Positions 1 to 64,000 of a stretch of DNA of 64,000 bases are shown here, one piece after another; position 1 is the first letter of the stretch; each line of letters begins with the position of its first letter. The notes under the pieces are model-generated. The model worked only from the letters and a program-made list of their open reading frames with translations. It did no database searches and was not told the origin of the DNA. The DNA comes from Gordonibacter sp. An230 (GTDB lineage Bacteria; Actinomycetota; Coriobacteriia; Coriobacteriales; Eggerthellaceae): the NCBI RefSeq assembly GCF_002159915.1, contig NZ_NFJP01000019.1, positions 1-64,000 of the forward strand, written 5' to 3'. A program made the position numbers and the translations under genes.

Positions 1-296
1 CCCCTTTTTTTTGCTATGCTATTCCCCGTGCGAAGGTTGCCCGTGCGACGGAAATGATAATATCCGCTCTCACCTTTGTCGAGCGATGACATCCTGTTTT
101 TCTAACGCGACGAGGGACGATGCCGAAAAATCATACGCAGAGTATGATGGGTTGCGCTTCTCCGCGAAACGGGAGCTGGGAGTGGGAGGTGCGGGACGGT
201 GCACAGGGTGCGATACCCGCGCAAGGGACGGTGCGGAGTGCGAAGGAAGGGGGAGGATCCGGCTGGTCGTCCGGCCCCTCCCCCTCCTGCGGTGGG
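1..296. other. Left-edge spacer
   Basis: No convincing gene. It opens with a T run (5-13) and holds a perfect 7-bp dyad, ATCATAC-5-GTATGAT, at 130-148. The right part is a GC-rich hairpin listed separately. Open frames crossing it are low-complexity and have no ribosome binding site that I can see. Confidence 0.5.
245..287 (-). terminator. Hairpin terminator after the secreted-protein gene
   Basis: A G-rich arm (245-262) pairs with a C-rich arm (271-287) through GGGGAGG..CCGG against CCGG..CCTCCCC. It lies 10 bases past the stop of the minus-strand gene. There is no clear U tract, so termination is inferred from stem strength and position. Confidence 0.5.
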
Positions 297-758
297 CTAC
301 GCCACCGTGATAACCACGTTGTCCCAGCGCTCGAGGGCGGTATCTTCGCCTTCTGTGCCCGCGCCGTCGTACGTGGTCTGTGTGCCCGGTGCTTGGCTTG
401 CTGCTTTGTACACCGTGCACGTGTACTGCTTGTCGGACAGGTCGTCCGCCAAGCTGGTGGCGCTGTGATCGCGGATGGCCTCCAGCCCGTTTTTGCTCTC
501 GCTGGAAACCACGGCCTCCTTCAGGCAATCGCTGACGGTGCTGCCCTCCGGAACCATGATGACCCCGGTCTTCACGCCTCCGTTCGATGCGGTCTCGTCC
601 AGCGTGCACACGATCTCGATCACGCCTTTGCCCTCTGTCGCCACAAGCTCGTCATTGTGGACGTAGTAGAAGCCGTAGGCGGGAGCCGAAACCAGCGAGC
701 ATGCGCCCACGAGGGCCGCTGCGGCAAGGATCCTCTTGCCGCGATTTGCGTTGGCCAT
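297..758 (-). CDS. Small secreted protein of unknown function
   Basis: A 153-residue protein with a clear Sec signal peptide: basic start (MANANRGKR), hydrophobic core, and an AxA-type cleavage region near SAPAYG at about residues 24-29. The mature part is acidic and globular. The segment VMVPEGSTVSDCLKEAV-like at about 65-82 recalls the ubiquitin-like fold of DUF4430-type surface domains, but this is a loose resemblance. There is no sortase motif and no lipobox. AAAGGAGCTCTT directly upstream supports the ATG at 758. It stands alone, convergent with nothing, and is followed by a hairpin terminator. The function is not recognised. Confidence 0.75.
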   Translation of the reverse strand: MANANRGKRILAAAALVGACSLVSAPAYGFYYVHNDELVATEGKGVIEIVCTLDETASNGGVKTGVIMVPEGSTVSDCLKEAVVSSESKNGLEAIRDHSATSLADDLSDKQYTCTVYKAASQAPGTQTTYDGAGTEGEDTALERWDNVVITVA

Positions 759-1123
759 AAGAGCTCCTTTCTGTAGGAAGCCCCGCTTTTCGCAACGCGC
801 TTTGGATTATAGGGTGTCGCTTTTGCGTCGGTCAAGCGCGCCCAGTTGAGGGTGATTCGGCGTTTTCGCATGTCAAAGCGGGGTGCGTATGATATCTACT
901 TCATTTTCAGCCTTGCAGGATGATGCCTGCGAACGTGCGGTTCCTATAATCGACGGCAGGTTCGCGCGGCGGGGCTACCCTCCCCTCCCTGCCCGCCGCG
1001 CGAGCGAATCCGAATGTTTGGGAGAAGGTCGAGAGGAGAGGGGCGCGCGTGCGACTCGACGTCAACGGCGTGTGATCGGGGCGCGAGGCGCGACGCAACG
1101 TCGACGTGCGGTGAGGAGGCAGG
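759..1123. other. Spacer with a candidate -10 box
   Basis: 365 bases between divergent genes. A perfect TATAAT sits at 945-950 on the plus strand, about 174 bases before the next gene, but I see no good -35 at the usual distance. A GGTGAGGAGGCAGG-type ribosome binding site lies just before 1124. Nothing else is recognisable. Confidence 0.35.
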
Positions 1124-1933
1124 ATGACGAGCGATGCGAATGGGCTTTGGGGCGGTTTCGACGAGGAGTTCGACCCCTTGGCCGTGGATGACGAGGTCAT
1201 CGACCAGGAAGCTATGGACGACGACAACCCGCTTGACACGGTGGACTACCCCACCATGCGCAACATGCCTAGCGAGATGCGTCGCGAAAGCGTCTACACT
1301 CCCGAGCGCATGGGCGGGGCCGAGCAAGCGATCCGCTCGCTTCTCGATCGCAATCCGGGGCGGCGTACGGTGCTGCTGTCGATTGTCGGATGGTGCGCTG
1401 ACGGGTGCCCCACCAGCGAGCTGACGCGTCGTGTAGATGAAGCGCAACGCGACAACCGCTCGGTGTACGCGCCCACCACGCTGTGCCGCATGCTCGAGCG
1501 CGCCGGGGCCCTTGAGCTTGAGATGCCCGAGGTGGCCGACGCGTGCGAAGATGCGGCCGAAGGCGTTGAGTACCTCGAGATCAAAGAGCGCGTCGATCCG
1601 GTGTGGCGCGCGAGCGCTGCGGGGCTGGCCGTGCGCGAATCGCTGACGCAGGGCGCGGCGTTTCGCGAGCTGGTGCTGGGGCGCGATGCGAAGTACGCGG
1701 AGGTGTACCGCGCGGTGATGGAGGCTGTTGGCGCGGAGCCGCGTTCGAAAGCCTACATTGACGCATTGGTGGACACGTTTCCCATCGTGAAGAGCCCGCG
1801 ACGGTTCGGCGGGCACTTCATCGACTTGCTGGAACGCACCGATGCGATCGCATGGAAGGATCGCGCCTGGCGGTTGACCGATCTGGGCCGTTCGATGCTG
1901 CCCGTCATCCAGGCGATGGGGAAGGAGGACTGA
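1124..1933 (+). CDS. Winged-helix-like protein of unknown function, co-operonic with TorD
   Basis: 269 residues, soluble and strongly acidic over the first 50 residues. The middle (about 65-135) and the C-terminus (about 235-265, ending in a WRLTDLGRSMLPVI-like segment) have the alternating helix and wing look of winged-helix proteins. No enzyme motif is visible. The stop is only 2 bases before the next start, so the two genes are almost certainly co-transcribed. A GAGGAGGCAGG site precedes the ATG. Because the partner is a molybdoenzyme chaperone, a role in assembly or regulation of such enzymes is a context guess. I do not recognise the family. Confidence 0.75.
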   Translation: MTSDANGLWGGFDEEFDPLAVDDEVIDQEAMDDDNPLDTVDYPTMRNMPSEMRRESVYTPERMGGAEQAIRSLLDRNPGRRTVLLSIVGWCADGCPTSELTRRVDEAQRDNRSVYAPTTLCRMLERAGALELEMPEVADACEDAAEGVEYLEIKERVDPVWRASAAGLAVRESLTQGAAFRELVLGRDAKYAEVYRAVMEAVGAEPRSKAYIDALVDTFPIVKSPRRFGGHFIDLLERTDAIAWKDRAWRLTDLGRSMLPVIQAMGKED

Positions 1934-1935
1934 CC

Positions 1936-2700
1936 ATGGCCGAGAAGGCGCAGACGGAGCTGCGGGAAGCGCAGATGGCGCAGGAAGCGCGGACGCAGAG
2001 CGTGCGGGAAGCGCGCGGCGTGAGCGACGGCCCGGGTGAAGAGGCTGCAGTGGACCTGGCTGAGCTGATGGACTTGCGCGCGCACACCTATGGGATGCTC
2101 GCGCGGCTCTACCGCAAGGAGGTGGACAATGAGGTGCTCGGCGAGCTTCAATCTATGCGGTTTCCCACTGCGACGGGCAATGCCAAGGTGGACGAAGGCT
2201 ACCATCTGCTGTACGACTATCTGCGATCCGCTTGGGACGACAGCATCACCGAATTGGCTGTCGACTACGTGCGCACGTTCATCGGCCACGGCGTGAACGG
2301 ATACTCGGCGGCGTATCCGTACGAAAGCGTGTACACCTCCGAACGGCGTCTGATGATGCAGGAAGCGCGCGCCGAAGTGCTCAAGACGCTGCGGGAGAAC
2401 AACCTCAAACGCGGAAGCTGGAGCGAGGGCGAAGATCATGTCGCGTTGGAGCTTGAGTTCATGCAGCGCATGTCCATGCGCACCGCTGCGGCTCTGCGCG
2501 ATGGCGACGAGGAGGGGGCGGCCGCGCACGTGCTCACCCAGCTCGCGTTCGTGCGGGACCATCTGCTGAATTGGCTGCCCATGCTGACCGGCGACATGCG
2601 CATGTTCTCGCGCACGACGTTCTATCAGGGGCTCGCGCAGCTGACGATGGGGTATGTAGAGGAGGACGAGGCGGTTCTGTCCGAGTTGCTGGACGGATAG
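1936..2700 (+). CDS. TorD/DmsD-family molybdoenzyme chaperone
   Basis: About 254 residues and all-helical. It resembles the TorD/DmsD/NarJ family, which binds the Tat leader of a molybdoenzyme and guards cofactor insertion before export. Visible family features are an RxHTYGMLARLYRKE-like first helix (about residue 47), the DYVRTFIGHG segment followed by YPYESVYTSERRLM (about 117-140), and an LPMLTGDMR-like C-terminal region. An upstream in-frame ATG at 1852 lies inside the previous gene; 1936 is preferred because GGAGG precedes it by 7 bases. The likely client is the Mo enzyme at 7869-11633, although the helicase pair lies between them on the other strand. Confidence 0.85.
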   Translation: MAEKAQTELREAQMAQEARTQSVREARGVSDGPGEEAAVDLAELMDLRAHTYGMLARLYRKEVDNEVLGELQSMRFPTATGNAKVDEGYHLLYDYLRSAWDDSITELAVDYVRTFIGHGVNGYSAAYPYESVYTSERRLMMQEARAEVLKTLRENNLKRGSWSEGEDHVALELEFMQRMSMRTAAALRDGDEEGAAAHVLTQLAFVRDHLLNWLPMLTGDMRMFSRTTFYQGLAQLTMGYVEEDEAVLSELLDG

Positions 2701-2867
2701 GGCTCGCTTCGCGCGCGTCTGCCGCATGTGCGCGGCGAGTTGCACGGGCGCGCCCGAACGGCCGGGGTTGTCGCTGGCGGTTCGGCAGAGTGAATGGGGC
2801 GGGAACCGCCACGGCGTGCTGCCGTCAAGAGCTGCCAATGGCGGTTTGGCATGAAAAAGAAAAAGAA

Positions 2868-3022
2868 GTGGCACAGATCGCGTTTTGTGCATAGATTCTC
2901 GTCCGTTTTCGCGGTCGAAAGCGCCCCTTCTTCGCTCTGTTTCCAGCAAAGCGCCTGATCGCGATTTTCGGAGCGGTTCCGAAACCCTTCCGACCCATGC
3001 ACAAGATGCAATCTGTGCCACT
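2868..3022. repeat. Long imperfect inverted repeat, element 1
   Basis: The 25-base arms 2868-2892 and 2998-3022 match at 22 of 25 positions when one is reverse-complemented (outer end GTGGCACAGAT). They enclose 105 bases that include GCGCCTGATC, also present in element 2. No transposase or clear target duplication was seen. As RNA it would form one long hairpin. Confidence 0.75.
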
Positions 3023-3717
3023 TTGGGTGGCTTCCGGTGTCAAGCCGCGGTTGGCCCGGGACTGGCGACGCGAATTCGTAGTCGCTTCAGCAGAAGAGGG
3101 GTGGGCAATTCTCCAGACTTATGCGGGAGAAAGCGCGTGACGCTGCCGCGATGGGCAAAGGGGCAAAATCTAGCAGGCCGATCGGCAGATTTGCGGGTGC
3201 GCCATTCTCTCTGCATGTCGGGTGATGGCGCGCGCATAACGCGTATGAGTTTAAATGGCGGTACATTATCGGTCGACACATGCAGGGCAAAGCATTTGCG
3301 TTTGAAGGCAGGCGAATGGGAGGGGCGTCGGGGCGGGTTGGGTCGATGCCGAGCTTCATCATGGCCAGGAAACGCACTTGTTCGAAACGGGTTCTGCGCA
3401 GTCGTATCTGCGGGGTGTCGATCTTTATTCCGGCAGCTATGGGGAAGAGGGTCGCAGAGTTCGATTCTATGATCGGCATACGTCCGGCTCGGGCAAAAAC
3501 TCTCGGGACGTCGAGGACGAAGGTGTTCGAGAGAGCGTTCGCTGCTTCGTTGGAAAGGTTGTCCATGATTGGCTGCCGCGTGGACGGGGGGGGGGCCGAT
3601 TGCGGTTTGCTTTTGCGCGTTCGCTGCTGCCTTTCGGGGCTTGGATGGCTCGAAGCGAGTTCGTGAAGCTGCTCGATAGAGACGCAAGCTCGTGCATCGG
3701 GGCTTTCGCAGAGGAGC

Positions 3718-3748
3718 GCACGGCCCCGCGCAACGCGCGGAGCCGTGC
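3718..3748 (-). terminator. Strong hairpin terminator after the helicase gene
   Basis: GCACGGC-C-CCGCGC, loop AAC, GCGCGG-A-GCCGTGC: two perfect stem blocks with one opposed mismatch, ending 9 bases from the minus-strand helicase stop. No U tract follows. Confidence 0.65.
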
Positions 3749-3757
3749 TGCGGGGCA

Positions 3758-5842
3758 TCAGTTCAGACCGCGTTCGGACAGCAGGCTCTGGCCGCCGGTG
3801 GTGGCGGGCGCGGCGTTGCCTGCCTCGGCCAGCAAGCTCGAGGGGCGCACGACCGCGATGCGCTCGCCGTTCTCGGACCGCACGCGGGTCACCTGCATCT
3901 TCGATCGTTCTGCAAGTTCGAGTGAGGCTTTGCTGAAAAACGAGATCGCAAGGTGGTCACGCGCTTTCGAAACGGCGTTGGCGAAGCGTTTGCGCTCGCG
4001 GTTCATCGTGCGCTCGCGCGCGTCCTTTGTGCTGACCACTTCGAAGGCGTCGCGGCAGGGGATGAGGCCGTCCACCGTCGCCAGGGCGAACACGCGGTCG
4101 TATTCGGTGCCGCACAGGGCGTCGTATGTGGCCACGTGGAGGACGCGCTCGCTTTCGGGCCAAGTGGGTTCGGTCACGCTTGCGCGTGCTAGGCGGTGAA
4201 GGGCGGCCGCATCCTCGTCGCCGACGAGCGCGGCGGATACGTCCTCGAATTCGGGTAGGTCGGTCGCGCCGATTGCCCGCATGAGCGCGAATCCGCGCCG
4301 CGCGGCGTTCTTCGCGATGAAGTCCTGCCCTTCGCGCCAGCGCTGCGTCAGAATGCTCGCGCGAGGAAACGGCTCGTTGCGTGCGCCGTCGCTTGCGGGC
4401 GCGGCGCAGGTGGCGTACGTGGACGCGCCTGCACCGCTCGCATTGCCTGCGGATACGGTGCGGCTTGCGGTGTCATCCGCATGCCCGTTCGCAGCGTCGC
4501 CTTCTGCCGCAGCCGCCATTTGGGCAAGCGCCTCGTAGAGCGAGACGCCCTGGGCGTCCGCTAAGGCCGCAAGGTTCGCCCAGGCGTCGCTATTGGTGAG
4601 GTGGTTGTCGAAGCCGCACCAGCTGCGCCAAGCGGTCAGGTCGTGCGGGTTGGCCAGCAGGGAAAGCTTCGTGTACGCCACAAGCGCCCGCGCCCGCGCG
4701 CTGTCGCGCGGATCGCCGCCGATGGCGGTGAGCGCTCCGGCGGTCGACACTTCGAAGCCGCGCGTGCGCAGCAAGCGGGCGACCAGCGCCGCCCAGCGCT
4801 TGTCGGGCACGAGTACGCAGGTGCGGCTTTCTTTCGGGTTGCCATCAGTGCTCGAGAGCGAGCGGAGGTACGCGGTCAGGCCGTTCAATTCGTCTTCAGG
4901 CGAGTTCCATTTCACTGCCTCAAGCTCGTTTTCCCGAGTGGGCATGTGCGCGTGATTGGCCTTGAACATCGGGTCCATGTCGCCTTGGTCGCATAGCGCG
5001 TCGATGAACGCCGTGATGGCGGGACGCGCGAACGCCCCTTCCAAGATGAAGGTGCGCACGTTTCGACGCACGGTGTCGAACTGGGAGAACCCGCGGGGGT
5101 TGGGGTGATCGGAGGCTGCGGTGATCGTCTGGTTGGGGTTGCCCGCCACGATGAGCTGCGCGCCCGCTAGCAGGCACAAGCAGGTTTGCTGGGCGCGGCT
5201 GAGGTTTTGGAAGTCGTCGCACAGCACATAATCGTACGATGCCCGCGCTGTTGCGCCGACCTCGCTTTTCAGGAAATCCGCCGCGAGCGCGGGAGCTTCG
5301 TGGCGCACCATGGCGCCGCGCGAGACGAGCGTGCGGACGAGGTGGTCGAGAACGGCCTGCTCTTCGCCGGTTACGCACCATTCGCTTCGGGGTTGGAGGT
5401 CTTCCATCTGCTGGTAAAGGTGTTCCAACATGCGGCGCAGCTTGCGCAGGGGCATCCCGAGCGTCTTCATGTCCTCCACGAGGAAGCCGTATTCGGCAGC
5501 GGTCAGCACGCGCGGTACGCGGTCGGTTGCCGCGCGTGCCGCGGGGGTGTCAAGTACGTGCGCGCATATGCCGAGCGGCGTGCGCACGGCCACGCAGGCT
5601 GCCTTTTGCGCGTGTCGTTCTCCCGCAAGCGCCGTTAGGCGGCGGCGAAACGCCTGCGCTGCGAAGCCGCTTGTCGTCTCAACCAGGATTGAAGCCGGAT
5701 CTGCCCCATCGCTTATCAGGTGGGCCGCGCGCCGCGCCAGCGCCTCGGTCTTGCCGCTGCGGGCCGGCCCTTGCACCTTTGCGATGCGCCCGTCGAAGGA
5801 TGCGATGTCGTCCAGGCTGCTCATGCTGCACGTGCTGCTCAT
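3758..5842 (-). CDS. UvrD/Rep-like superfamily 1 helicase
   Basis: About 694 residues. Walker A GPARSGKT is at 25-32, a Walker B-type LCDDFQ at about 207-212 (DExQ-like), and a GNPNQT motif III-like block at about 234-239. An arginine-containing motif VI-like segment (NAVSKARDHLAISFF) is near 625. These are the marks of an ATP-dependent 3'-5' DNA translocase. It is close in length to UvrD/PcrA, and I see no obvious nuclease domain. The frame extends to 5959, but the ATG at 5842 is favoured: AAGGGAGG precedes it, and it overlaps the upstream stop as ATGA, so translation is probably coupled to the 398-residue partner. The biological role (repair, recombination or defence) is not readable. Confidence 0.85.
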   Translation of the reverse strand: MSSTCSMSSLDDIASFDGRIAKVQGPARSGKTEALARRAAHLISDGADPASILVETTSGFAAQAFRRRLTALAGERHAQKAACVAVRTPLGICAHVLDTPAARAATDRVPRVLTAAEYGFLVEDMKTLGMPLRKLRRMLEHLYQQMEDLQPRSEWCVTGEEQAVLDHLVRTLVSRGAMVRHEAPALAADFLKSEVGATARASYDYVLCDDFQNLSRAQQTCLCLLAGAQLIVAGNPNQTITAASDHPNPRGFSQFDTVRRNVRTFILEGAFARPAITAFIDALCDQGDMDPMFKANHAHMPTRENELEAVKWNSPEDELNGLTAYLRSLSSTDGNPKESRTCVLVPDKRWAALVARLLRTRGFEVSTAGALTAIGGDPRDSARARALVAYTKLSLLANPHDLTAWRSWCGFDNHLTNSDAWANLAALADAQGVSLYEALAQMAAAAEGDAANGHADDTASRTVSAGNASGAGASTYATCAAPASDGARNEPFPRASILTQRWREGQDFIAKNAARRGFALMRAIGATDLPEFEDVSAALVGDEDAAALHRLARASVTEPTWPESERVLHVATYDALCGTEYDRVFALATVDGLIPCRDAFEVVSTKDARERTMNRERKRFANAVSKARDHLAISFFSKASLELAERSKMQVTRVRSENGERIAVVRPSSLLAEAGNAAPATTGGQSLLSERGLN

Positions 5843-7035
5843 GCGTGGGCCTCCCTTTCGGCGTGCGTGCCGCATTTGGCGGTTTCGGCGGGCTCGACGA
5901 ACGTCGCGGTTGCCGAATCGAACAGGCGTGCGCTTCCGTCGGCATATTCGATCTGCCACAAGCGGTAGTCCAGGGCGAAATCGGCCTCTTCCAAAGCGTA
6001 AGGGTCGCCCGTGTCCTTGTCGCTGCTCATCTTGGCCTCGTCGCGCTCCGTTGCCTGCTTGCTGTGATCGTCATGCGTCTGCAAGGTGCGTTCAGCTTCG
6101 TTCGCGGGGGCGCCGGGCTGTTCGCCGTCCAAGGAGGCTGCGCGCGCCGTCAGTTCCGGCGATTCCAAGAACGCGTTCTCGGCCGCGCGTTCGGCGGCTT
6201 CGGCCTCGGCTGCCGCGCGTGCGGCTTCGGCCTGCGCGCGCGCCTTCTCCTCGACCTCGCGTTGCGCTTTGGCTGCCAGCCCGGTCTCACGCTGCCGTTC
6301 GTACTCTCCGGGAGCGGGCATGAGCACACGCTTCACTTCGCTTCCGAGCGCTCCGTTGCCGAACGCTTCGCGCAGTCTGGTGATCGTCTCGCTGGTTGCG
6401 GGGTCGACGGCGCTTGCGCTGTCGCAGCGCAGCATCGCGACGAGTTGGCCGTTCTGAAGGTTGAGTTCGTACCAATCGAACTTTAGCGGGTCGCGGCCTC
6501 CTTCACGCTGGCGGCGGTTGAAGATGCGCATGTTGTTGCCCACCTTGTGCAACTCGTTGCCTATCCAGCGTTCGACGACGTCGTTCCACAGCGCGTTTTC
6601 TTCCTTGTCGTTCGGGTTGAGGTAGCGACGCGTTCCCATCTTAACGAGGAAGCGCGCGATGTTGCCGATGCTGCCGAACTCGCCTGTGCCCGCTGCTGCG
6701 TTTTCGCCGACGGCGCCGGTTGTTGGCTCCGCTTCGCCGATGGCGGTGTTTGCGCTCGTTTGCGCGCTGGCGCTTTCTGTCGCCTGGATGGCGCTGGCGG
6801 TTTCGAGCGCCGCGCTGGCGCTTTCGTCGGCGGTCGCGTCGCCGTCATGTGCGACGACATCCGTTGCCGTATCGGCGTTCGCATGCGCGGCTGTTTGGAT
6901 CTTGGCGGGATGCGTGCGCACGAACGTTTGACAAACGTGGGCGTAGCAGCGGCCGACCTCGAGACGCAACGCTTCGGAGTCAAGGCGCTCGTCGATGTCG
7001 AGCACGAGTGTGAGGGATGGATGTGGTAGTGCCAT
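5839..7035 (-). CDS. Coiled-coil protein coupled to the helicase, function unknown
   Basis: 398 residues. An N-terminal domain of about 45 residues is followed by an Ala/Thr/Asp-rich low-complexity stretch (about 50-125), then a well-ordered block (about 130-250, with RYLNPNDKEEN and FDWYELNLQNGQ) and an Ala/Glu/Arg coiled coil (about 265-310). The C-terminal domain is acidic (YRLWQIEYADGSARLF). No catalytic motif is recognised. AAAGGAGGAGG precedes the ATG, and the 3' end overlaps the helicase start by 4 bases, so the two proteins are probably made in balance and may form a complex. That inference rests on gene arrangement only. Confidence 0.75.
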   Translation of the reverse strand: MALPHPSLTLVLDIDERLDSEALRLEVGRCYAHVCQTFVRTHPAKIQTAAHANADTATDVVAHDGDATADESASAALETASAIQATESASAQTSANTAIGEAEPTTGAVGENAAAGTGEFGSIGNIARFLVKMGTRRYLNPNDKEENALWNDVVERWIGNELHKVGNNMRIFNRRQREGGRDPLKFDWYELNLQNGQLVAMLRCDSASAVDPATSETITRLREAFGNGALGSEVKRVLMPAPGEYERQRETGLAAKAQREVEEKARAQAEAARAAAEAEAAERAAENAFLESPELTARAASLDGEQPGAPANEAERTLQTHDDHSKQATERDEAKMSSDKDTGDPYALEEADFALDYRLWQIEYADGSARLFDSATATFVEPAETAKCGTHAEREAHA

Positions 7036-7073
7036 GGTGCCTCCTCCTTTATATGATCTATCCGATCATGAAA

Positions 7074-7089
7074 TGTTTCATGTGAAACA
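7074..7089. other. parS-like ParB site
   Basis: TGTTTCATGTGAAACA matches the widely conserved parS consensus TGTTTCACGTGAAACA at 15 of 16 positions. It lies just upstream of the coiled-coil gene. ParB nucleates on such sites for chromosome segregation. Confidence 0.7.
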
Positions 7090-7189
7090 TTTCGAACGTT
7101 GGGGTGCCAAACGGCGACGAGCGGGTGGGGCGCGCCGCTCGGCGACCGCGCGGCGCGCGTCCATCAGCCTCGCGCCTGCGCGCCCGCCG

Positions 7190-7470
7190 ATCCGATCATG
7201 CTGGCCCGCGGCTCGCGCACCTGCCGGCTCGCGATCCGCGCGCCCGCTGATCTGCGACCCGCGGGTCCGCCGACTCGCGGGCCGCGGTTCTCGCCCGCGC
7301 TGATCCACGACCCGCGGTTCGCGCCCTCGTTGGCCCGCGACCCGCGGCTCGCGCGCCCGCTCGCCCGCTGGCCCGCGACCCGTGGTCCGCGCGCCCGCTG
7401 GCCCGTGCCCACGCCCGCTGGCCCGACCCCGCTGGCTCGACCCCGCTGACCCGCGACCCGCGTTCTCCGC
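7190..7470. repeat. Degenerate GC-rich minisatellite
   Basis: Built from variants of CCCGCGACCCGCGG and CGCGCCCGCTGGCCCG, for example at about 7252, 7305, 7336, 7370 and 7448. Units vary in length, so this is a decayed tandem array rather than a clean one. Long open frames across it encode Arg/Gly/Pro/Ala-rich strings and are not accepted as genes. Confidence 0.65.
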
Positions 7471-7868
7471 GACGCGTGTCCGAACCAATAGAGTGCGCCC
7501 GCGTCGCGACCCTCTCGTGTTCGCGCCGCGCGCCTCGCTGCGGCCGTCACGCCTCTCGCGCCCGCGAGCCCGCGCCGCGGCCCTCTCGCGCCCGCCTCAG
7601 GCAAGGCTGCAAGCTCCGCGCCCGGCTTCGTCATCCTCAGTATAGGCGCGCCTTCCCTTGCGAAATAATCCGCTGGGGATGATATGCGCTAGCCGAAGCA
7701 TCCACCCCTTATGATTTGGGGTTTTTCGCCCTCTCTACAATACGGGAACAGGTGGGTCGCCTCCCGTTTTGTCCAAATGACGTTCGCCGTCAGCTGCGCG
7801 GCGCGCAACGGCGAGGCGGCCCTCAGGCAAGCCGAAGGAATCGAGAGGAAGAAAGAGAGGAGGGGCAT

Positions 7869-10800
7869 ATGGCGAAGCTCACGCTCACGCGCCGCAGCTT
7901 CTTGAAAGCCGCTGCCATCGCCGGCGCCGCGAGCACGGTGGGGTTTGCTGCGACGCCGTCCACCGCATTGGCCGAGGGTCAGGACGAATCTGCGGGAGAG
8001 ATCAAGCGCATCCGTTCCTGCTGCCGCGCGTGCGGCAAGGTGGAATGCGGCGTTTGGGTGACCGTGCAGGATGGCAAGGTCATCAAGGTGGAAGGCGACG
8101 AGTCAAACGCCCACAGCCGCGGCCACTGCTGCGCGAAGTCGCAATCGTCCATGCTGGCCCTGTACCATCCCGACCGTCTGCGCTACTGCATGAAGCGCAC
8201 GAACCCCAAAGGAGAGGACGATCCCGGTTGGGTGCGCATCACCTTGGCCGAGGCGTTCGACGAGGCGGGCGCGAAGTTCAATGAGATCGTTGAGAAATAC
8301 GGCGGCGAGGCCAACTTCGCCATGGGCGGCACGTCGCGCGTGTGGGCGCAGCCGCCATACGGCACGTTGAAGTCCATCTTCCCCACGCCGAACGCGCACC
8401 TCGCCTACGAGATCTGCAAGGGTCCGCGCCACTTCGCCGGCATCCTCACCGACGAGATCGGCTCTCCGTGGATGGAGGTCGAGCAGGGTCCGCTCGTGTA
8501 CGTGCAGTGGGGCACCGCAGCCGAGTACTCCAACTACGACTCCACGAACCGCACGGTGGTGGACTGCAGCCAACGCGCGTACAAGCACATCCTCGTCGAT
8601 CCGCGTATGACGCCGCTTGGCAAGGAGGCCGATCTGTGGCTGCCCTTGCGCGTAGGTACCGACCTGTGCCTGTCGCTCACCTGGCTCAAGTGGATCATCG
8701 ACAACGAAGCCTACGACGACCTGTTCGTGCGCCGCTGGACGAACGCCCCCTTCCTATGGAATCCCGAAGAGGGGGGTCGCACGGTCAAAGGGTGGTTCAT
8801 GGAGATGAACGGCGGCATCGACATGGAGAGCCGTATCCTCACCGAGGCCGACCTCGACCGCGAATGGGTGAGCCAGTGGTGGGAGCCGGCCGATCCGCGC
8901 TACAGTTACCGTCGCTTCATCTGCTGGGACGAGAACAACAGCAAGCCAACGTACTGGGACGCCGAGGCCTGCCAGTGGGAAGGCGAGAAGCACAAGATTC
9001 CCACCACGGGCACATGGATCGAGCATCCGTACAAGCCCATCATGGCCGATGCGTGGCTGCCCGATCCGTCCCACTTCGCCGACCCGGCCGATCCGACCTA
9101 CGACGCGTATTGGAACGAAGGCAACGAGGGCGGCAGGAAGTCCAACCCGCTCGGATTGCCCAAAAGCCCTGCGCTGTTCCCCGGAGGCGTCGAGGTTAAG
9201 CTCGCCGACGGGCGCACCATCATGGCGGGCACGGTGTGGGAGGCGTTCAGCGACAGTCTGTCCGAGTACACGCTTGAGTACTGCGAAGAAGTAACCGAGG
9301 TTCCGGCCGACAAGATCGAGGAGGCTGTGCGCATCTACACCACGCGCTTGAACCCCTTGCACGGCAACGGCGGCATCCACTACCAGTTGGCTCCCGACCA
9401 GACGGGCCACGCGGTGCAGAACAGCCGCGCGTTGCAGCTGATCGCCTGCATCACCGGCAACTCCGACGAGCCTGCCGGCAACCGCGGTTCCTCCAAAGCC
9501 GAGGTGGACGGCTGCTGCGGTCGCGCGAACATGCTCACAACCGACCACGAGCCTAAGGACTGGGGCATTCGCGAGGGTGTGGGCACCATGGAGCTGGGCG
9601 ACACTCCGCGCGACCTATCCGTGGAGGACCAGATCCCGCTCATCCAAAACTTCGTGCAGTACCTCATCGACGAGAATTCGCCTTTGGCGGAACGCTACGG
9701 CAACCACGTGCCCACCGACGAGGAGGCTCGCTGGATCGCCGAACGCAAAGGCGGCGACTACAAGGGCAGTCGTGCATGGCCGGGGTTGACGACGCCGTTC
9801 GATTCCAATGCAAAGCAGATATCCGCCGAGCGCTTCCCGCTTCTGCGCTACTGGAACCGTTGGGCCGACTCGACTGCCATTTGGGACTCCATCAACGAGA
9901 TCGACACCCCGTACCAGATCCACGGCGGTGTGTGCATGTCGGGCGATTTCATGAACGAGTCCAATCTGCTCGAGGCATGGGAGGCCCTCACCCGTCTAGA
10001 CTTCTGGCTCGACTTCAACCTCTGGTCCTGCCCGAACAACGGGTGCGCCGACATCATCATCCCGTGCTTGCACTGGCTCGAGGTGAACACGGGCCGCGTG
10101 TCGCAGGGGGCGGGCGGCATATTCGGCGCCGGCCAGCGTGCGGCCGAGCCGATGGGCGATTGCATCTACGATCCGGTTGCCGTCATCTGCCTGCACCTTG
10201 CAATGGCCAAGGCGCTTACCGGCAAGGAGCATCCCACGCGCGCCGACATACCTGCCGAGCGCCGTGCGGTTTTGTGGAACGACCGCGACTTGAACTACGA
10301 CGGCTGGAACAATCTCGACTACAACAACTTCGTGCAGATGGGCGGCGACGTCACCTACGAGCAGCAGGAATACCGCGTGTTGAAGGATGCCACCGACTGG
10401 TGGCGCATCGAGGAGTTCAAGGACAAGGAAAGCAAGCCGGAGCAGGTCATTCCCGCGTTCCCCGACTATGCGGCAGCCGAGAAGCCGGCCGAGCCCATCA
10501 ACGACGTGGCCGGTCCGGACTTCCCCGAATTCGCCGCGAAGTTCCAGGAGGAGGGCTGGTTCGACTGTCGCGCGTGGCATCCCGAGCGTTGGGGCACGTA
10601 CCGTCGATGGGAGATGGGCTATCGCCGTCAGCAGGGCGGTTACAATCTGTACGCGGCCGTTGACGAGAAGTGCGGATTCATGACCCCCACCGCCAAGGTG
10701 GAGGTGTGGTCGACCATCGCTGAGTCGTATATCGGCGACGACACCGAGACGTTCGCCGCGACGTGCAGTCCCGATCGCGCCGCCTACGACGGAACTGTTC

Positions 10801-11633
10801 CCGACATCGACAAGTTCCCGCATTGGTTCGAGCCGAAGAACTCCAAGGTGCAGGCGCCGCAGTACTACCATGCCGATCAGGCGGACCAGATCACCACGAC
10901 AGACGCCTACATCAACGAGAACTATCGCGGCGACCATCTGCTGGAAGATTACAGGGCGGCCCTTGTCGAGCATGGCGACGATCATGCGTTCATCATGACG
11001 ACAGGCGCGCGCCAACCGGTGTACTTCCATTCCGAGCACCGTCAGCTTCCGTGGTGTCGCGAGTTGTGGCCGTCGCCGCGCTTGGAGATCAACCCCAACG
11101 ACGCGGCGCGCATGGGCCTCGAGCAGGGCGACTGGGTGTGGATTCGCAGTCCGTGGGGCGCCATTCGCGAGGTTGTGGATCTGTACTACGGCATCAAAGA
11201 GGGCACGGTCAATGCGAACCATGCCTGGTGGTATCCTGAGATCGACACCGCTTCCCACGGGTTCGAGCTGGTCAACATCAACTGCTGTATGGACAAGTAC
11301 GCTCAGTGCTGGGTGTGCGGCGCCTCCCAGCTGCGCGGCCTTCCGGTGGTCATCTACAAGGCCACCGAGGACAACAGCCCGTTCAACAATCCGGTGCCGT
11401 GCGATCCGCAAGGCAACCCCGTCATCACGAACGCTAACGACGAGCGTTTGAAGGAGTGGCTCTCCAACGATCCTCGCTTGACCGACGTGACGGCTGAGAT
11501 CACGTTCCATAACCCGCAGGCCACCGGCTTGCAGCCGTCCATCCAAAGCCCCGAGCTTTTTGCGAACGGCAAGCTGAACAGCGGCTCGGTCGAGGTCGGC
11601 GAATTGGGCCAGTATTCCAAGAACCATCAGTAG
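7869..11633 (+). CDS. Tat-exported molybdopterin oxidoreductase, DMSO reductase family
   Basis: Catalytic subunit of about 1254 residues. The Tat signal is TRRSFLKAAAIAG at 7-19. An N-terminal [4Fe-4S] site has cysteines 52, 55, 60 and 87/88 (C-x2-C-x4-C, slightly wider than the usual third spacing). Molybdopterin-binding blocks follow, including ILVDPRMTPLGKEADLW (about 239-255), and the C-terminal beta domain carries INPNDAARMGLEQGDWVWI (about 1076-1094). It is much longer than DmsA or BisC (about 800). The size recalls the molybdenum catechol dehydroxylases of Eggerthella and Gordonibacter, but this set has a DmsC-type anchor, so a reductase for an oxidised small molecule is equally possible. 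The frame extends to 7716; ATG 7869 is chosen for AGAGGAGGGG and because the Tat motif then starts at residue 7. It is first in a three-gene operon. The Mo ligand could not be assigned. Confidence 0.9.
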   Translation: MAKLTLTRRSFLKAAAIAGAASTVGFAATPSTALAEGQDESAGEIKRIRSCCRACGKVECGVWVTVQDGKVIKVEGDESNAHSRGHCCAKSQSSMLALYHPDRLRYCMKRTNPKGEDDPGWVRITLAEAFDEAGAKFNEIVEKYGGEANFAMGGTSRVWAQPPYGTLKSIFPTPNAHLAYEICKGPRHFAGILTDEIGSPWMEVEQGPLVYVQWGTAAEYSNYDSTNRTVVDCSQRAYKHILVDPRMTPLGKEADLWLPLRVGTDLCLSLTWLKWIIDNEAYDDLFVRRWTNAPFLWNPEEGGRTVKGWFMEMNGGIDMESRILTEADLDREWVSQWWEPADPRYSYRRFICWDENNSKPTYWDAEACQWEGEKHKIPTTGTWIEHPYKPIMADAWLPDPSHFADPADPTYDAYWNEGNEGGRKSNPLGLPKSPALFPGGVEVKLADGRTIMAGTVWEAFSDSLSEYTLEYCEEVTEVPADKIEEAVRIYTTRLNPLHGNGGIHYQLAPDQTGHAVQNSRALQLIACITGNSDEPAGNRGSSKAEVDGCCGRANMLTTDHEPKDWGIREGVGTMELGDTPRDLSVEDQIPLIQNFVQYLIDENSPLAERYGNHVPTDEEARWIAERKGGDYKGSRAWPGLTTPFDSNAKQISAERFPLLRYWNRWADSTAIWDSINEIDTPYQIHGGVCMSGDFMNESNLLEAWEALTRLDFWLDFNLWSCPNNGCADIIIPCLHWLEVNTGRVSQGAGGIFGAGQRAAEPMGDCIYDPVAVICLHLAMAKALTGKEHPTRADIPAERRAVLWNDRDLNYDGWNNLDYNNFVQMGGDVTYEQQEYRVLKDATDWWRIEEFKDKESKPEQVIPAFPDYAAAEKPAEPINDVAGPDFPEFAAKFQEEGWFDCRAWHPERWGTYRRWEMGYRRQQGGYNLYAAVDEKCGFMTPTAKVEVWSTIAESYIGDDTETFAATCSPDRAAYDGTVPDIDKFPHWFEPKNSKVQAPQYYHADQADQITTTDAYINENYRGDHLLEDYRAALVEHGDDHAFIMTTGARQPVYFHSEHRQLPWCRELWPSPRLEINPNDAARMGLEQGDWVWIRSPWGAIREVVDLYYGIKEGTVNANHAWWYPEIDTASHGFELVNINCCMDKYAQCWVCGASQLRGLPVVIYKATEDNSPFNNPVPCDPQGNPVITNANDERLKEWLSNDPRLTDVTAEITFHNPQATGLQPSIQSPELFANGKLNSGSVEVGELGQYSKNHQ

Positions 11634-11648
11634 GAAGGAGGTTGGTCA

Positions 11649-12305
11649 ATGGCAAACTATGCGATCATTACGGATCTGAACCGCTGCACCGGATGCTTGG
11701 CATGCACCGTGGCGTGCAAAGCCGTCAACGGCGTGCCGGTGGGCGACTTTTGGATCAAGACGTTGCGCGTGGGGCCGCATCCCAAGACGGACGGCGCCCA
11801 GTTCCCCGACGTCGAGATGTACTTCCTTCCCGTTCAGTGCCAGCATTGCGAGAATCCCGAATGCGTGAAGGTGTGCCCCACAGAGGCATCGCACATTCGC
11901 GAGGATGGCACCATCCAGGTTGACAAGAGCAAGTGCATCGGCTGCCGGTTCTGCGCTATGGCGTGTCCCTATGGCGTGCGCTACCTCAACGAGGAGGAAC
12001 GCGTAGTGGAGAAGTGCACGCTGTGCGAACAGCGCATCTCCCAAGGTGAGCTGCCTCAATGCGTGTCGCAATGCGGCGCCCGCGCCCGCTTTTTCGGCGA
12101 CCTCGATCAGGGTGTGGACGCCTTCGAGGCTCCCGCGCACCCCGACAGTCCGGGCTGCCAGTACGACGAGATGACGCAGACGCGCGTGAAGCTGAAGGAC
12201 TACGTGGAGGCGTACACCGACAACGACATCCACCATCTCGTGGACGCAGGCAACAAGCCCAAGCTCATGTACCTCATGCGCGAGGGTCGGAAGTGGAGGG
12301 AGTAA
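11649..12305 (+). CDS. Four-cluster ferredoxin subunit (DmsB/PhsB type)
   Basis: 218 residues with four cysteine clusters in the standard order: CTGCLACTVAC near 16, CQHCENPECVKVCP near 67, CIGCRFCAMACP near 98, and CTLCEQ...CVSQC near 124-142. This is the electron-transfer subunit that wires a membrane quinol oxidase to the exported molybdoenzyme. It lacks its own signal, as expected for a subunit carried out with the Tat-tagged partner. The start follows the Mo-subunit stop by 15 bases with AAGGAGG in between, so it is co-translated. Confidence 0.9.
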   Translation: MANYAIITDLNRCTGCLACTVACKAVNGVPVGDFWIKTLRVGPHPKTDGAQFPDVEMYFLPVQCQHCENPECVKVCPTEASHIREDGTIQVDKSKCIGCRFCAMACPYGVRYLNEEERVVEKCTLCEQRISQGELPQCVSQCGARARFFGDLDQGVDAFEAPAHPDSPGCQYDEMTQTRVKLKDYVEAYTDNDIHHLVDAGNKPKLMYLMREGRKWRE

Positions 12306-12308
12306 GCT

Positions 12309-13211
12309 ATGAATCCTGAATGGCCTCTGATCCTCTTCACGTTCTTCCTGTGCGTATCTGGCGGCACGCTGGGCATGCAGGGCTTGCTGTGCGTGCTGGG
12401 CAAGGGCAAGAAGATGCAAGCGGCGTCGCTTGTCGTGTCGCTTGCGGCGCTGGCGGTGGGCGGCATCTCCGTGTTCATGCACCTGCAGCATTGGGAGCGC
12501 ATCTTCAACGGGTTCGGGCACATCACGTCCGGCATCACGCTCGAGTTCATCGGCTGCATCGTGTTTTTCGTGGTGCTGGTGCTGTACTTCCTCATGATGC
12601 GTCGATCCGAGGACGGCATGGCTCCGAAGTGGTGCGGCGTGCTGGCCATCATCGCGGGGTTGGGGCTGCCGGCCCTCACGGGTGACAGCTACCTCATGCA
12701 CGCGCTGCCCTCATGGAACACGCCGCTGCTCATCGTGTACTACCTGGTGAACGCCGTGTTCATGGGCGGGTTGGCAGCAACCGTCATCGCGGCGCTGACC
12801 AAGGCTGATGATGCGAGTGATCTGGCGGCGCGCGCGGCGCTTGCGGGCGGCGTCTTGCAGCTGGTGGTCGTGCTGGCGTACGCGCTGGTCATCAACGGGT
12901 CGGCAGGCTTGTACTCGGCCGAGATCCAGTACTACTTCGATCCGACGCTGCCCGATGTGGCCATGGTCGATCGTGCCGGCATCGTGGGCGGCATCATCGC
13001 AGGCGAGCAGGCCGTGCCGTTCTGGCTGGGCGTCATCGCGGTGGGCGTGGTCGTACCGGCGGCGTTGGCGTGGCTTGCGCAGCGCCAAAAGGCGACGGGG
13101 ACGAAGCTCGCGGGATATGCGGGCGTGGCCCTTGCATGCTGCGCTGTGGGCGGCATCGTGTGGCGCGTCATCCTCTACGTGGTGGCGATCAGCGTGTTCG
13201 CGCTGTACTAG
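12309..13211 (+). CDS. DmsC-type membrane anchor subunit
   Basis: 300 residues with about eight hydrophobic helices, first PLILFTFFLCVSGGTLGM and last in the VILYVVAISVFALY tail. Length and layout fit the DmsC family, which binds menaquinol and anchors the DmsAB-like dimer. It starts 3 bases after the ferredoxin stop, with GGAGGGAG overlapping the end of that gene. With the upstream Mo and Fe-S subunits it completes a quinol-linked reductase (or the reverse). It ends in a hairpin. Confidence 0.88.
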   Translation: MNPEWPLILFTFFLCVSGGTLGMQGLLCVLGKGKKMQAASLVVSLAALAVGGISVFMHLQHWERIFNGFGHITSGITLEFIGCIVFFVVLVLYFLMMRRSEDGMAPKWCGVLAIIAGLGLPALTGDSYLMHALPSWNTPLLIVYYLVNAVFMGGLAATVIAALTKADDASDLAARAALAGGVLQLVVVLAYALVINGSAGLYSAEIQYYFDPTLPDVAMVDRAGIVGGIIAGEQAVPFWLGVIAVGVVVPAALAWLAQRQKATGTKLAGYAGVALACCAVGGIVWRVILYVVAISVFALY

Positions 13212-13219
13212 GTGCGTTG

Positions 13220-13247
13220 GCTGGGCGCGTCGGGAGGCGCGCCCAGC
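13220..13247 (+). terminator. Hairpin after the molybdoenzyme operon
   Basis: A perfect 10-bp stem, GCTGGGCGCG against CGCGCCCAGC with an 8-base loop, starts 8 bases after the anchor stop. There is no U tract. It suggests that the downstream Fe-S genes form a separate unit. Confidence 0.55.
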
Positions 13248-13942
13248 GGCAGGTGGCGGACGCGGGGTTGCGTGCCGGTTCTGCCCGATCGTTCGTCCCT
13301 TTTGCTCGTGCGAGCGGTTTTCGAGGTTGTGCGTTTGGCGGTCGGAAGTGTTCTGGTCGGCGCATTCGACAGTTGAGCGAGGCGGTTTGACATGCGGACG
13401 GAGGGCGCTGTCGGGGATTCCCCGGGTTTTCTCGGCCCTCTTGCCGCAGCTTTTCCGCAGATGCAGCCTCTCGTTGCGTTTGCGGGCCTCTTGGGGCACG
13501 AGGGCTTTAAGCATGTTCGGACGCTTGCCCTGCCTGAGAAGCAACAAGCGCGGCACCGGTCTTTCGATGGGCGCGTGGAAGGGGCGGAGAGGCGGGGGCA
13601 AAGCGGCTTGCGGTGCTGGGCTCGCTCGGCAAAGAGGCGGGGTGCTTCGCCTGAAACGCTCTACGACCTTCGAAAGCGGCGGGCGGGCGCGCCTCTCTTT
13701 TCCGGCATCCGTTCGCAGACGGGCGCCGGAGCGCGGCTTTGGCTGGCGCAAAGAGCGCCGCGGTGCCAACGGGTGCTGGAGCGGTGCCGCAAGCTCGCTT
13801 CTCCCTCTTTTGCCGTGCCTGCGCAACGCGACCACGAAAAACGAGGGCGATGCGGCTGTCGGTGCGCTTGTCGAGCGCGCCGCGCGGCGATGCGGCGGTC
13901 TTTCCCGATGCGTCACTCGGCGGCCGCGCTTGCGCGAGTTTG

Positions 13943-14028
13943 AAAACGCATGACGGAGGGGGCTTGGGCTTCGATGCGCGGCCTCGCTTTTCGCGATGCA
14001 GCCTCAAGCCCCCTCGCTTATGCGTTTT
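13943..14028. repeat. Inverted repeat, short element
   Basis: Arms 13943-13966 and 14005-14028 are 24 bases each. They share AAAACGCA at the outside and GAGGGGGCTTG at the inside, differing only in a short central patch. The 38-base interior is partly self-complementary. It ends 70 bases before the NapG-like gene, so it could act in that leader RNA. Confidence 0.7.
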
Positions 14029-14098
14029 GGCGAGTCTTCGCTTGCCTGCGGCTCAGAGCGGGCAAGTGGGTTTTTGACCAGCGAAGAGGAGGCGTGCT

Positions 14099-14962
14099 AT
14101 GAGTGAAGATGAGAAAGGTGCGAATGTGCGATCCGCCTCTGGAAAGAGGTACGCGTCGATGCGGGCGCACGACGGCGGGGAGCTTAACGCAGGGGCCGCC
14201 GGCAATGCGGGCGATGCAGGCGACGGCGCCAACGAAAGCGCGTCTGCGGATTATGAGAGGGCTGAGGAGCCTGCGGGGGCCGAGGCAAACGCCAACTCCA
14301 GGCGCGTCAAACAGCCGATGGACGTGTCGCGGCGGTCGCTGCTCGTCGGCGCGGGCGGTACGGCAGCGCTTTTGTGCTTGGGGGCGCTGCGCTACGCGGG
14401 GCACAACCCGCTCGTGCGCCCGCCGGGAGGGCAGGACGAGGAGAGGTTGGTAAGCGCCTGCATTCGCTGCGAGCGATGCTACGAGGCGTGTCCCCAGCAT
14501 GTCATCGTGCCGGCCCATATCGAAGACGGCCTTCTGGGCATGCGCACTCCGGCTTTGGGCTTCGACGCTGCTTGGTGCGACTTCTGCGCGAAGGGCAACG
14601 GCGGCGTGCCTTTGTGCGTTGAGGTGTGCCCGACTGAGGCGCTCATGCTGCCTGAAGGGGCTGCGGCCGAGAGCACTGTCCTGGGGCTGGCCGTGATCGA
14701 CGAGGCGCAATGCCTGGCATATCGCGACACCGGTTGTCGCTACTGCTACGACGCATGCGTGGACGCCGGCTACAACGCCATCGAGCTGTCTGACGAGGGC
14801 GCGAATCCGCACCCTCGCGTTATAGCTGACAAGTGCGTCGGCTGCGGTGCGTGCGAGAGCGTGTGCGTGTCGCTGACGACAGGCTCTATCGCCTCCGGGG
14901 CGACGGAGCGCGCCGTTGTCGTCCGTCCGTTGGAAACGCTGCGAGAGGAGGCCTGGTCATGA
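14099..14962 (+). CDS. NapG/MauM-like Tat-exported ferredoxin
   Basis: 287 residues. A twin-arginine leader SRRSLLVGAGG lies at about 77-87, unusually far from the start because of a polar Ala/Asn/Asp-rich n-region. Four cysteine clusters follow: CIRCERCYEACP, CDFCAKGNGG..CVEVCP, CRYCYDAC and CVGCGACESVC. NapG-type proteins pass electrons from the quinol-oxidising NapH toward a periplasmic acceptor. AAGAGGAGG before ATG 14099 supports the long form; Met74 would give a normal Tat leader but has no visible binding site. It overlaps the next gene by ATGA. Confidence 0.85.
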   Translation: MSEDEKGANVRSASGKRYASMRAHDGGELNAGAAGNAGDAGDGANESASADYERAEEPAGAEANANSRRVKQPMDVSRRSLLVGAGGTAALLCLGALRYAGHNPLVRPPGGQDEERLVSACIRCERCYEACPQHVIVPAHIEDGLLGMRTPALGFDAAWCDFCAKGNGGVPLCVEVCPTEALMLPEGAAAESTVLGLAVIDEAQCLAYRDTGCRYCYDACVDAGYNAIELSDEGANPHPRVIADKCVGCGACESVCVSLTTGSIASGATERAVVVRPLETLREEAWS

Positions 14963-16206
14963 AGGCAAGCAAGGTTCGCGTAGTTGTGGCCGCCATCGTG
15001 TTCGTCGTGCTGTGCGCCGGGCTGATCGCCGGCATGCAGCTGGGGACGCTGTCGGGCTTCGGGTGGGATGCCGTCGCCGCTCTGTGCCCGCTCGGGGCTA
15101 TCACCACGATGATCGCCTCGCAAACGTTCGTGCCAAGGGCGATCATCTCGTTGATCGTCATGGCTGTGCTCGTGTTCTTCGTGGGTCGCGCGTTCTGCGG
15201 GTGGATCTGCCCGGTGCCACTGCTCGAGCGGGTGCGAGGCTTCTTCCGGTCGCCAAAAAAGCGCCGGGAGCACGAAAGGGCGCGTCGTGACGAAGTGCTT
15301 GCTATCGCGCGCGAGGAGATGGGGTTGGAGGCTCTGTCTTCGGATGCGGCGGCAGGCGATGCGGCGGCAGGCGAGAAGGCGTGCGCGCGCGGTTGCGGTT
15401 CGTGCGGAGGCTGCGAGGAGATGCGTGCGAAACTCGACTCGCGCCACTACGTCCTCGGCGGCGCGCTGCTGTCCACAGCCGTGTTCGGCTTCCCGGTGTT
15501 CTGCCTGGTGTGCCCCATTGGGCTCTCGTTCGCCACGGTGCTGTTGGTGTGGCGGTTGTTCTCGGCCGGCGATATGACGTGGTCGGTGGTGCTGGCTCCG
15601 GCCGTGCTCGTGGTCGAGCTCGTCTTCTTGCGCAAATGGTGCACGCGGTTCTGCCCGCTGGCGGGCCTCATGAACCTCGTGTCGAGGTTTGGACGCATGT
15701 GGCGGCCCGTCATCGACGATGCTGCATGCCTTGAGACAGCCACGGGCTCGCCGTGCTCGCGCTGCGCCGAGGTGTGCGACGCCGATATCAACCTGCGTCA
15801 TCCCGGTTTCGGCGAGCGAACCCTCGCCGACTGCACGCGCTGCCGCGCCTGCGTGGATGCGTGCCCCGCCAATGCCATCAGCATGCCGTTCATTGCGCGC
15901 AAGGGCATGGGTTCTGCCTCGACGGCCGTGGGGGTTGCAGACGGGATTGCGGCTGTTTCCGCTGGGGTGGCTGGTGGCGGCGTGCTTGGCGCTGATGAGG
16001 TCGCGACGGCCACGACGGCCGGTGGTGCCCGGACGGTGGGCGGCGAGGAGGGGCCGGCGGCCGGGGTTGGCGTGATATCGCCGGCGGGAGCAGGTGGGGG
16101 CGACGTGCAGAGCGCGCCTTTGTTCGCTGATGGCGGCGATGGGGCGCCGGCGGCTTCGGCGGACGACGCTCGGCTGGATGGCGGCGGGGAGGGAGCGGCA
16201 CGATGA
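14959..16206 (+). CDS. NapH-like membrane Fe-S protein
   Basis: About 415 residues. There are four hydrophobic segments, near 7-25, 54-80, 155-182 and 198-225. CGWICP, CLVCP and CTRFCP, the CxxxCP-type motifs typical of NapH/RdxA quinol dehydrogenases, lie beside membrane spans. Two C-terminal [4Fe-4S] sites (CSRCAEVC and CTRCRACVDACP) follow. The last 90 residues are a Gly/Ala-rich tail not normal for the family. The frame is open back to 14833, but the ATG at 14959 overlaps the previous stop (ATGA) and is preferred. With NapG it should form a quinol-to-periplasm electron path. No NapA is adjacent. Confidence 0.85.
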   Translation: MKASKVRVVVAAIVFVVLCAGLIAGMQLGTLSGFGWDAVAALCPLGAITTMIASQTFVPRAIISLIVMAVLVFFVGRAFCGWICPVPLLERVRGFFRSPKKRREHERARRDEVLAIAREEMGLEALSSDAAAGDAAAGEKACARGCGSCGGCEEMRAKLDSRHYVLGGALLSTAVFGFPVFCLVCPIGLSFATVLLVWRLFSAGDMTWSVVLAPAVLVVELVFLRKWCTRFCPLAGLMNLVSRFGRMWRPVIDDAACLETATGSPCSRCAEVCDADINLRHPGFGERTLADCTRCRACVDACPANAISMPFIARKGMGSASTAVGVADGIAAVSAGVAGGGVLGADEVATATTAGGARTVGGEEGPAAGVGVISPAGAGGGDVQSAPLFADGGDGAPAASADDARLDGGGEGAAR

Positions 16207-17738
16207 CGGCCGGGGTGCGCGCGGCTTCTGATGCGGGCTTTTCGGACGGGGTTGCCGCAGTCGATTCAGTGCCTGGCGGATCTCCGATTCCGCTCGTAGA
16301 CGCTGCGAAGCATGCGGGGCTTCCCGTTTCGCAGGCTTTCTCTGATACGGCGCCGCGCACGTCCCGCGAAGGCGCGCGGCGTATCGGCTGCCGTAGCATC
16401 GTGGGCATGCTGACGGGCGTTGACAGCGTCGCGATCCGCGTGCGCCAGGAGCGCTGCGCCAAGGTGCGCAACCGCAACGTGGCGTGCCTGAAATGCGCCG
16501 AGGCGTGCACGTCGGGATGCATATCCCTCGTCGACGGGCAGCTGGCGGTGGACGCGTCGAAATGCGTGGGGTGCGGCACATGCGCCACGGTGTGCCCAAC
16601 GTGCGCCCTCGAGGCGCGCAATCCCAGCGACGCGCAGCTTCTGCAGGCGTGCGCGTCCGTGCGGTGCGGCGACGAGGTGGCCGTCGTGTGCGAGCAGGTG
16701 CGCCAAGCGTTGGGCGGGCTGCTTGACGAAGGTCGCGCGGCAACGGTGGTGTGCGCGGGCCGCATCGACGAGACGCTTGCGTGCGCGCTGGCCGCCGAGG
16801 GCGTGCGGCGTGTGCGCATGGTGTGCGGACGTTGCGACCGATGCGACCAGCAGCACGGGCTGGACGTTGCGCGCATGGTGGCCGAAAGCGCGAACGACCT
16901 CATGAGCGCATGGGGGAGCGATGCTCGCGTGCTGGTTGGGCAGGAGGTTCCCGCTTTCGCGCTGCGCGACGGTGTCGATGCCGAGGATGCGTGCGCGTTG
17001 CTGGAGGCGCGCTTCGCGCAACGCTGCGGCAATGAGCCGTTGCGCTCGTCGGCTGAAGGGCCGACGGCCTCTTCGACGTCCTCGGAGGCCGGGACTGCTT
17101 TCGCGACTGCGTTCGCGCCGGAGGTTTTCGCCCCCGATGCCGAGCTCGGTTCCGGCTTTGTCTCCGCGCCTGCATCGGCATCCGCGCCTGCCGCAGCATT
17201 GTCTTTCGATGCCGCATCGGCGCTTGCGCTCGGATCCGATTCCGATTCCGTGTCTGCGCAAACGTCCGCTCCCACGCCGGACTTCAGGTTGCGCGTCATG
17301 GAGGACGGCACGTTGCCGCATTTCGTTCCCGACCGGCGCGAGCGCCTGCTCGACAGCCTTGCCCGCCTCGGCGATGCCCCGTCGGGCGCGCTGGCGAGCC
17401 GCCTATGGGGATGCGTGGTCATCGACGGGACGCGCTGCTCGTCGTGTCGCATGTGCGCCACGTTCTGTCCGACGGGAGCCATCCGCAAGTTCGACGAGGA
17501 GGACGGCACGTTCGGCGTGCTCCATAGTCCAAGCGACTGCGTGAAGTGCGGAAGCTGTCGCGACGTGTGTCCGGAAGACGCCATCGTCTTGCGCGACGAG
17601 GTGCGCGCCTCCTTCCTCGTGGAAGGTGCGGCGCATCGCTACGTCATGCGCCCGCGTGCAGTGGAGCTGGGAAACGCCCAACAGATCGTCAACACCCTGC
17701 GCGAGCGCATGAAAGGCACCGATATATTCGAGCGATGA
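16203..17738 (+). CDS. Polyferredoxin with split Fe-S domains
   Basis: 511 residues with no signal peptide, so probably cytoplasmic. The N-terminal ferredoxin part has CLKCAEACTSGC and CVGCGTCATVCPTC (about 98-140). A middle domain (about 150-285) has paired cysteines (VCGRCDRCDQQHG), vaguely like the MvhD-type electron-transfer domain. A disordered Ala/Ser/Pro-rich linker (about 285-355) precedes a second dicluster ferredoxin (CSSCRMCATFCP and CVKCGSCRDVCP, about 412-458). It overlaps the NapH-like gene by 4 bases, so the three form one operon. It may feed electrons from cytoplasmic donors into the NapGH-like pair. The exact partner is unknown. Confidence 0.75.
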   Translation: MTAGVRAASDAGFSDGVAAVDSVPGGSPIPLVDAAKHAGLPVSQAFSDTAPRTSREGARRIGCRSIVGMLTGVDSVAIRVRQERCAKVRNRNVACLKCAEACTSGCISLVDGQLAVDASKCVGCGTCATVCPTCALEARNPSDAQLLQACASVRCGDEVAVVCEQVRQALGGLLDEGRAATVVCAGRIDETLACALAAEGVRRVRMVCGRCDRCDQQHGLDVARMVAESANDLMSAWGSDARVLVGQEVPAFALRDGVDAEDACALLEARFAQRCGNEPLRSSAEGPTASSTSSEAGTAFATAFAPEVFAPDAELGSGFVSAPASASAPAAALSFDAASALALGSDSDSVSAQTSAPTPDFRLRVMEDGTLPHFVPDRRERLLDSLARLGDAPSGALASRLWGCVVIDGTRCSSCRMCATFCPTGAIRKFDEEDGTFGVLHSPSDCVKCGSCRDVCPEDAIVLRDEVRASFLVEGAAHRYVMRPRAVELGNAQQIVNTLRERMKGTDIFER

Positions 17739-17783
17739 GGGGTGGCGAAAGGGCAGCCGATATTGGTTTGACCGCAGGCGGGA

Positions 17784-17965
17784 CGAATCTGCACAAAAAC
17801 CAGCGATGTGTAATTGCCCTCTGGGTCTGCCGCATCGTGCGGAATCAGGTTATCAGAAAAGCGCCTGATCAGAGGGTTGGCATGTTCGCTTCAACGTGGA
17901 GCGGTTCGTTTAGATATGGCGTTTCGGCCTTCGGAACGTCCAACACGCGGGTTTTTGTGCATCTC
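17784..17965. repeat. Long imperfect inverted repeat, element 2
   Basis: Arms 17784-17810 and 17941-17965 share GCACAAAAACC against GGTTTTTGTGC, with further patchy pairing. The 130-base interior holds GCGCCTGATC as in element 1 and an ATCAGG/CCTGAT inner pair. It would fold as a long interrupted hairpin. Confidence 0.65.
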
Positions 17966-18088
17966 GGGCGGCTCTTTCTGCTAAACGGCTATGCTGCGAG
18001 CTTGGCCGGCCCGCCGCGCGCAACCTTGCCGGTGCTGCACAGGGTTTCTTCGCCTAGCGAAGAGCTTTCAGCGGTGTCCGGCCGCAAA

Positions 18089-18145
18089 GAGCCCGGCCCA
18101 ATGGTCAGCGAGCGCAGATTCTCATCGATGGCGGTTTGGCGGCGA
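18089..18145. repeat. Direct-repeat family member
   Basis: It begins CGCAAAGAGCCCGGC (from 18084) and ends GGTTTGGCGGCG, matching the copy at 25474-25530 at both ends and more weakly in the middle. Four copies are proposed in this window, all in gene-free DNA. Confidence 0.45.
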
Positions 18146-18238
18146 AGGGTCGCTCGCGCTGCGGCAGCAATCTGGCGAATTTTGCATGCAAGGGGCCGCT
18201 CGCGCTACGCCGATTGTGCCGCCTCGTTGGACGTGGCC

Positions 18239-19198
18239 CTAAAGGTTCTCGCCGCTTGGCTCCGCTGCCGCATCTGGTGCGCTACGGGCTGCGGCGCGCT
18301 TCGCGGTGCGCAGCGGGATGTACTCGCTTGTGACGATACCGGCGAAGATGAGGGCGAATCCGGCGAGCGAGAGGGGGCCGAGGGTTTCGTTCAAAAACGC
18401 GACGGAGAACGTTGCGCCGAACACCGACTCGGTGGCCAAAAACAGCGACGCAGGCGCCGGATCGACGTGCGCCACTGCGATGTTTTGCAGCAGCAGCGCG
18501 ATACACGAGGCGAAAACGGCCAGGTAGGCAAGGCTCGCCCAGGTGTCTGGGCCGAGCTCGAGGAAGTTCGGCATCGGCTCGAACGCCACTCCCGCCGCAA
18601 GCCCAAGCGCCCCCGCCACGAGGAACTGCACCACGGTGAGCTGCGCCATGTCGCATCCGGGCGCGAACCTTGCGGTGTAGAGCACATGGAAGCCCAGAAA
18701 CAAGGCCGACAGCAGCGTGACAAGGTCGCCGAAGCCCAGCGAGAATCCCGACGCCCCCGCGAACGACACGCAGCCCACGCCCGCCACGCATGCCAGCGCC
18801 GCTGCAATGTTGCAGCGGGTCGGGCGAGGCCCGCGAAGCGCCCAGCCGAGAAACGGGATGATGACGCAGTACAGCGATGTGAGAAACGCGCTGTTCGAGG
18901 CGGTGGTGTCGGTGAGTCCGGTTGAGTTCGACCAGTACGACAAGAACAGCATTGCGCCCAGTGCAGCGCCTTTTCGCAGGTGGTCGAGGTCGAGCGTGCG
19001 CTTGAGGCGCGGCAGCAAGGCGACTCCCAAGACGACGCCCGCTGCCGTGAACCGCACACCCACAAGCCAGGCCGGCGGGAACGTGTCAACGGTCGTCTTG
19101 ATGACGACGGTTCCCAGCCCCCAAATGGTCGCCGCCGCAAGCAGCAGCGCTTTGTAGGCCCACAGCGGGGCGGGGGCGTGTTGGAAGGGTCGCGTCAT
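18239..19198 (-). CDS. EamA/DMT-family transporter
   Basis: About 319 residues with ten hydrophobic helices arranged as two EamA repeats, for example LLLAAATIWGLGTVVIK at the start and PLSLAGFALIFAGIVTSEY at the end. Such proteins export metabolites or amino acids; the substrate is unknown. The frame runs upstream to 19594, but the hydrophobic homology begins near 19198. ATGs at 19198, 19207 and 19210 are all possible, and none has a good ribosome binding site. The C-terminal tail is Ala-rich. It has no operon partner. Confidence 0.85.
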   Translation of the reverse strand: MTRPFQHAPAPLWAYKALLLAAATIWGLGTVVIKTTVDTFPPAWLVGVRFTAAGVVLGVALLPRLKRTLDLDHLRKGAALGAMLFLSYWSNSTGLTDTTASNSAFLTSLYCVIIPFLGWALRGPRPTRCNIAAALACVAGVGCVSFAGASGFSLGFGDLVTLLSALFLGFHVLYTARFAPGCDMAQLTVVQFLVAGALGLAAGVAFEPMPNFLELGPDTWASLAYLAVFASCIALLLQNIAVAHVDPAPASLFLATESVFGATFSVAFLNETLGPLSLAGFALIFAGIVTSEYIPLRTAKRAAARSAPDAAAEPSGENL

Positions 19199-19643
19199 GC
19201 GCGGCATCATAGCACGGCTTTGCCGTTGGCGGTTGGAACGTCTTGCGATAACCGTCTCGGAATCGCCGGAGCATGAGTGCTTTGCGCGGCCCCTCCAGGT
19301 GCGATCGGCCTCCCTGGATCCCTGTTGAATGCATCTTGCCGACTTCGTCTGTGCCGTGCGATTCGAAAGTGTGCAATGTGCGACTGTCGCATACCAGCCG
19401 TATGCCACTGCATAGAGCTTTGAGGGACCCCGTAACCGACGGTGATCGGATTCTCGCGTAAGATGGCCGACGAACCGAATCCGTTTGGGGATAAACAACC
19501 AAAGGGCGATTTCCCAATTCTGTGAATCCCGCGAAGCAATTCCTGATGCGCCACAATTGCAAGAACAAAGTAGAATTACGCTTCTAGCATACAAAGTATT
19601 AAACGAGGGAGGATGCTAGTTTGCTAGTTGAAGGATGCGTGGA
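19199..19643. other. AT-richer spacer before signal peptidase
   Basis: Base composition drops clearly toward the right end. A short dyad CTAGCAT (about 19582) / ATGCTAG (about 19613) lies in the presumed leader of the signal peptidase gene. No gene is seen, and no promoter could be fixed with confidence. Confidence 0.4.
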
Positions 19644-20213
19644 ATGATCGTCTATCGATATGGGAGGCACGCTTCAAAAGGTTCGCAGAGCGCTATACGT
19701 ATGATTTTCGAATCGATTTTTTTGTTTGCTGCGGTCGCTTTGTGCTTTTCGCTCCTTCAAGTTTTTGTGTTCAGGGTGTACTTGATTCCCAGCGGATCGA
19801 TGGAAACCACGGTCATGACGGATGATAGAATTGTAGCCGAAAAGGTAAGCTATTATTTCCGTGACGTAGAGCCAAGCGATATCGTGGTATTTGAGGATCC
19901 TGAGATTCCCGGTCGAACTCTGCTTAAGCGTTGCATCGCTGTCGAGGGGCAGACTGTAGAGTTGCAAAATGGGGAAGTGATCGTTGATGGAAAGAGGCTC
20001 GTTGAGCCTTATACGCATGGAAAGCCCACCGAAGAACTGCAAAGCGATATAACGTATCCGTATACGGTTCCAGAAGGATGTATATGGGTCATGGGAGACA
20101 ATCGAACTAATTCTCAGGATTCCCGTTATTTTGGCGCGGTGCCGGTATCAAGTGTTCAGGGGCATGCGGTTTTTCGATATTGGCCGCTTTCCAGCATAGG
20201 AGTGATTGACTAG
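19644..20213 (+). CDS. lepB: Signal peptidase I
   Basis: About 189 residues, the short Gram-positive type. One N-terminal membrane span (SIFLFAAVALCFSLLQVFVF) is followed by the catalytic serine in PSGSMETTV, the catalytic lysine in RTLLKRCIAVEG, and the GDNRTNSQDSRYFG box. It cleaves Sec and Tat leaders on the outer face of the membrane. The start at 19644 is chosen because AAGGA lies 8 bases upstream; ATG 19635 overlaps that site. The gene and its leader are near half G+C, clearly lower than all neighbours, with many A/T-ending codons. This suggests recent acquisition or different selection. It stands alone. Confidence 0.9.
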   Translation: MIVYRYGRHASKGSQSAIRMIFESIFLFAAVALCFSLLQVFVFRVYLIPSGSMETTVMTDDRIVAEKVSYYFRDVEPSDIVVFEDPEIPGRTLLKRCIAVEGQTVELQNGEVIVDGKRLVEPYTHGKPTEELQSDITYPYTVPEGCIWVMGDNRTNSQDSRYFGAVPVSSVQGHAVFRYWPLSSIGVID

Positions 20214-20437
20214 AGGCGAGGCCCTGCCGAAGTGTGATGACGATGCGCTTCGTGAAGGCGGGATGGGGCAGCTCTCAAGTGCGGCGAGGCTGTCGTGTTC
20301 GTGCGGAAAGGCGGCGTCTCTCTTTTGGTTCTGTCGAAATTGCACGCCTCGGGCAAGTGCTCCATAGGCGGGAGGAAGGATGTTTCCTTGCGCGTCTGCA
20401 AGCGCGACGCTCCTCCTTCGTTCGATCGCCGTCCGCG

Positions 20438-21895
20438 TTATTCTTCGAACAGCGCGATGACGTCTGCTTTCGATGAGGCGCCGAGCTTGGCGTACAGGTG
20501 GCGCACGTGCGTTTTGACGGTGTTTTGCGAAAGGAACAGCTGCTGCTCGATCTCGGCGCGGCTTTTGCGCTGCGCGATGAGCGCCATGATCTCCGTTTCG
20601 CGTGCGGTCAGGCCGTGACGGGCGGCTATGTCGTCGCAACGCGCCATGAAGCGCTCGCGTGGCCCCGGCACATGTAGCCGTCCATCGAGGGAGATGCCCG
20701 ACGCGCCCCAGTCACCGTTCACGGCTTTCTCGCTCGTCCACACGAGCGCGCACAGCAGCACGAGCGCGATGCCTCCCAGCGCCATGCCCACGAGCAGCGT
20801 CGGATCGTCCAGAAGCCCGCCTTGGATCAACGTACGGCGAACGGTGGCGCCTGCGAAGATGGCGGCTTCGCTGAGGGCGCGTGCGATGGCGAACAGCCTG
20901 AGCGTGGGTACTTCGAACCGGTAGGCGATGTTCGCAAGCACCAGCAGCACGAAAATGGTGAACCACACGTACGCGAGCTTGATCAGAAACGACACGACGA
21001 AGCCCCATTCAGGGCTGGCGAAGGGGACAAGAGCCAGCGCCACGATGGAGAGCGGAAGGCCCACCTTCGCCAGAAAGCGCACGTCGATACGGTTTCTGCG
21101 CATGAGCGCCATGGCGATGACGACGACGCCGGCCAGACCCGTTGCCACAACGCGATGCACCGCGCCCATCCACACGGCTCCCGGTATGAGCGAGCCGGCC
21201 ATTCCCGAAAGCAGCCCCGCTGCGGCCATGATGCCGAGCAGCTTCCAGGGAAGCGGGTGGCGCACGCCCGTCTGCCGGGGCCGTTCGGCGGGCAGGAGGC
21301 GGAAGCTTAGCAGCGCGCACGCAAGCGAGATGAGGGGCAGAATCGCGGTGGCCAGGATGGCGTACGGCGGGCGCATCGTGCTGACGACGAACGACACGGC
21401 TGCCGCCACGATGCAGGACGCCGCGCCGTACATGAGCGTCTGCGTGGCTCCCATCTGGCTGTACGCTTCTGCCCAGAGGCAGAAGAGGAACGCTCCGCCG
21501 ATGGCCGTCACCGTGGCGGCGGCGAAAACCGCAACCGCCGGAGCTCCGGCGGGGATGAGCCCGAGCCCCACCGTAGCCGTTCCGAGGGTGGTTAGAGCGA
21601 CGAAGCAGGCGCTCGTCTTCGCAAGGCGGCTCAGGCGGCCTATGCGCGAGGCGAGCAGCGCGAGCACCACGAACGTGCCCACGTCTCCCAAGCGCATGCC
21701 GTTGTCGAAGACGTCGCGCAACCCTTGGTCGAAGCCGAGGCCGGGGAAGATGGACGCCACGTGCGTGCAGCAGAGCCATGCGACGAGCAGGCCCATCCCC
21801 AGGAACCGCAAGGGGTAGAACAGGCGGGACAGCGGTTCGTCCTCGGTTGGCTGGTCTTCGGGCACGAGCGCGCGCACCACGTCGCTTGATTTCAC
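20438..21895 (-). CDS. Membrane LuxR-type regulator, module A
   Basis: 485 residues. About twelve hydrophobic helices over 1-375 precede a C-terminal LuxR helix-turn-helix (about 425-485, LTARETEIMALIAQ then LSQNTVKTHVRHLYAKL). The membrane half looks like a transporter-type sensor. The family is common in Eggerthellaceae and usually sits beside one respiratory reductase gene. It uses a GTG start with a strong AAAGGAGGAGTCC site. It is divergent from the flavoprotein at 23070, its presumed target. The ligand is unknown, but signal sensing at the membrane and DNA binding by the same chain are likely. Confidence 0.85.
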   Translation of the reverse strand: MKSSDVVRALVPEDQPTEDEPLSRLFYPLRFLGMGLLVAWLCCTHVASIFPGLGFDQGLRDVFDNGMRLGDVGTFVVLALLASRIGRLSRLAKTSACFVALTTLGTATVGLGLIPAGAPAVAVFAAATVTAIGGAFLFCLWAEAYSQMGATQTLMYGAASCIVAAAVSFVVSTMRPPYAILATAILPLISLACALLSFRLLPAERPRQTGVRHPLPWKLLGIMAAAGLLSGMAGSLIPGAVWMGAVHRVVATGLAGVVVIAMALMRRNRIDVRFLAKVGLPLSIVALALVPFASPEWGFVVSFLIKLAYVWFTIFVLLVLANIAYRFEVPTLRLFAIARALSEAAIFAGATVRRTLIQGGLLDDPTLLVGMALGGIALVLLCALVWTSEKAVNGDWGASGISLDGRLHVPGPRERFMARCDDIAARHGLTARETEIMALIAQRKSRAEIEQQLFLSQNTVKTHVRHLYAKLGASSKADVIALFEE

Positions 21896-22255
21896 GGACT
21901 CCTCCTTTGCCGTGCCATTGTACCAGGAGGCATGCGTTGCGGCCGCCTTTTTGCGCCCCTCGTGCGCGCTCTCCTTTGGTCAAGCCGCCTTTGACAGAAG
22001 GCCGGGCTTGCTCGCTGCACGCAGCCTCGCTGGTTTTTCAGGGCTCTTCTGCTCACAGAAGCCTCCTGCGGCGTCGACGAGGTTTGCGCGGTGGATCGGC
22101 TCGCATCGACGCAGGTTTGCTGGCGAGCCCTTTCTCTCTGGTAAACGGTAGGCCGTCGTTGGCATAAACCGGGGCGATTCGCCATATGCAACCCTGTCGG
22201 CGTCGCAGGGGATCACTTTGCCCAAAAGGGCGCTTCCGCAGCGTTCGGCCGGACG

Positions 22256-22313
22256 GGACTCGGCTCAAGACCGGCGAACGCAGGTTCGCGTCGACCTCGG
22301 TTGAGCGGCGGGG
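22256..22313. repeat. Direct-repeat family member
   Basis: About three quarters alike to the copies at 25299 and 25474: it shares CTCGGCTC, an ACGC..TTCGCG core and terminal GCGGCGG. It lies immediately left of inverted-repeat element 3. Confidence 0.45.
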
Positions 22314-22322
22314 TTTTCGGTT

Positions 22323-22476
22323 CTGGACAAAAACGAACGGGTTCTCTATTTCTGTTCGAGAATAGAAAAACATCCTCTGCTTCCAACCAGGCGTTTTGCC
22401 GGAGCATTGGCTGCGGTGCTTGAATGGCAGCCTTTTTCGGGCAGAAAAACAGAGGAGGCCGTCGTTTTTTGTCCAC
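22323..22476. repeat. Long imperfect inverted repeat, element 3
   Basis: Arms 22323-22340 and 22459-22476 match at 15 of 18 positions (TGGACAAAAA against TTTTTGTCCA-type). An inner pair CCTCTG/CAGAGG extends the hairpin. No gene lies inside. Confidence 0.65.
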
Positions 22477-22772
22477 GACTGTTTTAATTACCATGAAGGT
22501 AAGGCCGACAGAGAGCGGACCGGCGTGCCACGCAAGCTCCGCATGCGTTTTGGAAAACCCTTTCGTCCAACGGAGGGGTTTCGTCTCGTCTGGTCGCAAG
22601 GGATCCTCGTTGGGCGAAGGGGTCATGCGAAGCGCCGGAAGGATCCTGCGCGATTGGCGATGGGCGCTGCGCGCTTGGGCGCGGGGCGGGAGGAAAAGCG
22701 GGACGGTCGTCCGTTCCGCGCCGCCTAATGGGGCGCTGCGCGTTTGGACTCGAGGCGGGAGGGGTGAGGCTG

Positions 22773-22795
22773 GGGGTGAGCGGGCAATTCACCCC
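22773..22795. promoter_or_regulatory. Candidate operator dyad, module A
   Basis: GGGGTGA and TCACCCC, perfectly symmetric with a 9-base spacer, lie 275 bases before the flavoprotein start. The geometry suits a dimeric helix-turn-helix protein. A role for the LuxR regulator is inferred. Confidence 0.4.
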
Positions 22796-22823
22796 TTGTC
22801 GCGGGCGTTCACCCGCGACAAGG
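22794..22823. other. Perfect 12-bp hairpin
   Basis: CCTTGTCGCGGG, loop CGTTCA, CCCGCGACAAGG. It overlaps the dyad end by two bases. No gene ends here, so it may be an attenuator, an mRNA leader structure or an operator rather than an ordinary terminator. Confidence 0.6.
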
Positions 22824-23069
22824 AGCGCGCAACAGGGCATGATGACACCGGAGGTTCGAGGGTTAGTGCGTGTTTGCAATATGGATGGCGCGCGCATGGC
22901 GTGGCGCGGTCGGTGCGCCCACGGCATGGACGGCGCGTGCGGCGCGCCCGAAACGCGAGGTCTTTTGAAAGCGAGCGTGTCGGGCGAGGTCAGCCAATGC
23001 GTACGACGCGTTCGACGCGCGCAGGCGCGTCGCCCTCGACATGTTGGAGTTCTACGGAGGGAGTTCATC

Positions 23070-24716
23070 ATGGAAAACATCGAGAAGGGCCTTTCCCGTC
23101 GCGCGTTTCTGGCGTTCGGTGGCGTCGCGGCGCTTGGAGGCGCGGCGGCGCTCGCGGGATGCGCGCCCCAGTCCGCTTCCAACGCGGACAAGTCCGCCAC
23201 GGATTCCGATGCCAACGAGGCCACGACGATGAAGACCGCTGACGAGACGAAGGAATGCGACATCGTCGTCGTGGGCGCGGGCGGCGCGGGCCTGTGGGCC
23301 GCCGTCGAGGCCGTGCGCGCGGGCAAGAGCGTCATCGTCATCGAGAAGGGCGGCAACGTTGGCGTGGGCAACGGCGCGCTGGCGGGCGGCCCGTTCATGG
23401 TGGGTTCGAGGCTGCAGCAGGAGGCCGGCGTCGACTTCACTGTGGAAGAGGCGTTCACCCACATCATGGAGTACGCGCACTGGTCCACGAACGCGGCGGC
23501 CGTCAAGGCGGCGGTGGAGATCTCCGGCGAGACGGTCGATCAGTTCACCGACGTGTTCGGCGTGCCCACCGGCTTGCGCCCCGACAACTACGGCGCCGGC
23601 CACGCGTCTGTGCGCGCGAACTTCCAGGGCGACACCGAGGCCCAGGTGAAGGGCGAGGAGCGCATGAAGCCGCTGCAGGAGTTCGTCGAGGCCGAAGGTG
23701 GCGAGTTTCTGTTCAACACCGCCGGCAAGCGACTCATCATGGAGAACGGCGCGTGCGTGGGCGTACAGTGCGAAGGCGACGCGGTCATCGACGTGAGGGC
23801 GAAGCAGACCATCGTCGCGACGGGCGGCTTTTTGGGCAACGTCGAGATGATGAAGGAGAAGTTCGGAACGTTCGTGAACCCGCTCGGCAGCGTGCTGTCC
23901 ACCGGCGAGGGCATCGACATGGTGCAGGCGGCGGGTGGCCAGCTGTCCACGCAGTGGGGCATCGCAGGCAACGAGTTCACAGGTTCCAACCAGCAGGCAT
24001 CGGGCTTGTACGAGCGCGACAACGCCGCGTTCACCATCGGCATTTACGGCACGCTGTTGGTGAACAACCAGGGTCGTCGCTTCAGCAACGAGGGCAAGTT
24101 CGCGAACCTGCCGTTGGCGTTGGGCGGGGCCATCTCGCTTGTGGGCGGGAAGTATTACGCCGTGGTCGACCAGGCCTACATCGACGGGCTTGCGTCGGGG
24201 ACGGACGCGTGGACTCTGTGCGGCGCGGATGCCGAAAACTGGCGCACCGGCATGATGACCCTCAAGGACAAGCCGCTCAAAAAGGTGGAAGAGGGCCTCG
24301 AGACGGGCCAAGGCGAGGGCTGGGTGTTCAAGGCCGATAGCATCGAAGAACTTGCCGAGGCCATCGACGCGCCCGCGCTCGTCGAGACGGTCGAGACGTA
24401 CAACGCCGCATGCGCCGCGGGCAAGGACGATCAGTTCTACAAGCCGGCGTGCTTCCTGCAGCCCATCGTGACCGGCCCGTTCTACGCGTTGCAGTACGAG
24501 CCGAGCGCGTGGGTGACCATCGGCGGCATCCGCACGAACGACCGTTTGCAGGCTATCGACGGAGACGGGTTGCCCATCGCCGGGCTATATGTGGCCGGCG
24601 CTGACAACGGCACGCTCATGAGCGCTCCGTACTGCGATTACGAGGGCTACTCGCTCATGTGCGCCTACTGCGGCGGTCGTTTGGCCGGTCGGTACGCAGC
24701 TGCTGCCATCGGGTAG
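23070..24716 (+). CDS. Tat-exported FAD-dependent reductase, module A
   Basis: About 548 residues. The twin-arginine leader LSRRAFLAFGG is followed by a lipobox LAGC with Cys31, so it is probably a membrane-tethered lipoprotein. An FAD-binding GAGGAG at 69-74 and the family blocks NNQGRRFSNEGKF (about 332-344), WVTIGGIRT (about 481) and LYVAGADNG near the C-terminus place it in the fumarate/urocanate-reductase flavoprotein group (FAD_binding_2). There is no haem or FMN domain, so electrons must come from a separate donor. The acceptor is unknown. The frame is open to 22728; ATG 23070 follows CGGAGGGAG. It is divergent from its LuxR neighbour and followed by a strong hairpin. Confidence 0.88.
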   Translation: MENIEKGLSRRAFLAFGGVAALGGAAALAGCAPQSASNADKSATDSDANEATTMKTADETKECDIVVVGAGGAGLWAAVEAVRAGKSVIVIEKGGNVGVGNGALAGGPFMVGSRLQQEAGVDFTVEEAFTHIMEYAHWSTNAAAVKAAVEISGETVDQFTDVFGVPTGLRPDNYGAGHASVRANFQGDTEAQVKGEERMKPLQEFVEAEGGEFLFNTAGKRLIMENGACVGVQCEGDAVIDVRAKQTIVATGGFLGNVEMMKEKFGTFVNPLGSVLSTGEGIDMVQAAGGQLSTQWGIAGNEFTGSNQQASGLYERDNAAFTIGIYGTLLVNNQGRRFSNEGKFANLPLALGGAISLVGGKYYAVVDQAYIDGLASGTDAWTLCGADAENWRTGMMTLKDKPLKKVEEGLETGQGEGWVFKADSIEELAEAIDAPALVETVETYNAACAAGKDDQFYKPACFLQPIVTGPFYALQYEPSAWVTIGGIRTNDRLQAIDGDGLPIAGLYVAGADNGTLMSAPYCDYEGYSLMCAYCGGRLAGRYAAAAIG

Positions 24717-24722
24717 CGTTGG

Positions 24723-24762
24723 CCGTGCGGCGAGCGCCCGGGGGCAGGCTCTCGCCGCACGG
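24723..24762 (+). terminator. Hairpin terminator after module A flavoprotein
   Basis: A perfect 12-bp stem, CCGTGCGGCGAG against CTCGCCGCACGG with a 16-base loop, starts 7 bases after the stop. No U tract. Confidence 0.65.
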
Positions 24763-25047
24763 TGTTGGCGATAGGACGACGGGTGGGCGCTTGCGTGCGG
24801 TGGCGACGGTGAGCGCTCTCTCGTTGGCATCTGCGTCTTGCAAGATGGCCGATCCTAAAGGCTTCGGCAGGTTTTGCTGTGCGTCAAGCAGGTCAAGCGC
24901 CTCATCCAACGTCTGCGCGGCGGCTTGCTCGCGTGCGGCTGTCGTCGAGTCGTCGAACGGTCGGGATCCTTTGCAACATCGATGGGGCTGAGCGAGGCGC
25001 GCTAACTTGGCTCATGCCAACGGCGGATTAACAGAGGCGCTTCGGAG

Positions 25048-25172
25048 TTTTGGCACAAATTTTGACCTATGGCAGGAATTGGGGCGATTTCAACCCGCGA
25101 ATCAAACGTTTTCCCAGTTCGTCTATCTTGATGACTGCTAAAAATTGCCATAGCTCCAAATTTATGCCAAAA
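25048..25172. repeat. Long imperfect inverted repeat, element 4
   Basis: The 27-base arms 25048-25074 and 25146-25172 match at 24 of 27 positions; the outer end is TTTTGGCA and the inner end CTATGGCA. The 71-base interior is AT-richer than its surroundings. This is the cleanest member of the group. Confidence 0.8.
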
Positions 25173-25190
25173 GATCGGGAGCCCGCTGCT

Positions 25191-25540
25191 AAACCGCCAT
25201 TGGCGTCGGCCGGATCGAGTTGCTGCGCAAAGTTCTGCCAGCGTTTCGGAAGATCCCGCCTGTCGGGCGGGGAGGCGTTCCAAAACGCCCCATTGGGGGA
25301 GCTCGGCTCGAGGCCCGGCGGACGCGGATCCGCGCCAACGGCAGCTTGGCGGCGGAATCGGGAGTCTCTCTCAAACCGCCGTCAGCAGGGGTCGAATCGG
25401 CCGCTTCGCACAATCTTGACTGCGCTGCGGAAAGTTTCCTCATTCAGCAGGGGTGCACAGTGCTAGTCGCAAAGAGCCTGGCTCGAGACCCGGCGGACGC
25501 GTATTCGCGTCAACGGCAGCTTGGCGGCGGGGAATGCGCT
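25191..25540. repeat. Diverged tandem duplication of about 180 bp
   Basis: Two units start with AAACCGCC (25191 and 25373). Their best-preserved part is 57 bases, 25299-25355 and 25474-25530, identical at 51 of 57 positions. The core forms a small hairpin (GACGCG..CGCGTC in the second copy). Several differences preserve pairing poorly, so RNA selection is not obvious. Confidence 0.75.
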
Positions 25541-25680
25541 GCCGGCGGGAAGGTTGGCGCCAATCGCGAGGTGCGCTTTATCCGCAAGGAGTCAGGCTCG
25601 CCATATCGAGAACGTTTTTCTGCTCGCTTTTGGCTTGGCCGATCTTTTGCATTGATGGGATGCCGTGTTGTCCGGGCGGC

Positions 25681-25713
25681 TCGGGGCGCAAGGAAGGATC
25701 GCCCGCGCCCCGA
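25681..25713 (-). terminator. Hairpin terminator after module B flavoprotein
   Basis: TCGGGGCGC (25681-25689) pairs perfectly with GCGCCCCGA (25705-25713), 8 bases past the minus-strand stop. No U tract. Confidence 0.55.
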
Positions 25714-25720
25714 ATCCGTT

Positions 25721-27271
25721 CTACACGGCTTGCTCTTTGGCGGCGTTCTGCCCGGCAATGCGTCCGTTCACGAGGCAGTCCGCCGTGGCGCACGAGCCCA
25801 AACGGCATGCGCCGTGGATGCCGCCTGCCGCTTCGCCTGCCACGTACAAGCCGGGAATGACTTTCAGGTTCATGTCGAGGGCGCGGCATTCCAGGTCGGT
25901 TTTGACCCCGCCCATGCAATGGTGCACCTTCGGCCAGAGGCGAACGCCGTAGAACGGGGCCTCGTCGATGGACTGCGCGTCTTCGGGGATGGGCTTTCCG
26001 AAGTCCTCGTCGGTCTTGTTGGCGACGAACGTGTTGTACCGGTCGATTTCCGCCTTCACCGCGTCGACGGGCATGCCGTAGTGCTCGGCCGCCTCTTCAA
26101 TGGACGAGAACTCGGTGGCTATGCCGGCTGCGAGCGCGTCCTCGAGGCCGCTTCCGTTGTCGTAGAGCGCTTTCTTGCAGGTGATTTGGACACAAGGCTG
26201 CCCGGTTTCCAGGATGGCGTCGGCATAGCGTTTCCGATCGGTCAGCTCGTTTACGATGCGCTTGCCCGTGGCTGCGTTCAGCGTGGGCGCGTAGCTCGCC
26301 TGGCCGTCGGTGTAGAAGGCTGCCACACCGTAGCCTTGCTCGTCGGGGCTCATGAAGGGCAAGAGCTGGATCCAATCGGTGTGAACCGCCATTGCGCCGG
26401 CGGCAACTGCGGCGCGCAGGCTTTCGGCTGTGGCTCCTTCTTGATTCGTGCAGTCCACGGAATCGTCGAGTCGCGGATCTTGCGCCATGCGGAACTCCAA
26501 GTCGCGGCCGAACCCTCCGGAAGCCAGCACCACGGCCTTGTTCGCCTTGATGGCGACCGGCGTGCCGCTCTCCGCGTCGTTGCCGTTGGGCTTGTCGTGC
26601 ACGATGGCCCCGATCACACGCCCGCTGTCGTCCTTCACCAATTCGGTGAGCATGCGCTTCGTCTCGATTTCGACGCCCATCTCTTCGAGCTTCGCAACGA
26701 AAGGACCGGTGACGTTTGCCCCGCCTCCCTCGCCTTGCGCGATGGAACGCATGACGGTGTGGCCACCGTAGGGGTAGAGGAAGTACTCGCCGTCGTCGTT
26801 TTTCGCCCATGTGGCGCCCATCTCGATGGTCCATTCCCACGTTTCGTTTGACTTCTCGGCGATCATGCGGCACTTGTCCCTGTCGTTGAGGTACAGGCCC
26901 GCCACCATCATGTCGTCCACGTATTGATCGATGGAGTCTTGCACGCCTTCGCGCTCTTGCACGCTCGAGTTGCACACGGCGAAGTCGCCCGCAGCAAGCG
27001 AAGAGTTGCCGCCCGCGCGGTTTGCCTTCTCGATGACTTTGACGTCGGCGCCGGCGCTCTTCGCTTCGATTGCGGCGGCGAGGCCGGTGTATCCGCTTCC
27101 TACGACGAGGACATCGCACTCCTCGCTCCATTTCGTGTTCGAGCCTTGCGCCGTCGCCTCGTTCCGTTCGCCTTGCGGTGCACATCCTGCGAGCCCGAGG
27201 GTTGCGGCGACGCCGGCCATCGCGGCGCCCGCGATGAACGATCGGCGGGAAACTTCCGTGGCGTTTCTCAT
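25721..27271 (-). CDS. Tat-exported FAD-dependent reductase, module B
   Basis: About 516 residues. Twin-arginine VSRRSFIAGAA, lipobox GLAGC with Cys30, FAD motif GSGYTG at 58-63, and ATGKRIVNE near 367 are visible. The C-terminal block HHCMGGVKTD with AGEAAGGIHGACRLGS is the closest of the four to classical soluble fumarate-reductase flavoproteins. No haem domain is present. The start at 27271 is chosen because AAGGAGG lies 9 bases upstream; ATG 27280 abuts that site. It is on the same strand as its LuxR partner, which lies upstream across a 1-kb repeat-bearing gap. The substrate is not assignable. Confidence 0.88.
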   Translation of the reverse strand: MRNATEVSRRSFIAGAAMAGVAATLGLAGCAPQGERNEATAQGSNTKWSEECDVLVVGSGYTGLAAAIEAKSAGADVKVIEKANRAGGNSSLAAGDFAVCNSSVQEREGVQDSIDQYVDDMMVAGLYLNDRDKCRMIAEKSNETWEWTIEMGATWAKNDDGEYFLYPYGGHTVMRSIAQGEGGGANVTGPFVAKLEEMGVEIETKRMLTELVKDDSGRVIGAIVHDKPNGNDAESGTPVAIKANKAVVLASGGFGRDLEFRMAQDPRLDDSVDCTNQEGATAESLRAAVAAGAMAVHTDWIQLLPFMSPDEQGYGVAAFYTDGQASYAPTLNAATGKRIVNELTDRKRYADAILETGQPCVQITCKKALYDNGSGLEDALAAGIATEFSSIEEAAEHYGMPVDAVKAEIDRYNTFVANKTDEDFGKPIPEDAQSIDEAPFYGVRLWPKVHHCMGGVKTDLECRALDMNLKVIPGLYVAGEAAGGIHGACRLGSCATADCLVNGRIAGQNAAKEQAV

Positions 27272-27361
27272 AAGTTGCATCCTCCTTGATCGATGTCGAG
27301 AACGCTTCGTCGTCATTGCGCGTTCCACCGGTTCAGCGTAGAGGCGATCATCGGCCGCGCG

Positions 27362-27409
27362 CACCCCACCTAGTGCGGGAAACTGCGAAACCCCCCTGGA
27401 GGTGGGGTG
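27362..27409. promoter_or_regulatory. Candidate operator dyad, module B
   Basis: CACCCCACC (27362-27370) and GGTGGGGTG (27401-27409) are perfect complements 30 bases apart, 90-140 bases upstream of the flavoprotein. They share CACC/GGTG words with the dyads of modules A and C. Confidence 0.4.
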
Positions 27410-27610
27410 GGATCCGGCGCGCGGAGGCTCGATGCGGGACACGCCGGGCGCACTCCGTTCCGAGAAGAGTGTTCTTCGACGCGTGAAGCCGGGAGAAGGC
27501 GCTGCATGCTCGATAGGCTGGGCGCGCTCGGATGTCCGAAGCCCCCCTCCTTTGAGGTCAAGAACGCTCGATGCGCGAAAGGATGCTCGTCAGGTGGAAA
27601 GTGGACGTTT

Positions 27611-27757
27611 TTTTGGTCAGGAAACCCCGTTCGGGCATAGAATCTTCCGCTTTGCGATTTGGAGGATGTTTGTAGCTGGCGAAAGGCCAGGTCGATGAAG
27701 ACGAAGTTGGCCGAGGGCGCTTCGAGGCGTGCCAGAACGGAGGTTTTCCGGCCAAAA
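27611..27757. repeat. Long imperfect inverted repeat, element 5
   Basis: Arms 27611-27636 and 27731-27757 pair over TTTTGG.C.GGAAA..CCGTTC.GGC with two one-base gaps. The interior has a compact CTGGC-GAAAG-GCCAG stem-loop at about 27678. Confidence 0.6.
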
Positions 27758-28278
27758 TCAGCGTGTTTTTCTGCACGAAAGGGCGCGAAAGGCAAACAAA
27801 GCGCGACGCGGGGTGTGTCTTGCCGTTCGTACGGTCGAGTGCGTCGACGGAATCGAAAAAAGGGGTGAAGCGCGATGCCGGGTATGGCGTAGGCGAGGGG
27901 AATCCATGCGCGGAGGGGTGGCGCGTCATGCGGGTCGTCATGCTGATGTGCGATGCCGGGCATGGCGTGCGGGTCGCACGCCGACGTGCGGGCGGTCAAC
28001 GGCATCGCGCGGGCCACGGCACCGATGCGAGGCGCCTCGCGGGACGCGCCGATGCGCTGTGGATCGGCCCTGTGCAGGCCAACGCGGTGGCGCTGTGTCG
28101 GCATCGCGCGGAGTGCGCGCTGATGCGCCCGCTTGCGTCGTTTGGGCGCCCTGCGCGGCCGGTCCCCTCAAGGGAGGTGGCAGAGAGGCTGCCGAAGAAG
28201 CCGAAGGGCGGTCGTTACCGTGTCGGGTGCTGGAGCGCGCGGCAGGTTTGCGGCAGGGCGATCCGGGAATCGGCCGAA

Positions 28279-29748
28279 TCATCCTTGCGCAAGGTCGATG
28301 ATCTCCTGTTTGCTGTGGACGTCGAGTTTCGCATAGATGGTCTTCTGGTAGCTTTTCACGGTGTTTTTCGAGAGGAACAGTTTTTCGCAGATGAATGCGA
28401 GGTCGCGTCCTTGAGCGAGCAGGATCAGGATGTCCCTTTCGCGGTTCGTGAGACCGTGCTCGCTGGCGAGCGCATAGCAGCGCGCCTCTTGCGCGTCGTG
28501 CTGTTTGCGCGAGATCCTGTCTAGCAGTTCGTCGGCCGCACGAGCTTGTTTTTCGGCCTTCTTGCGCTCGTGGGAGTTCGCCATCCAGATGACCATGAGC
28601 ACGAGGTACAGCAGGAAGAAGGCGACCGCCACCATGCGCACGAAGTCGGCGGTGCTCCCTATGCCCAGGTGCCATGCGATATTCTGTCCGATGAACAGCC
28701 CAAGGCGCGGCAGGGCGTACGCCAGCGATACGCCTGCAAGCAACCGTTTCCCGTCGCGAAGGTACGTCGTCGCCACTAAGAAGAGCAGCGAGAGCATGAC
28801 GAGCTTCCATCCCGCAGCGGCGAGGATGTTCAACGACACCGCATACTCTTCAGGGAGAAACGGAAGAAACAGGATGCCGGTTGCGAGGACGCCGAACACG
28901 ACGTTGAACAGCATCGAGGGGGAGGGGGTCGAAGGCCTTCCGAAATACAGCAGAAACGCAACGGCTGCCGCAATGCCGCCGAATTGGGAGATGCGCAGCG
29001 ATGCGTCGAACGAGAAGCTTCCGTTTGTGGCGGCGGTGTCCACGATGCCGTACACGACAGACAGCGCGAACGTGCACACGCCCGGCACGAGGAACGCGTC
29101 GAGGAAGTCGAGGCGGGAGAGTTTCGGGGTTGCACGCGGCGTGTCGATCGACGAGGCGGATTCCGCAACGGAGCGCTTGCTGCGACCTTGCAGGGCGAGG
29201 ACGAAGCAACCGATCGAGCCCGCCAGGCATGCGGCGTACATGACGAGCCTAGCCGAGAAAGGTAGAAGGTCGATCACCATGCCTGCGATCATGCCGCCGA
29301 GCGACATGGTGCCGCAGGCTATCGCGATCATGCGTGGCGGGCAGGGTGCGAAGAGCCAGAAGTAGCTTGGCATCACGAAGCTCATGCCGACGCCCGCGGC
29401 GATGACCGATGCGACGAACGCTGCGTCAGCAGCTCCAAGCGAAGAGGCGATGGCCATTCCCACGATGGCTGCGGCGAACGCGGCGAACCCGATCACAGCC
29501 AGCATCGCGCGCCTCGATGGCGATGCGAAGAACGCGATGAGCGAAAACGCTATGGAGCCAAGGAATATGGAGGGGTTGAGCACGTTGTCGAACGCCGAGA
29601 TGGGGAAATCGGGTCGTCCGGCAAGCCAGCTTGAGTAGAAGAACGACACGCACACCGTGTATGCGAGGGAGAACCCCGCGATGGCGACGAGACGACGGCG
29701 CCCCTCTTTGTCAAAGGTTGCGTCGAGTCGTTGGCTTTCCGCTGCCAT
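28279..29748 (-). CDS. Membrane LuxR-type regulator, module B
   Basis: 489 residues. About twelve membrane helices precede a cytoplasmic coiled linker (ERKKAEKQARAADELL, about 400) and a LuxR helix-turn-helix (LTNRERDILILLAQ, LSKNTVKSYQKTIYAKLDV). The layout is the same as in module A, but the membrane half has diverged, as expected if the ligand differs. GGAGGGAAGGGG precedes the ATG. It is transcribed toward the module B flavoprotein. Because of the 1-kb gap the two probably have separate promoters. Confidence 0.85.
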   Translation of the reverse strand: MAAESQRLDATFDKEGRRRLVAIAGFSLAYTVCVSFFYSSWLAGRPDFPISAFDNVLNPSIFLGSIAFSLIAFFASPSRRAMLAVIGFAAFAAAIVGMAIASSLGAADAAFVASVIAAGVGMSFVMPSYFWLFAPCPPRMIAIACGTMSLGGMIAGMVIDLLPFSARLVMYAACLAGSIGCFVLALQGRSKRSVAESASSIDTPRATPKLSRLDFLDAFLVPGVCTFALSVVYGIVDTAATNGSFSFDASLRISQFGGIAAAVAFLLYFGRPSTPSPSMLFNVVFGVLATGILFLPFLPEEYAVSLNILAAAGWKLVMLSLLFLVATTYLRDGKRLLAGVSLAYALPRLGLFIGQNIAWHLGIGSTADFVRMVAVAFFLLYLVLMVIWMANSHERKKAEKQARAADELLDRISRKQHDAQEARCYALASEHGLTNRERDILILLAQGRDLAFICEKLFLSKNTVKSYQKTIYAKLDVHSKQEIIDLAQG

Positions 29749-30640
29749 GCCCCTTCCCTCCGTCGTGTTGCCGCTGCGGCGATACGCGCGTCAACCTATT
29801 ATAGGCAATCTCTGCCGGAGCGCCTCGCTGATCGGTTGTCCTTTGCCGGGCTTTCGTCCTTCGTGCGCATGGGGAGTTGGGCGCGTCGCTTCTCGAAAGA
29901 GCGATGCGTGCGGGGGCCGTCGAGCGCTCGATGACGTATGGGGCCGCTTTCTGGGACGTTGCCGCTCGAGGAGCGCGGGGTGCGAGCCGTCCGACGCATC
30001 GACGGGGCGCGTTCGCGCGCTCCGTCTGGGCGAGTCGCGCGCGTTCGCGTCGACGAGGGCTGAAACCATGCGTTGGCGTGCGTTGTCGGAGCTCTCCCGG
30101 TCGCTTCTTCAGCATCGCCTTGAGGACGAAACCTCGCCGACGCGCTTCGTTGAGGGCGTCGCAAGGCGTCTTCTATGGCCGAGCATGGGATCTGGCCCTT
30201 TTCGCTCGAATGCGGGCGGCTCCGTCACCTGGTTGGGGGCGCGGGGGTCGTTCGCGCGGCGATGAGGTTGGGACCGTGCGGCGGTATGGCGGGAAGGCGG
30301 CCATGGCGCCCTTCGCGGTTGACGGCGAAGCGGGGGCGCTGGGCGTTGGAAGATACGGCGGGGATGCCCATCCGAGTGGAAGGCCTCTGGGTGCGCCCCC
30401 GACGCGTCGACGAGCCGGAGCGGGGTTTGCAAGGGCTCGGCGTCGGTCGTTGCGCCTTCGGCGGTTCCCGAAAGGGGCTCGGCGAAACCGGCGCGAGGAC
30501 CCCCTCTCTCTCCGTCTTCGGACGCCGCGATTCGGGTGACGTCCCTCTCCCGCCTCCTGCACCTGACCGTGCGCGCCGTTTGCCGAGGGAAAAGTTCGCC
30601 GAACGGAACGCGGCTCGCACGTCTTGGTCGTGCGGGCCGC
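29749..30640. other. 0.89-kb spacer without recognisable genes
   Basis: Very GC-rich and lacking stop codons in several frames, but no frame has a plausible start site or protein-like composition. The only feature I can support is the terminator at its right edge. It could hide decayed coding DNA. Confidence 0.4.
30610..30640 (-). terminator. Hairpin terminator after VTT-domain gene
   Basis: GCGGC-TC-GCACG, loop TCTTGGT, CGTGC-GG-GCCGC, directly abutting the minus-strand stop. Two stem blocks are separated by a two-base mismatch. Confidence 0.55.
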
Positions 30641-31327
30641 TTATCGGGGGCCGTGTTCGGTGGGCGCGTCTTTGCGGAGAAGCGTCCGATACGCCATTGC
30701 GCCGGCGCCTGCCAGCACCACGGTGAGCGCGGCCACCGCCGCTGCGCCGAGGTAGTTGCCGTCCCCGAACGCTCCGGCTGCGAGCGTGGAGGACACGATG
30801 GAGGGGATGCGGCCCACGGTGGTGAGGGCCACGATGCGCATGAGGGGGCTTTTCCCGAGGCCTGCCACGTAGGTGAGCAGGTCTTTCGGCGTGCCTGGAA
30901 CAAGGAAGCACAGGAAGAGCATCAATTCGAAGCGCCGTGCGTCGCGCAGCCAGCGCATCGAGGCTATCTTCTCGGGAGGGAAGAACAGCCCCACGATCTT
31001 CAGGCCGAATGCGCGTACGAGCAGCATGACCGCCGCTGTTCCGAGCGCGCTAGCCGTGAGGCACCATAGCGTGCCCTCGAGGGCGCCGAACGCGTATCCG
31101 GCGGCCAGTTCAAGCGGCTCGCCCGGGAGGAACGTGATCACGATCTGGGCCATGTTTGCAAGAACGAACGCGACGCGGCTGAACGCTCCGGCCTCGTCCA
31201 CCCAAGCTCGAAAGCGCGGCGCGTCGGCCACGAATGCAAGCAGCTCGGGTCCGTGCAGCGCCCACAGCACACCGATGCCTGCGCACAAAAGGGCGAGCCC
31301 TGCTATCGCCGCCGCCCTCTTTCGCAT
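30641..31327 (-). CDS. TVP38/TMEM64 (VTT-domain) membrane protein
   Basis: About 228 residues from ATG 31327, with five or six hydrophobic segments. The VTT motifs PGEPLELAAGYAFG (about 76) and FLVPGTPKDLLTYVAGLG (about 143) are clear. Bacterial members are DedA/TVP38-like integral membrane proteins, possibly lipid-handling. The frame stays open to an ATG at 31780, adding about 150 low-complexity Ser/Ala/Glu residues that cross the parS site; I regard that part as unlikely. Neither start has a strong ribosome binding site. It lies downstream of a two-component system on the same strand and may be its co-transcribed target. Confidence 0.8.
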   Translation of the reverse strand: MRKRAAAIAGLALLCAGIGVLWALHGPELLAFVADAPRFRAWVDEAGAFSRVAFVLANMAQIVITFLPGEPLELAAGYAFGALEGTLWCLTASALGTAAVMLLVRAFGLKIVGLFFPPEKIASMRWLRDARRFELMLFLCFLVPGTPKDLLTYVAGLGKSPLMRIVALTTVGRIPSIVSSTLAAGAFGDGNYLGAAAVAALTVVLAGAGAMAYRTLLRKDAPTEHGPR

Positions 31328-31849
31328 GAGAATGCGGCGTTCCGCCTGATGGGAAGCTGGCGTTTCACGTGAAACATGTGTTGTATCCGCCGCCGGGCGC
31401 ATTTGGCGCACCGTCCGGGGCGAGGCGCTGCCGGTTTCGAGTTGCTCCGAATGGCCAGAATGGAGCGCTGCCGACAAGGTGCTCTTCTGTTTGGAGAGGG
31501 GCGCTGCTGGTGCGGAGTCCTTCCGACGGGGCGAGGCGCTGCTGGCAGCGCGCCCTTCCGGCGAAGTGCAGCATCCTGCTGGCCCGTCGTTCGTCGGAAC
31601 GGTCTTGCTCTCCGACTGTTCGGAGGGGTTCGGGGCGCTCTTTCGCTCCGGGGCCTCGGCGCCTGCGGGTATGGCTTTCTGCTCGCGCACCATGCCGCAG
31701 CGAGAGGGGGCTTCGCTTTGCCGAGCGGAATGGCGTTCGCGGGTGAGGACGGCCGGGGCCTCGGCAGATACGGTGTTCATGACGGATGCTCCGTTTCTCG
31801 ATGCGGGGTGCGTGCGAATCGATAGTACGGGGCAGATATCTACGTGCGA
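31328..31849. other. Spacer with parS-like site and repeated GCGCTGCTGG words
   Basis: A parS-like palindrome lies at the left. Between 31420 and 31560 the words GCGCTGCCGG, GAGCGCTGCCG, GGCGCTGCTGG and GAGGCGCTGCTGG recur at irregular spacing, a decayed short repeat. An open minus-strand frame crosses it. Confidence 0.45.
31361..31376. other. parS-like ParB site
   Basis: CGTTTCACGTGAAACA matches parS at 15 of 16 positions, including the full central TTTCACGTGAAA palindrome. It is immediately upstream of the preferred VTT-gene start. Confidence 0.75.
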
Positions 31850-33847
31850 TCAACTCCCAGCGCATCCATCGCTATACGGCGTGTCCATGGCGAATCGGGC
31901 GACGACGCGCGCGCCGCCCTCGGGACGGTTCGCAAGCGATAGAGAGCCTCCGTGCCGTTCGCACAAAAGCGAAGCGATGTTGAGGCCCAAGCCGAAATGG
32001 CTTTCCGAGGGCGTCTCGCTGAAGAACGGAGCGCAGCCACGCTCGAGGGCCTCGGCCGAGAAGCCGGGACCGTCGTCGTCCACCGTCAGAGCGAGCATTC
32101 CTTCTCGCACGTCGAGCCGTGCGTCCGCACGCGTGCGGGCGAAGCGAAGCGCGTTGCTGACGAGGTTCTCCGCAACCTCGTCTACGATGGCGCGATCGAC
32201 GCGCAGCGTTGGGCGCAGGGCGTCGCATGTGGAGCTGACGGACAGTCCGAATCGCTTGCCCGCGGCGGCGGCCAGCTCGCGTCCGACATCGTCGATGCCC
32301 GTCGCCACTGCGTCGAACGCCCATTGCTCGGGCGCGGCGACGCGGTCTTCCAGCTTCTGCAGCCCGCTCATGGCCTCCACGTAGCGCTCGAGGCGTTCCA
32401 CCTGCCGCGATAGCGCCGCCGTCGACGTCTCCAGCTGTTTCGCCGACGCGTCGCCGGCGCGAAGGCGCGCATCCAAAAGCTCCACCTTCCCCTTCAGGAC
32501 GGTGAGCGGCGTGCGCAGGTCGTGCGCGAACGCGGCGTTGAGTCGCCGGCGCTCTTCGGCCGTGCGCCACAATGCACGCTGCGACGCCACCAAAGATGAG
32601 CGCATCGTCTCGAACGAGGCGGCCAGGTGGCCCAGCTCGTCGTCGCGGTTGTGCTCCACGTGGAAGTCAAGGTCGCGGTCGGCTATCTTCGACGCCGCCG
32701 CATCGAGCGCGGATATCCCCGGTTCGAGCCGCGTGCGGAAGAACCTCCTGGCCGCCGCGAAAATGCATGCTCCGAACCATAGTGGGAACATGGCAATCGA
32801 GAGGAGCCCGAACAGTGCAGAAAGGGCCGTCGCGCTCGGGCTGGGCGCGGTGGAGAGGTAATAACCGACTGGGGAAACAGGCATGCGGTCGTTCGGCATG
32901 CCCGTTTCAGCGACCGCTCCCGACTCGCTCGACGAATCCGCTTCGTCTTGGACGCCCGGCTCGGCAGTGCGACCTTCCTCGTTTTGCGCGCCTCCGGATA
33001 CGAACGCGGCCAAGGGGCTTTCGGGGTGCTCGGCCACCCACGCGGCGAACAGGGATCGGGCTTGGGCATCGTAGACGGCAAGATGGTCGACGGGCAGTGT
33101 GCCGTCATCGCTCAGAAGCGCCTCCAGCTCGTCATGCCCTTTCAGGTACACCTCGAATGCGCCGCCACGTGCGGGGTCTTCGCCGTCTGCCCCGTTCGCA
33201 AGACCCTCGCCATCTAAGGTCATCTCGTCGTCTGCGGAGATTTCGCCGCTCGGCTCGCCTGCGTTCTTGAGCTCGTTCTCATTGCCGTTTTTGCTCGCAT
33301 CTTCGCCGTTGCCTTCACGTTCATCTGCGGTTTCGTCTTCATTCCCGCTTTCGCTCGCATCCTCGCTCGTGTTGCCGGTGCCATCTGAATCGTTCTCGCT
33401 GCCTGAACCGGAATATCGGTACTCGTAGGGATAGGAGCTTGCATCGAAGATGCGCATGCTCGATCCCAAAAGATTTGCATCCAACGGCTCGCGGTCGTCG
33501 TAAGAGACCCGCACGAACAGCTCCGTGCCCCTGTCGTCAAGGCTTATGCTGCGTGCTGGATGCAGCATCCCGTCAGCGGCGTCGTACACGAACAGTCCCG
33601 AAACCTCGACTCCGTCATCGGACACGCGGCTTTGCAGGCCGCTGAACAGCGATGCCGTGGTGGAGGACAGCACGAGCGCCATCATCAGAAACCCCAGCAT
33701 GTACACCATGAACGATGTCTTGAGCGACGCGTTGCGCCAGCGCTCTTTCAGGCGGGCGAAACGCCGTTGCGATCCTGATCGCGCATGCGTGTGGGCGCCC
33801 TCGGTGGGATGCGCGGGATTTTTCGGCGGTTTCGCTAAGCGCGCCAC
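31850..33847 (-). CDS. Sensor histidine kinase
   Basis: About 665 residues. The first span (SFMVYMLGFLMMALVL, about 47) and the second (LLSIAMFPLWFGACIF, about 395) flank a long extracellular sensor of roughly 320 residues, which carries a striking Asp/Glu/Asn/Ser-rich stretch (about 170-235). A HAMP linker follows, then the His-phosphoacceptor box AFAHDLRTPL (about 490) and an ATPase domain with VAENLVSNALRFA and DDDGPGF. A GTG at 33847 overlapping the response-regulator stop by 13 bases is the best start. It phosphorylates the adjacent regulator. The acidic segment might bind cations, which is speculative. Confidence 0.88.
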   Translation of the reverse strand: MARLAKPPKNPAHPTEGAHTHARSGSQRRFARLKERWRNASLKTSFMVYMLGFLMMALVLSSTTASLFSGLQSRVSDDGVEVSGLFVYDAADGMLHPARSISLDDRGTELFVRVSYDDREPLDANLLGSSMRIFDASSYPYEYRYSGSGSENDSDGTGNTSEDASESGNEDETADEREGNGEDASKNGNENELKNAGEPSGEISADDEMTLDGEGLANGADGEDPARGGAFEVYLKGHDELEALLSDDGTLPVDHLAVYDAQARSLFAAWVAEHPESPLAAFVSGGAQNEEGRTAEPGVQDEADSSSESGAVAETGMPNDRMPVSPVGYYLSTAPSPSATALSALFGLLSIAMFPLWFGACIFAAARRFFRTRLEPGISALDAAASKIADRDLDFHVEHNRDDELGHLAASFETMRSSLVASQRALWRTAEERRRLNAAFAHDLRTPLTVLKGKVELLDARLRAGDASAKQLETSTAALSRQVERLERYVEAMSGLQKLEDRVAAPEQWAFDAVATGIDDVGRELAAAAGKRFGLSVSSTCDALRPTLRVDRAIVDEVAENLVSNALRFARTRADARLDVREGMLALTVDDDGPGFSAEALERGCAPFFSETPSESHFGLGLNIASLLCERHGGSLSLANRPEGGARVVARFAMDTPYSDGCAGS

Positions 33848-34533
33848 TTGTACCCCATGCCCCAGACGGTCTCGATAGGGTCGTGCGCAAGGCCCGCTGC
33901 GGTCAGCTTCTTGCGGATGCGCCTGATGTGCTCGGTCACCACTTGCGGGTCGCTCTCGTTCTCCCATCCGCCTACCCGCTCGTGGATGCGCTCGCGTTCG
34001 AACACCTGCCCTGCATGTTTCGAAAGGAACGCCACGATGTCGAACTCGCGACGCGTCAGCTCGATGGGGGTTCCTGCCACCTGCGCCGTGCGCGCGCGGT
34101 AGTCGATGACGAGGTCGCCGTCGAAGCGCACTTCGGCTCTCGCGTGTTGGCGGCCTTCGCGCGCAAGGTGCGCCCGCACGCGTGCGCCCAGCACGGCAAG
34201 CGAGAACGGTTTGAGCACATAATCGTCCGCGCCAGCCTCGAAACCTTCGAGCGCGTCGACGTCCTCCACGCGCGCGGTGAGGAACACGATAGGGCAGGAA
34301 AGGTGCTCGCGCAGTCGTCGGCAGACGGTGTAGCCGTCGATAAGGGGCAGGCCCACGTCCAGCACGATGAGGTCGGGGCTGCGCTCGGCACGCTTGAGGG
34401 CCGTTGCGCCATCGTGCGCGGTGAGCACGCGAAAACCCTGGCTGGAGAAATACTCGTCCAGCAGCGAGACGATGTCGGGCTCGTCGTCAACGACGAGGAT
34501 GGTGCCCTGCGACGGGCGTGTGCTCTGCTCCAT
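33835..34533 (-). CDS. OmpR-family response regulator
   Basis: About 232 residues. The receiver domain has VVDDEPDI, the phosphoacceptor Asp in LIVLDVGLPL and Lys in VLKPFSLA. A winged-helix OmpR/PhoB DNA-binding domain (ELTRREFDIVAFL..VWGMGYKWRA) ends the protein. GGGAGGG before ATG 34533 sets the start; a longer frame to 34635 has no such site. It is the first gene of the regulator-kinase pair. The targets are unknown but may include the VTT gene downstream. Confidence 0.92.
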   Translation of the reverse strand: MEQSTRPSQGTILVVDDEPDIVSLLDEYFSSQGFRVLTAHDGATALKRAERSPDLIVLDVGLPLIDGYTVCRRLREHLSCPIVFLTARVEDVDALEGFEAGADDYVLKPFSLAVLGARVRAHLAREGRQHARAEVRFDGDLVIDYRARTAQVAGTPIELTRREFDIVAFLSKHAGQVFERERIHERVGGWENESDPQVVTEHIRRIRKKLTAAGLAHDPIETVWGMGYKWRA

Positions 34534-35010
34534 TGCCCTCCCTCGCTGTTCTGCTGTGCAGGTCGCTTGCGCGGTGCGGGTCTGCGGCGTGGTTGCGCGA
34601 TGCGGACCGTTCGGTGCGAGCGGGAAGTGTACCACGAGAATGTCGAGAAACGATCAACGGGAAAGCAGGCTCCTCGCTCGAAGCGCTTCCTCGCTGCGAG
34701 ACGGCGCGCTTCGCGGGCGTTGCCGTGCTTATTGCTGCTCCTTCCTGCCGTGCCTGACGCGCCGCGCGTTGCCCCGCCTCATTCGCTTTGTCCGGGTTCG
34801 TCTGTGCGTTCCGGGCGCGTCTGTCGGATCCGTCTTCTCTTCTGCCGTTCGCCGTTGGCTTCGCTGCCGTTCCGCCTGCGCCCGCCCTTGCGAATCTGCG
34901 CTTCCGCCGGCATGCCGTTCGCGTCTATCTTGCGATCCTGCTGCCGTCTTGCGGAGCGGGGAGGCCGCGAGACGGCGCACGCACGACATTGCCACGTCCT
35001 TTGCCGCGCT
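34534..35010. other. Spacer
   Basis: 477 bases upstream of the two-component system and downstream of the L,D-transpeptidase gene. It must carry the promoter for the former. I see no strong -10/-35 pair, hairpin or gene. Confidence 0.4.
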
Positions 35011-36783
35011 CTACCAGTGGCACACCACCACGTCGCCCTCTTGGATGATGCCGTACAGCGACTCCGCCGATGCCACCGGCAGGTTCACGCATCCGTGGCT
35101 GCCCGCGCCGTTGCGGTAGAGCGAGCCGCCGAAAGCCGGTTGCCAATAGGCATCGTGCAGGCCGATCACGTTGCCCACGAACGGCATCCAGTACCGCACG
35201 GTGCTCACGTACTTCGAGCCGTCGAGGTTCGTGCCTTCGAGCTTTGAGGGGCTTTGCTTGCGGTTGAGCCAGTACACGCCCGTGGGCGTATCGTGCGAGC
35301 CGTTGGGGGTGCCTGTCACGCACGGCGCCTCCCATGCGAGCGCGCCTGATTCATCATAGAAGCGGACGTGCTGCTCGGTCAAATCGATGTCGCAATAGCG
35401 TGCGCCCCAGTCTTGCGCTCCTGTTCCGTTGAACGCCGCGCCCGTAGTTGTGCACGGCATTTCCACCTCGCCCACGACGCCTTCGTCCACGCTTCTCCTC
35501 ACCACATCGAGCAGCGCGTCGCGGTCGACCGTCCAACCGTACGTGCCGCCTGCCACCGTGACGGCTTTTCCGTCGGGACGCGTGAAGGAGCGCTCCGATC
35601 CCGCCGTGGTGCAAGAGGCGGCCGCTTCGTCCACCCAGGCCGTGAGCGCCGCATCGTCAAACGAGGGGACGAGGTTTTCGTCGAAGCTCACAAAGGTGGA
35701 GAGCAGCTCCGGATCGACCTCGGCCGCCACGGCTCCGCCCATTGTCAACTTCACATCGGCTTCGATCAGCTGGTTCGCGGCGTCGACGGCAGCGTCCAGA
35801 TAGCCGTCGGTGGAGCGCAGCGTCGGCTGCTGAAGATGGGAGGCCGTCAGCCTTACCTTGGGTTCCATCGTCGCGAGGGCCTCGCCCACCGCCGTCATCA
35901 CCGCTTCGGCGTCCAGCGCAGTTCCCGCAGACTCTTTCTGCGCGGTGAACGTGCCTTTCGCCTTGTCGAACGCCACCGTGGCATCAACAGGCGGTTTTGC
36001 CGTTTTGTTGAACTTCTCCACTGCGGCGCGCACGGTCCTGCCCAGGCTGCCCTCGCTATAGGAGGCGGCCAGCCTGTCTTGCATGTTGTGGCTTCGTGTG
36101 ACTTCGAGGGGCCACAGCCACGGATTCGTATCGGATAGCATGCTCTTCACCACGCGGGGCGCGTCCATATCCATGCCCGCTTCCTCGGCCGTGAGGTTGA
36201 GCGCGAATCCTTGGCCCGACACGTCGACCTCGTAATCTCCCAGGCTGTCGACGAGCACCCGCTCCGCATCGGCGGCTTCCATAAGGGAGATGTCATGCTC
36301 GCCCATGACGGTGTTCGGCAGGAAGCGGTTCATGAAGAAGACGGCTCCGGCTACGTAGACCACGGCCACCATGCCGAGCGCGACGCCTGCCGCTTTGGCG
36401 AGACGGCGGCGGGCGCGCGGCTTGCTCTGCGGGCCGGGATTGGGCTTCGGCGCCGCGCTTGGGGGCGCGGTGCGGGGCGTTCGGGCCGCGGTGGCGCGCA
36501 AAGGATGCTGCGAAGCCTGCGTGTCGCGTGCGGGAGAGCCGTGCGGGCGTCGGGCGCCTTTCGCGGATGCGGCGCGCGGTTGCCGAGCGTCTGTCGCGGA
36601 CGAGCCGTGCGGGTCTCGGGCGGCTGGCGTGGCTGCGGGCAAGGCGCCTTGGGTGGATCGCGCGGTGTGCGCGCCTTTCGCTCTTTTTGCGGCGGAGTCG
36701 GCGGCTGCGGGCTTCGTTGAAGGGGGTCGCGCGGCGCGGGCTGCATGCCGCCCGCGCGATGCTCTCTTGTTCTTTTTGCTCAT
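35011..36783 (-). CDS. L,D-transpeptidase with peptidoglycan-binding domains
   Basis: About 590 residues. A Lys/Arg/Ala/Pro-rich cytoplasmic segment (1-124) precedes one membrane anchor (AGVALGMVAVVYVAGAVFF, about 131). A PG_binding_4-type region (about 160-450) follows, then a YkuD catalytic domain ending in HDAYWQ...GSHGCVNLP with the active-site His and Cys. Such enzymes make 3-3 cross-links in the wall. The start at 36783 is preceded only by a weak GAGAG site, but the longer frame upstream does not look coding. The basic low-complexity tail is much longer than usual for the family. Confidence 0.88.
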   Translation of the reverse strand: MSKKNKRASRGRHAARAARPPSTKPAAADSAAKRAKGAHTARSTQGALPAATPAARDPHGSSATDARQPRAASAKGARRPHGSPARDTQASQHPLRATAARTPRTAPPSAAPKPNPGPQSKPRARRRLAKAAGVALGMVAVVYVAGAVFFMNRFLPNTVMGEHDISLMEAADAERVLVDSLGDYEVDVSGQGFALNLTAEEAGMDMDAPRVVKSMLSDTNPWLWPLEVTRSHNMQDRLAASYSEGSLGRTVRAAVEKFNKTAKPPVDATVAFDKAKGTFTAQKESAGTALDAEAVMTAVGEALATMEPKVRLTASHLQQPTLRSTDGYLDAAVDAANQLIEADVKLTMGGAVAAEVDPELLSTFVSFDENLVPSFDDAALTAWVDEAAASCTTAGSERSFTRPDGKAVTVAGGTYGWTVDRDALLDVVRRSVDEGVVGEVEMPCTTTGAAFNGTGAQDWGARYCDIDLTEQHVRFYDESGALAWEAPCVTGTPNGSHDTPTGVYWLNRKQSPSKLEGTNLDGSKYVSTVRYWMPFVGNVIGLHDAYWQPAFGGSLYRNGAGSHGCVNLPVASAESLYGIIQEGDVVVCHW

Positions 36784-37347
36784 AGGCGCTCTCGTGTGCG
36801 GATGAAATTTTCGTCCTCTATTGTAGCGAAACGGCGGCGCTCTGGCGTTGGGATTGCGATCCTTTTGCTCTGGAAGCGATCGAGCGGCGCTTTGCGCTTT
36901 CGCGCTCCTATGCGACGTGCCCGAATGGCCGTCGAAACGCCATTCGGAAGCTGTGCGGCGCTGCGAGGACGCGATGCGGTGAGCGCCCCAGGCAAAGGGC
37001 TTGGCCTGACGGAGGGCACCGGTGGCGCCCTCCGCGCATCCCGGGCGAAAGACGGGCAAAAGGTGGGTGTTTCCGATCCTCCCCGATGGGGTGCCGAGGG
37101 GCATGGATCCGGAAGCAGAAGGGCTGCGAAGCAGAGGAGCCACGGCAGAGAGGGCGGCGCGCGGGATGTCGAACGGTGCAAAGATCGGCCCATGTGGAAA
37201 TGTCGATCAGGGAAAAGAGGCCCGGTGGAGGCTTCCTGATCGTTTTGGCCATCCCCTGGCGCTGGCGTCTCATAAACGATACAATTTTAGTGTCAAATAT
37301 GGGTCGGGCGTTGGAGGCGGGCCGATCTGATCGAAAAGGAGTGCAGC
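36784..37347. other. Divergent spacer with hairpins
   Basis: It lies between the L,D-transpeptidase (minus) and the small NrdD-like gene (plus). GGAGGGC..GCCCTCC pairing lies at about 37013-37038, and the attenuator-like hairpin at 37204-37246 is listed separately. An AT-rich stretch (37270-37305) probably holds the promoter of the small gene. No additional gene. Confidence 0.45.
37204..37246 (+). terminator. Attenuator-like hairpin with U tract
   Basis: CGATCAGG and CCTGATCG, a perfect 8-bp stem with a 23-base loop, are followed at once by TTTT. No gene ends nearby on this strand, so it could end a short leader transcript before the gene at 37348. Confidence 0.4.
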
Positions 37348-37716
37348 ATGAATGCGATGTCGGATGAACAGGTGATCGATAGGATGACGGTTGACGGTGT
37401 CGCGGTGAGCGTGACCTATGCGCATGAAGACGATGCGCGCGTGAGCGAGCAGGAGGTCCGCGCCTACATTCATCGTGGCAGCGCGCAGCATCCCGACACT
37501 GCTGTGACGGGACTTGCGTTGGAAGTTGACGGCGACGACGTCGGCATCCGCTACGAGCTGGCGCCGACGCCCTTCGACCGCATCCGCCGCATCACCGGCT
37601 ACCTGGTGGGCACGATGGACCGCTGGAACGATGCGAAGACCGCCGAGGAGTCCGATCGCGTTAAGCACAGCGTCGCGCGGGAGGATCGGGCGTTCGCGTG
37701 CGCCAACGGCTGCTAG
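37348..37716 (+). CDS. Small protein resembling the C-terminus of anaerobic ribonucleotide reductase
   Basis: 122 residues. Residues 81-108 (RITGYLVGTMDRWN, DAK, then DRVKH) match the pattern around the glycyl-radical glycine of class III ribonucleotide reductase NrdD (R-V-x-G-Y-L ... N-x-G-K ... R-V-K-H), with Gly84 in the radical position. The catalytic barrel and the zinc ribbon are absent; the only cysteines are in the terminal CANGC. It could be a spare radical-domain subunit, in the way GrcA repairs pyruvate formate-lyase, or merely a homologous fold. AAAAGGAG precedes the ATG. It is monocistronic with its own terminator. Confidence 0.65.
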   Translation: MNAMSDEQVIDRMTVDGVAVSVTYAHEDDARVSEQEVRAYIHRGSAQHPDTAVTGLALEVDGDDVGIRYELAPTPFDRIRRITGYLVGTMDRWNDAKTAEESDRVKHSVAREDRAFACANGC

Positions 37717-37743
37717 CGGCCGAAAAGCGCTCTTTTCAAGTTG

Positions 37744-37773
37744 CGGGCCGTGGCGAATTGCCGCGGCCCGTTT
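37744..37773 (+). terminator. Intrinsic terminator after the NrdD-like gene
   Basis: CGGGCCGTGGC, loop GAATT, GCCGCGGCCCG, an 11-bp stem with one G-U pair, followed by TTT. Its short distance (27 bases) from the stop makes this the most convincing terminator in the window. Confidence 0.75.
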
Positions 37774-37845
37774 CGCGCATGCCCTAGGCGCTGTCACTTC
37801 CCATATTCCCGCGAACGTGCTGTGTTCTCTGTTGCAGAAAGCCGA

Positions 37846-39270
37846 TCAGGGCAAGGTGCGTATGCGATCAATGAGCTCTTGTTGGGAATGAACGTCAAGC
37901 TTCATGTAGATGTTTTTGACGTGGGTTTTCACGGTGTTCTTCGACACGAAAAGTTTCTCCTGAATAATGGCGATGCTTCGTCCTTGCGCAAGCAGCTTGA
38001 CGATCTCCGATTCGCGTGGGGTGAGCCCATATCGCTCGATCGCGCGTTCGCACTGCTCGGACAGCTCCCGTTCGATGGCGACTCTGTCATCGGTGTCTGT
38101 TTCGGAGACGGGCCGTACGTCTTCGATGAGCGTGCGGAAGCTCACTTTGCCTAGCAGGAGGATGCCGTAGGAGGCGAACAGAAACGAAAGCGCCACCGAG
38201 GCGATCACCGCTGCGTCGGCGCTGGAATTCATGAGATGTCCGACAAGCGCGCCAACTTCGAACCCTATGCGAGACACGCCGTACCCAATTGCGAACAGCG
38301 GCACCGAGCCAAAACGGTTGCGCCGTCCAATTTCCGACAAGACAAGATAGAAAACGAACGTGAAGCATGTCGATCCTGCTGCGAACAGCCAAGGACTTGA
38401 CAACGAAAGCCCTCTGGCTGCGTTGTTCGGAAGCCCTGCCAGAGGAACCACGAGAAATCCGCACAAGATAAGCAGGCAGGACAGCTTCACAAGGGCGTCT
38501 CCATCAAGTCGGCGTCCTGCGGTTGCGGCGACGAGCAGTGCGGCGAGCGGCAAGATCGAGAACTCTGCGTTTTGGGGAATCCCGCCGTCTGCCAGATAGG
38601 TGAGCGCGCAGCCGGTGGCGAGGTTGAAGAAGGCGAACGTGAGGAACACGATATGCGAAAGGGGGATGAAGGAGCGCGGGTTGGCAATGGAAAGATCTCC
38701 GAGCCGCTGTCTGCCGCGCGTTCTGAGCATTGTCGACGCGCCACCTGCATGGGCGAGCAACAACGATGCGAACGGTGCAGCCAATACGTACGCGAACACG
38801 ATATGCTCTGGCAGCAGGCCCACTGCGAACGCGAGCGGATATTGCGCTACCAACGCCGCCAGAAGCACGGTGTACGCTCGGAGATAGTCGAGCCTCACCA
38901 AAGTGAAGCAGGCGAACAAAGGGACGACTGTCCGTCCTCCTACGGACAAAAGCACGGCACCTGCAAACGTGATCAATGCGGATTCCCACAATGCGCCTAG
39001 GATGATGCACCCGAGGCCTGCAGCTGCTGCGCAAGCGAAGCTGAGCGCCATTTTGAGGGAGATGAACGGGAACGGTCGCCTCATGGCGATGCCTGCAATC
39101 GCGAACAAGGTGAGCGCGCCGACGATGGTTGCCGCATCCTTCGCCTGCGGCGCGAAAGAATAAAACAGCGGGAACACATGGGTGTTCACGAGCGTGTCGA
39201 GCGAGAACAGCAGCGTTAAGCTCAAGCAAGCCGCTCCGCTGGCGAGCATCTTGTTCCGCTTTTTGTCCAT
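37846..39270 (-). CDS. Membrane LuxR-type regulator, module C
   Basis: About 474 residues with about twelve membrane helices and a C-terminal LuxR helix-turn-helix (LTPRESEIVKLLAQ, VSKNTVKTHVKNIYMKLDV). The linker before it is acidic (SETDTDDRVAIERELSEQ). The start at 39270 has GAGGGGGCTCG before it; the frame itself extends to 39327. It is divergent from the module C flavoprotein with a 243-base shared promoter region, the tightest LuxR/flavoprotein pairing after module D. It is the presumed ligand-responsive activator of that gene. Confidence 0.87.
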   Translation of the reverse strand: MDKKRNKMLASGAACLSLTLLFSLDTLVNTHVFPLFYSFAPQAKDAATIVGALTLFAIAGIAMRRPFPFISLKMALSFACAAAAGLGCIILGALWESALITFAGAVLLSVGGRTVVPLFACFTLVRLDYLRAYTVLLAALVAQYPLAFAVGLLPEHIVFAYVLAAPFASLLLAHAGGASTMLRTRGRQRLGDLSIANPRSFIPLSHIVFLTFAFFNLATGCALTYLADGGIPQNAEFSILPLAALLVAATAGRRLDGDALVKLSCLLILCGFLVVPLAGLPNNAARGLSLSSPWLFAAGSTCFTFVFYLVLSEIGRRNRFGSVPLFAIGYGVSRIGFEVGALVGHLMNSSADAAVIASVALSFLFASYGILLLGKVSFRTLIEDVRPVSETDTDDRVAIERELSEQCERAIERYGLTPRESEIVKLLAQGRSIAIIQEKLFVSKNTVKTHVKNIYMKLDVHSQQELIDRIRTLP

Positions 39271-39352
39271 CGAGCCCCCTCTCGTGAGGCAGATTCTACC
39301 AAACGGCAAGCCATTTTTTGGAGGCATCGCACTGGCGTTCCGCCGCGCTGTC

Positions 39353-39378
39353 GAATTTCACCTCGCCGGGGTGAATTC
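39353..39378. promoter_or_regulatory. Candidate operator dyad, module C
   Basis: GAATTTCACC and GGTGAATTC are complementary apart from one extra T, 7 bases apart. The site lies about 135 bases before the flavoprotein start and 85 before the regulator start, in the divergent promoter region. Confidence 0.45.
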
Positions 39379-39513
39379 CTTCGGTTCCCCTTCTGCGAGT
39401 GAAGCGGTTGCTCGGGTCGCGGCTTACCATGCCGAGCATGTTCTGCTCATGGACATCGCCGAAAGGCGGAGCAAAGCACGGTAGAAGAAGCTGATCGACA
39501 AGGAGGGATTGCC

Positions 39514-41253
39514 ATGACCGATTGCACGCGTCGCGATTTTCTGGTTGGTGCCGCTGGGGCGGGTGCGCTCGCTGCGTTCGGACTTGCAGGATGTGCGCCG
39601 ATGAGTAAGGAGGAGGCCGCCGAGAAGGCGTCAGCCCAAGCGCAGGCTGAGGGGACGGTGGCTTCGGCAGGTGCGGGCGAGTGGCTAGGAGAGGCTCCAC
39701 AGATCGCCGACAGCGACATCGTCGAAACCAAAGAGACGGCGTTTCTGGTGGTGGGTGCTGGCAATGCCGGGCTTGCCGCTGCTGCTACAGCTTGCGAGCT
39801 GGGCCTCGATTTTTTGTTGTGTGAGAAAAACGATTTTGTCATGACGCCGCGCAACTTCTTCGGCGCTATCGACACGAAATGGTCGAAGGCGGCCGGTATC
39901 GAATACGACCGCAATCTCATTCTCAACGAGCTGGCGCGCTACGCTTCCTTCAAGTGCAACATGGACCTTATCAAGGTGTGGATAAACGAAAGCGGCGAGA
40001 CGTTCGATTGGCTCGAGCCTTTCATGGCCAAAGGTGGCAAAAAACCCATGTTCCAAGGCCCTGTTTTCGAAGATCCGTATGACTCCGGCGAAGGCGGCGG
40101 GCGTTATTACATTCCACCTATCCAGCATCAGTACGTGGACGAGACGTTCAACGCCTATTCCGATCCGCAGCGCAACGAGCTTTTGGAACAGTACCTTGAA
40201 AGCGAGGGCCATCCTACGCTGTTCAAGCACGAACTGGTGAAACTGGTCAGGGAAGGCGAGCGCGAAGGGCGTGTGGTCGGTGCCGTCTTCCAAACGCCCG
40301 ATGGATACGTTCGGATCGATGCGTCGAAGGGTATCTTGCTTGCAACTGGAGGCTACCAGGCCAATCCCGACATGATCAAGGCGTTGCAGCCGCTCGTTCC
40401 CAAGATCGTCACCACGAACGGCTACATGTCCGAAAACGATGGCGCTGGCATCAAGGCGGCCATGTGGATAGGGGCGGACAAGCAAGCCGAAGGCACAGCG
40501 ATGATATTCAATCGAGGCGGGGTTCAGCCTGAGGTTTCTGCAGGGTACGTTTTGGACAAAGACGGCAAAGAGGTGTTTCCCGGACAGTTCTCCCAAGTGA
40601 AATTAGGTAGCCAGCCGTTTCTCAAGGTAAATAGGGAGGGACGCCGTTTCGTGAACGAATCGTGCCCCTACGATTTCTTGGACCACGCAGCGAGCGAGCA
40701 AACCGATGGCGTGTGGTGCCAGATATTTGACGCGAACGCCAAGGAGGACATCGGACGTTTCAGCACGCTTGGTTGCTCGAACATCAAAAACACTTTCGTG
40801 AACACCGACCTGACCATCGACGACTACATCTCCGATTGGGAAGCTGCGGGCGTGTATTGGAAGGCTGACACCCTCGATGAGCTTGCTGAAAAGCTCAAGC
40901 TGCCTGCTGACCAGTTGAAACAAACGGTTGATCGCTACAACGAGCTGTACGATGCCCAGTATGACGAAGACTACGGCAAAGAGTCGTATCGTCTCTCGGC
41001 TATTCGCACGCCCCCATTCTACGGCGGTTGGTTTGGCGGAAATCTGCTGTGCACGCTCGATGGTCTGCGTATCAATGCGGATATGCAGGTGCTTGACACG
41101 GAGAACCGGGTCATTGACGGCTTGTATGCGGCCGGAGATTGCTCGGGCGGCATGTTCAGCGGCAACTATCCTGAATACTACGCTGGCGTGGCCGTTGGTC
41201 GAACGGTAACGTTTGGCCGTCATGTGGCGCGTCGGCTTGCCGGGGATATCTGA
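39514..41253 (+). CDS. Tat-exported FAD-dependent reductase, module C
   Basis: 579 residues. Twin-arginine TRRDFLVGAAG, lipobox LAGC with Cys27, FAD motif GAGNAG at 81-86, NREGRRFVNES near 371 and a C-terminal block LYAAGDCSGGMFSGNYPEYY then FGRHVARRLAG are present. That C-terminal pattern (AG-x-C-x-GG-x-F-x3-YP) is shared with module D but not A or B, so C and D form one subgroup. AAGGAGGG precedes the ATG. No attached haem domain. The acceptor is unknown. Confidence 0.88.
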   Translation: MTDCTRRDFLVGAAGAGALAAFGLAGCAPMSKEEAAEKASAQAQAEGTVASAGAGEWLGEAPQIADSDIVETKETAFLVVGAGNAGLAAAATACELGLDFLLCEKNDFVMTPRNFFGAIDTKWSKAAGIEYDRNLILNELARYASFKCNMDLIKVWINESGETFDWLEPFMAKGGKKPMFQGPVFEDPYDSGEGGGRYYIPPIQHQYVDETFNAYSDPQRNELLEQYLESEGHPTLFKHELVKLVREGEREGRVVGAVFQTPDGYVRIDASKGILLATGGYQANPDMIKALQPLVPKIVTTNGYMSENDGAGIKAAMWIGADKQAEGTAMIFNRGGVQPEVSAGYVLDKDGKEVFPGQFSQVKLGSQPFLKVNREGRRFVNESCPYDFLDHAASEQTDGVWCQIFDANAKEDIGRFSTLGCSNIKNTFVNTDLTIDDYISDWEAAGVYWKADTLDELAEKLKLPADQLKQTVDRYNELYDAQYDEDYGKESYRLSAIRTPPFYGGWFGGNLLCTLDGLRINADMQVLDTENRVIDGLYAAGDCSGGMFSGNYPEYYAGVAVGRTVTFGRHVARRLAGDI

Positions 41254-41292
41254 TCGTTCCTCTCCACCGTTCTGAAGCTTTCAGTTGCTTTT

Positions 41293-41318
41293 GGGCTGCG
41301 GTCGTTAAACTGCGGCCC
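41293..41318 (+). terminator. Hairpin after module C flavoprotein
   Basis: GGGCTGCGGT, loop CGTTAA, ACTGCGGCCC, a 10-bp stem with two G-U pairs, 40 bases past the stop. No U tract. Confidence 0.45.
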
Positions 41319-41711
41319 GAAGCGGTGATGCCCAAATCGCCAGCGGCGCTCAAGTCGATGCTGCGTCCGGCGAGCGGCGCGTTTGCATCTCCCGCCGATG
41401 GGCTGAATCGAATCGTCGCAGATGCGCAAAGCTTTGCATAGTCGGAAGCGAGGGGGCTTTCGCTGTTGTCGCATGGACTTCTGCAAGCGATCCGCGTGTT
41501 TTTGCGCGCTCTTTCAGAGATCGGCGCGCTTACTTGCATCGATCTTCCTTTTTCGATAGAAAAACGCGTCGCGATGCAGTTTTGAGGAAGCTTCGAGCGA
41601 AGGCTTGTCTTGCAGGTGCGTCTCAAGCTTGCGCCGGGTGGTTTTTAGAATTTGACGATGAGATGATCGGTGCGGGCGGATGGTCGTTCCAGTCCAGCCG
41701 CCTTCATGCGC

Positions 41712-41752
41712 AACGGGCGGATGCGCGGTTCTTCCGCGATGGTCCGCCCGTT
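41712..41752. repeat. Strong composite hairpin
   Basis: A perfect 10-bp outer stem AACGGGCGGA/TCCGCCCGTT encloses a 5-bp inner stem CGCGG/CCGCG with loop TTCTT. It lies far from any stop codon, so it is not an obvious terminator. Confidence 0.6.
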
Positions 41753-42212
41753 GGTGCGAAGGAGCGGCTTTGGGCCTGCGCTCCGAAGGCCGCCATGCTT
41801 TTCGTTGGCAGAAACGCGTTGGGCGCCACGATGGAGAACCCGGCTACGGGGCCGAGGAATCCATCGAAGTCGATTCCGGCTCCGAAATGGCCGATTCGAT
41901 GTCTTTCCGATTGCTCCTTCAAATGTCGTCTTGATCGGGAGAGGGGACGAAGGAGCGCCTGGCCGGTTTGGCTGCAGCGTCCGTGAGGATGGTTCCAGTG
42001 GCGATGCCCGCCGGCTACGTTCATCACGTTGTCTCGGTCGACTTCTCTAAAGCTTCCTCGCGATTCTCCCCGTGCAGCTTATGCGGCTCGGTCTGTCCGG
42101 TTGTCGTCTGATCGCGCGCGTGCGCGGCGTGCGCTGCTGGCGTAAAGCGCGATAGTGCTAGAATGCCATGGGCCAAACAAGAAGAAAGCCGAGCCGGCTC
42201 ATCGGAGGATCC

Positions 42213-43499
42213 ATGACGAAAATCCATTCCTGCACCTGCTCCATTGACGCCGACATCGTCGATGCGTTTTGCGCGCTGCAGAAGGGCTTCACCGATCAGT
42301 TCGTCTACTACCGCAAGGACCGCCCCGTGCGCTTCATGGGGCTCGGCCGTTGCGTCGCGCTGCCGACGCTTGACGACGTGGAGTGCGAATTGGAGGGTCC
42401 CGAGGCGCAGCAGCCGGTGTTCTTCTCGTTCAACCGCTTCGATGCGGGCAACCCTGCCCCTGCTGACGAGTTGTTCGAGGCGTTCCCGCGCCTCAAGTTC
42501 ATGCTCCCCGAAATCGTGCTGATGGAGACGCAAGAAGGTGCGTTTTTGCAGGTGAACTCGCTCGGGCCGGTGTATCCGGGACGCATTGGGCGATTCGTGC
42601 GCCAAGCGACCGACGCCCCGCCGCGTCGGCGCGAGACCGTTTCCTATCGGTTGGAGCCGGACTCGCGCGAAGCGTGGCGCGAGTCCGTGGCGGCGGCGCT
42701 GAACGCCATCGGCGAGGGGCGCGTGGAGAAGGTGGTGCTCTCGAGGCGGAAGCGGCTGGTTGCGGCGCGTCCGTTCTCGTCGAAGGACGTGCTGGTGAAC
42801 CTCATCGACGGCTCGGCGCGCGGAACGGTGCTCTTGTACCGTTACGCCGACGTGTTCTTCTGCGGATGCACGCCCGAGCTGCTCGTGCGCAAGCGCGGCT
42901 GCGAGGTGGAGAGCATGTGCTTGGCGGGCACGTGTCCGGCGGGCGGTTCCGAGGCTGAACGCGAGCGGCTGGCCGCCGCGCTCATGACCGACACGAAGAA
43001 CCGTGCCGAGCACGACTACGTGGCGCGTTTCGTGCGCGAGGTGTTCAACCGCACGTGCTACGACGTGGACGTGCCCGCTCGTCCGGACATCTTGTCGCTT
43101 GCTCACGTGCAGCACCTGCACACGCCCGCCCGCGCGCGCATGCTCGAGGGCATGGGCCTGTGGGAGATGATGGGCGACCTGCATCCCACGCCCGCCGTGG
43201 CCGGAGCGCCGGTGGGCGAGGCGCGCATGTTGCTGCGGCGCATCGAGGCGTACAACCGCGGGTTCTTCGCAGGCGCGTGCGGCTACGTGGACGGCGCTGG
43301 CGACGGAGAGTTCTCCGTGGCGCTGCGCACCGGGGTGTTCGACGGCGAGGTGGGCTGGGTGTACGCCGGCTGCGGAATCGTGGACGGCAGCGTGGCAGAC
43401 GACGAGTACGACGAGATCGATTTGAAGCTGCGGACGATCCTGAGCGCGTTCGACGGCGAGACGCGCGGCGATGACGCGGCGGCGAGCGGCGGCGCGTGA
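42213..43499 (+). CDS. menF: Isochorismate synthase MenF
   Basis: About 428 residues of the chorismate-binding (MST) family. Marks are VEKVVLSRRKRL (about 175), ESMCLAGTCPAGG (about 235), DTKNRAEHDYV (about 260), HLHTPARARM then LHPTPAVAGAP (about 305-332), and a C-terminal EYDEIDLKLRTIL. It converts chorismate to isochorismate, the first step of menaquinone synthesis. The men-cluster context argues for MenF over EntC or salicylate synthase. ATG 42213 follows CGGAGGA; ATG 42168 has no site. It is the first gene of the cluster. Confidence 0.92.
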   Translation: MTKIHSCTCSIDADIVDAFCALQKGFTDQFVYYRKDRPVRFMGLGRCVALPTLDDVECELEGPEAQQPVFFSFNRFDAGNPAPADELFEAFPRLKFMLPEIVLMETQEGAFLQVNSLGPVYPGRIGRFVRQATDAPPRRRETVSYRLEPDSREAWRESVAAALNAIGEGRVEKVVLSRRKRLVAARPFSSKDVLVNLIDGSARGTVLLYRYADVFFCGCTPELLVRKRGCEVESMCLAGTCPAGGSEAERERLAAALMTDTKNRAEHDYVARFVREVFNRTCYDVDVPARPDILSLAHVQHLHTPARARMLEGMGLWEMMGDLHPTPAVAGAPVGEARMLLRRIEAYNRGFFAGACGYVDGAGDGEFSVALRTGVFDGEVGWVYAGCGIVDGSVADDEYDEIDLKLRTILSAFDGETRGDDAAASGGA

Positions 43500-43639
43500 G
43501 GCGAGCGGCGGCATGCGAGCCGCGCGGAGGCGATGAGCGTGTGGCGAGCGCGCTGCTGCAGGCGAGGGTCGCGGCAAGCCATGCGGAAGCGGCGAGGCGC
43601 ATGAGGGCGTGCACATTGGCCCAAAGGGCTGCGACGTGA

Positions 43640-43655
43640 TGTTTTGCGTGAAGCA
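43640..43655. other. Weak parS-like palindrome
   Basis: TGTTTTGCGTGAAGCA, 13 of 16 to consensus. Listed because three parS-like sites fall within 1.2 kb here. ParB binding is doubtful. Confidence 0.25.
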
Positions 43656-43985
43656 TGCGCTTGCAAACAGGGAGAATGCGCGGTAAGCGATATGGTTTCC
43701 TCAGCGGGCGCGCAAAGGCCCTTTCAGGATTCGCAGGGAGGTGCAATGCGTCCGGCGTTTCCCTGCGAATTGGGCGCATCTATGAAAAGGAGCGCCCGAC
43801 GAGCGCGTTGTCGTTCGCAGCCGGTCTGCGAATGGCTGCGGGCGCGATGCGGTCTGTGAGCGACGCGACGGGCAGTGGCGACGATGCGCCGATGTGCGGC
43901 AGTGCGAACAGGAGCGCTGGCGTGCGGCGGAAGTGCTAACGGTGCTGGCGTGCGACGATATGGCGGATGCCGGCGCGTCGGCAGG

Positions 43986-44001
43986 TGCTTCACGTGAAGC
44001 G
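43986..44001. other. Weak parS-like palindrome
   Basis: TGCTTCACGTGAAGCG, 13 of 16 to consensus but a perfect 14-bp palindrome with the intact TTCACGTGAA core. Confidence 0.35.
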
Positions 44002-44123
44002 CCTGCTTTTATAGGGAGAGCAATTGGGAAGGAACGTGCGATGAGTGCGATGGGCGAACGCGCTGGCGCGGCTGCGGGCGGCGCGGGCGACCGTGCGGGC
44101 GCGAGCGCGGAAGGGGGTGTGCG

Positions 44124-46079
44124 ATGAACGCGAGGGCTGGGAGCGAGGGTGTGCTCGCGAGCGGTGCGAGCGGAGGCGCGGGCAAAAGCGCGGGCGCGCC
44201 TGCGGGCGGAGCGGCCGATCCGCGCGCGACGGCGCTGTTCCTGGGCGCGTTCTTCGACGAGCTGGCGAGGTGGGGCGTGCACGACGTGGTGGTGAGCCCC
44301 GGCTCGCGCTCCACGCCGCTGACGATGACGGCGTTCGAGCTGTCACGGCGCGAGCCGGAGCGGCTACGCGTGTTCGTGGACGTGGACGAGCGCGGCGCGG
44401 CCTTCTTCGCGCTCGGGCTGGCGAAGGCGAGCGGCCGTCCGGCCGCCGTCGTCTGCACGTCGGGCACGGCGGTGGCGAACTACTATCCGGCGGTCATGGA
44501 GGCGGAGTCGTCGCGCGTGCCGCTCGTGGTGCTCACGGGCGACCGACCTCCGCGGCTGCAGGGACTCGGCGCTCCGCAGACGTGCGACCAGCTGAACGCC
44601 TACGGCAACCATGTGCGCGCGTTCCGCCAGATGCCGCTGCCCTCGGGCGACGGCGCCGCGCTCGCGTTCGCACGCCAGGTTGCGCGCGAGGCGGTCATCG
44701 CGGCGGGCGAGGAGTGCTTCGGCGGTCCCGTGCACCTCAACTTCCCGTTCGACGAGCCGCTCAAGCCCGACTTCAGCGCGGAAGGGCTGTTCGAGTCGGC
44801 GCGGCGCCTGGATGTTTCACGTGAAACATCCGTTCCCATTTCGCAGCAGCTTGCGCCGAGCGACGCCGGGCGTCTGGTCGCGCTGCTCGCGGACCGGCGC
44901 GCGCTCGTGTACGCGGGCGAGGGGACCTGCACAGGCGAGCTCGAAGCCGGCAAGGTGCTCAATTGGGCGCGAGCTTTCCGCCTGCCATTGCTCGCGGACC
45001 CGTTGTCCGGCCTGCGGTCTTCGGACGATCCCCTGGTCATCGACAACTACGACTCTGTGCTCGGTCCGGGCGGTGCGGCCCCCGACGGCCTTGCGCCCGA
45101 GGTGGTCGTGCGGTTCGGGCGCTATCCGGTGTCGAAGAAGGCGACGCAGCTGGTTGCCGCCGCGCGTCCGGTGCAGATTGTGGTCGATCCGCTGGAGACG
45201 CGGGACTGCAACGCGGCCACCGACGTGTTCGTGCGCTGCAGGCCGTCAGAGCTGGCGGGGTCGCTCGGGTTCGCGTACGACGTGCAGACGATCGACTATG
45301 AGCCTGACGACGTGCAGCGAGCCTTCGCGCGGGCGTGGATCGACGCGAACGATGCCGCGCGCGAGCGCATCGTGGCGGTGGACGACGTGGAGGCCGGCTT
45401 CGAGGGCGCGTTCGTCCGGCGGGTCGTGGAGCTTGCGCCGGAGGGATCATGCCTGTTCGCGGCCAACTCCATGAGCGTGCGGGCGCTCGACACGTTTTAC
45501 GTCAAAGGAGGGAAGCGCCTGGCCGTGCTCTGCAACCGCGGCCTCAACGGCATCGACGGCACGGTGTCCACGGCGCTCGGCGCGGCGCAGCACTTCTCCC
45601 AGACCACGCTCGTCACGGGCGACCTCACGCTGCTGCACGACTTGAACGCGCTCGCTCTCCAGCGCGAGCTGCGCGTGCAGCGGGAGGCGGCATGCGCCTT
45701 CGCCTCGTCCGATACGGCATCCCGTGAGGCGGCCGGCGCCGCCATGCCCGGTGCTGCGACCGATACGGCGCCGGGCAACGCTGCGCCCGGCACGGGCCCG
45801 AGCATCGTCATCGTGCTGCTGAACAACAACGGCGGCGGCATCTTCGACATGCTGCCCCAGAAATCGGAGGACCCGTATTTCGAGCGGCTGTTCCTCACCC
45901 CGCAGGACGTGGATTTCCAGGCGGCCGCGCAGGCGTTCGGCGTGCCGTACCGTGCAGCGGGCACCGTGGAGGCCTTCGACGAGGCGTACCGCGAGCTGCT
46001 GGGAACGCCTGGCATCTCGCTCATCGAGGTGCGCGTGCCGCTCGTCGGCCTCAAGGAGCGTTACGCGCCGTACTGGTAG
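44124..46079 (+). CDS. menD: SEPHCHC synthase MenD
   Basis: 651 residues; a thiamine-diphosphate enzyme joining 2-oxoglutarate to isochorismate. Visible are SPGSRSTPLTMTAFEL (about 57), DERGAAFFALGLAKASGRP (about 90), TGDRPPRLQGLGAPQT (about 138), and the ThDP/Mg elements GDLTLLHDLNAL (about 499) and LLNNNGGGIFDMLPQ (about 568). Between these last two an Ala-rich insert of about 40 residues is not normal for MenD, and the N-terminus has 30 extra Ala/Gly residues. GAAGGGGGTG precedes the ATG. A perfect parS palindrome lies inside the coding sequence at 44813. Confidence 0.93.
   Translation: MNARAGSEGVLASGASGGAGKSAGAPAGGAADPRATALFLGAFFDELARWGVHDVVVSPGSRSTPLTMTAFELSRREPERLRVFVDVDERGAAFFALGLAKASGRPAAVVCTSGTAVANYYPAVMEAESSRVPLVVLTGDRPPRLQGLGAPQTCDQLNAYGNHVRAFRQMPLPSGDGAALAFARQVAREAVIAAGEECFGGPVHLNFPFDEPLKPDFSAEGLFESARRLDVSRETSVPISQQLAPSDAGRLVALLADRRALVYAGEGTCTGELEAGKVLNWARAFRLPLLADPLSGLRSSDDPLVIDNYDSVLGPGGAAPDGLAPEVVVRFGRYPVSKKATQLVAAARPVQIVVDPLETRDCNAATDVFVRCRPSELAGSLGFAYDVQTIDYEPDDVQRAFARAWIDANDAARERIVAVDDVEAGFEGAFVRRVVELAPEGSCLFAANSMSVRALDTFYVKGGKRLAVLCNRGLNGIDGTVSTALGAAQHFSQTTLVTGDLTLLHDLNALALQRELRVQREAACAFASSDTASREAAGAAMPGAATDTAPGNAAPGTGPSIVIVLLNNNGGGIFDMLPQKSEDPYFERLFLTPQDVDFQAAAQAFGVPYRAAGTVEAFDEAYRELLGTPGISLIEVRVPLVGLKERYAPYW
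44813..44828. other. Perfect parS site inside menD
   Basis: TGTTTCACGTGAAACA, identical to the parS consensus at all 16 positions. In the menD frame it encodes Val-Ser-Arg-Glu-Thr, so both protein and DNA functions share the bases. Confidence 0.85.
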
Positions 46080-46331
46080 GGGTTCAGGCTCCTGTTTGGC
46101 AGACGTATATATAGTCAGAACAGTCATGGACATAATCCGAGGCTATGAAAAGGAGCATTCGGCCGGTGAAAACGAGACCGAAGCAAGCAGGCTGCTGAGC
46201 AGACGTGTTGCTTGCCCACAAAGACTCCGGCTTCGAAAGCGCCGCCCGCGCCGTTCGATTTTCGACCGTAGCCTCGTATCCTGTCCACCATCTTCTGTTC
46301 GCATCGACACTGCAGAGAGGAAGGCCGCACC
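46080..46331. other. menD-menH spacer
   Basis: 252 bases with an AT-rich patch around 46103-46137 (ATATATAG, CATAAT) that may hold a promoter for menH. No gene or hairpin is evident. Confidence 0.35.
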
Positions 46332-47261
46332 ATGGCGAAACGGGAGGAATGCTTCCAGCACGACGGCGTGCGCTACCGCTTCGCCGTCTGGGGATGCGAG
46401 GCTGCCGGAGCTGCCGGGGCCGCGCCCGTCGTGCTGCTGCACGGCTTTGCCCAGAGCGCCGCAAGCTGGGATGGCGTGGCCGAGCCCTTGAGCTGCACGC
46501 GCCCTGTCGTGGCGCTCGATCTCGTTGGCCACGGCGGCAGCGACCGGCCAAAGGGCGCTGCCGCCTACGCGCTCGAGGCGCAGGGCGAGATGCTGCTGGC
46601 GTTCCTCGCATCCGCGCTTGGCGAAGCTGGCCCCGCCGCGCCAGGAGGCCCGGACGAGCGCTTCGCCGCGCCGGTGCAGGGTTCTCGGAAACCCGTGGTT
46701 GTGGGCTACTCGATGGGAGGGCGCGTCGCGCTTGCTGCCGTCTGCCGGCAACCGGGGGCGTTCGCCCGTTGCGCGGGGGGCCTCGTGCTGGAAAGCGCCG
46801 GGTTGGGCCCGGTTGACGAGCGCGAGCGCAAGGACGCTGCCGAGCGCGATGCGCGCAACGCCGCCGCCCTGCGCCGCGACGGGCTCTCCGCGTTCATGGA
46901 TGCCTGGGAGCGCCTGCCCCTGTTCGCCACCCAGCGAGACCTGCCCGCCTCGACCTGCGAGCGCGTGCGCGCGGGCCGCCTGGCGAACGACGCCGAAGCC
47001 CTTGCCCGCACGTTCGAGCACGCCGGCCAGCATGCCATGCCCTCCCGTGGGGACGTCCTTGCCGCGCTCGCCTCGCTGCGCGACAGCGGCGTGCCGGTGC
47101 GGTATATCGCCGGTGCGCGCGACGTGAAGTACCGCGCGCTTGCCGAGGGCTTGGAGGACGAGGGCTTGTGCGAGGTGCGCGTCGTGGCCGGAGCGGGCCA
47201 CAACGTCCATCTCGAGGAGCCTGCGGCCTACCTGCGCACCCTCGAGGGCTTTCCCGGATAG
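46332..47261 (+). CDS. menH: SHCHC synthase MenH, alpha/beta hydrolase
   Basis: 309 residues. The alpha/beta-hydrolase core has the oxyanion region [14 protein letters not shown] (about 34-47), the nucleophile elbow VVGYSMGGR (about 119-127), the acid in [10 protein letters not shown] (about 259) and the His in [13 protein letters not shown] (about 284). In a men cluster this fits MenH, which eliminates pyruvate from the MenD product. A Pro/Gly/Ala-rich insert lies at about 95-115. AGAGGAAGG precedes the ATG. Orthology to MenH rather than another hydrolase rests mainly on context. Confidence 0.85.
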
Positions 47262-47689
47262 CATCGCGCCGCTATGGGCTGGCCTGCGCGCAGGGCGAAG
47301 AGGCCGGTGGCGGCAGCTGCATCGAAAAACGCCCGATGGAGGTTCGGCGACGTTCGCGCGCGCAGCGGAGGAGCGCAGGCGCGAGCGGCGATGGAAGCGT
47401 GATGCCGCAGCGCATTTCCGTGCGCCGCGCCGTTCCGCTTTCGAGGCGCAATGAGCGTCCCGCAAGCGCGGGATGGCGCAGACGCGGGATGGCGGCGACG
47501 ATGGCGGCGGGATCCCGCAGGTGGGAGAGCGCGCGTTCTCCGACGGCCGCCGTTCTTTTTCGGAATTATTTTGCGTTCGGCCGCTCAAGGTTGCGTGGCG
47601 CGCTAGTATATGCTCACTCCATTTTTCTATTGGACATTCCTCCCTACCTGCGTGCTCGGATGGCCGATGCGCGCAACGAAAGGACGGCC
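47262..47689. other. menH-menB spacer
   Basis: 428 bases, GC-rich on the left. It is AT-richer from 47555 to 47645, where a promoter for menB is likely although no consensus pair is clear. No gene. Confidence 0.4.
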
Positions 47690-48529
47690 ATGGGCGACAT
47701 TGCGTGGCAGGCGGGCAAGGCATACCGCGAGATCATCTACGAAACCTGCGACGGCATTGCCAAGATCACCATCAACCGGCCCGAGCGCCGCAACGCCTTC
47801 ACGCCGCTCACCGTGAACGAGCTCTACGACGCGTTCACCGCCGCGCGCGACGACGCGGCCATCGGCGTTATCATCCTCACGGGCGCCAACCACGGCGGCC
47901 GCCACGAAGACGAGGCGTTCTGCTCCGGCGGCGACCAGAAGATCCGCGGCAACGGCGGCTACGTGGGCGAGGACAGCATTCCGCGCCTCAACGTGCTCGA
48001 CCTGCAGCGGCTCATCCGCGTGGTGCCCAAGCCCGTGATCGCGATGGTGAACGGCTACGCCATCGGCGGCGGCCACGTGCTGCACGTCCTGTGCGATTTG
48101 TCCATTGCGGCCGAGACGGCCAAGTTCGGCCAGACCGGCCCCAAGGTGGGCAGCTTCGACGCAGGGTACGGCGCGGGCTATCTGGCGAACATCGTGGGCC
48201 AGAAGAAGGCGCGCGAGATTTGGTACCTGTGCCGTCAGTACACGGCGGCCGAGGCGCTTGAGATGGGTCTCGTGAACAAGGTGGTGCCGTTCGACGAGCT
48301 GGAGGCGGAATGCGTCGCCTGGGCGCAGGAGATGCTGCAGTTCAGCCCCACGGCGCTGCGCTTCATGAAGGCGTCGTTCAACGCGGCCACGGACGGCCTC
48401 GCGGGCATCCAGCAGCTTGCCGGCGACGCGACGCTTCTGTACTACACCACCGACGAGGCGAAGGAGGGCCGCGACGCGTTCAAGGAGAAGCGCGCGCCCG
48501 ACTTCACGCAGTTCCCGAAGTTTCCGTAA
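47690..48529 (+). CDS. menB: 1,4-dihydroxy-2-naphthoyl-CoA synthase MenB
   Basis: 279 residues, crotonase fold. [15 protein letters not shown] (about 75-89), [18 protein letters not shown] (about 118-135), [13 protein letters not shown] (about 148) and [15 protein letters not shown] (about 257-271) are the MenB hallmarks, including the catalytic Asp in SFDAGYG. It closes the second ring of the naphthoquinone. Start 47690 follows AAAGGA at a good distance; ATG 47660 has no site. It is next to menE-menC, its immediate upstream steps. Confidence 0.95.
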
Positions 48530-48603
48530 GGCCGCAGAGGGGCCGGGCGGATCCTTTCGGCCTCGCCGCGACGTCCGTCGCGCGATGGACGGGGAGGACT
48601 GCG

Positions 48604-48699
48604 ATGTCCGAGTGCGGCAAAACGGCGGAACCGAAGGATTGGCATCCGGCGAACGACATGAGAGGAGCGGGCTCCAGCAACGATGATCAGCGCGTTTGA
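48604..48699 (+). CDS. Possible 31-residue leader ORF overlapping menE-C
   Basis: ATG at 48604 with GGGGAGGACTGCG directly before it; stop at 48697-48699, 17 bases inside the menE-C gene in another frame. The peptide begins MSECGKTAEPKDWHPAND. The menE-C start itself has a poorly placed ribosome binding site, so translation of this short frame could deliver ribosomes to it. No known peptide family. It could also be chance. Confidence 0.35.
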   Translation: MSECGKTAEPKDWHPANDMRGAGSSNDDQRV

Positions 48700-51625
48700 G
48701 AGCATGGTGCGACGGCATCCGCAACGCACGTGCTTCACGTGCGTGGACGAAGCGGGCGAAGCGCGAGCGTACTCGTATCGCGAGACGCGCATGCTGTCGG
48801 CGGCGCTTGCCCGGCGTTTGCAGCATCGTGGCGTGAGCCCCGGCGACAGCGTGTCGGTGGATTTGCCGAATTGCGCCGCCTACGTGTTCCTTGTGCTCGC
48901 TGCTGCGTACGGGGGCTTCTCGCTTGTGGTGCTGAACAATCGCCTGACTGCGGGGGAGAAGCTCGGGCGCCTCATGGAGATCGAGCGCAAGCCGGGAGTG
49001 AACGTGGCGCTCCGCATCGACGAGGACTCCGCTGAGCGGCTGATGGACGAGGCCGTTTCCCTTTTGACGGGCGAGGTCGGAACGGAGGGATCCTCCCGCG
49101 GCCTTCGCGCTGGGTCGCGTTCCGCGCCAACCCGTCCCCGCCGCATCAGCTTCACCGCGCGCGAGAGCGCGCTCGTGGCCGAGCCGCGTTCGGCGCGTGG
49201 GCTCGGTCGCGCATCGACGGGCAGAGCCTCGCTGCGACGCCGCGACGAGATGACCCGCCAGGATGCGGTGGAAGGCGTCATCCACTTCGCCGAACATGCG
49301 GCGCATGTCTTTGATCGCGGGGTTCGTGCGCTCGTCATGTTCACGTCGGGAACGACGGGCCGTTCGAAGGCGGTATCGCTTACTTGGGAGAACGTTTGCT
49401 CTGCTGCCGAAGCTTCCAACGCGGCGCTCAACCGTCGCGGCGAGGGGCTGTGGCAGGCGGCGCTGCCGCTTTGCCACATAGGCGGATTCCAAGTGGTGGT
49501 GCGCAGCCTGCTGAACGGAACACCTTTCATCCTATACCGTCGTTTCGATGCGGCCCGCGTGCTCTCCGACGCTTCTCGGCGCGGCGCAACCCACATCTCG
49601 GTGGTCGACAAGATGCTTCAGGACATGCTCGCGGCATGCGCAGAGCTGTCGATGGACGTCATGCGCCGCTATTCGTGCATCCTGCTGGGTGGCGGGGCCG
49701 TGAATCCGCGCACGCTCGAACGCGCCTTGGCGGTGGGCGCGCGGGTGTATGCGAGCTACGGTATGACCGAGACGTCAAGCCAAATAGCGAATTGCCTGGT
49801 GACTAATGCATTTCGCGGGGGGTTGCGGCTCATGCCGTCCTATCGCGCGCATATCGTCGACCCGGGCGAGGACGGCTTCGGGCGCCTTGCTGTCAAAGGC
49901 CCCGGTTTGTTCGAGGGCTACTTGAACGCCCGGGCGGCTTACACGGTGGACGGGTTCTTTCTCACGGGCGATACGGCCATGATTCGCGATGGCCTGCTGT
50001 ATGTGAAGGAGCGCACTGACGACATGTTCGTCTCGGGTGGCGAAAACGTCTATCCTGCCGAGATCAAAGGCCAGATCCTACGCGTGCCGGGCGTGGCTGA
50101 CGCCCACGTGTTCGGAGTTCCCGATAGCGTATGGGGTCGTCGTCCCGTGGCGCTCGTGGAGCGCGATCCGGCATACGCTTTGTCTGCTCCTGCGCCGCTT
50201 GCTTCTTCGTCGCGCTCAGCGGTGACCGCGAATCGTGCGTCCGCGCAAGCTCCCGCTCCATCCGCAGCCGATTCCGCTGTCTCAGCGCGGATGGCGGACC
50301 GGCAGCTAACCATTGCCGTTCGGGACTATCTGGGCCCTCGGCTCTCGAAGCTCTATCGTCCCAAGCACCTCTGCGTGCTCGACGAGTTTCCACGCACCGG
50401 CATCGGCAAGGTTGATCGCGCCGCGCTCGAACGTCTCTACGACCAGCGCATAGAGGTCGAACGCGTTGTGCTGCATCGCTTGAGACTGCCGTTCTCGATG
50501 CCGTTTCATACGCCGAAGGGCACGCTCACGCAGCGCGAGTCGGTCATCGTGGAGGTGGTCGACCATGCTGGCCGCACAGGATTGGGCGAATGCGTGGCCT
50601 TTTCCACCGATTGGTATCTGCCCGAGACCATCGAGCAGGATGTCCGGGTGCTGCGCGATGTCTTGGCTCCGATGGTGCTGGCTGAGACGTTTCTCCATCC
50701 CCGCGAGGCGAGCGCCGCGTTCGCCTCCGACCCTCGCGTCGCTGCGTTCCCTATGGCGTGCGGCGCGCTCGAGCCGGCGTTGTGGGATCTGTACGGCAAG
50801 ATCGTGGGAAAGCCGTTGTGGCAGTTGGTGGGCGGCGAGGCCCAAGGCGGCATCGCGGAAGGGGGCGTGTCGGTTCCGGCAGGCGCGGTGGTGGGCTTGG
50901 GATCTCCGAGCGAGACGTTGGCTGCGGTGCGCCGCTGCGTTGAGGCGGGATATCGCCGTGTGAAGCTTAAAGTTGTTCCGGGTTCGTCCGTCGCGTGCGT
51001 GCGCGCTGTGCGCGCGGCGTTTCCTCAGCTGGTCGTTACGCTTGATGCCAACCAAAGCTTCACCGAGCGCGATATGGACGAACTGCGCGCCCTCGACGCG
51101 TGCGGTGCGGCTTGGATCGAGGAGCCCCTCGATCCTCGGCATGCGCCGCAAGGCGTTTCGGGCGACCTGTTCTCGCGCTTGGCGAAGCTCCAGGGCGCGC
51201 TGCGCACTCCAGTGTGTCTGGACGAGTCCATTGTGCGAGCGCGCGATCTCGCTCGCGCGCTCGCACATCCCGAACTGCGCTGCTATGCCGTGAAGGCGGC
51301 TAAGTTCGGCGGCGTTCAGCCCACTCTCGATTTCCTCGCCGTGGCACGTGAGCGCGGTATCGACGTGTGGATGGGGGGCATGTATGACACGGGTGTATCG
51401 AAGCGGCTGCATGCCGCATTGGGAACTTTGCCCCAGGTGAAGGCGCCTGGCGATATCGGCTCGACCGCGCGCTACTTCTCGCAAGACGTCACTGATCCTC
51501 CCTACACTGCGGAACGCGGCTTCGTCACGCTCAACCGAATGGGGCACGAGCACGGGCTGGGATGCGATCTCAACAGGGCGGTGCTTGCGCGCGTGCTGGT
51601 CGACCGCATCGTGATCGAGCGATAG
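48683..51625 (+). CDS. Fused MenE (OSB-CoA ligase) and MenC (OSB synthase)
   Basis: 980 residues. Residues 1 to about 585 are an adenylate-forming CoA ligase: VMFTSGTTGRSKAVSL (about 218), YASYGMTETSSQ (about 358), FLTGDTAMIRDGLLYVKERTDD (split at about 430-450), and a final GIGKVDRAALERL (about 574). Residues from about 590 are an enolase-superfamily o-succinylbenzoate synthase: RRVKLKV (about 757), LDANQS, WIEEPLD, LDESIV and AVKAAKFGG supply the Lys, three acids and second Lys of MenC. Consecutive pathway steps are thus joined in one chain, MenC last although its reaction comes first. Two Ala/Ser/Arg-rich inserts (about 130-200 and 500-535) interrupt the MenE half. Confidence 0.9.
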   Translation: MISAFESMVRRHPQRTCFTCVDEAGEARAYSYRETRMLSAALARRLQHRGVSPGDSVSVDLPNCAAYVFLVLAAAYGGFSLVVLNNRLTAGEKLGRLMEIERKPGVNVALRIDEDSAERLMDEAVSLLTGEVGTEGSSRGLRAGSRSAPTRPRRISFTARESALVAEPRSARGLGRASTGRASLRRRDEMTRQDAVEGVIHFAEHAAHVFDRGVRALVMFTSGTTGRSKAVSLTWENVCSAAEASNAALNRRGEGLWQAALPLCHIGGFQVVVRSLLNGTPFILYRRFDAARVLSDASRRGATHISVVDKMLQDMLAACAELSMDVMRRYSCILLGGGAVNPRTLERALAVGARVYASYGMTETSSQIANCLVTNAFRGGLRLMPSYRAHIVDPGEDGFGRLAVKGPGLFEGYLNARAAYTVDGFFLTGDTAMIRDGLLYVKERTDDMFVSGGENVYPAEIKGQILRVPGVADAHVFGVPDSVWGRRPVALVERDPAYALSAPAPLASSSRSAVTANRASAQAPAPSAADSAVSARMADRQLTIAVRDYLGPRLSKLYRPKHLCVLDEFPRTGIGKVDRAALERLYDQRIEVERVVLHRLRLPFSMPFHTPKGTLTQRESVIVEVVDHAGRTGLGECVAFSTDWYLPETIEQDVRVLRDVLAPMVLAETFLHPREASAAFASDPRVAAFPMACGALEPALWDLYGKIVGKPLWQLVGGEAQGGIAEGGVSVPAGAVVGLGSPSETLAAVRRCVEAGYRRVKLKVVPGSSVACVRAVRAAFPQLVVTLDANQSFTERDMDELRALDACGAAWIEEPLDPRHAPQGVSGDLFSRLAKLQGALRTPVCLDESIVRARDLARALAHPELRCYAVKAAKFGGVQPTLDFLAVARERGIDVWMGGMYDTGVSKRLHAALGTLPQVKAPGDIGSTARYFSQDVTDPPYTAERGFVTLNRMGHEHGLGCDLNRAVLARVLVDRIVIER

Positions 51626-52388
51626 GCCGACTGTACTCGCGCCTTGTGATGCGGTGTCGGGATCTTGGTCGACTGCGCCGTGATCAAGCGCGTGGGCGGG
51701 TCAGACGCCCCTTCGTGCCGTGGTTTCCGGGCATTCGTTCCGCTTGCTGTCGTAGAGGCGTTGACGGTGCTGGAGGGCGAGATGCCGCTGTGGGTGCGAT
51801 GCGGGCGCGAGGGCGAGGAAGAAGGCTCGTTTTGCCGTCAAGCCAAGATCGTGATGGGCGAGAATTCGTCAGATTGTGGATCGAGGCCCTTGCAACCAAG
51901 CGAGTCGGAGGGCCTTCTCGTTCGACGATCGAAGGGCTCGCCCAAATGTCGGCGGGATTTGCTCGGCGGGCCCGCATGGCTCCTGTCGAGCTTGGTTTTG
52001 GCGGTGCAATGATGCCTCGGAACGCAAGATGCACTAGATTGCCACCGAATTCACGCTTTTTCGGGCGAGCGTTGGGCTCAATCTCGCAGTCTCGGGCTCT
52101 CTTCTTAAAGAAATATGTGGCCAGTAGAATCAGGGTGGCATGTCGAAGGGCGCAGGCGGTAGCAATCTGGCGCGTATCGCGTTTCTGGTGCCTTGCCTCG
52201 TGCGAAAGGGCTAAGAAGGCGAACGCTCTGTCCTTTCTCCGTTTGGCTTTTCGGGCGTGGGGAGGTGTCTCGAATCGGTTTTTCTTTTCGCCGCGCGCTC
52301 GGGGCGAAAAATAGTGCATGACAATCGCACGACGCGCGGTTCGGTGGGGTATGATAGTCACCATCGACAAACGAGGAACGGTGATCCC
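51626..52388. other. 0.76-kb spacer before the antiporter gene
   Basis: It contains GAGGCCC/GGGCCTTC pairing at about 51886-51920 and a weak long inverted repeat (arms about 52048-52070 and 52190-52212), like the elements elsewhere but less clear. A hairpin and a -10-like TATGAT (52350-52355), 34 bases before the start, also lie here. No gene. Confidence 0.45.
52285..52310. terminator. Hairpin with T/A-flanked stem
   Basis: TTTTCGCC, 10-base loop, GGCGAAAA. The arms supply their own U tract on the minus strand. It lies upstream of the antiporter and may insulate it or act in its leader. Confidence 0.45.
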
Positions 52389-53921
52389 ATGAGCTCATCC
52401 GCATCGCAGCATCCTTCGGCGCCCACCGCGACCGCTGGTTCGACCGCGTCGTCCACTCTCGACAGCGGTGCATCCGACGCGGCGCACGGCAAGGGCAATC
52501 TGGGCATTTTCCGTCTGGCTACCACCGTCATCACGCTCATCATGGGCGGTGGCGTGTTCACGCTGTCGGGCGATCAGGCGGCGGGCGGTGCGAGCGGCGC
52601 GGCCATCCTCACGGCGTGGAGCATATCCGGCATCGGCGTGCTGTGCCTTGTCATGACGTTCTACGCGCTCTCGCGCATCAGGCCCGAGCTCAAGGGCGGC
52701 ATCTACAGTTATGCGAATGCCGGCTTCGGCGACTTCCTCGGTTTCAACAGCGCATGGGGCTACTGGATCAGCGCGCTTCTGTGCACGGTGAGCTTCTCGG
52801 CGCTGCTGTTCGGTGCGCTTGCGTACTTCTTCCCCGTTTTCGGCGAGGGCACCAATCTGGCATCGGTGATAGGGGCCAGTCTTCTCATCTGGTTTTACGT
52901 GTTCCTTGTGTCGCGTGGCATCAAAGAGGCCACGGGCGTGAACGCCGTCATCACCATCTCGAAGTTCGCACCCATCTTTGTCGCCATTGTGGCCATAGTC
53001 TTTCTTCAGAAGTTCGATCCGAGCATCTTCATGGCCAATTTGGCACAAGGGGCGGATCCGGGCATGCCGTTCTTCGACCAGGTGAGCAGCACCATGATGG
53101 TGACTATCTGGGTGTTCGTGGGCATCGAAGGCGCAGTGGCCATCTCGGGTCGCGCGAAGAAAGAGCGCGACGTGGGCAAGGCCACCATCATCGCGTTTGT
53201 GTGCGTGCTATCCATATACCTTATGGTGAGCGTGCTGTCCATGGGCGTCATGCCGTTGTCTGATCTGGCCGAGCTGCCCAACCCGGCGCTTGCCGGCGTT
53301 ATGGAGCATGCGGTTGGGCAGTGGGGCGCCGTCCTCATCAACGGCGGCGTGGTGCTGTCGCTGGTGGGAGCGATGCTGGGTTACACGGTGCTGTCGAGCG
53401 AATCGCCCTACGAGGCCGCAGAGCAGGGCGTGTTCATCAAGTCGTTCGCCACGACGAATGAGAAGGGCGCGCCCATCGTCACGCTGGTGGTGACGAACGT
53501 CATCGTGGAGGCGTTCCTCATCATCATGCTGTTCTCGGACAGCACCTACCAGTTCTTCTACACGTTGTCGGCGGGCATGATCTTGCTACCGTACCTGCTG
53601 TCTGCCGCGTATTTCGCCAAGCTTGCGTTCACGAAGCCGGATGCGTTCGCGGGGAAGATCGGCGGCAGCATGGTGCTGTGGCGCGTTTTCGGCGTGTTGG
53701 GCGTGGTGTACAGCTTCTTTTTGGCGTGGGCGTCGGGCGCGGTGGGGCTCACCATCATGTCGCTTCTGTATGCACCGGGCATCTTGGTGTACGTCAAGGG
53801 CAAGAAGGAGCGCAACGAGCCGTATCTCAAAAGCGCGCTCGACAAGGTGGTGGTGGCCATCATCTTGGTTGCGGCTGCGGTGTCCATCGCGTTGATCGTG
53901 ACGGGCCAGGTGGCCTTCTAG
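52389..53921 (+). CDS. APC-family amino acid/polyamine antiporter
   Basis: 510 residues with about twelve membrane helices. The APC signature TVITLIMGGGVFTLSGDQAAGG (split at about 46-65) is followed by SYANAGFGDFLGFNSAWGYW (about 111) and GIEGAVAISGRAKKERDVGKAT (about 252). The layout matches the arginine/ornithine-type ArcD/AdiC subgroup. Arginine-ornithine exchange is a sensible guess in this family of bacteria, but no arc genes are adjacent. The N-terminus has 35 Ser/Ala/Thr-rich residues. The start is preceded by GAGGAACG. Confidence 0.85.
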   Translation: MSSSASQHPSAPTATAGSTASSTLDSGASDAAHGKGNLGIFRLATTVITLIMGGGVFTLSGDQAAGGASGAAILTAWSISGIGVLCLVMTFYALSRIRPELKGGIYSYANAGFGDFLGFNSAWGYWISALLCTVSFSALLFGALAYFFPVFGEGTNLASVIGASLLIWFYVFLVSRGIKEATGVNAVITISKFAPIFVAIVAIVFLQKFDPSIFMANLAQGADPGMPFFDQVSSTMMVTIWVFVGIEGAVAISGRAKKERDVGKATIIAFVCVLSIYLMVSVLSMGVMPLSDLAELPNPALAGVMEHAVGQWGAVLINGGVVLSLVGAMLGYTVLSSESPYEAAEQGVFIKSFATTNEKGAPIVTLVVTNVIVEAFLIIMLFSDSTYQFFYTLSAGMILLPYLLSAAYFAKLAFTKPDAFAGKIGGSMVLWRVFGVLGVVYSFFLAWASGAVGLTIMSLLYAPGILVYVKGKKERNEPYLKSALDKVVVAIILVAAAVSIALIVTGQVAF

Positions 53922-53934
53922 CTCGGGCATGGTT

Positions 53935-53958
53935 CCGCACGGGAACGATGTCGTGCGG
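53935..53958 (+). terminator. Hairpin after the antiporter
   Basis: CCGCACG and CGTGCGG, a perfect 7-bp stem with a 10-base loop, 14 bases past the stop. No U tract. Confidence 0.4.
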
Positions 53959-54569
53959 CCGTGCTGCTGTAGCGTGTCTGTCCTTGCTCTCGTCGGAAGG
54001 GATTTGGGAAGTCGGGCCCAATGTGATCATGCGGGCATGAAGCGTGCCGAGCGCGGCGATTGGTGCGTGGTGCGACGAGCGGACTCGTTCGGGGCGCGTG
54101 CTGCGCGATGCGAGAAGGGGTGCGCTTTGCGGCACCGGCTTTCGGCCTTGGCTCCATGCGGCCTTGGCGCACGGGCGCGCGATGCAGGACTCGTGCGAAT
54201 GTGCGACGATTGACGTGGTCCGACATGCGGCCGGAGGCGAAATGGCGGGCAGTTTCCGTTCCAGTAGCCGGAATGCGGCATGCGCGTCCGTGCAGCATGG
54301 AAAATGCTACGACCGCATGGGGAAGGCGCGTTCGCCATGCGGTTCGGGCGGCGGGCAAGGTGCGGTAGGACGCAGGGCCCCGAACCGTTTGGCGCCATTG
54401 CGCGGGCAGATGCCCGATTCCCCCGGCCGCCCAACCCTTTCTGCTGTATGACCGCCTGGCACTTCCGCTCTCCAATTGCCTTCTGCGGTTCGGCGATTCG
54501 CGGCGCGTGGTCGATAGGTGCGAAAATCGATGGTGCGCCATTATCTCGTTTTCCTTTGGTCGAACGTCC

Positions 54570-54597
54570 TTTACACTGTCGGTCAGAGGTTTATCAT
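54570..54597 (+). promoter_or_regulatory. Sigma-70-type promoter of xpt
   Basis: TTTACA, 16-base spacer, TATCAT. It would start RNA near 54604, about 50 bases before the xpt ATG. It also argues against the in-frame upstream start at 54518. Confidence 0.6.
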
Positions 54598-54652
54598 GCT
54601 GGCGCGCACGCTCGCGTCGGCATGCGGAGACGGGCTGACAATGGAGGCGGGC

Positions 54653-55477
54653 ATGGAGCTTTTGGAAGAGCGCATCAGGCGCGATGGGGTGGTGAAGTCG
54701 GAGGACGTCCTCAAGGTGGACAGTTTTCTGAACCACCAGCTGGACATTGATCTGTTCGACGCTATGGGCGAGGAGTTCAAAAGGCTGTTCTCGGACGCGC
54801 CCGTCACGAAGATCCTCACCATTGAAGCGTCCGGCATCGGCATTGCGTGCGTGGTGGCGCGGCACTTCGGCGTGCCGGTGGTGTTCGCGAAGAAAGCCCA
54901 GTCCATCAACCTCGACGGCGAGATGTACACGACTCGCATTCAGTCGTTCACGCATGGTCGCGTATACGATGTCATCGTGGCGAAGAAATTCCTCGGGCCA
55001 AACGACCACGTGCTTATCATCGACGACTTCCTGGCGAACGGCTGCGCGCTCAACGGTCTCATCGAGCTGGTGAGCGAGGCGGGTGCCACTGTTGAGGGCA
55101 TCGGCATCGCGGTGGAAAAGGGCTTTCAGCCAGGAGGGGCCGACCTGCGCAAGCGTGGCTATCGGCTGGAATCGCTCGCCATCGTGGAATCGATGGATCC
55201 CCGCACGGGCGAGATCGCGTTTCGGCGCGAACCCACAGCGCGGGCAGCGGATTCGCGCGTCGACGAGGACCCAAAGGTTCACGGCTCTTTCGGTGATTCT
55301 GCTGAGCTTGGTGGCTCCGTTGGGTCTGACGATCCCGCTAACGCCGAGTCCGGCCACGTGGCTTCGGCTTCTCCGACCGATCTCCCTGATTTCGCTATCT
55401 CTTCCCCGCCGGCTGTCGCTTCGTCGAGCGTTGGTGCGTCCTCAACGTCAAGCGGGGGCTCGGAGGTTCGCGCATGA
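54653..55477 (+). CDS. xpt: Xanthine phosphoribosyltransferase
   Basis: About 274 residues. The first 190 follow the Bacillus-type Xpt closely: [16 protein letters not shown] (about 23-38), [19 protein letters not shown] (about 62-80), the PRPP-binding [11 protein letters not shown] (about 123-133), and [12 protein letters not shown]. It salvages xanthine to XMP. The last 80 residues are a Ser/Ala/Asp-rich tail absent from the family. ATG 54653 follows GGAGG and the promoter above. It overlaps the permease gene by ATGA, so uptake and salvage are translationally coupled. Confidence 0.93.
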
Positions 55478-57060
55478 GGCCGCTCGTCCAGGAGGAGCTG
55501 CTTAAGCTCGATGGCGACGTTCCGCTTCTGCGCGCGGTGCCTTACGGCATCCAGCATATCCTGGCCATGTTCGTGGCCAACCTCGCACCCATTCTCATCA
55601 TCGCTGGCGTGGCGGGCTTGGGCGACGTGCAAACCGGCGCGCTCGTGCAAAGCGCCATGCTCATCGCGGGCATCGGCACGCTCATCCAGCTGTTTCCCCT
55701 GTGGCGCGTAGGATCGGGGCTGCCTATCGTCATGGGCATCAGCTTCACGTTCGTCACGGTGCTCACGGGCGTGGTGGCCACGTACGGCTACAACGCCGCC
55801 ATCGGGGCCATCATCGTGGGAGGCGTCTTCGAGGGCGTGCTGGGTCTGTTCGCGAAGTACTGGCGGCGCATCATCTCGCCCATCGTGGCGGCTGTGGTGG
55901 TCACGTCCATCGGATTCTCGCTGCTCAGCGTTGGCGCGACGTCGTTCGGCGGCGGCTCGGGCGCGGCTGACTTCGGATCGCCGCAAAACCTCGTGCTGGG
56001 GTGCGTGTCGTTGGCGGCGTGTTTGGTGTTCCAGGTGCTGGCGAAGGGCAAAACCAAGCAGCTTTCGGTGCTGTTCGGCCTCATCGTCGGCTATGTGCTG
56101 GCTGTGCTCATGGGCAAGGTGGATTTCAGCGGCTTCTCCGATGTGGGGCTGTTCGCCCTGCCGCAGATCATGCCGTTCGCGCCGGAGTTCAACCTAGGGG
56201 CCATCGTGTCGGTTGCGCTCATCTTCCTGGTGTCGGCCACGGAGACGATCGGCGACACGACGGCGCTGACCATGGTGGGCCTCAACCGCGAGGTGCGCGA
56301 GAAGGAGCTGTCGGGCTCCATCGCGTGCGACGGTTTCGTCAGCTCGCTGTCGGCGTGTTTCGGGTGCTTGCCCATCACGTCGTTCTCGCAGAACGTCGGG
56401 TTAGTGGTCATGACGAAGGTGGTGAACCGCAAGGCCATCGCCACCGGTGCCGTCGTCATGATCCTCGCGGCGTTTCTGCCGGTGATCAGCGTGGTGTTCT
56501 CGTCGCTGCCCGAGGCGGTGCTGGGCGGCTGCACCATCATGATGTTCGGCAACATCATCGTGAGCGGTTTCCAGATGATCGCACGTGCCGGGTTCTCGCA
56601 GCGCAACATCACCATCGCGGCGTTGTCTTTGGCCGTGGGCATCGGGTTCACGCAGGTGGGCGATTTGTTCGCCATCTTCCCGGAACTGGTGCAAAGCGTG
56701 TTCGCGCAAAACTGCGTGGCCGTGGTGTTTCTCGTGGCCATCGTGGCGAACCTCGTGCTGCCGAAGGATGCCGGTGCCGGGAATGTGGCTGCTGCGGAGC
56801 ATGAGGGCGCTGCTGCTGACGGGACGTCAGCTGCTGCGGACGTCGCTGAGATCAGGACGTCGACGACGGACGGCGCAGATGCTGCCGCACTGGGCGCAGG
56901 TGCTGTCGCGACGGCAGCCGCAGGAAGCGCGGCTGCTGCTGCGAGTGAGGTATCAGCTGAGGAAAGCTCGTTGGCTGCAGATGGGCTCAGTGCCGAAACG
57001 TCGGGTGCGGGCGCTGCTGCCGCGCCCATCGAAGAGGACGGCGGTCTGGCCGCGGTGTAG
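55474..57060 (+). CDS. NCS2-family xanthine/uracil permease
   Basis: 528 residues. About fourteen hydrophobic segments carry the NCS2 marks [16 protein letters not shown] (about 25), [15 protein letters not shown] (about 250-264) and [15 protein letters not shown] (about 307-321). Operon partnership with xpt points to xanthine, as with B. subtilis pbuX, but uracil cannot be excluded from sequence. The C-terminal 95 residues are Ala/Glu/Ser-rich, cytoplasmic and apparently disordered, another low-complexity extension. It ends just before a bidirectional terminator. Confidence 0.9.
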
Positions 57061-57202
57061 AGATCGTCGACATAGGGCTTGCGTGTGGTTGAAGGCCCTT
57101 TGCTTGCCGATGGGAGAGGCCCTTCGCGTTGCAAGGCTATGGATCGGAAGGTTTCTTGCGTCTGCGACAAGCGCACGGCGAGAGGCGCTCAAGCGGCGGA
57201 GA

Positions 57203-57240
57203 CGGCGAGGTCGCCCGGGAAGGGGAGGGTGACCTCGCCG
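57203..57240. terminator. Bidirectional terminator
   Basis: CGGCGAGGTC and GACCTCGCCG, a perfect 10-bp stem extended inside by CCC/GGG. It lies between the permease stop and the convergent module D flavoprotein stop. Confidence 0.65.
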
Positions 57241-57263
57241 CCGCAAGGGAAGACGTCCGACGA

Positions 57264-59015
57264 TCAGGCTCGGCTCTTTGCGTCGATCATTTCGCGCCCT
57301 GCCGCATTGGTGCCGGCCATTCTGCCGAACGAGAGCGCCATCGCCAAGCTGATGCCCGCCACGGTTACCGGATATTCCACGAGGAATCTGCCGCCCATGC
57401 AGTTGCCTGCCACGAACAGCCCCTCTATGGGGTTACCCTCGTCGTTGAGGGGTTGAAGCCGCGAATTGCACTCCAAGCCTCCCATGACGACGAGCATCCC
57501 GGCGAGGTCGAACCGGATGGCGTAATACGGAGGGTTCTCCACGGGGAACAGCCGAGTGGGAATCTTGCCGTAGTCCTCGTCCAAACCGTTGTGACATTGT
57601 TCGTTGTAACGTTCGATCTCGGCTTTCACCACGTCTTCGGGGAGCTCCATCGCCTGTGCGAGCTCTTCGATGGTGTCGGCTTTCACGGTGGCCCCTTCTT
57701 CGATGCTGCTGGGAGTGGCGATTCCCAATAGCTTGAGGGACCACCCCGATTCGACAACGGTTGTCAGCTCGGCAACCTCCTCGTCGGTTAGATAGTGGTT
57801 TGCGTATCCGTGTCCGTCGGGCATGAGCGCGATTTGCTCGGGCCATTTGGAGTCGAATATTTGCCAGCTTTGCTTCTGGGGTTGCCGCGACATCTGATCG
57901 GCGATGTTCTGTCCGGGGATATCCTCGTTCATGAAGCGTTTGCCTTCCATGTTGAGTTGCAGGTACGAGTTGATCCCCATCGCTCCGCCCATATGGTGCG
58001 TCATGGGCGCGAGCGGACCCAACTCCATGTGAGCGCCCGCCCACATGCCCATGCGGTGCCCGTCGCCGGTGTTGGCGACAACCCCCTTCGCATCGTTGTT
58101 GTAATACACGCAGGAGAATTCGTCTGCCCACGGCACGTAGTAATCGCGCATCTCTTGGTTTCCGCCGATGTCTCCCGTGCAGAGGCACACTGCTTTTGCA
58201 TTGATTTTCGTGTACGCGCCGTCTGCGTCGTGCACGTACGCGCCCACTACTGCTCCCGCATCGTTGGTGATAAGCTGCTCGGCCCAGGTGGAGAACATGG
58301 TTTCCGCTCCAGCGGCGATGGCGGCGTCGTAAGCGGTTTGGCTTGCCCAGTTCGCGTTCGGGTTCGTGGTGATGCTCCCGTGGAAATACGGATAGTATTC
58401 TTTTTTATAATCATATCCTTCCAAAGGGGGAAAGCACTTCGGGCGAATGTAGTTCGTCTTGTCGGTCTGCTTGTTCGCCCATGTGGTTGGCAACACCTCG
58501 TAATCTGCTCCGTCGATGTACCAGTCGAAGTCTTCTCCGGAATGATCGTACCAGTATCCGAGAAAGTCGGGGTTGGGTCGGTAGCACATGTCTTTCATGA
58601 GCTGGTTGACGATTTCCGATTTCGGTGCCCACTCGATACCGAGTTCCTTTTGAATACGGCTTCCAACGACGCCGAAGTCGCCGGCGTCGGCGATGACGCA
58701 GAGCTCGGACTGCTTGTCGACGCCGATCACGCGAACGCCCGTTTCCGCTGCGGCCTTGAGGGCGGCAAGTCCTGAAATTCCGAGGCCGATCACCAGGACG
58801 TCGCATTCTTTTTCTTCTTTGACGTCGGCAGGCGCTTTCGGCGGCGTCATGAACGAAGGGGCTGAGGCGCTTTCTCCCTGCACCGCCGACGGCGCGTCGT
58901 CGGCAGACGACGTTGCGGTTGCCGGGGCGCAGCCTGCCATCCCGGCGCTCGCCGCAGCTGCCGCCACAGCGCCCAGTCCGATGAACGCCCTTCTGCTAAG
59001 GTTCTGTTTCTGCAT
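57264..59015 (-). CDS. Tat-exported FAD-dependent reductase, module D
   Basis: 583 residues. Twin-arginine LSRRAFIGLGA, lipobox MAGC with Cys29, FAD motif GLGISG at 77-82 (a Leu where A or S is usual), NMEGKRFMNED (about 358), and the C-terminal LFVAGNCMGGRFLVEYP then LSFGRMAGTNAAG, like module C. The mid region is aromatic-rich (YWYDHSGEDFDWYIDG), suggesting a larger or aromatic substrate, but this is conjecture. GAGGAGAGGGC precedes the ATG. It is divergent from its LuxR gene. Confidence 0.87.
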   Translation of the reverse strand: MQKQNLSRRAFIGLGAVAAAAASAGMAGCAPATATSSADDAPSAVQGESASAPSFMTPPKAPADVKEEKECDVLVIGLGISGLAALKAAAETGVRVIGVDKQSELCVIADAGDFGVVGSRIQKELGIEWAPKSEIVNQLMKDMCYRPNPDFLGYWYDHSGEDFDWYIDGADYEVLPTTWANKQTDKTNYIRPKCFPPLEGYDYKKEYYPYFHGSITTNPNANWASQTAYDAAIAAGAETMFSTWAEQLITNDAGAVVGAYVHDADGAYTKINAKAVCLCTGDIGGNQEMRDYYVPWADEFSCVYYNNDAKGVVANTGDGHRMGMWAGAHMELGPLAPMTHHMGGAMGINSYLQLNMEGKRFMNEDIPGQNIADQMSRQPQKQSWQIFDSKWPEQIALMPDGHGYANHYLTDEEVAELTTVVESGWSLKLLGIATPSSIEEGATVKADTIEELAQAMELPEDVVKAEIERYNEQCHNGLDEDYGKIPTRLFPVENPPYYAIRFDLAGMLVVMGGLECNSRLQPLNDEGNPIEGLFVAGNCMGGRFLVEYPVTVAGISLAMALSFGRMAGTNAAGREMIDAKSRA

Positions 59016-59204
59016 GCCCTCTCCTCTCCTCGGTTATCCTTGACAGGCACCTTGCGTGCCGGGGATAGTGGAGAGCATAGGGGCTTGCGCGCCGGGCCGC
59101 CCCCTCCGAATCGGCCGGTTCAAAGCGCGCTTTCTCAAAAAGCCCTATCCGAAACGGGTAAAAAAACGAAAAGCGCCTCGGTGCTCGTTACGCGTGCGGA
59201 GAAT

Positions 59205-60728
59205 ATGCGGTATGGTGTACCGAGCGAGGAGGGGAAGGTTTTGGGGTCTTTTCGCTTGGCAAAGATCAACCATCTGAACGACGGGTTCGCTTTGGCCGGG
59301 TACGCCTTGTACTCGGTGTACGCATGCCTGCTTTTCCATTCCCCTACTGCGATCTCCTCTCTTGCTCCTTTTGGCGGGGTTGCGACGTTCTGGTTTCTGA
59401 TAGCCCTTCTCACCGGTCGGGTGTGCGGGTATGTCTTCTATTCTCTGTGTCCCTCGAGAAGAGTTGCGCCTCGGCATTCGCAGATGGCGTTGCTCGCGAT
59501 TTTCGGCTTGGCGTTGCTTGGCTTCGTCGTCGTGGGCATGGCGCTTTCCTTCTCGCCGATGGTCTTCGACGTGGTTGTAGCGCTTCCATGGCTTTGCGCG
59601 GGCGCATTTGCGCTGGGGGGCGCCGATGCGGCGCTGGTGGTCGGCTTGCTGGGCCGTCTCATCGCTTTTGATCTGCGCAATTCGTACTTGTTTCTTGTCG
59701 TGAGCAACATCGTTGCCGTGCTGGCATACTACGTGCTCACGTTTCTTCCCCGATTCCTTTCGTTTCCGGCGGCGGCTCTCTTCTTCTTTTTGGCGTTGGC
59801 ATCGTTGCTCTGCGATCAGAGGGTGGTGACGGATCGATCGAAAAGCGAGTACTCCGCTTTTGTTTTTCGGGGCGCACTCTTTCGGCTTTGGCGACCGATA
59901 CTGGGCGTGCTGACGCTGGGGTTCATGGCTGGTCTCATACTGCAGATATCCGGCAGGGAGGAGATCGCCCTCGAGGCGTTCCAGCAAAGCTCCGTGTTCT
60001 CGAGCCTTCTTTTGTACGTCGTGCTGCTGGTTGTCGCCCTTGCCCTTCCAAAGAACATCGATCTTGGTCGCATTTACCAGGTGGCGATCCCGATCTCGGC
60101 AGTGAGTTTTCTGCTGCTTCCCCTTGTATGGAATTCGGCTGGCGGCATCGTCAACTCTTTTGCGAATTTGGGATTCATGCTTGCGCTGTTGGTGCTCACC
60201 TGTCTTGTGGTTGGACTGGCTCGGGATACGGGGGCTCCTGTGTTTTCGCTGTTGGGCGTGGCGTATGCGACGGCATACCTGTCGCAGTGGGGCGGCATGA
60301 TCGTCGGTTTCTGCAATGCGTCTAGCATTGGACGAGGGACGCTGGCGCTGACTGCCATTGCGCTCGTATCGGTGTACTTGCTTACTGTGCTGTCGTTGGC
60401 GCTTTTCAAGGACAAAGGGTTCCGTGGGTTCGAGGACGACGGCGCTGCTCCGGCCGAAGATCGGCTTCGTGGCGTGCAGGTGGAGGGTGCATCGTGCGGG
60501 GAGCGGTGCGACGAGATCGCCGAGGCCTATGGTTTCACGGAGCGCGAACGCGAGATCGTGAGGTATTTGGGCCAGGGGAACACGATTCACGCCGTTTCCA
60601 AGCGGCTATACATTTCCGAAAGTACGGTGAAATACCACGTTAAAAGCATTTACCAAAAACTTGAAATCCATACGCGACAGGAGCTCATCGACATGATTGC
60701 ACAAAGGGTTGAAGAACCGAAAGGCTAG
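59205..60728 (+). CDS. Membrane LuxR-type regulator, module D
   Basis: About 507 residues, about twelve membrane helices, and a C-terminal LuxR domain (FTEREREIVRYLGQ, ISESTVKYHVKSIYQKLEI). It shares a 190-base divergent promoter region with the module D flavoprotein. The frame is open from 59040. ATG 59205 has a GGAG site; a TTG at about 59238 with a better AGGAGGGGAAGG site is a real alternative. Its recognition helix differs from A-C (SESTVKYHV against S[QK]NTVK), consistent with a separate operator. Confidence 0.83.
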   Translation: MRYGVPSEEGKVLGSFRLAKINHLNDGFALAGYALYSVYACLLFHSPTAISSLAPFGGVATFWFLIALLTGRVCGYVFYSLCPSRRVAPRHSQMALLAIFGLALLGFVVVGMALSFSPMVFDVVVALPWLCAGAFALGGADAALVVGLLGRLIAFDLRNSYLFLVVSNIVAVLAYYVLTFLPRFLSFPAAALFFFLALASLLCDQRVVTDRSKSEYSAFVFRGALFRLWRPILGVLTLGFMAGLILQISGREEIALEAFQQSSVFSSLLLYVVLLVVALALPKNIDLGRIYQVAIPISAVSFLLLPLVWNSAGGIVNSFANLGFMLALLVLTCLVVGLARDTGAPVFSLLGVAYATAYLSQWGGMIVGFCNASSIGRGTLALTAIALVSVYLLTVLSLALFKDKGFRGFEDDGAAPAEDRLRGVQVEGASCGERCDEIAEAYGFTEREREIVRYLGQGNTIHAVSKRLYISESTVKYHVKSIYQKLEIHTRQELIDMIAQRVEEPKG

Positions 60729-61203
60729 GTTGGCGTCTTCGGCTAGGTGGTGTCGCCGGCAAAGTGCACTTCCGGTCACGGGAAAGGGCATGCCTGATCT
60801 TCTATTGCATCCCAATGCAAAATTGGCTTTATGAGCGGTTTGGCAATCTTGGGATCACGGTGGGCGGTGATAGGAGGAAAAAGCCGAAGCAGGATGTTTA
60901 TGTGCGATCTCAATTAAGCTCGAAATGCTGCAACGAATAGCAAAGTCGCTTATCAAGTGTTATTCTTGCGTAGAAAGGAGCTGCCGTGTGCGCGCTTTTG
61001 AAAACGGGAGCATTTTTGCGTTCGCCAACGCGGTGCACTCTCGGTGCTCGCCGGTTTTCGCGTTTTTGACACGAAACTATTCACTCATCTTTTTTCCCAC
61101 TTATGGAAACCTACGGGTTTCTGGCTACAAGGGCGTGGTCAGGGGGTTCCATGCCGTACGATATCGTGGCGAATAGTCATATGAAGGAGGACCATCCGCA
61201 ATT
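60729..61203. other. Spacer with a possible structured leader
   Basis: AT-richer than average. From about 60995 to 61060 GAAAACGG and GAGCA pair with TGCTC and CCGGTTTTC, with a GCGTTCGCCAACGC hairpin inside. This is a candidate structured leader RNA for the downstream CNNM gene. An 83-codon frame here is not convincing. Confidence 0.4.
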
Positions 61204-62532
61204 ATGCCGATAGCACTCAGTTTGCTGCTCGTTCTTTTTTTCCTGCTCATGAATGCGTTTTTCGTTGCGGCCGAGTTTTCGCTTGTGCGCGTGCGCAAAT
61301 CTCAAGTCGAGATACTCGCCGACGAGGGCCGCAAAGGTGCCAAGCATGCCAAACTTGTCGCTGAAAACGTGAACGCCTACCTGTCTGCATGTCAGCTGGG
61401 AATCACGCTCGCTTCGCTTGCTTTGGGCTGGCTGGGCGAACCGGCGGTGTCCAAGCTGTTCGAACCGTTGTTCAACGCATTGAACGTTCCCGAGGCTGCC
61501 ATGCACGGCATTTCGGTGGCCATCGGCTTCGTCATCATCACCGCGCTGCACATCGTGGTGGGAGAGCTCATCCCGAAGTCGCTCGCCATCTTCTCCACCG
61601 AGCGCTACGCGCTGTTCACGGCCGCCCCGCTCGTATGGTTCTATCGCATCACGTATCCGGTGATGTGGCTGTTCAACAGCATCACGAACGGCGTCATGAA
61701 GCTGCTCGGCCATGACGTGGCCAACGAGCACGAGGTGTACACCGACGAGGAGATCAAGCTGCTCATCGACGAGAGCACCGAAAGCGGCCTCATCGATCCC
61801 GAGCAGAACGAGTACGTGGACAACATCTTCGATCTGGGCGACAAAGACGCCGAGGCCATCATGACTCCGCGCACCGATGTCGTGTGCATCGATCTTGAGG
61901 ATCCTCTGGAGGAGAACCTCGAGACGGTGCTTCGTTACAAGTACACGCGCTATCCCGTGTGCCGCGACAGCAAAGACCACATCATCGGTTTCGTGCATGT
62001 GAAGGATCTTTACACGCTGTCGAAGGATGCCACGATCGACGATTTGCGCATTCGCACCATCCAGGCCGTGCCCGAAAGCGTGTCCATTGCGAAGCTGCTG
62101 CAAACGCTGCAAGAGAACCGCACGAAGATCGCGGTGGTCGTGGACGAGCACGGCGGTACGGCAGGCATCGTCACCATGAGCGACATCATGGAGCAGATCG
62201 TCGGCCGCATCGATGACGAGTACGTGCATGGTAGCTCCTACGAGGTGGTGAAGATGGAGGACGGCAGCTACCTTGTCGACGGCTCTCTGCCCATCGACGA
62301 GGTGGGCGAGCTCATTGGGTTCGAGCCGGCGGAGTCCGACGAGTGCGAGACGGCGGGCGGTCTTCTGCTCACGTTGTTCGACCGCATTCCCGACGAGGGA
62401 GACTCGGTCGCTGTTGAAAATGGCAACGACAAGGCTACTTTTACAGTGATGGATATGGATCGCCATCGCATCGACAAAATTCGCGTGGTTGTGGAGCACG
62501 TGGAGCCGGAGAGCGACGGAACGGAGCGCTAA
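61204..62532 (+). CDS. CNNM/CBS-domain membrane protein (HlyC/CorC family)
   Basis: 442 residues. A DUF21/CNNM membrane domain (1 to about 180, opening with LLLVLFFLLMNAFFVAAEFS) is followed by paired CBS domains (about 210-330, with MTPRTDV and VDEHGGTAGIVTMSD) and a C-terminal CorC/HlyC transporter-associated domain (about 350-430). Members are linked to magnesium or other divalent-ion efflux and homeostasis. AAGGAGG lies 14 bases before ATG 61204, a little far. It is a single gene. The old name 'hemolysin' should not be taken as function. Confidence 0.9.
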   Translation: MPIALSLLLVLFFLLMNAFFVAAEFSLVRVRKSQVEILADEGRKGAKHAKLVAENVNAYLSACQLGITLASLALGWLGEPAVSKLFEPLFNALNVPEAAMHGISVAIGFVIITALHIVVGELIPKSLAIFSTERYALFTAAPLVWFYRITYPVMWLFNSITNGVMKLLGHDVANEHEVYTDEEIKLLIDESTESGLIDPEQNEYVDNIFDLGDKDAEAIMTPRTDVVCIDLEDPLEENLETVLRYKYTRYPVCRDSKDHIIGFVHVKDLYTLSKDATIDDLRIRTIQAVPESVSIAKLLQTLQENRTKIAVVVDEHGGTAGIVTMSDIMEQIVGRIDDEYVHGSSYEVVKMEDGSYLVDGSLPIDEVGELIGFEPAESDECETAGGLLLTLFDRIPDEGDSVAVENGNDKATFTVMDMDRHRIDKIRVVVEHVEPESDGTER

Positions 62533-62878
62533 AGGCGTCTCCCGTGCGGCCGGCGATGAGCCCTTGGCTGCTTCAAGGCTGCCGGGTTCGATCATGCGCT
62601 TCGCGGGCGGGGCTTCGTCGATGGGGGTGTTCGCATAGGCTTCCATGTTTGATGCGCGATGGGAAGGTCGAAGAGGATTCCCCTTGTTGACGGGCGGAGT
62701 TCTTTCCCGTCGGGGGCTCATGCGATGGTGGTCGAGAAGCGCTGCGCCCAAAGAGCCGAACCGCATTCAAGACCGCGCTATGCATTGTCGGTGGGCATGC
62801 GGGATGGTTGCCTGCGCTGTGGTCCGCACGCGATGCAGGCCATGTTGCCTGCCGTGGTGGGAGGGTGCGATCTAAGGG
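62533..62878. other. Convergent spacer
   Basis: 346 bases between convergent genes. No clear terminator, repeat or gene was found. Confidence 0.4.
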
Positions 62879-63670
62879 CTAGCTGCGCTCAAGCCCCATG
62901 AAACGCTCGGCGTTCTTCCCGAGCATCTTCTCCAGTTCATCGTCGGTGAATCCGAGCGAGGTGAACAGGTCGAATTCGCGCGCGGGATCCCACATGGGGA
63001 AGTCTGAGCCGAACATCACGCGGTCGGTTCCCCACATGCGGGCAAGTTCTCGCGTGCGTCGACTTCCGAGGAATGCCATGGAGCTGGACGCGTCGATGAA
63101 CACGTTCTCGCTGTGGAGGAGATCGTAGGCGATTTCAGGGAGCGACCAGCCGCCGAAATGGGCGGCATCCACAACGAGGTCCGGAAACGCGCGCAGGATG
63201 CGCTTGAGGCGGCGCGGATGCGAGAAGTCGGTGCGGTAGTCTCCCGTGTGCACGATGAGCGGCATGCGGCCTTCGATCATCTCGTAGACGCACATGAGGC
63301 GGGGGTCGTCCATGTCCACTTTCTGCGTGTCCGGATGCAGCTTCATGCCGACGAGGCCCAGGCTGATGGCTCGTTCGATTTCCGCTTCGGGATCGGGAAA
63401 GTCCTGGTGCATGGCCATGAAGCCGATAAATTCCTCGTGTTCGCGGCATTGCGCAGCGATGAAGTCGTTGATGGCGGTCACCGCATGTGACGATGTGGCC
63501 ACCGAGTGCACGACGAACCGTGATATGGGTGCGAGCTTTTGCGATTCCAGCAAGTGCTCCGCCGTGCCTTTGCCGTACATGTCGACAAGGTAGAACTCGC
63601 CTACGGCATTCACGGCGCGCTCGGCTATCTTGTCGGGATAGATATGGGCGTGGACATCGATGACGGTCAT
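62879..63670 (-). CDS. Amidohydrolase-family (PF04909-like) protein
   Basis: 263 residues, TIM-barrel metal-dependent hydrolase type. The N-terminal HAH of VHAHIYP, VGMKLHPDTQ (about 126), LIVHTGDYR (about 154), DAAHFGGW (about 186) and MFGSDFPMWDP (about 224) supply the expected metal ligands and final Asp. This subgroup includes ACMSD-like decarboxylases and small-ring hydrolases; the reaction cannot be named. AAGGAGC precedes the ATG. It is alone on its strand. Confidence 0.85.
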   Translation of the reverse strand: MTVIDVHAHIYPDKIAERAVNAVGEFYLVDMYGKGTAEHLLESQKLAPISRFVVHSVATSSHAVTAINDFIAAQCREHEEFIGFMAMHQDFPDPEAEIERAISLGLVGMKLHPDTQKVDMDDPRLMCVYEMIEGRMPLIVHTGDYRTDFSHPRRLKRILRAFPDLVVDAAHFGGWSLPEIAYDLLHSENVFIDASSSMAFLGSRRTRELARMWGTDRVMFGSDFPMWDPAREFDLFTSLGFTDDELEKMLGKNAERFMGLERS

Positions 63671-64000
63671 ACGTGCTCCTTCGCGGTTTGGTGCGCCCTG
63701 AGCGTGGAGGCGTTGTTGCTCGTTCGCATCTTTGATTGTAGTCTAACTGGTCGGGACGTACAGTGGGCAATCGGCGGAAGCTGGCGGGCGCGATGCTTGC
63801 GCGAGGTTGAGGTGCGGACCTCTGCGGGCGTCCTGAGTAAAGGAGGTGCTTGTGGCATTGTGAGAGCATGTTGTTCAGGTTGTCGATTGGCGTGCGGCTT
63901 GCAATGTTGGCCAGATCTTCTTCGACGGTTCGTTCTCCTGTTTTGGCTCGCTGGGGTCGCTACGCATCCTGCGATGCGGTTTCTTTTTAAACGTCGTGCA
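63671..64000. other. Right-edge spacer
   Basis: A ribosome-binding-like AAAGGAGGTG at about 63839 is followed by a GTG whose frame stops after three codons. No gene is supported before the window ends. Confidence 0.4.

Follow-up and report, generated by a model that had tools for sequence, protein, structure and literature searches.

The last gene of the menaquinone (men) cluster in Gordonibacter sp. An230 encodes the OSB-CoA ligase MenE and the OSB synthase MenC as one continuous chain. We consider it very likely that this predicted protein is a clade-specific bifunctional menaquinone enzyme that arose by a once-only fusion, that would carry two independent catalysts per chain, and whose joining would bring an ordinary benefit. 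The gene lies in the 64,000-nucleotide stretch of contig NZ_NFJP01000019.1 that was analyzed (the window), and all coordinates given here refer to that stretch.

Two enzymes in a single reading frame

The fusion gene and its parts are as follows.

48683..51625, + strand: menE::menC fusion gene, 980 aa, predicted bifunctional OSB-CoA ligase / OSB synthase (single open frame, domain matches, same-frame homologues)
48683..50422, + strand: MenE half, residues 1-580, adenylate-forming OSB-CoA ligase by profile, Pfam, motifs, tree, and fold match
49088..49183, + strand: first variable insert within the MenE half, spanning roughly residues 136-167 (columns gapped in more than half of 40 homologues; pLDDT below 50 at 137-147 and 149-151)
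50174..50284, + strand: second variable insert within the MenE half, rich in Ala/Ser and spanning roughly residues 498-534 (gapped columns; pLDDT below 50 at 508-522)
50417..50452, + strand: MenE/MenC junction, where the last MenE helix (579-587) leads into the first MenC strand (from 590) with no separate linker (AlphaFold2 model, comparison with Bacillus menE-TAG-menC)
50447..51622, + strand: MenC half, residues 589-980, OSB synthase barrel (TIGR01928 over cut-off, catalytic residues, fold match)

An earlier note on this DNA had described a 980-residue chain joining OSB-CoA ligase to OSB synthase, with both active sites apparently intact, and each part of that description is borne out. The frame runs from ATG to stop over 980 codons without an internal stop. 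Adenylate-forming and MR_MLE/OSBS-type domains are both matched by Pfam (AMP-binding at residues 5-414, 159 bits; AMP-binding_C at 465-576; MR_MLE_N at 603-717; MR_MLE_C at 746-966, 110 bits). Among NCBIfam models, TIGR01928 (menC) scores 257.4 bits against a curated cut-off of 200.65, and TIGR01923 (menE) is the top-scoring ligase family for the MenE half, which bears the two inserts, although its 250.8 bits against the whole fusion protein fall below the curated cut-off of 330.15. All catalytic motifs that were checked are present in both halves. A search of a plasmid collection with the fusion returned no record covering 80% of it in one place.

In the MenE half, every one of the adenylate-forming core motifs A3, A5, A7, A8, and the A10 lysine was found: the P-loop SGTTGRSK (222-229), YGMTE (359-363), TGD (428-430), ER..D (443-447), GGENVYP (452-458), and Lys576. 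A phylogenetic tree places the fused MenE halves with six Bacillota operon MenE proteins (SH-aLRT 99), whereas ten ligase paralogues from the same genome fall outside this group. One of these unlinked ligases scores 268 bits to the MenE profile, above the fusion (251), and yet does not group with MenE in the tree. With menB directly upstream, the MenE half also sits within the men operon. As judged from its sequence, then, the N-terminal half is MenE, a name that rests on its descent, motifs, and context even though its score stays below the profile cut-off. The two inserts are low-complexity stretches (Arg/Ser- and Ala/Ser-rich, respectively) that vary among species and are modeled with low confidence.

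The MenC half carries the KxK motif (761/763), the metal ligands D788, E814, and D847 (with E848), and the second lysine K871. No second MenC over the cut-off was found in a profile search of the same genome. The OSBS/NSAR subfamily of the enolase superfamily includes promiscuous OSBS/NSAR enzymes. Members from Amycolatopsis, Thermus, and Deinococcus share the fold and the catalytic residues of the MenC half, but they lack a fused ligase and several are racemases.

When solved structures were searched by sequence, the MenE half matched Bacillus subtilis MenE (5x8f, E = 5e-49) and the MenC half matched N-acylamino acid racemase/OSBS enzymes (lowest E = 2e-54). The AlphaFold2 model has two well-folded halves (mean pLDDT 88.8, pTM 0.78), for which Foldseek gave B. 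subtilis MenE 5x8f as the best fold match (N half) and OSBS/NSAR structures at a TM of about 0.92 (C half). In the adenylate-forming ligase superfamily, the C-terminal domain rotates between half-reactions, and MenC in the fusion is therefore attached to a mobile domain.

The men cluster in the window

The fusion is the last gene in the order menF-menD-menH-menB-menE::menC, with all genes on the same strand.

42168..43499, + strand: menF, isochorismate synthase (TIGR00543, 262.7 bits, over cut-off)
44124..46079, + strand: menD, SEPHCHC synthase (TIGR00173, 398 bits, over cut-off)
46332..47261, + strand: candidate menH, encoding an alpha/beta hydrolase and located between menD and menB (best family TIGR03695, 174.5 bits, short of the 208.55 cut-off; Abhydrolase_6)
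47699..48529, + strand: menB, DHNA-CoA synthase (NF005637 at 482 bits and TIGR01929 at 406 bits, each over its cut-off; profile match 47723-48514; start approximate, since the open frame already begins at 47168)

The same operon (menF-D-H-B-EC) is present in most relatives. The first downstream gene of a known family encodes an arginine/ornithine-type antiporter that is unrelated to the menaquinone pathway. A MenH-like hydrolase is encoded between menD and menB, although a HAD protein (MenY) has been proposed as a MenH substitute in gut genomes without MenH (PMC4746308). Flavocytochrome c/fumarate-reductase-like FAD enzymes flank the men cluster at 39514-41253 and 57264-59015, and each is adjoined by a LuxR-type regulator (37846-39327 and 59040-60728).

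Distribution of the fusion

The spread of the fusion in Coriobacteriia, which the earlier note had proposed to survey, covers the family Eggerthellaceae plus two metagenome-assembled genomes (MAGs) from another family of the class. A MenC profile was run against 298 genomes from the class and 119 from the family, and 60 loci were then read. MenE and MenC share one frame at 58 of these; of the remaining two, one is a fragment at a contig edge (G124) and one a MenC that stands alone (G334). A second scan was run on GTDB contigs, with genomes overlapping those of the first survey, and yielded 64 fused loci, one contig-edge fragment, and one frameshifted MAG copy, whereas the Bacillota loci have separate genes. 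Catalytic motifs are intact in 59 of the 64 fused loci, 58 of which have menB alongside. Both halves of intact fusion pairs have dN/dS values of about 0.07-0.3. The nearest homologue is on a Rubneribacter badeniensis contig (L041/L163), with identities of 85% in the MenE half and 87% in the MenC half.

Outside Eggerthellaceae, the fusion occurs only in those two MAGs (G121 and G151), each with its own men cluster. Their loci (L035 and L034, respectively) comprise a full cluster with a shorter fusion that branches as sister to all sequences of the family; it could stem from transfer, from older common ancestry, or from a binning error. The fused MenC halves form a single clade with a support of 99. 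In other Actinomycetota and in Bacillota, all MenC proteins examined stand alone. Specifically, 15 sampled MenC genes from other Actinomycetota, the longest open frames included, have no MenE in the MenC frame, and frames of up to 812 codons around such genes lack MenE, so the idea of fusions elsewhere in this phylum was rejected on this sample.

In the family survey, a single free-standing MenC scored above the cut-off (L086:5779-6921, from G334), and its genome has menB on another contig. This MenC is a long-branched outlier in the tree, the sister genomes lack both MenC and menB, and this gene may be a contaminant.

Probable origin by loss of a stop codon

In Bacillus loci, menE lies immediately 5' of menC. 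The two enzymes thus have the same order and adjacency as in the fusion, and in the B. licheniformis group they also share a frame, but they are two proteins in Bacillota and one in Eggerthellaceae. In Bacillus swezeyi, B. haynesii, B. paralicheniformis, and B. sonorensis, a single TAG separates menE from menC, and the menC start is a few codons further on. The earlier note had pointed to an order reversed relative to the pathway. No functional reason need be sought for this order, which simply reproduces that of menE and menC in the men operons of Bacillus.

We infer that the loss of one stop codon would yield both this order and the near absence of a linker. The fusion would have arisen once, before the diversification of Eggerthellaceae-type lineages, probably through loss of the stop between adjacent operon genes menE and menC, and would then have replaced the separate genes. 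The Bacillus single-TAG arrangement is evidence for the ease of such a loss, not for the actual origin of the Eggerthellaceae fusion.

Active-site decay in genomes that lost the pathway

Among 56 family fusions, a decayed active site was found in 11 of 11 genomes without MenD versus 0 of 45 with MenD (Fisher p 7e-12), where a score of roughly 190 bits or higher counted as presence of MenD, and a few of the copies so counted are contig-edge fragments. All 45 MenD-bearing genomes keep both sites, and all 11 MenD-less genomes, whose only matches, of about 70-85 bits, are to other thiamine enzymes, have motif loss in at least one half. On the tree, these pathway losses amount to four independent events in the same direction, for which a phylogenetically corrected sign test gives a p value of 0.125, significance being out of reach with four. 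MenF is missing in all 11 genomes. MenB is missing in 10 of them, where absence in G315, G330, G276, G286, G300, and G305 means that the genome was listed without a match or was not among the 76 with a match.

The exception is G201 (L056:2831-5737), which has an intact MenE half, an adjacent menB, and a UbiA-type prenyltransferase, and lacks MenF and MenD. Its MenC half has lost its lysines and a metal ligand and has a long branch in the MenC tree. Bacteria that take up OSB from neighbors are a predicted class (PMC4746308), and G201 is likely an OSB user and a candidate OSB-importing bacterium.

The remaining genomes differ in which half is damaged. G181, G276, G187, G269, G286, and G330 combine broken MenE motifs with a MenC half that has kept its main catalytic residues; N790 of MenC is replaced by D in G269 and G330. 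The fusions of G214 and G315 are similar, except that KxK in MenC has become KxR. G300 has a damaged MenE half with an intact MenC, and both halves are damaged in G305. A broken ligase site together with absence of MenF and MenD is seen at ten loci (L069, L078, L055, L057, L079, L036, L072, L080, L081, and L082), and all of them except L082 keep a synthase half that is mostly or completely intact.

A comparison of G181 with G276 gave dN/dS values of 0.06 and 0.07, with strong constraint in both halves; values for other pairs are less informative, several dS estimates being saturated. Retention of the synthase half with a broken ligase, along with constraint on both halves in at least one pair, suggests reuse. 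Tentatively, Eggerthellaceae without the menaquinone pathway might have kept the fusion whole for a new job, in which a catalytically dead ligase would serve an intact enolase-superfamily barrel as a module for structure or regulation. We regard this as plausible but somewhat doubtful; it draws on the absence of MenF and MenD, the loss of the ligase P-loop and other motifs, and the purifying selection on both halves. An MFS-CBS transporter adjoining these orphan fusions was considered as a functional partner and rejected. It also lies beside intact fusions (L071, L087, L065, and L044) and so represents the ancestral neighborhood.

Function and alternative explanations

In the proposed function, the MenC half would dehydrate SHCHC to OSB, and the MenE half would adenylate OSB with ATP and produce OSB-CoA. 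This product would then be cyclized by MenB, which is encoded by the next gene upstream. The two halves appear, from their patterns of decay, to function as separate catalysts on one chain, because each half's site decays in genomes without the rest of the pathway. That the sites are lost independently when pathway steps are lost also argues against obligatory coupling. The benefit of the fusion would lie in equal dosage, co-localization, and locally higher OSB rather than in the shielding of an unstable intermediate.

Three other readings were weighed. There is almost no chance that the fusion is an assembly or sequencing artefact, such as a missed stop or a frameshift between two genes, which the earlier note had raised. 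Nothing was found to favor it, although one relative (MAG L158) has a frameshift within the gene, and it is excluded by the same in-frame join in dozens of other, independent genomes, some of them closed or single-contig. It is very improbable that one or both halves are something other than men enzymes, be it a different acyl-CoA ligase for the N half or, for the C half, a protein acting chiefly as an N-succinylamino acid racemase. The score of the MenE half below its curated cut-off, the presence of N-acylamino acid racemases among the solved structures closest to the C half, and the promiscuity of the OSBS/NSAR subfamily all lean that way, but they are outweighed by the operon with menF, menD, menH, and menB, the lack of another MenC over the cut-off in the genome, the placement of MenE in the tree, and the decay of a site that accompanies pathway loss. 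A separate menE or menC elsewhere in the genome was likewise rejected as a candidate, given that single MenC and the ten ligase paralogues outside MenE.

The reading suggested by the earlier note, that the fusion serves to pass OSB by channeling from the active site of MenC to that of MenE, is unlikely, and no result of this analysis speaks in its favor. It would be compatible with two consecutive pathway steps on one chain almost without a linker, and with retention of the fusion across the clade wherever the pathway is retained. However, OSB is not the unstable intermediate that the note had taken it to be: it is soluble, with exchange proposed between cells (PMC4746308), and plants move it out of the plastid into the peroxisome (PMC6189191). 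It is OSB-CoA, the MenE product passed to MenB, that is labile; OSB-CoA converts to a spirodilactone (PMC6210188) and lies outside the MenC-to-MenE step. Therefore, the instability argument fits transfer from MenE to MenB and not the MenE-MenC fusion. Moreover, in G201 the MenE half seemingly can work alone, next to a dead MenC half. For the bifunctional enzyme with two separate catalysts, retention of the fusion is sufficiently explained by plain co-expression and proximity.

Related fusions and implications

Other fusions of menaquinone or related quinone enzymes are known. PHYLLO of plants and algae (PMC6189191) joins MenF, MenD, MenC, and MenH, and thus places several quinone steps including MenC on one chain, as here. 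In contrast to the Eggerthellaceae fusion, it has other partners and stops at OSB without MenE, so its origin is presumably independent. The MenY-MenI fusion of gut bacteria (PMC4746308) likewise joins two Men steps, but these are a HAD hydrolase and a DHNA-CoA thioesterase. The main text of that report does not mention a MenE-MenC fusion. A search of the open literature, with most subscription papers outside its reach, found other Men fusions and none of MenE with MenC, and we provisionally regard this fusion as undescribed so far.

The menaquinone pathway is a discussed antibacterial target, and the MenE-MenC fusion marks a whole family of gut bacteria. Its near-zero linker provides a simple test case of a moving domain that tolerates a large fused partner. 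The half-dead fusions are a natural set from which the role of each half can be read through evolution. Finally, G201 fits the class of bacteria predicted to take up OSB (PMC4746308), which makes OSB cross-feeding testable.
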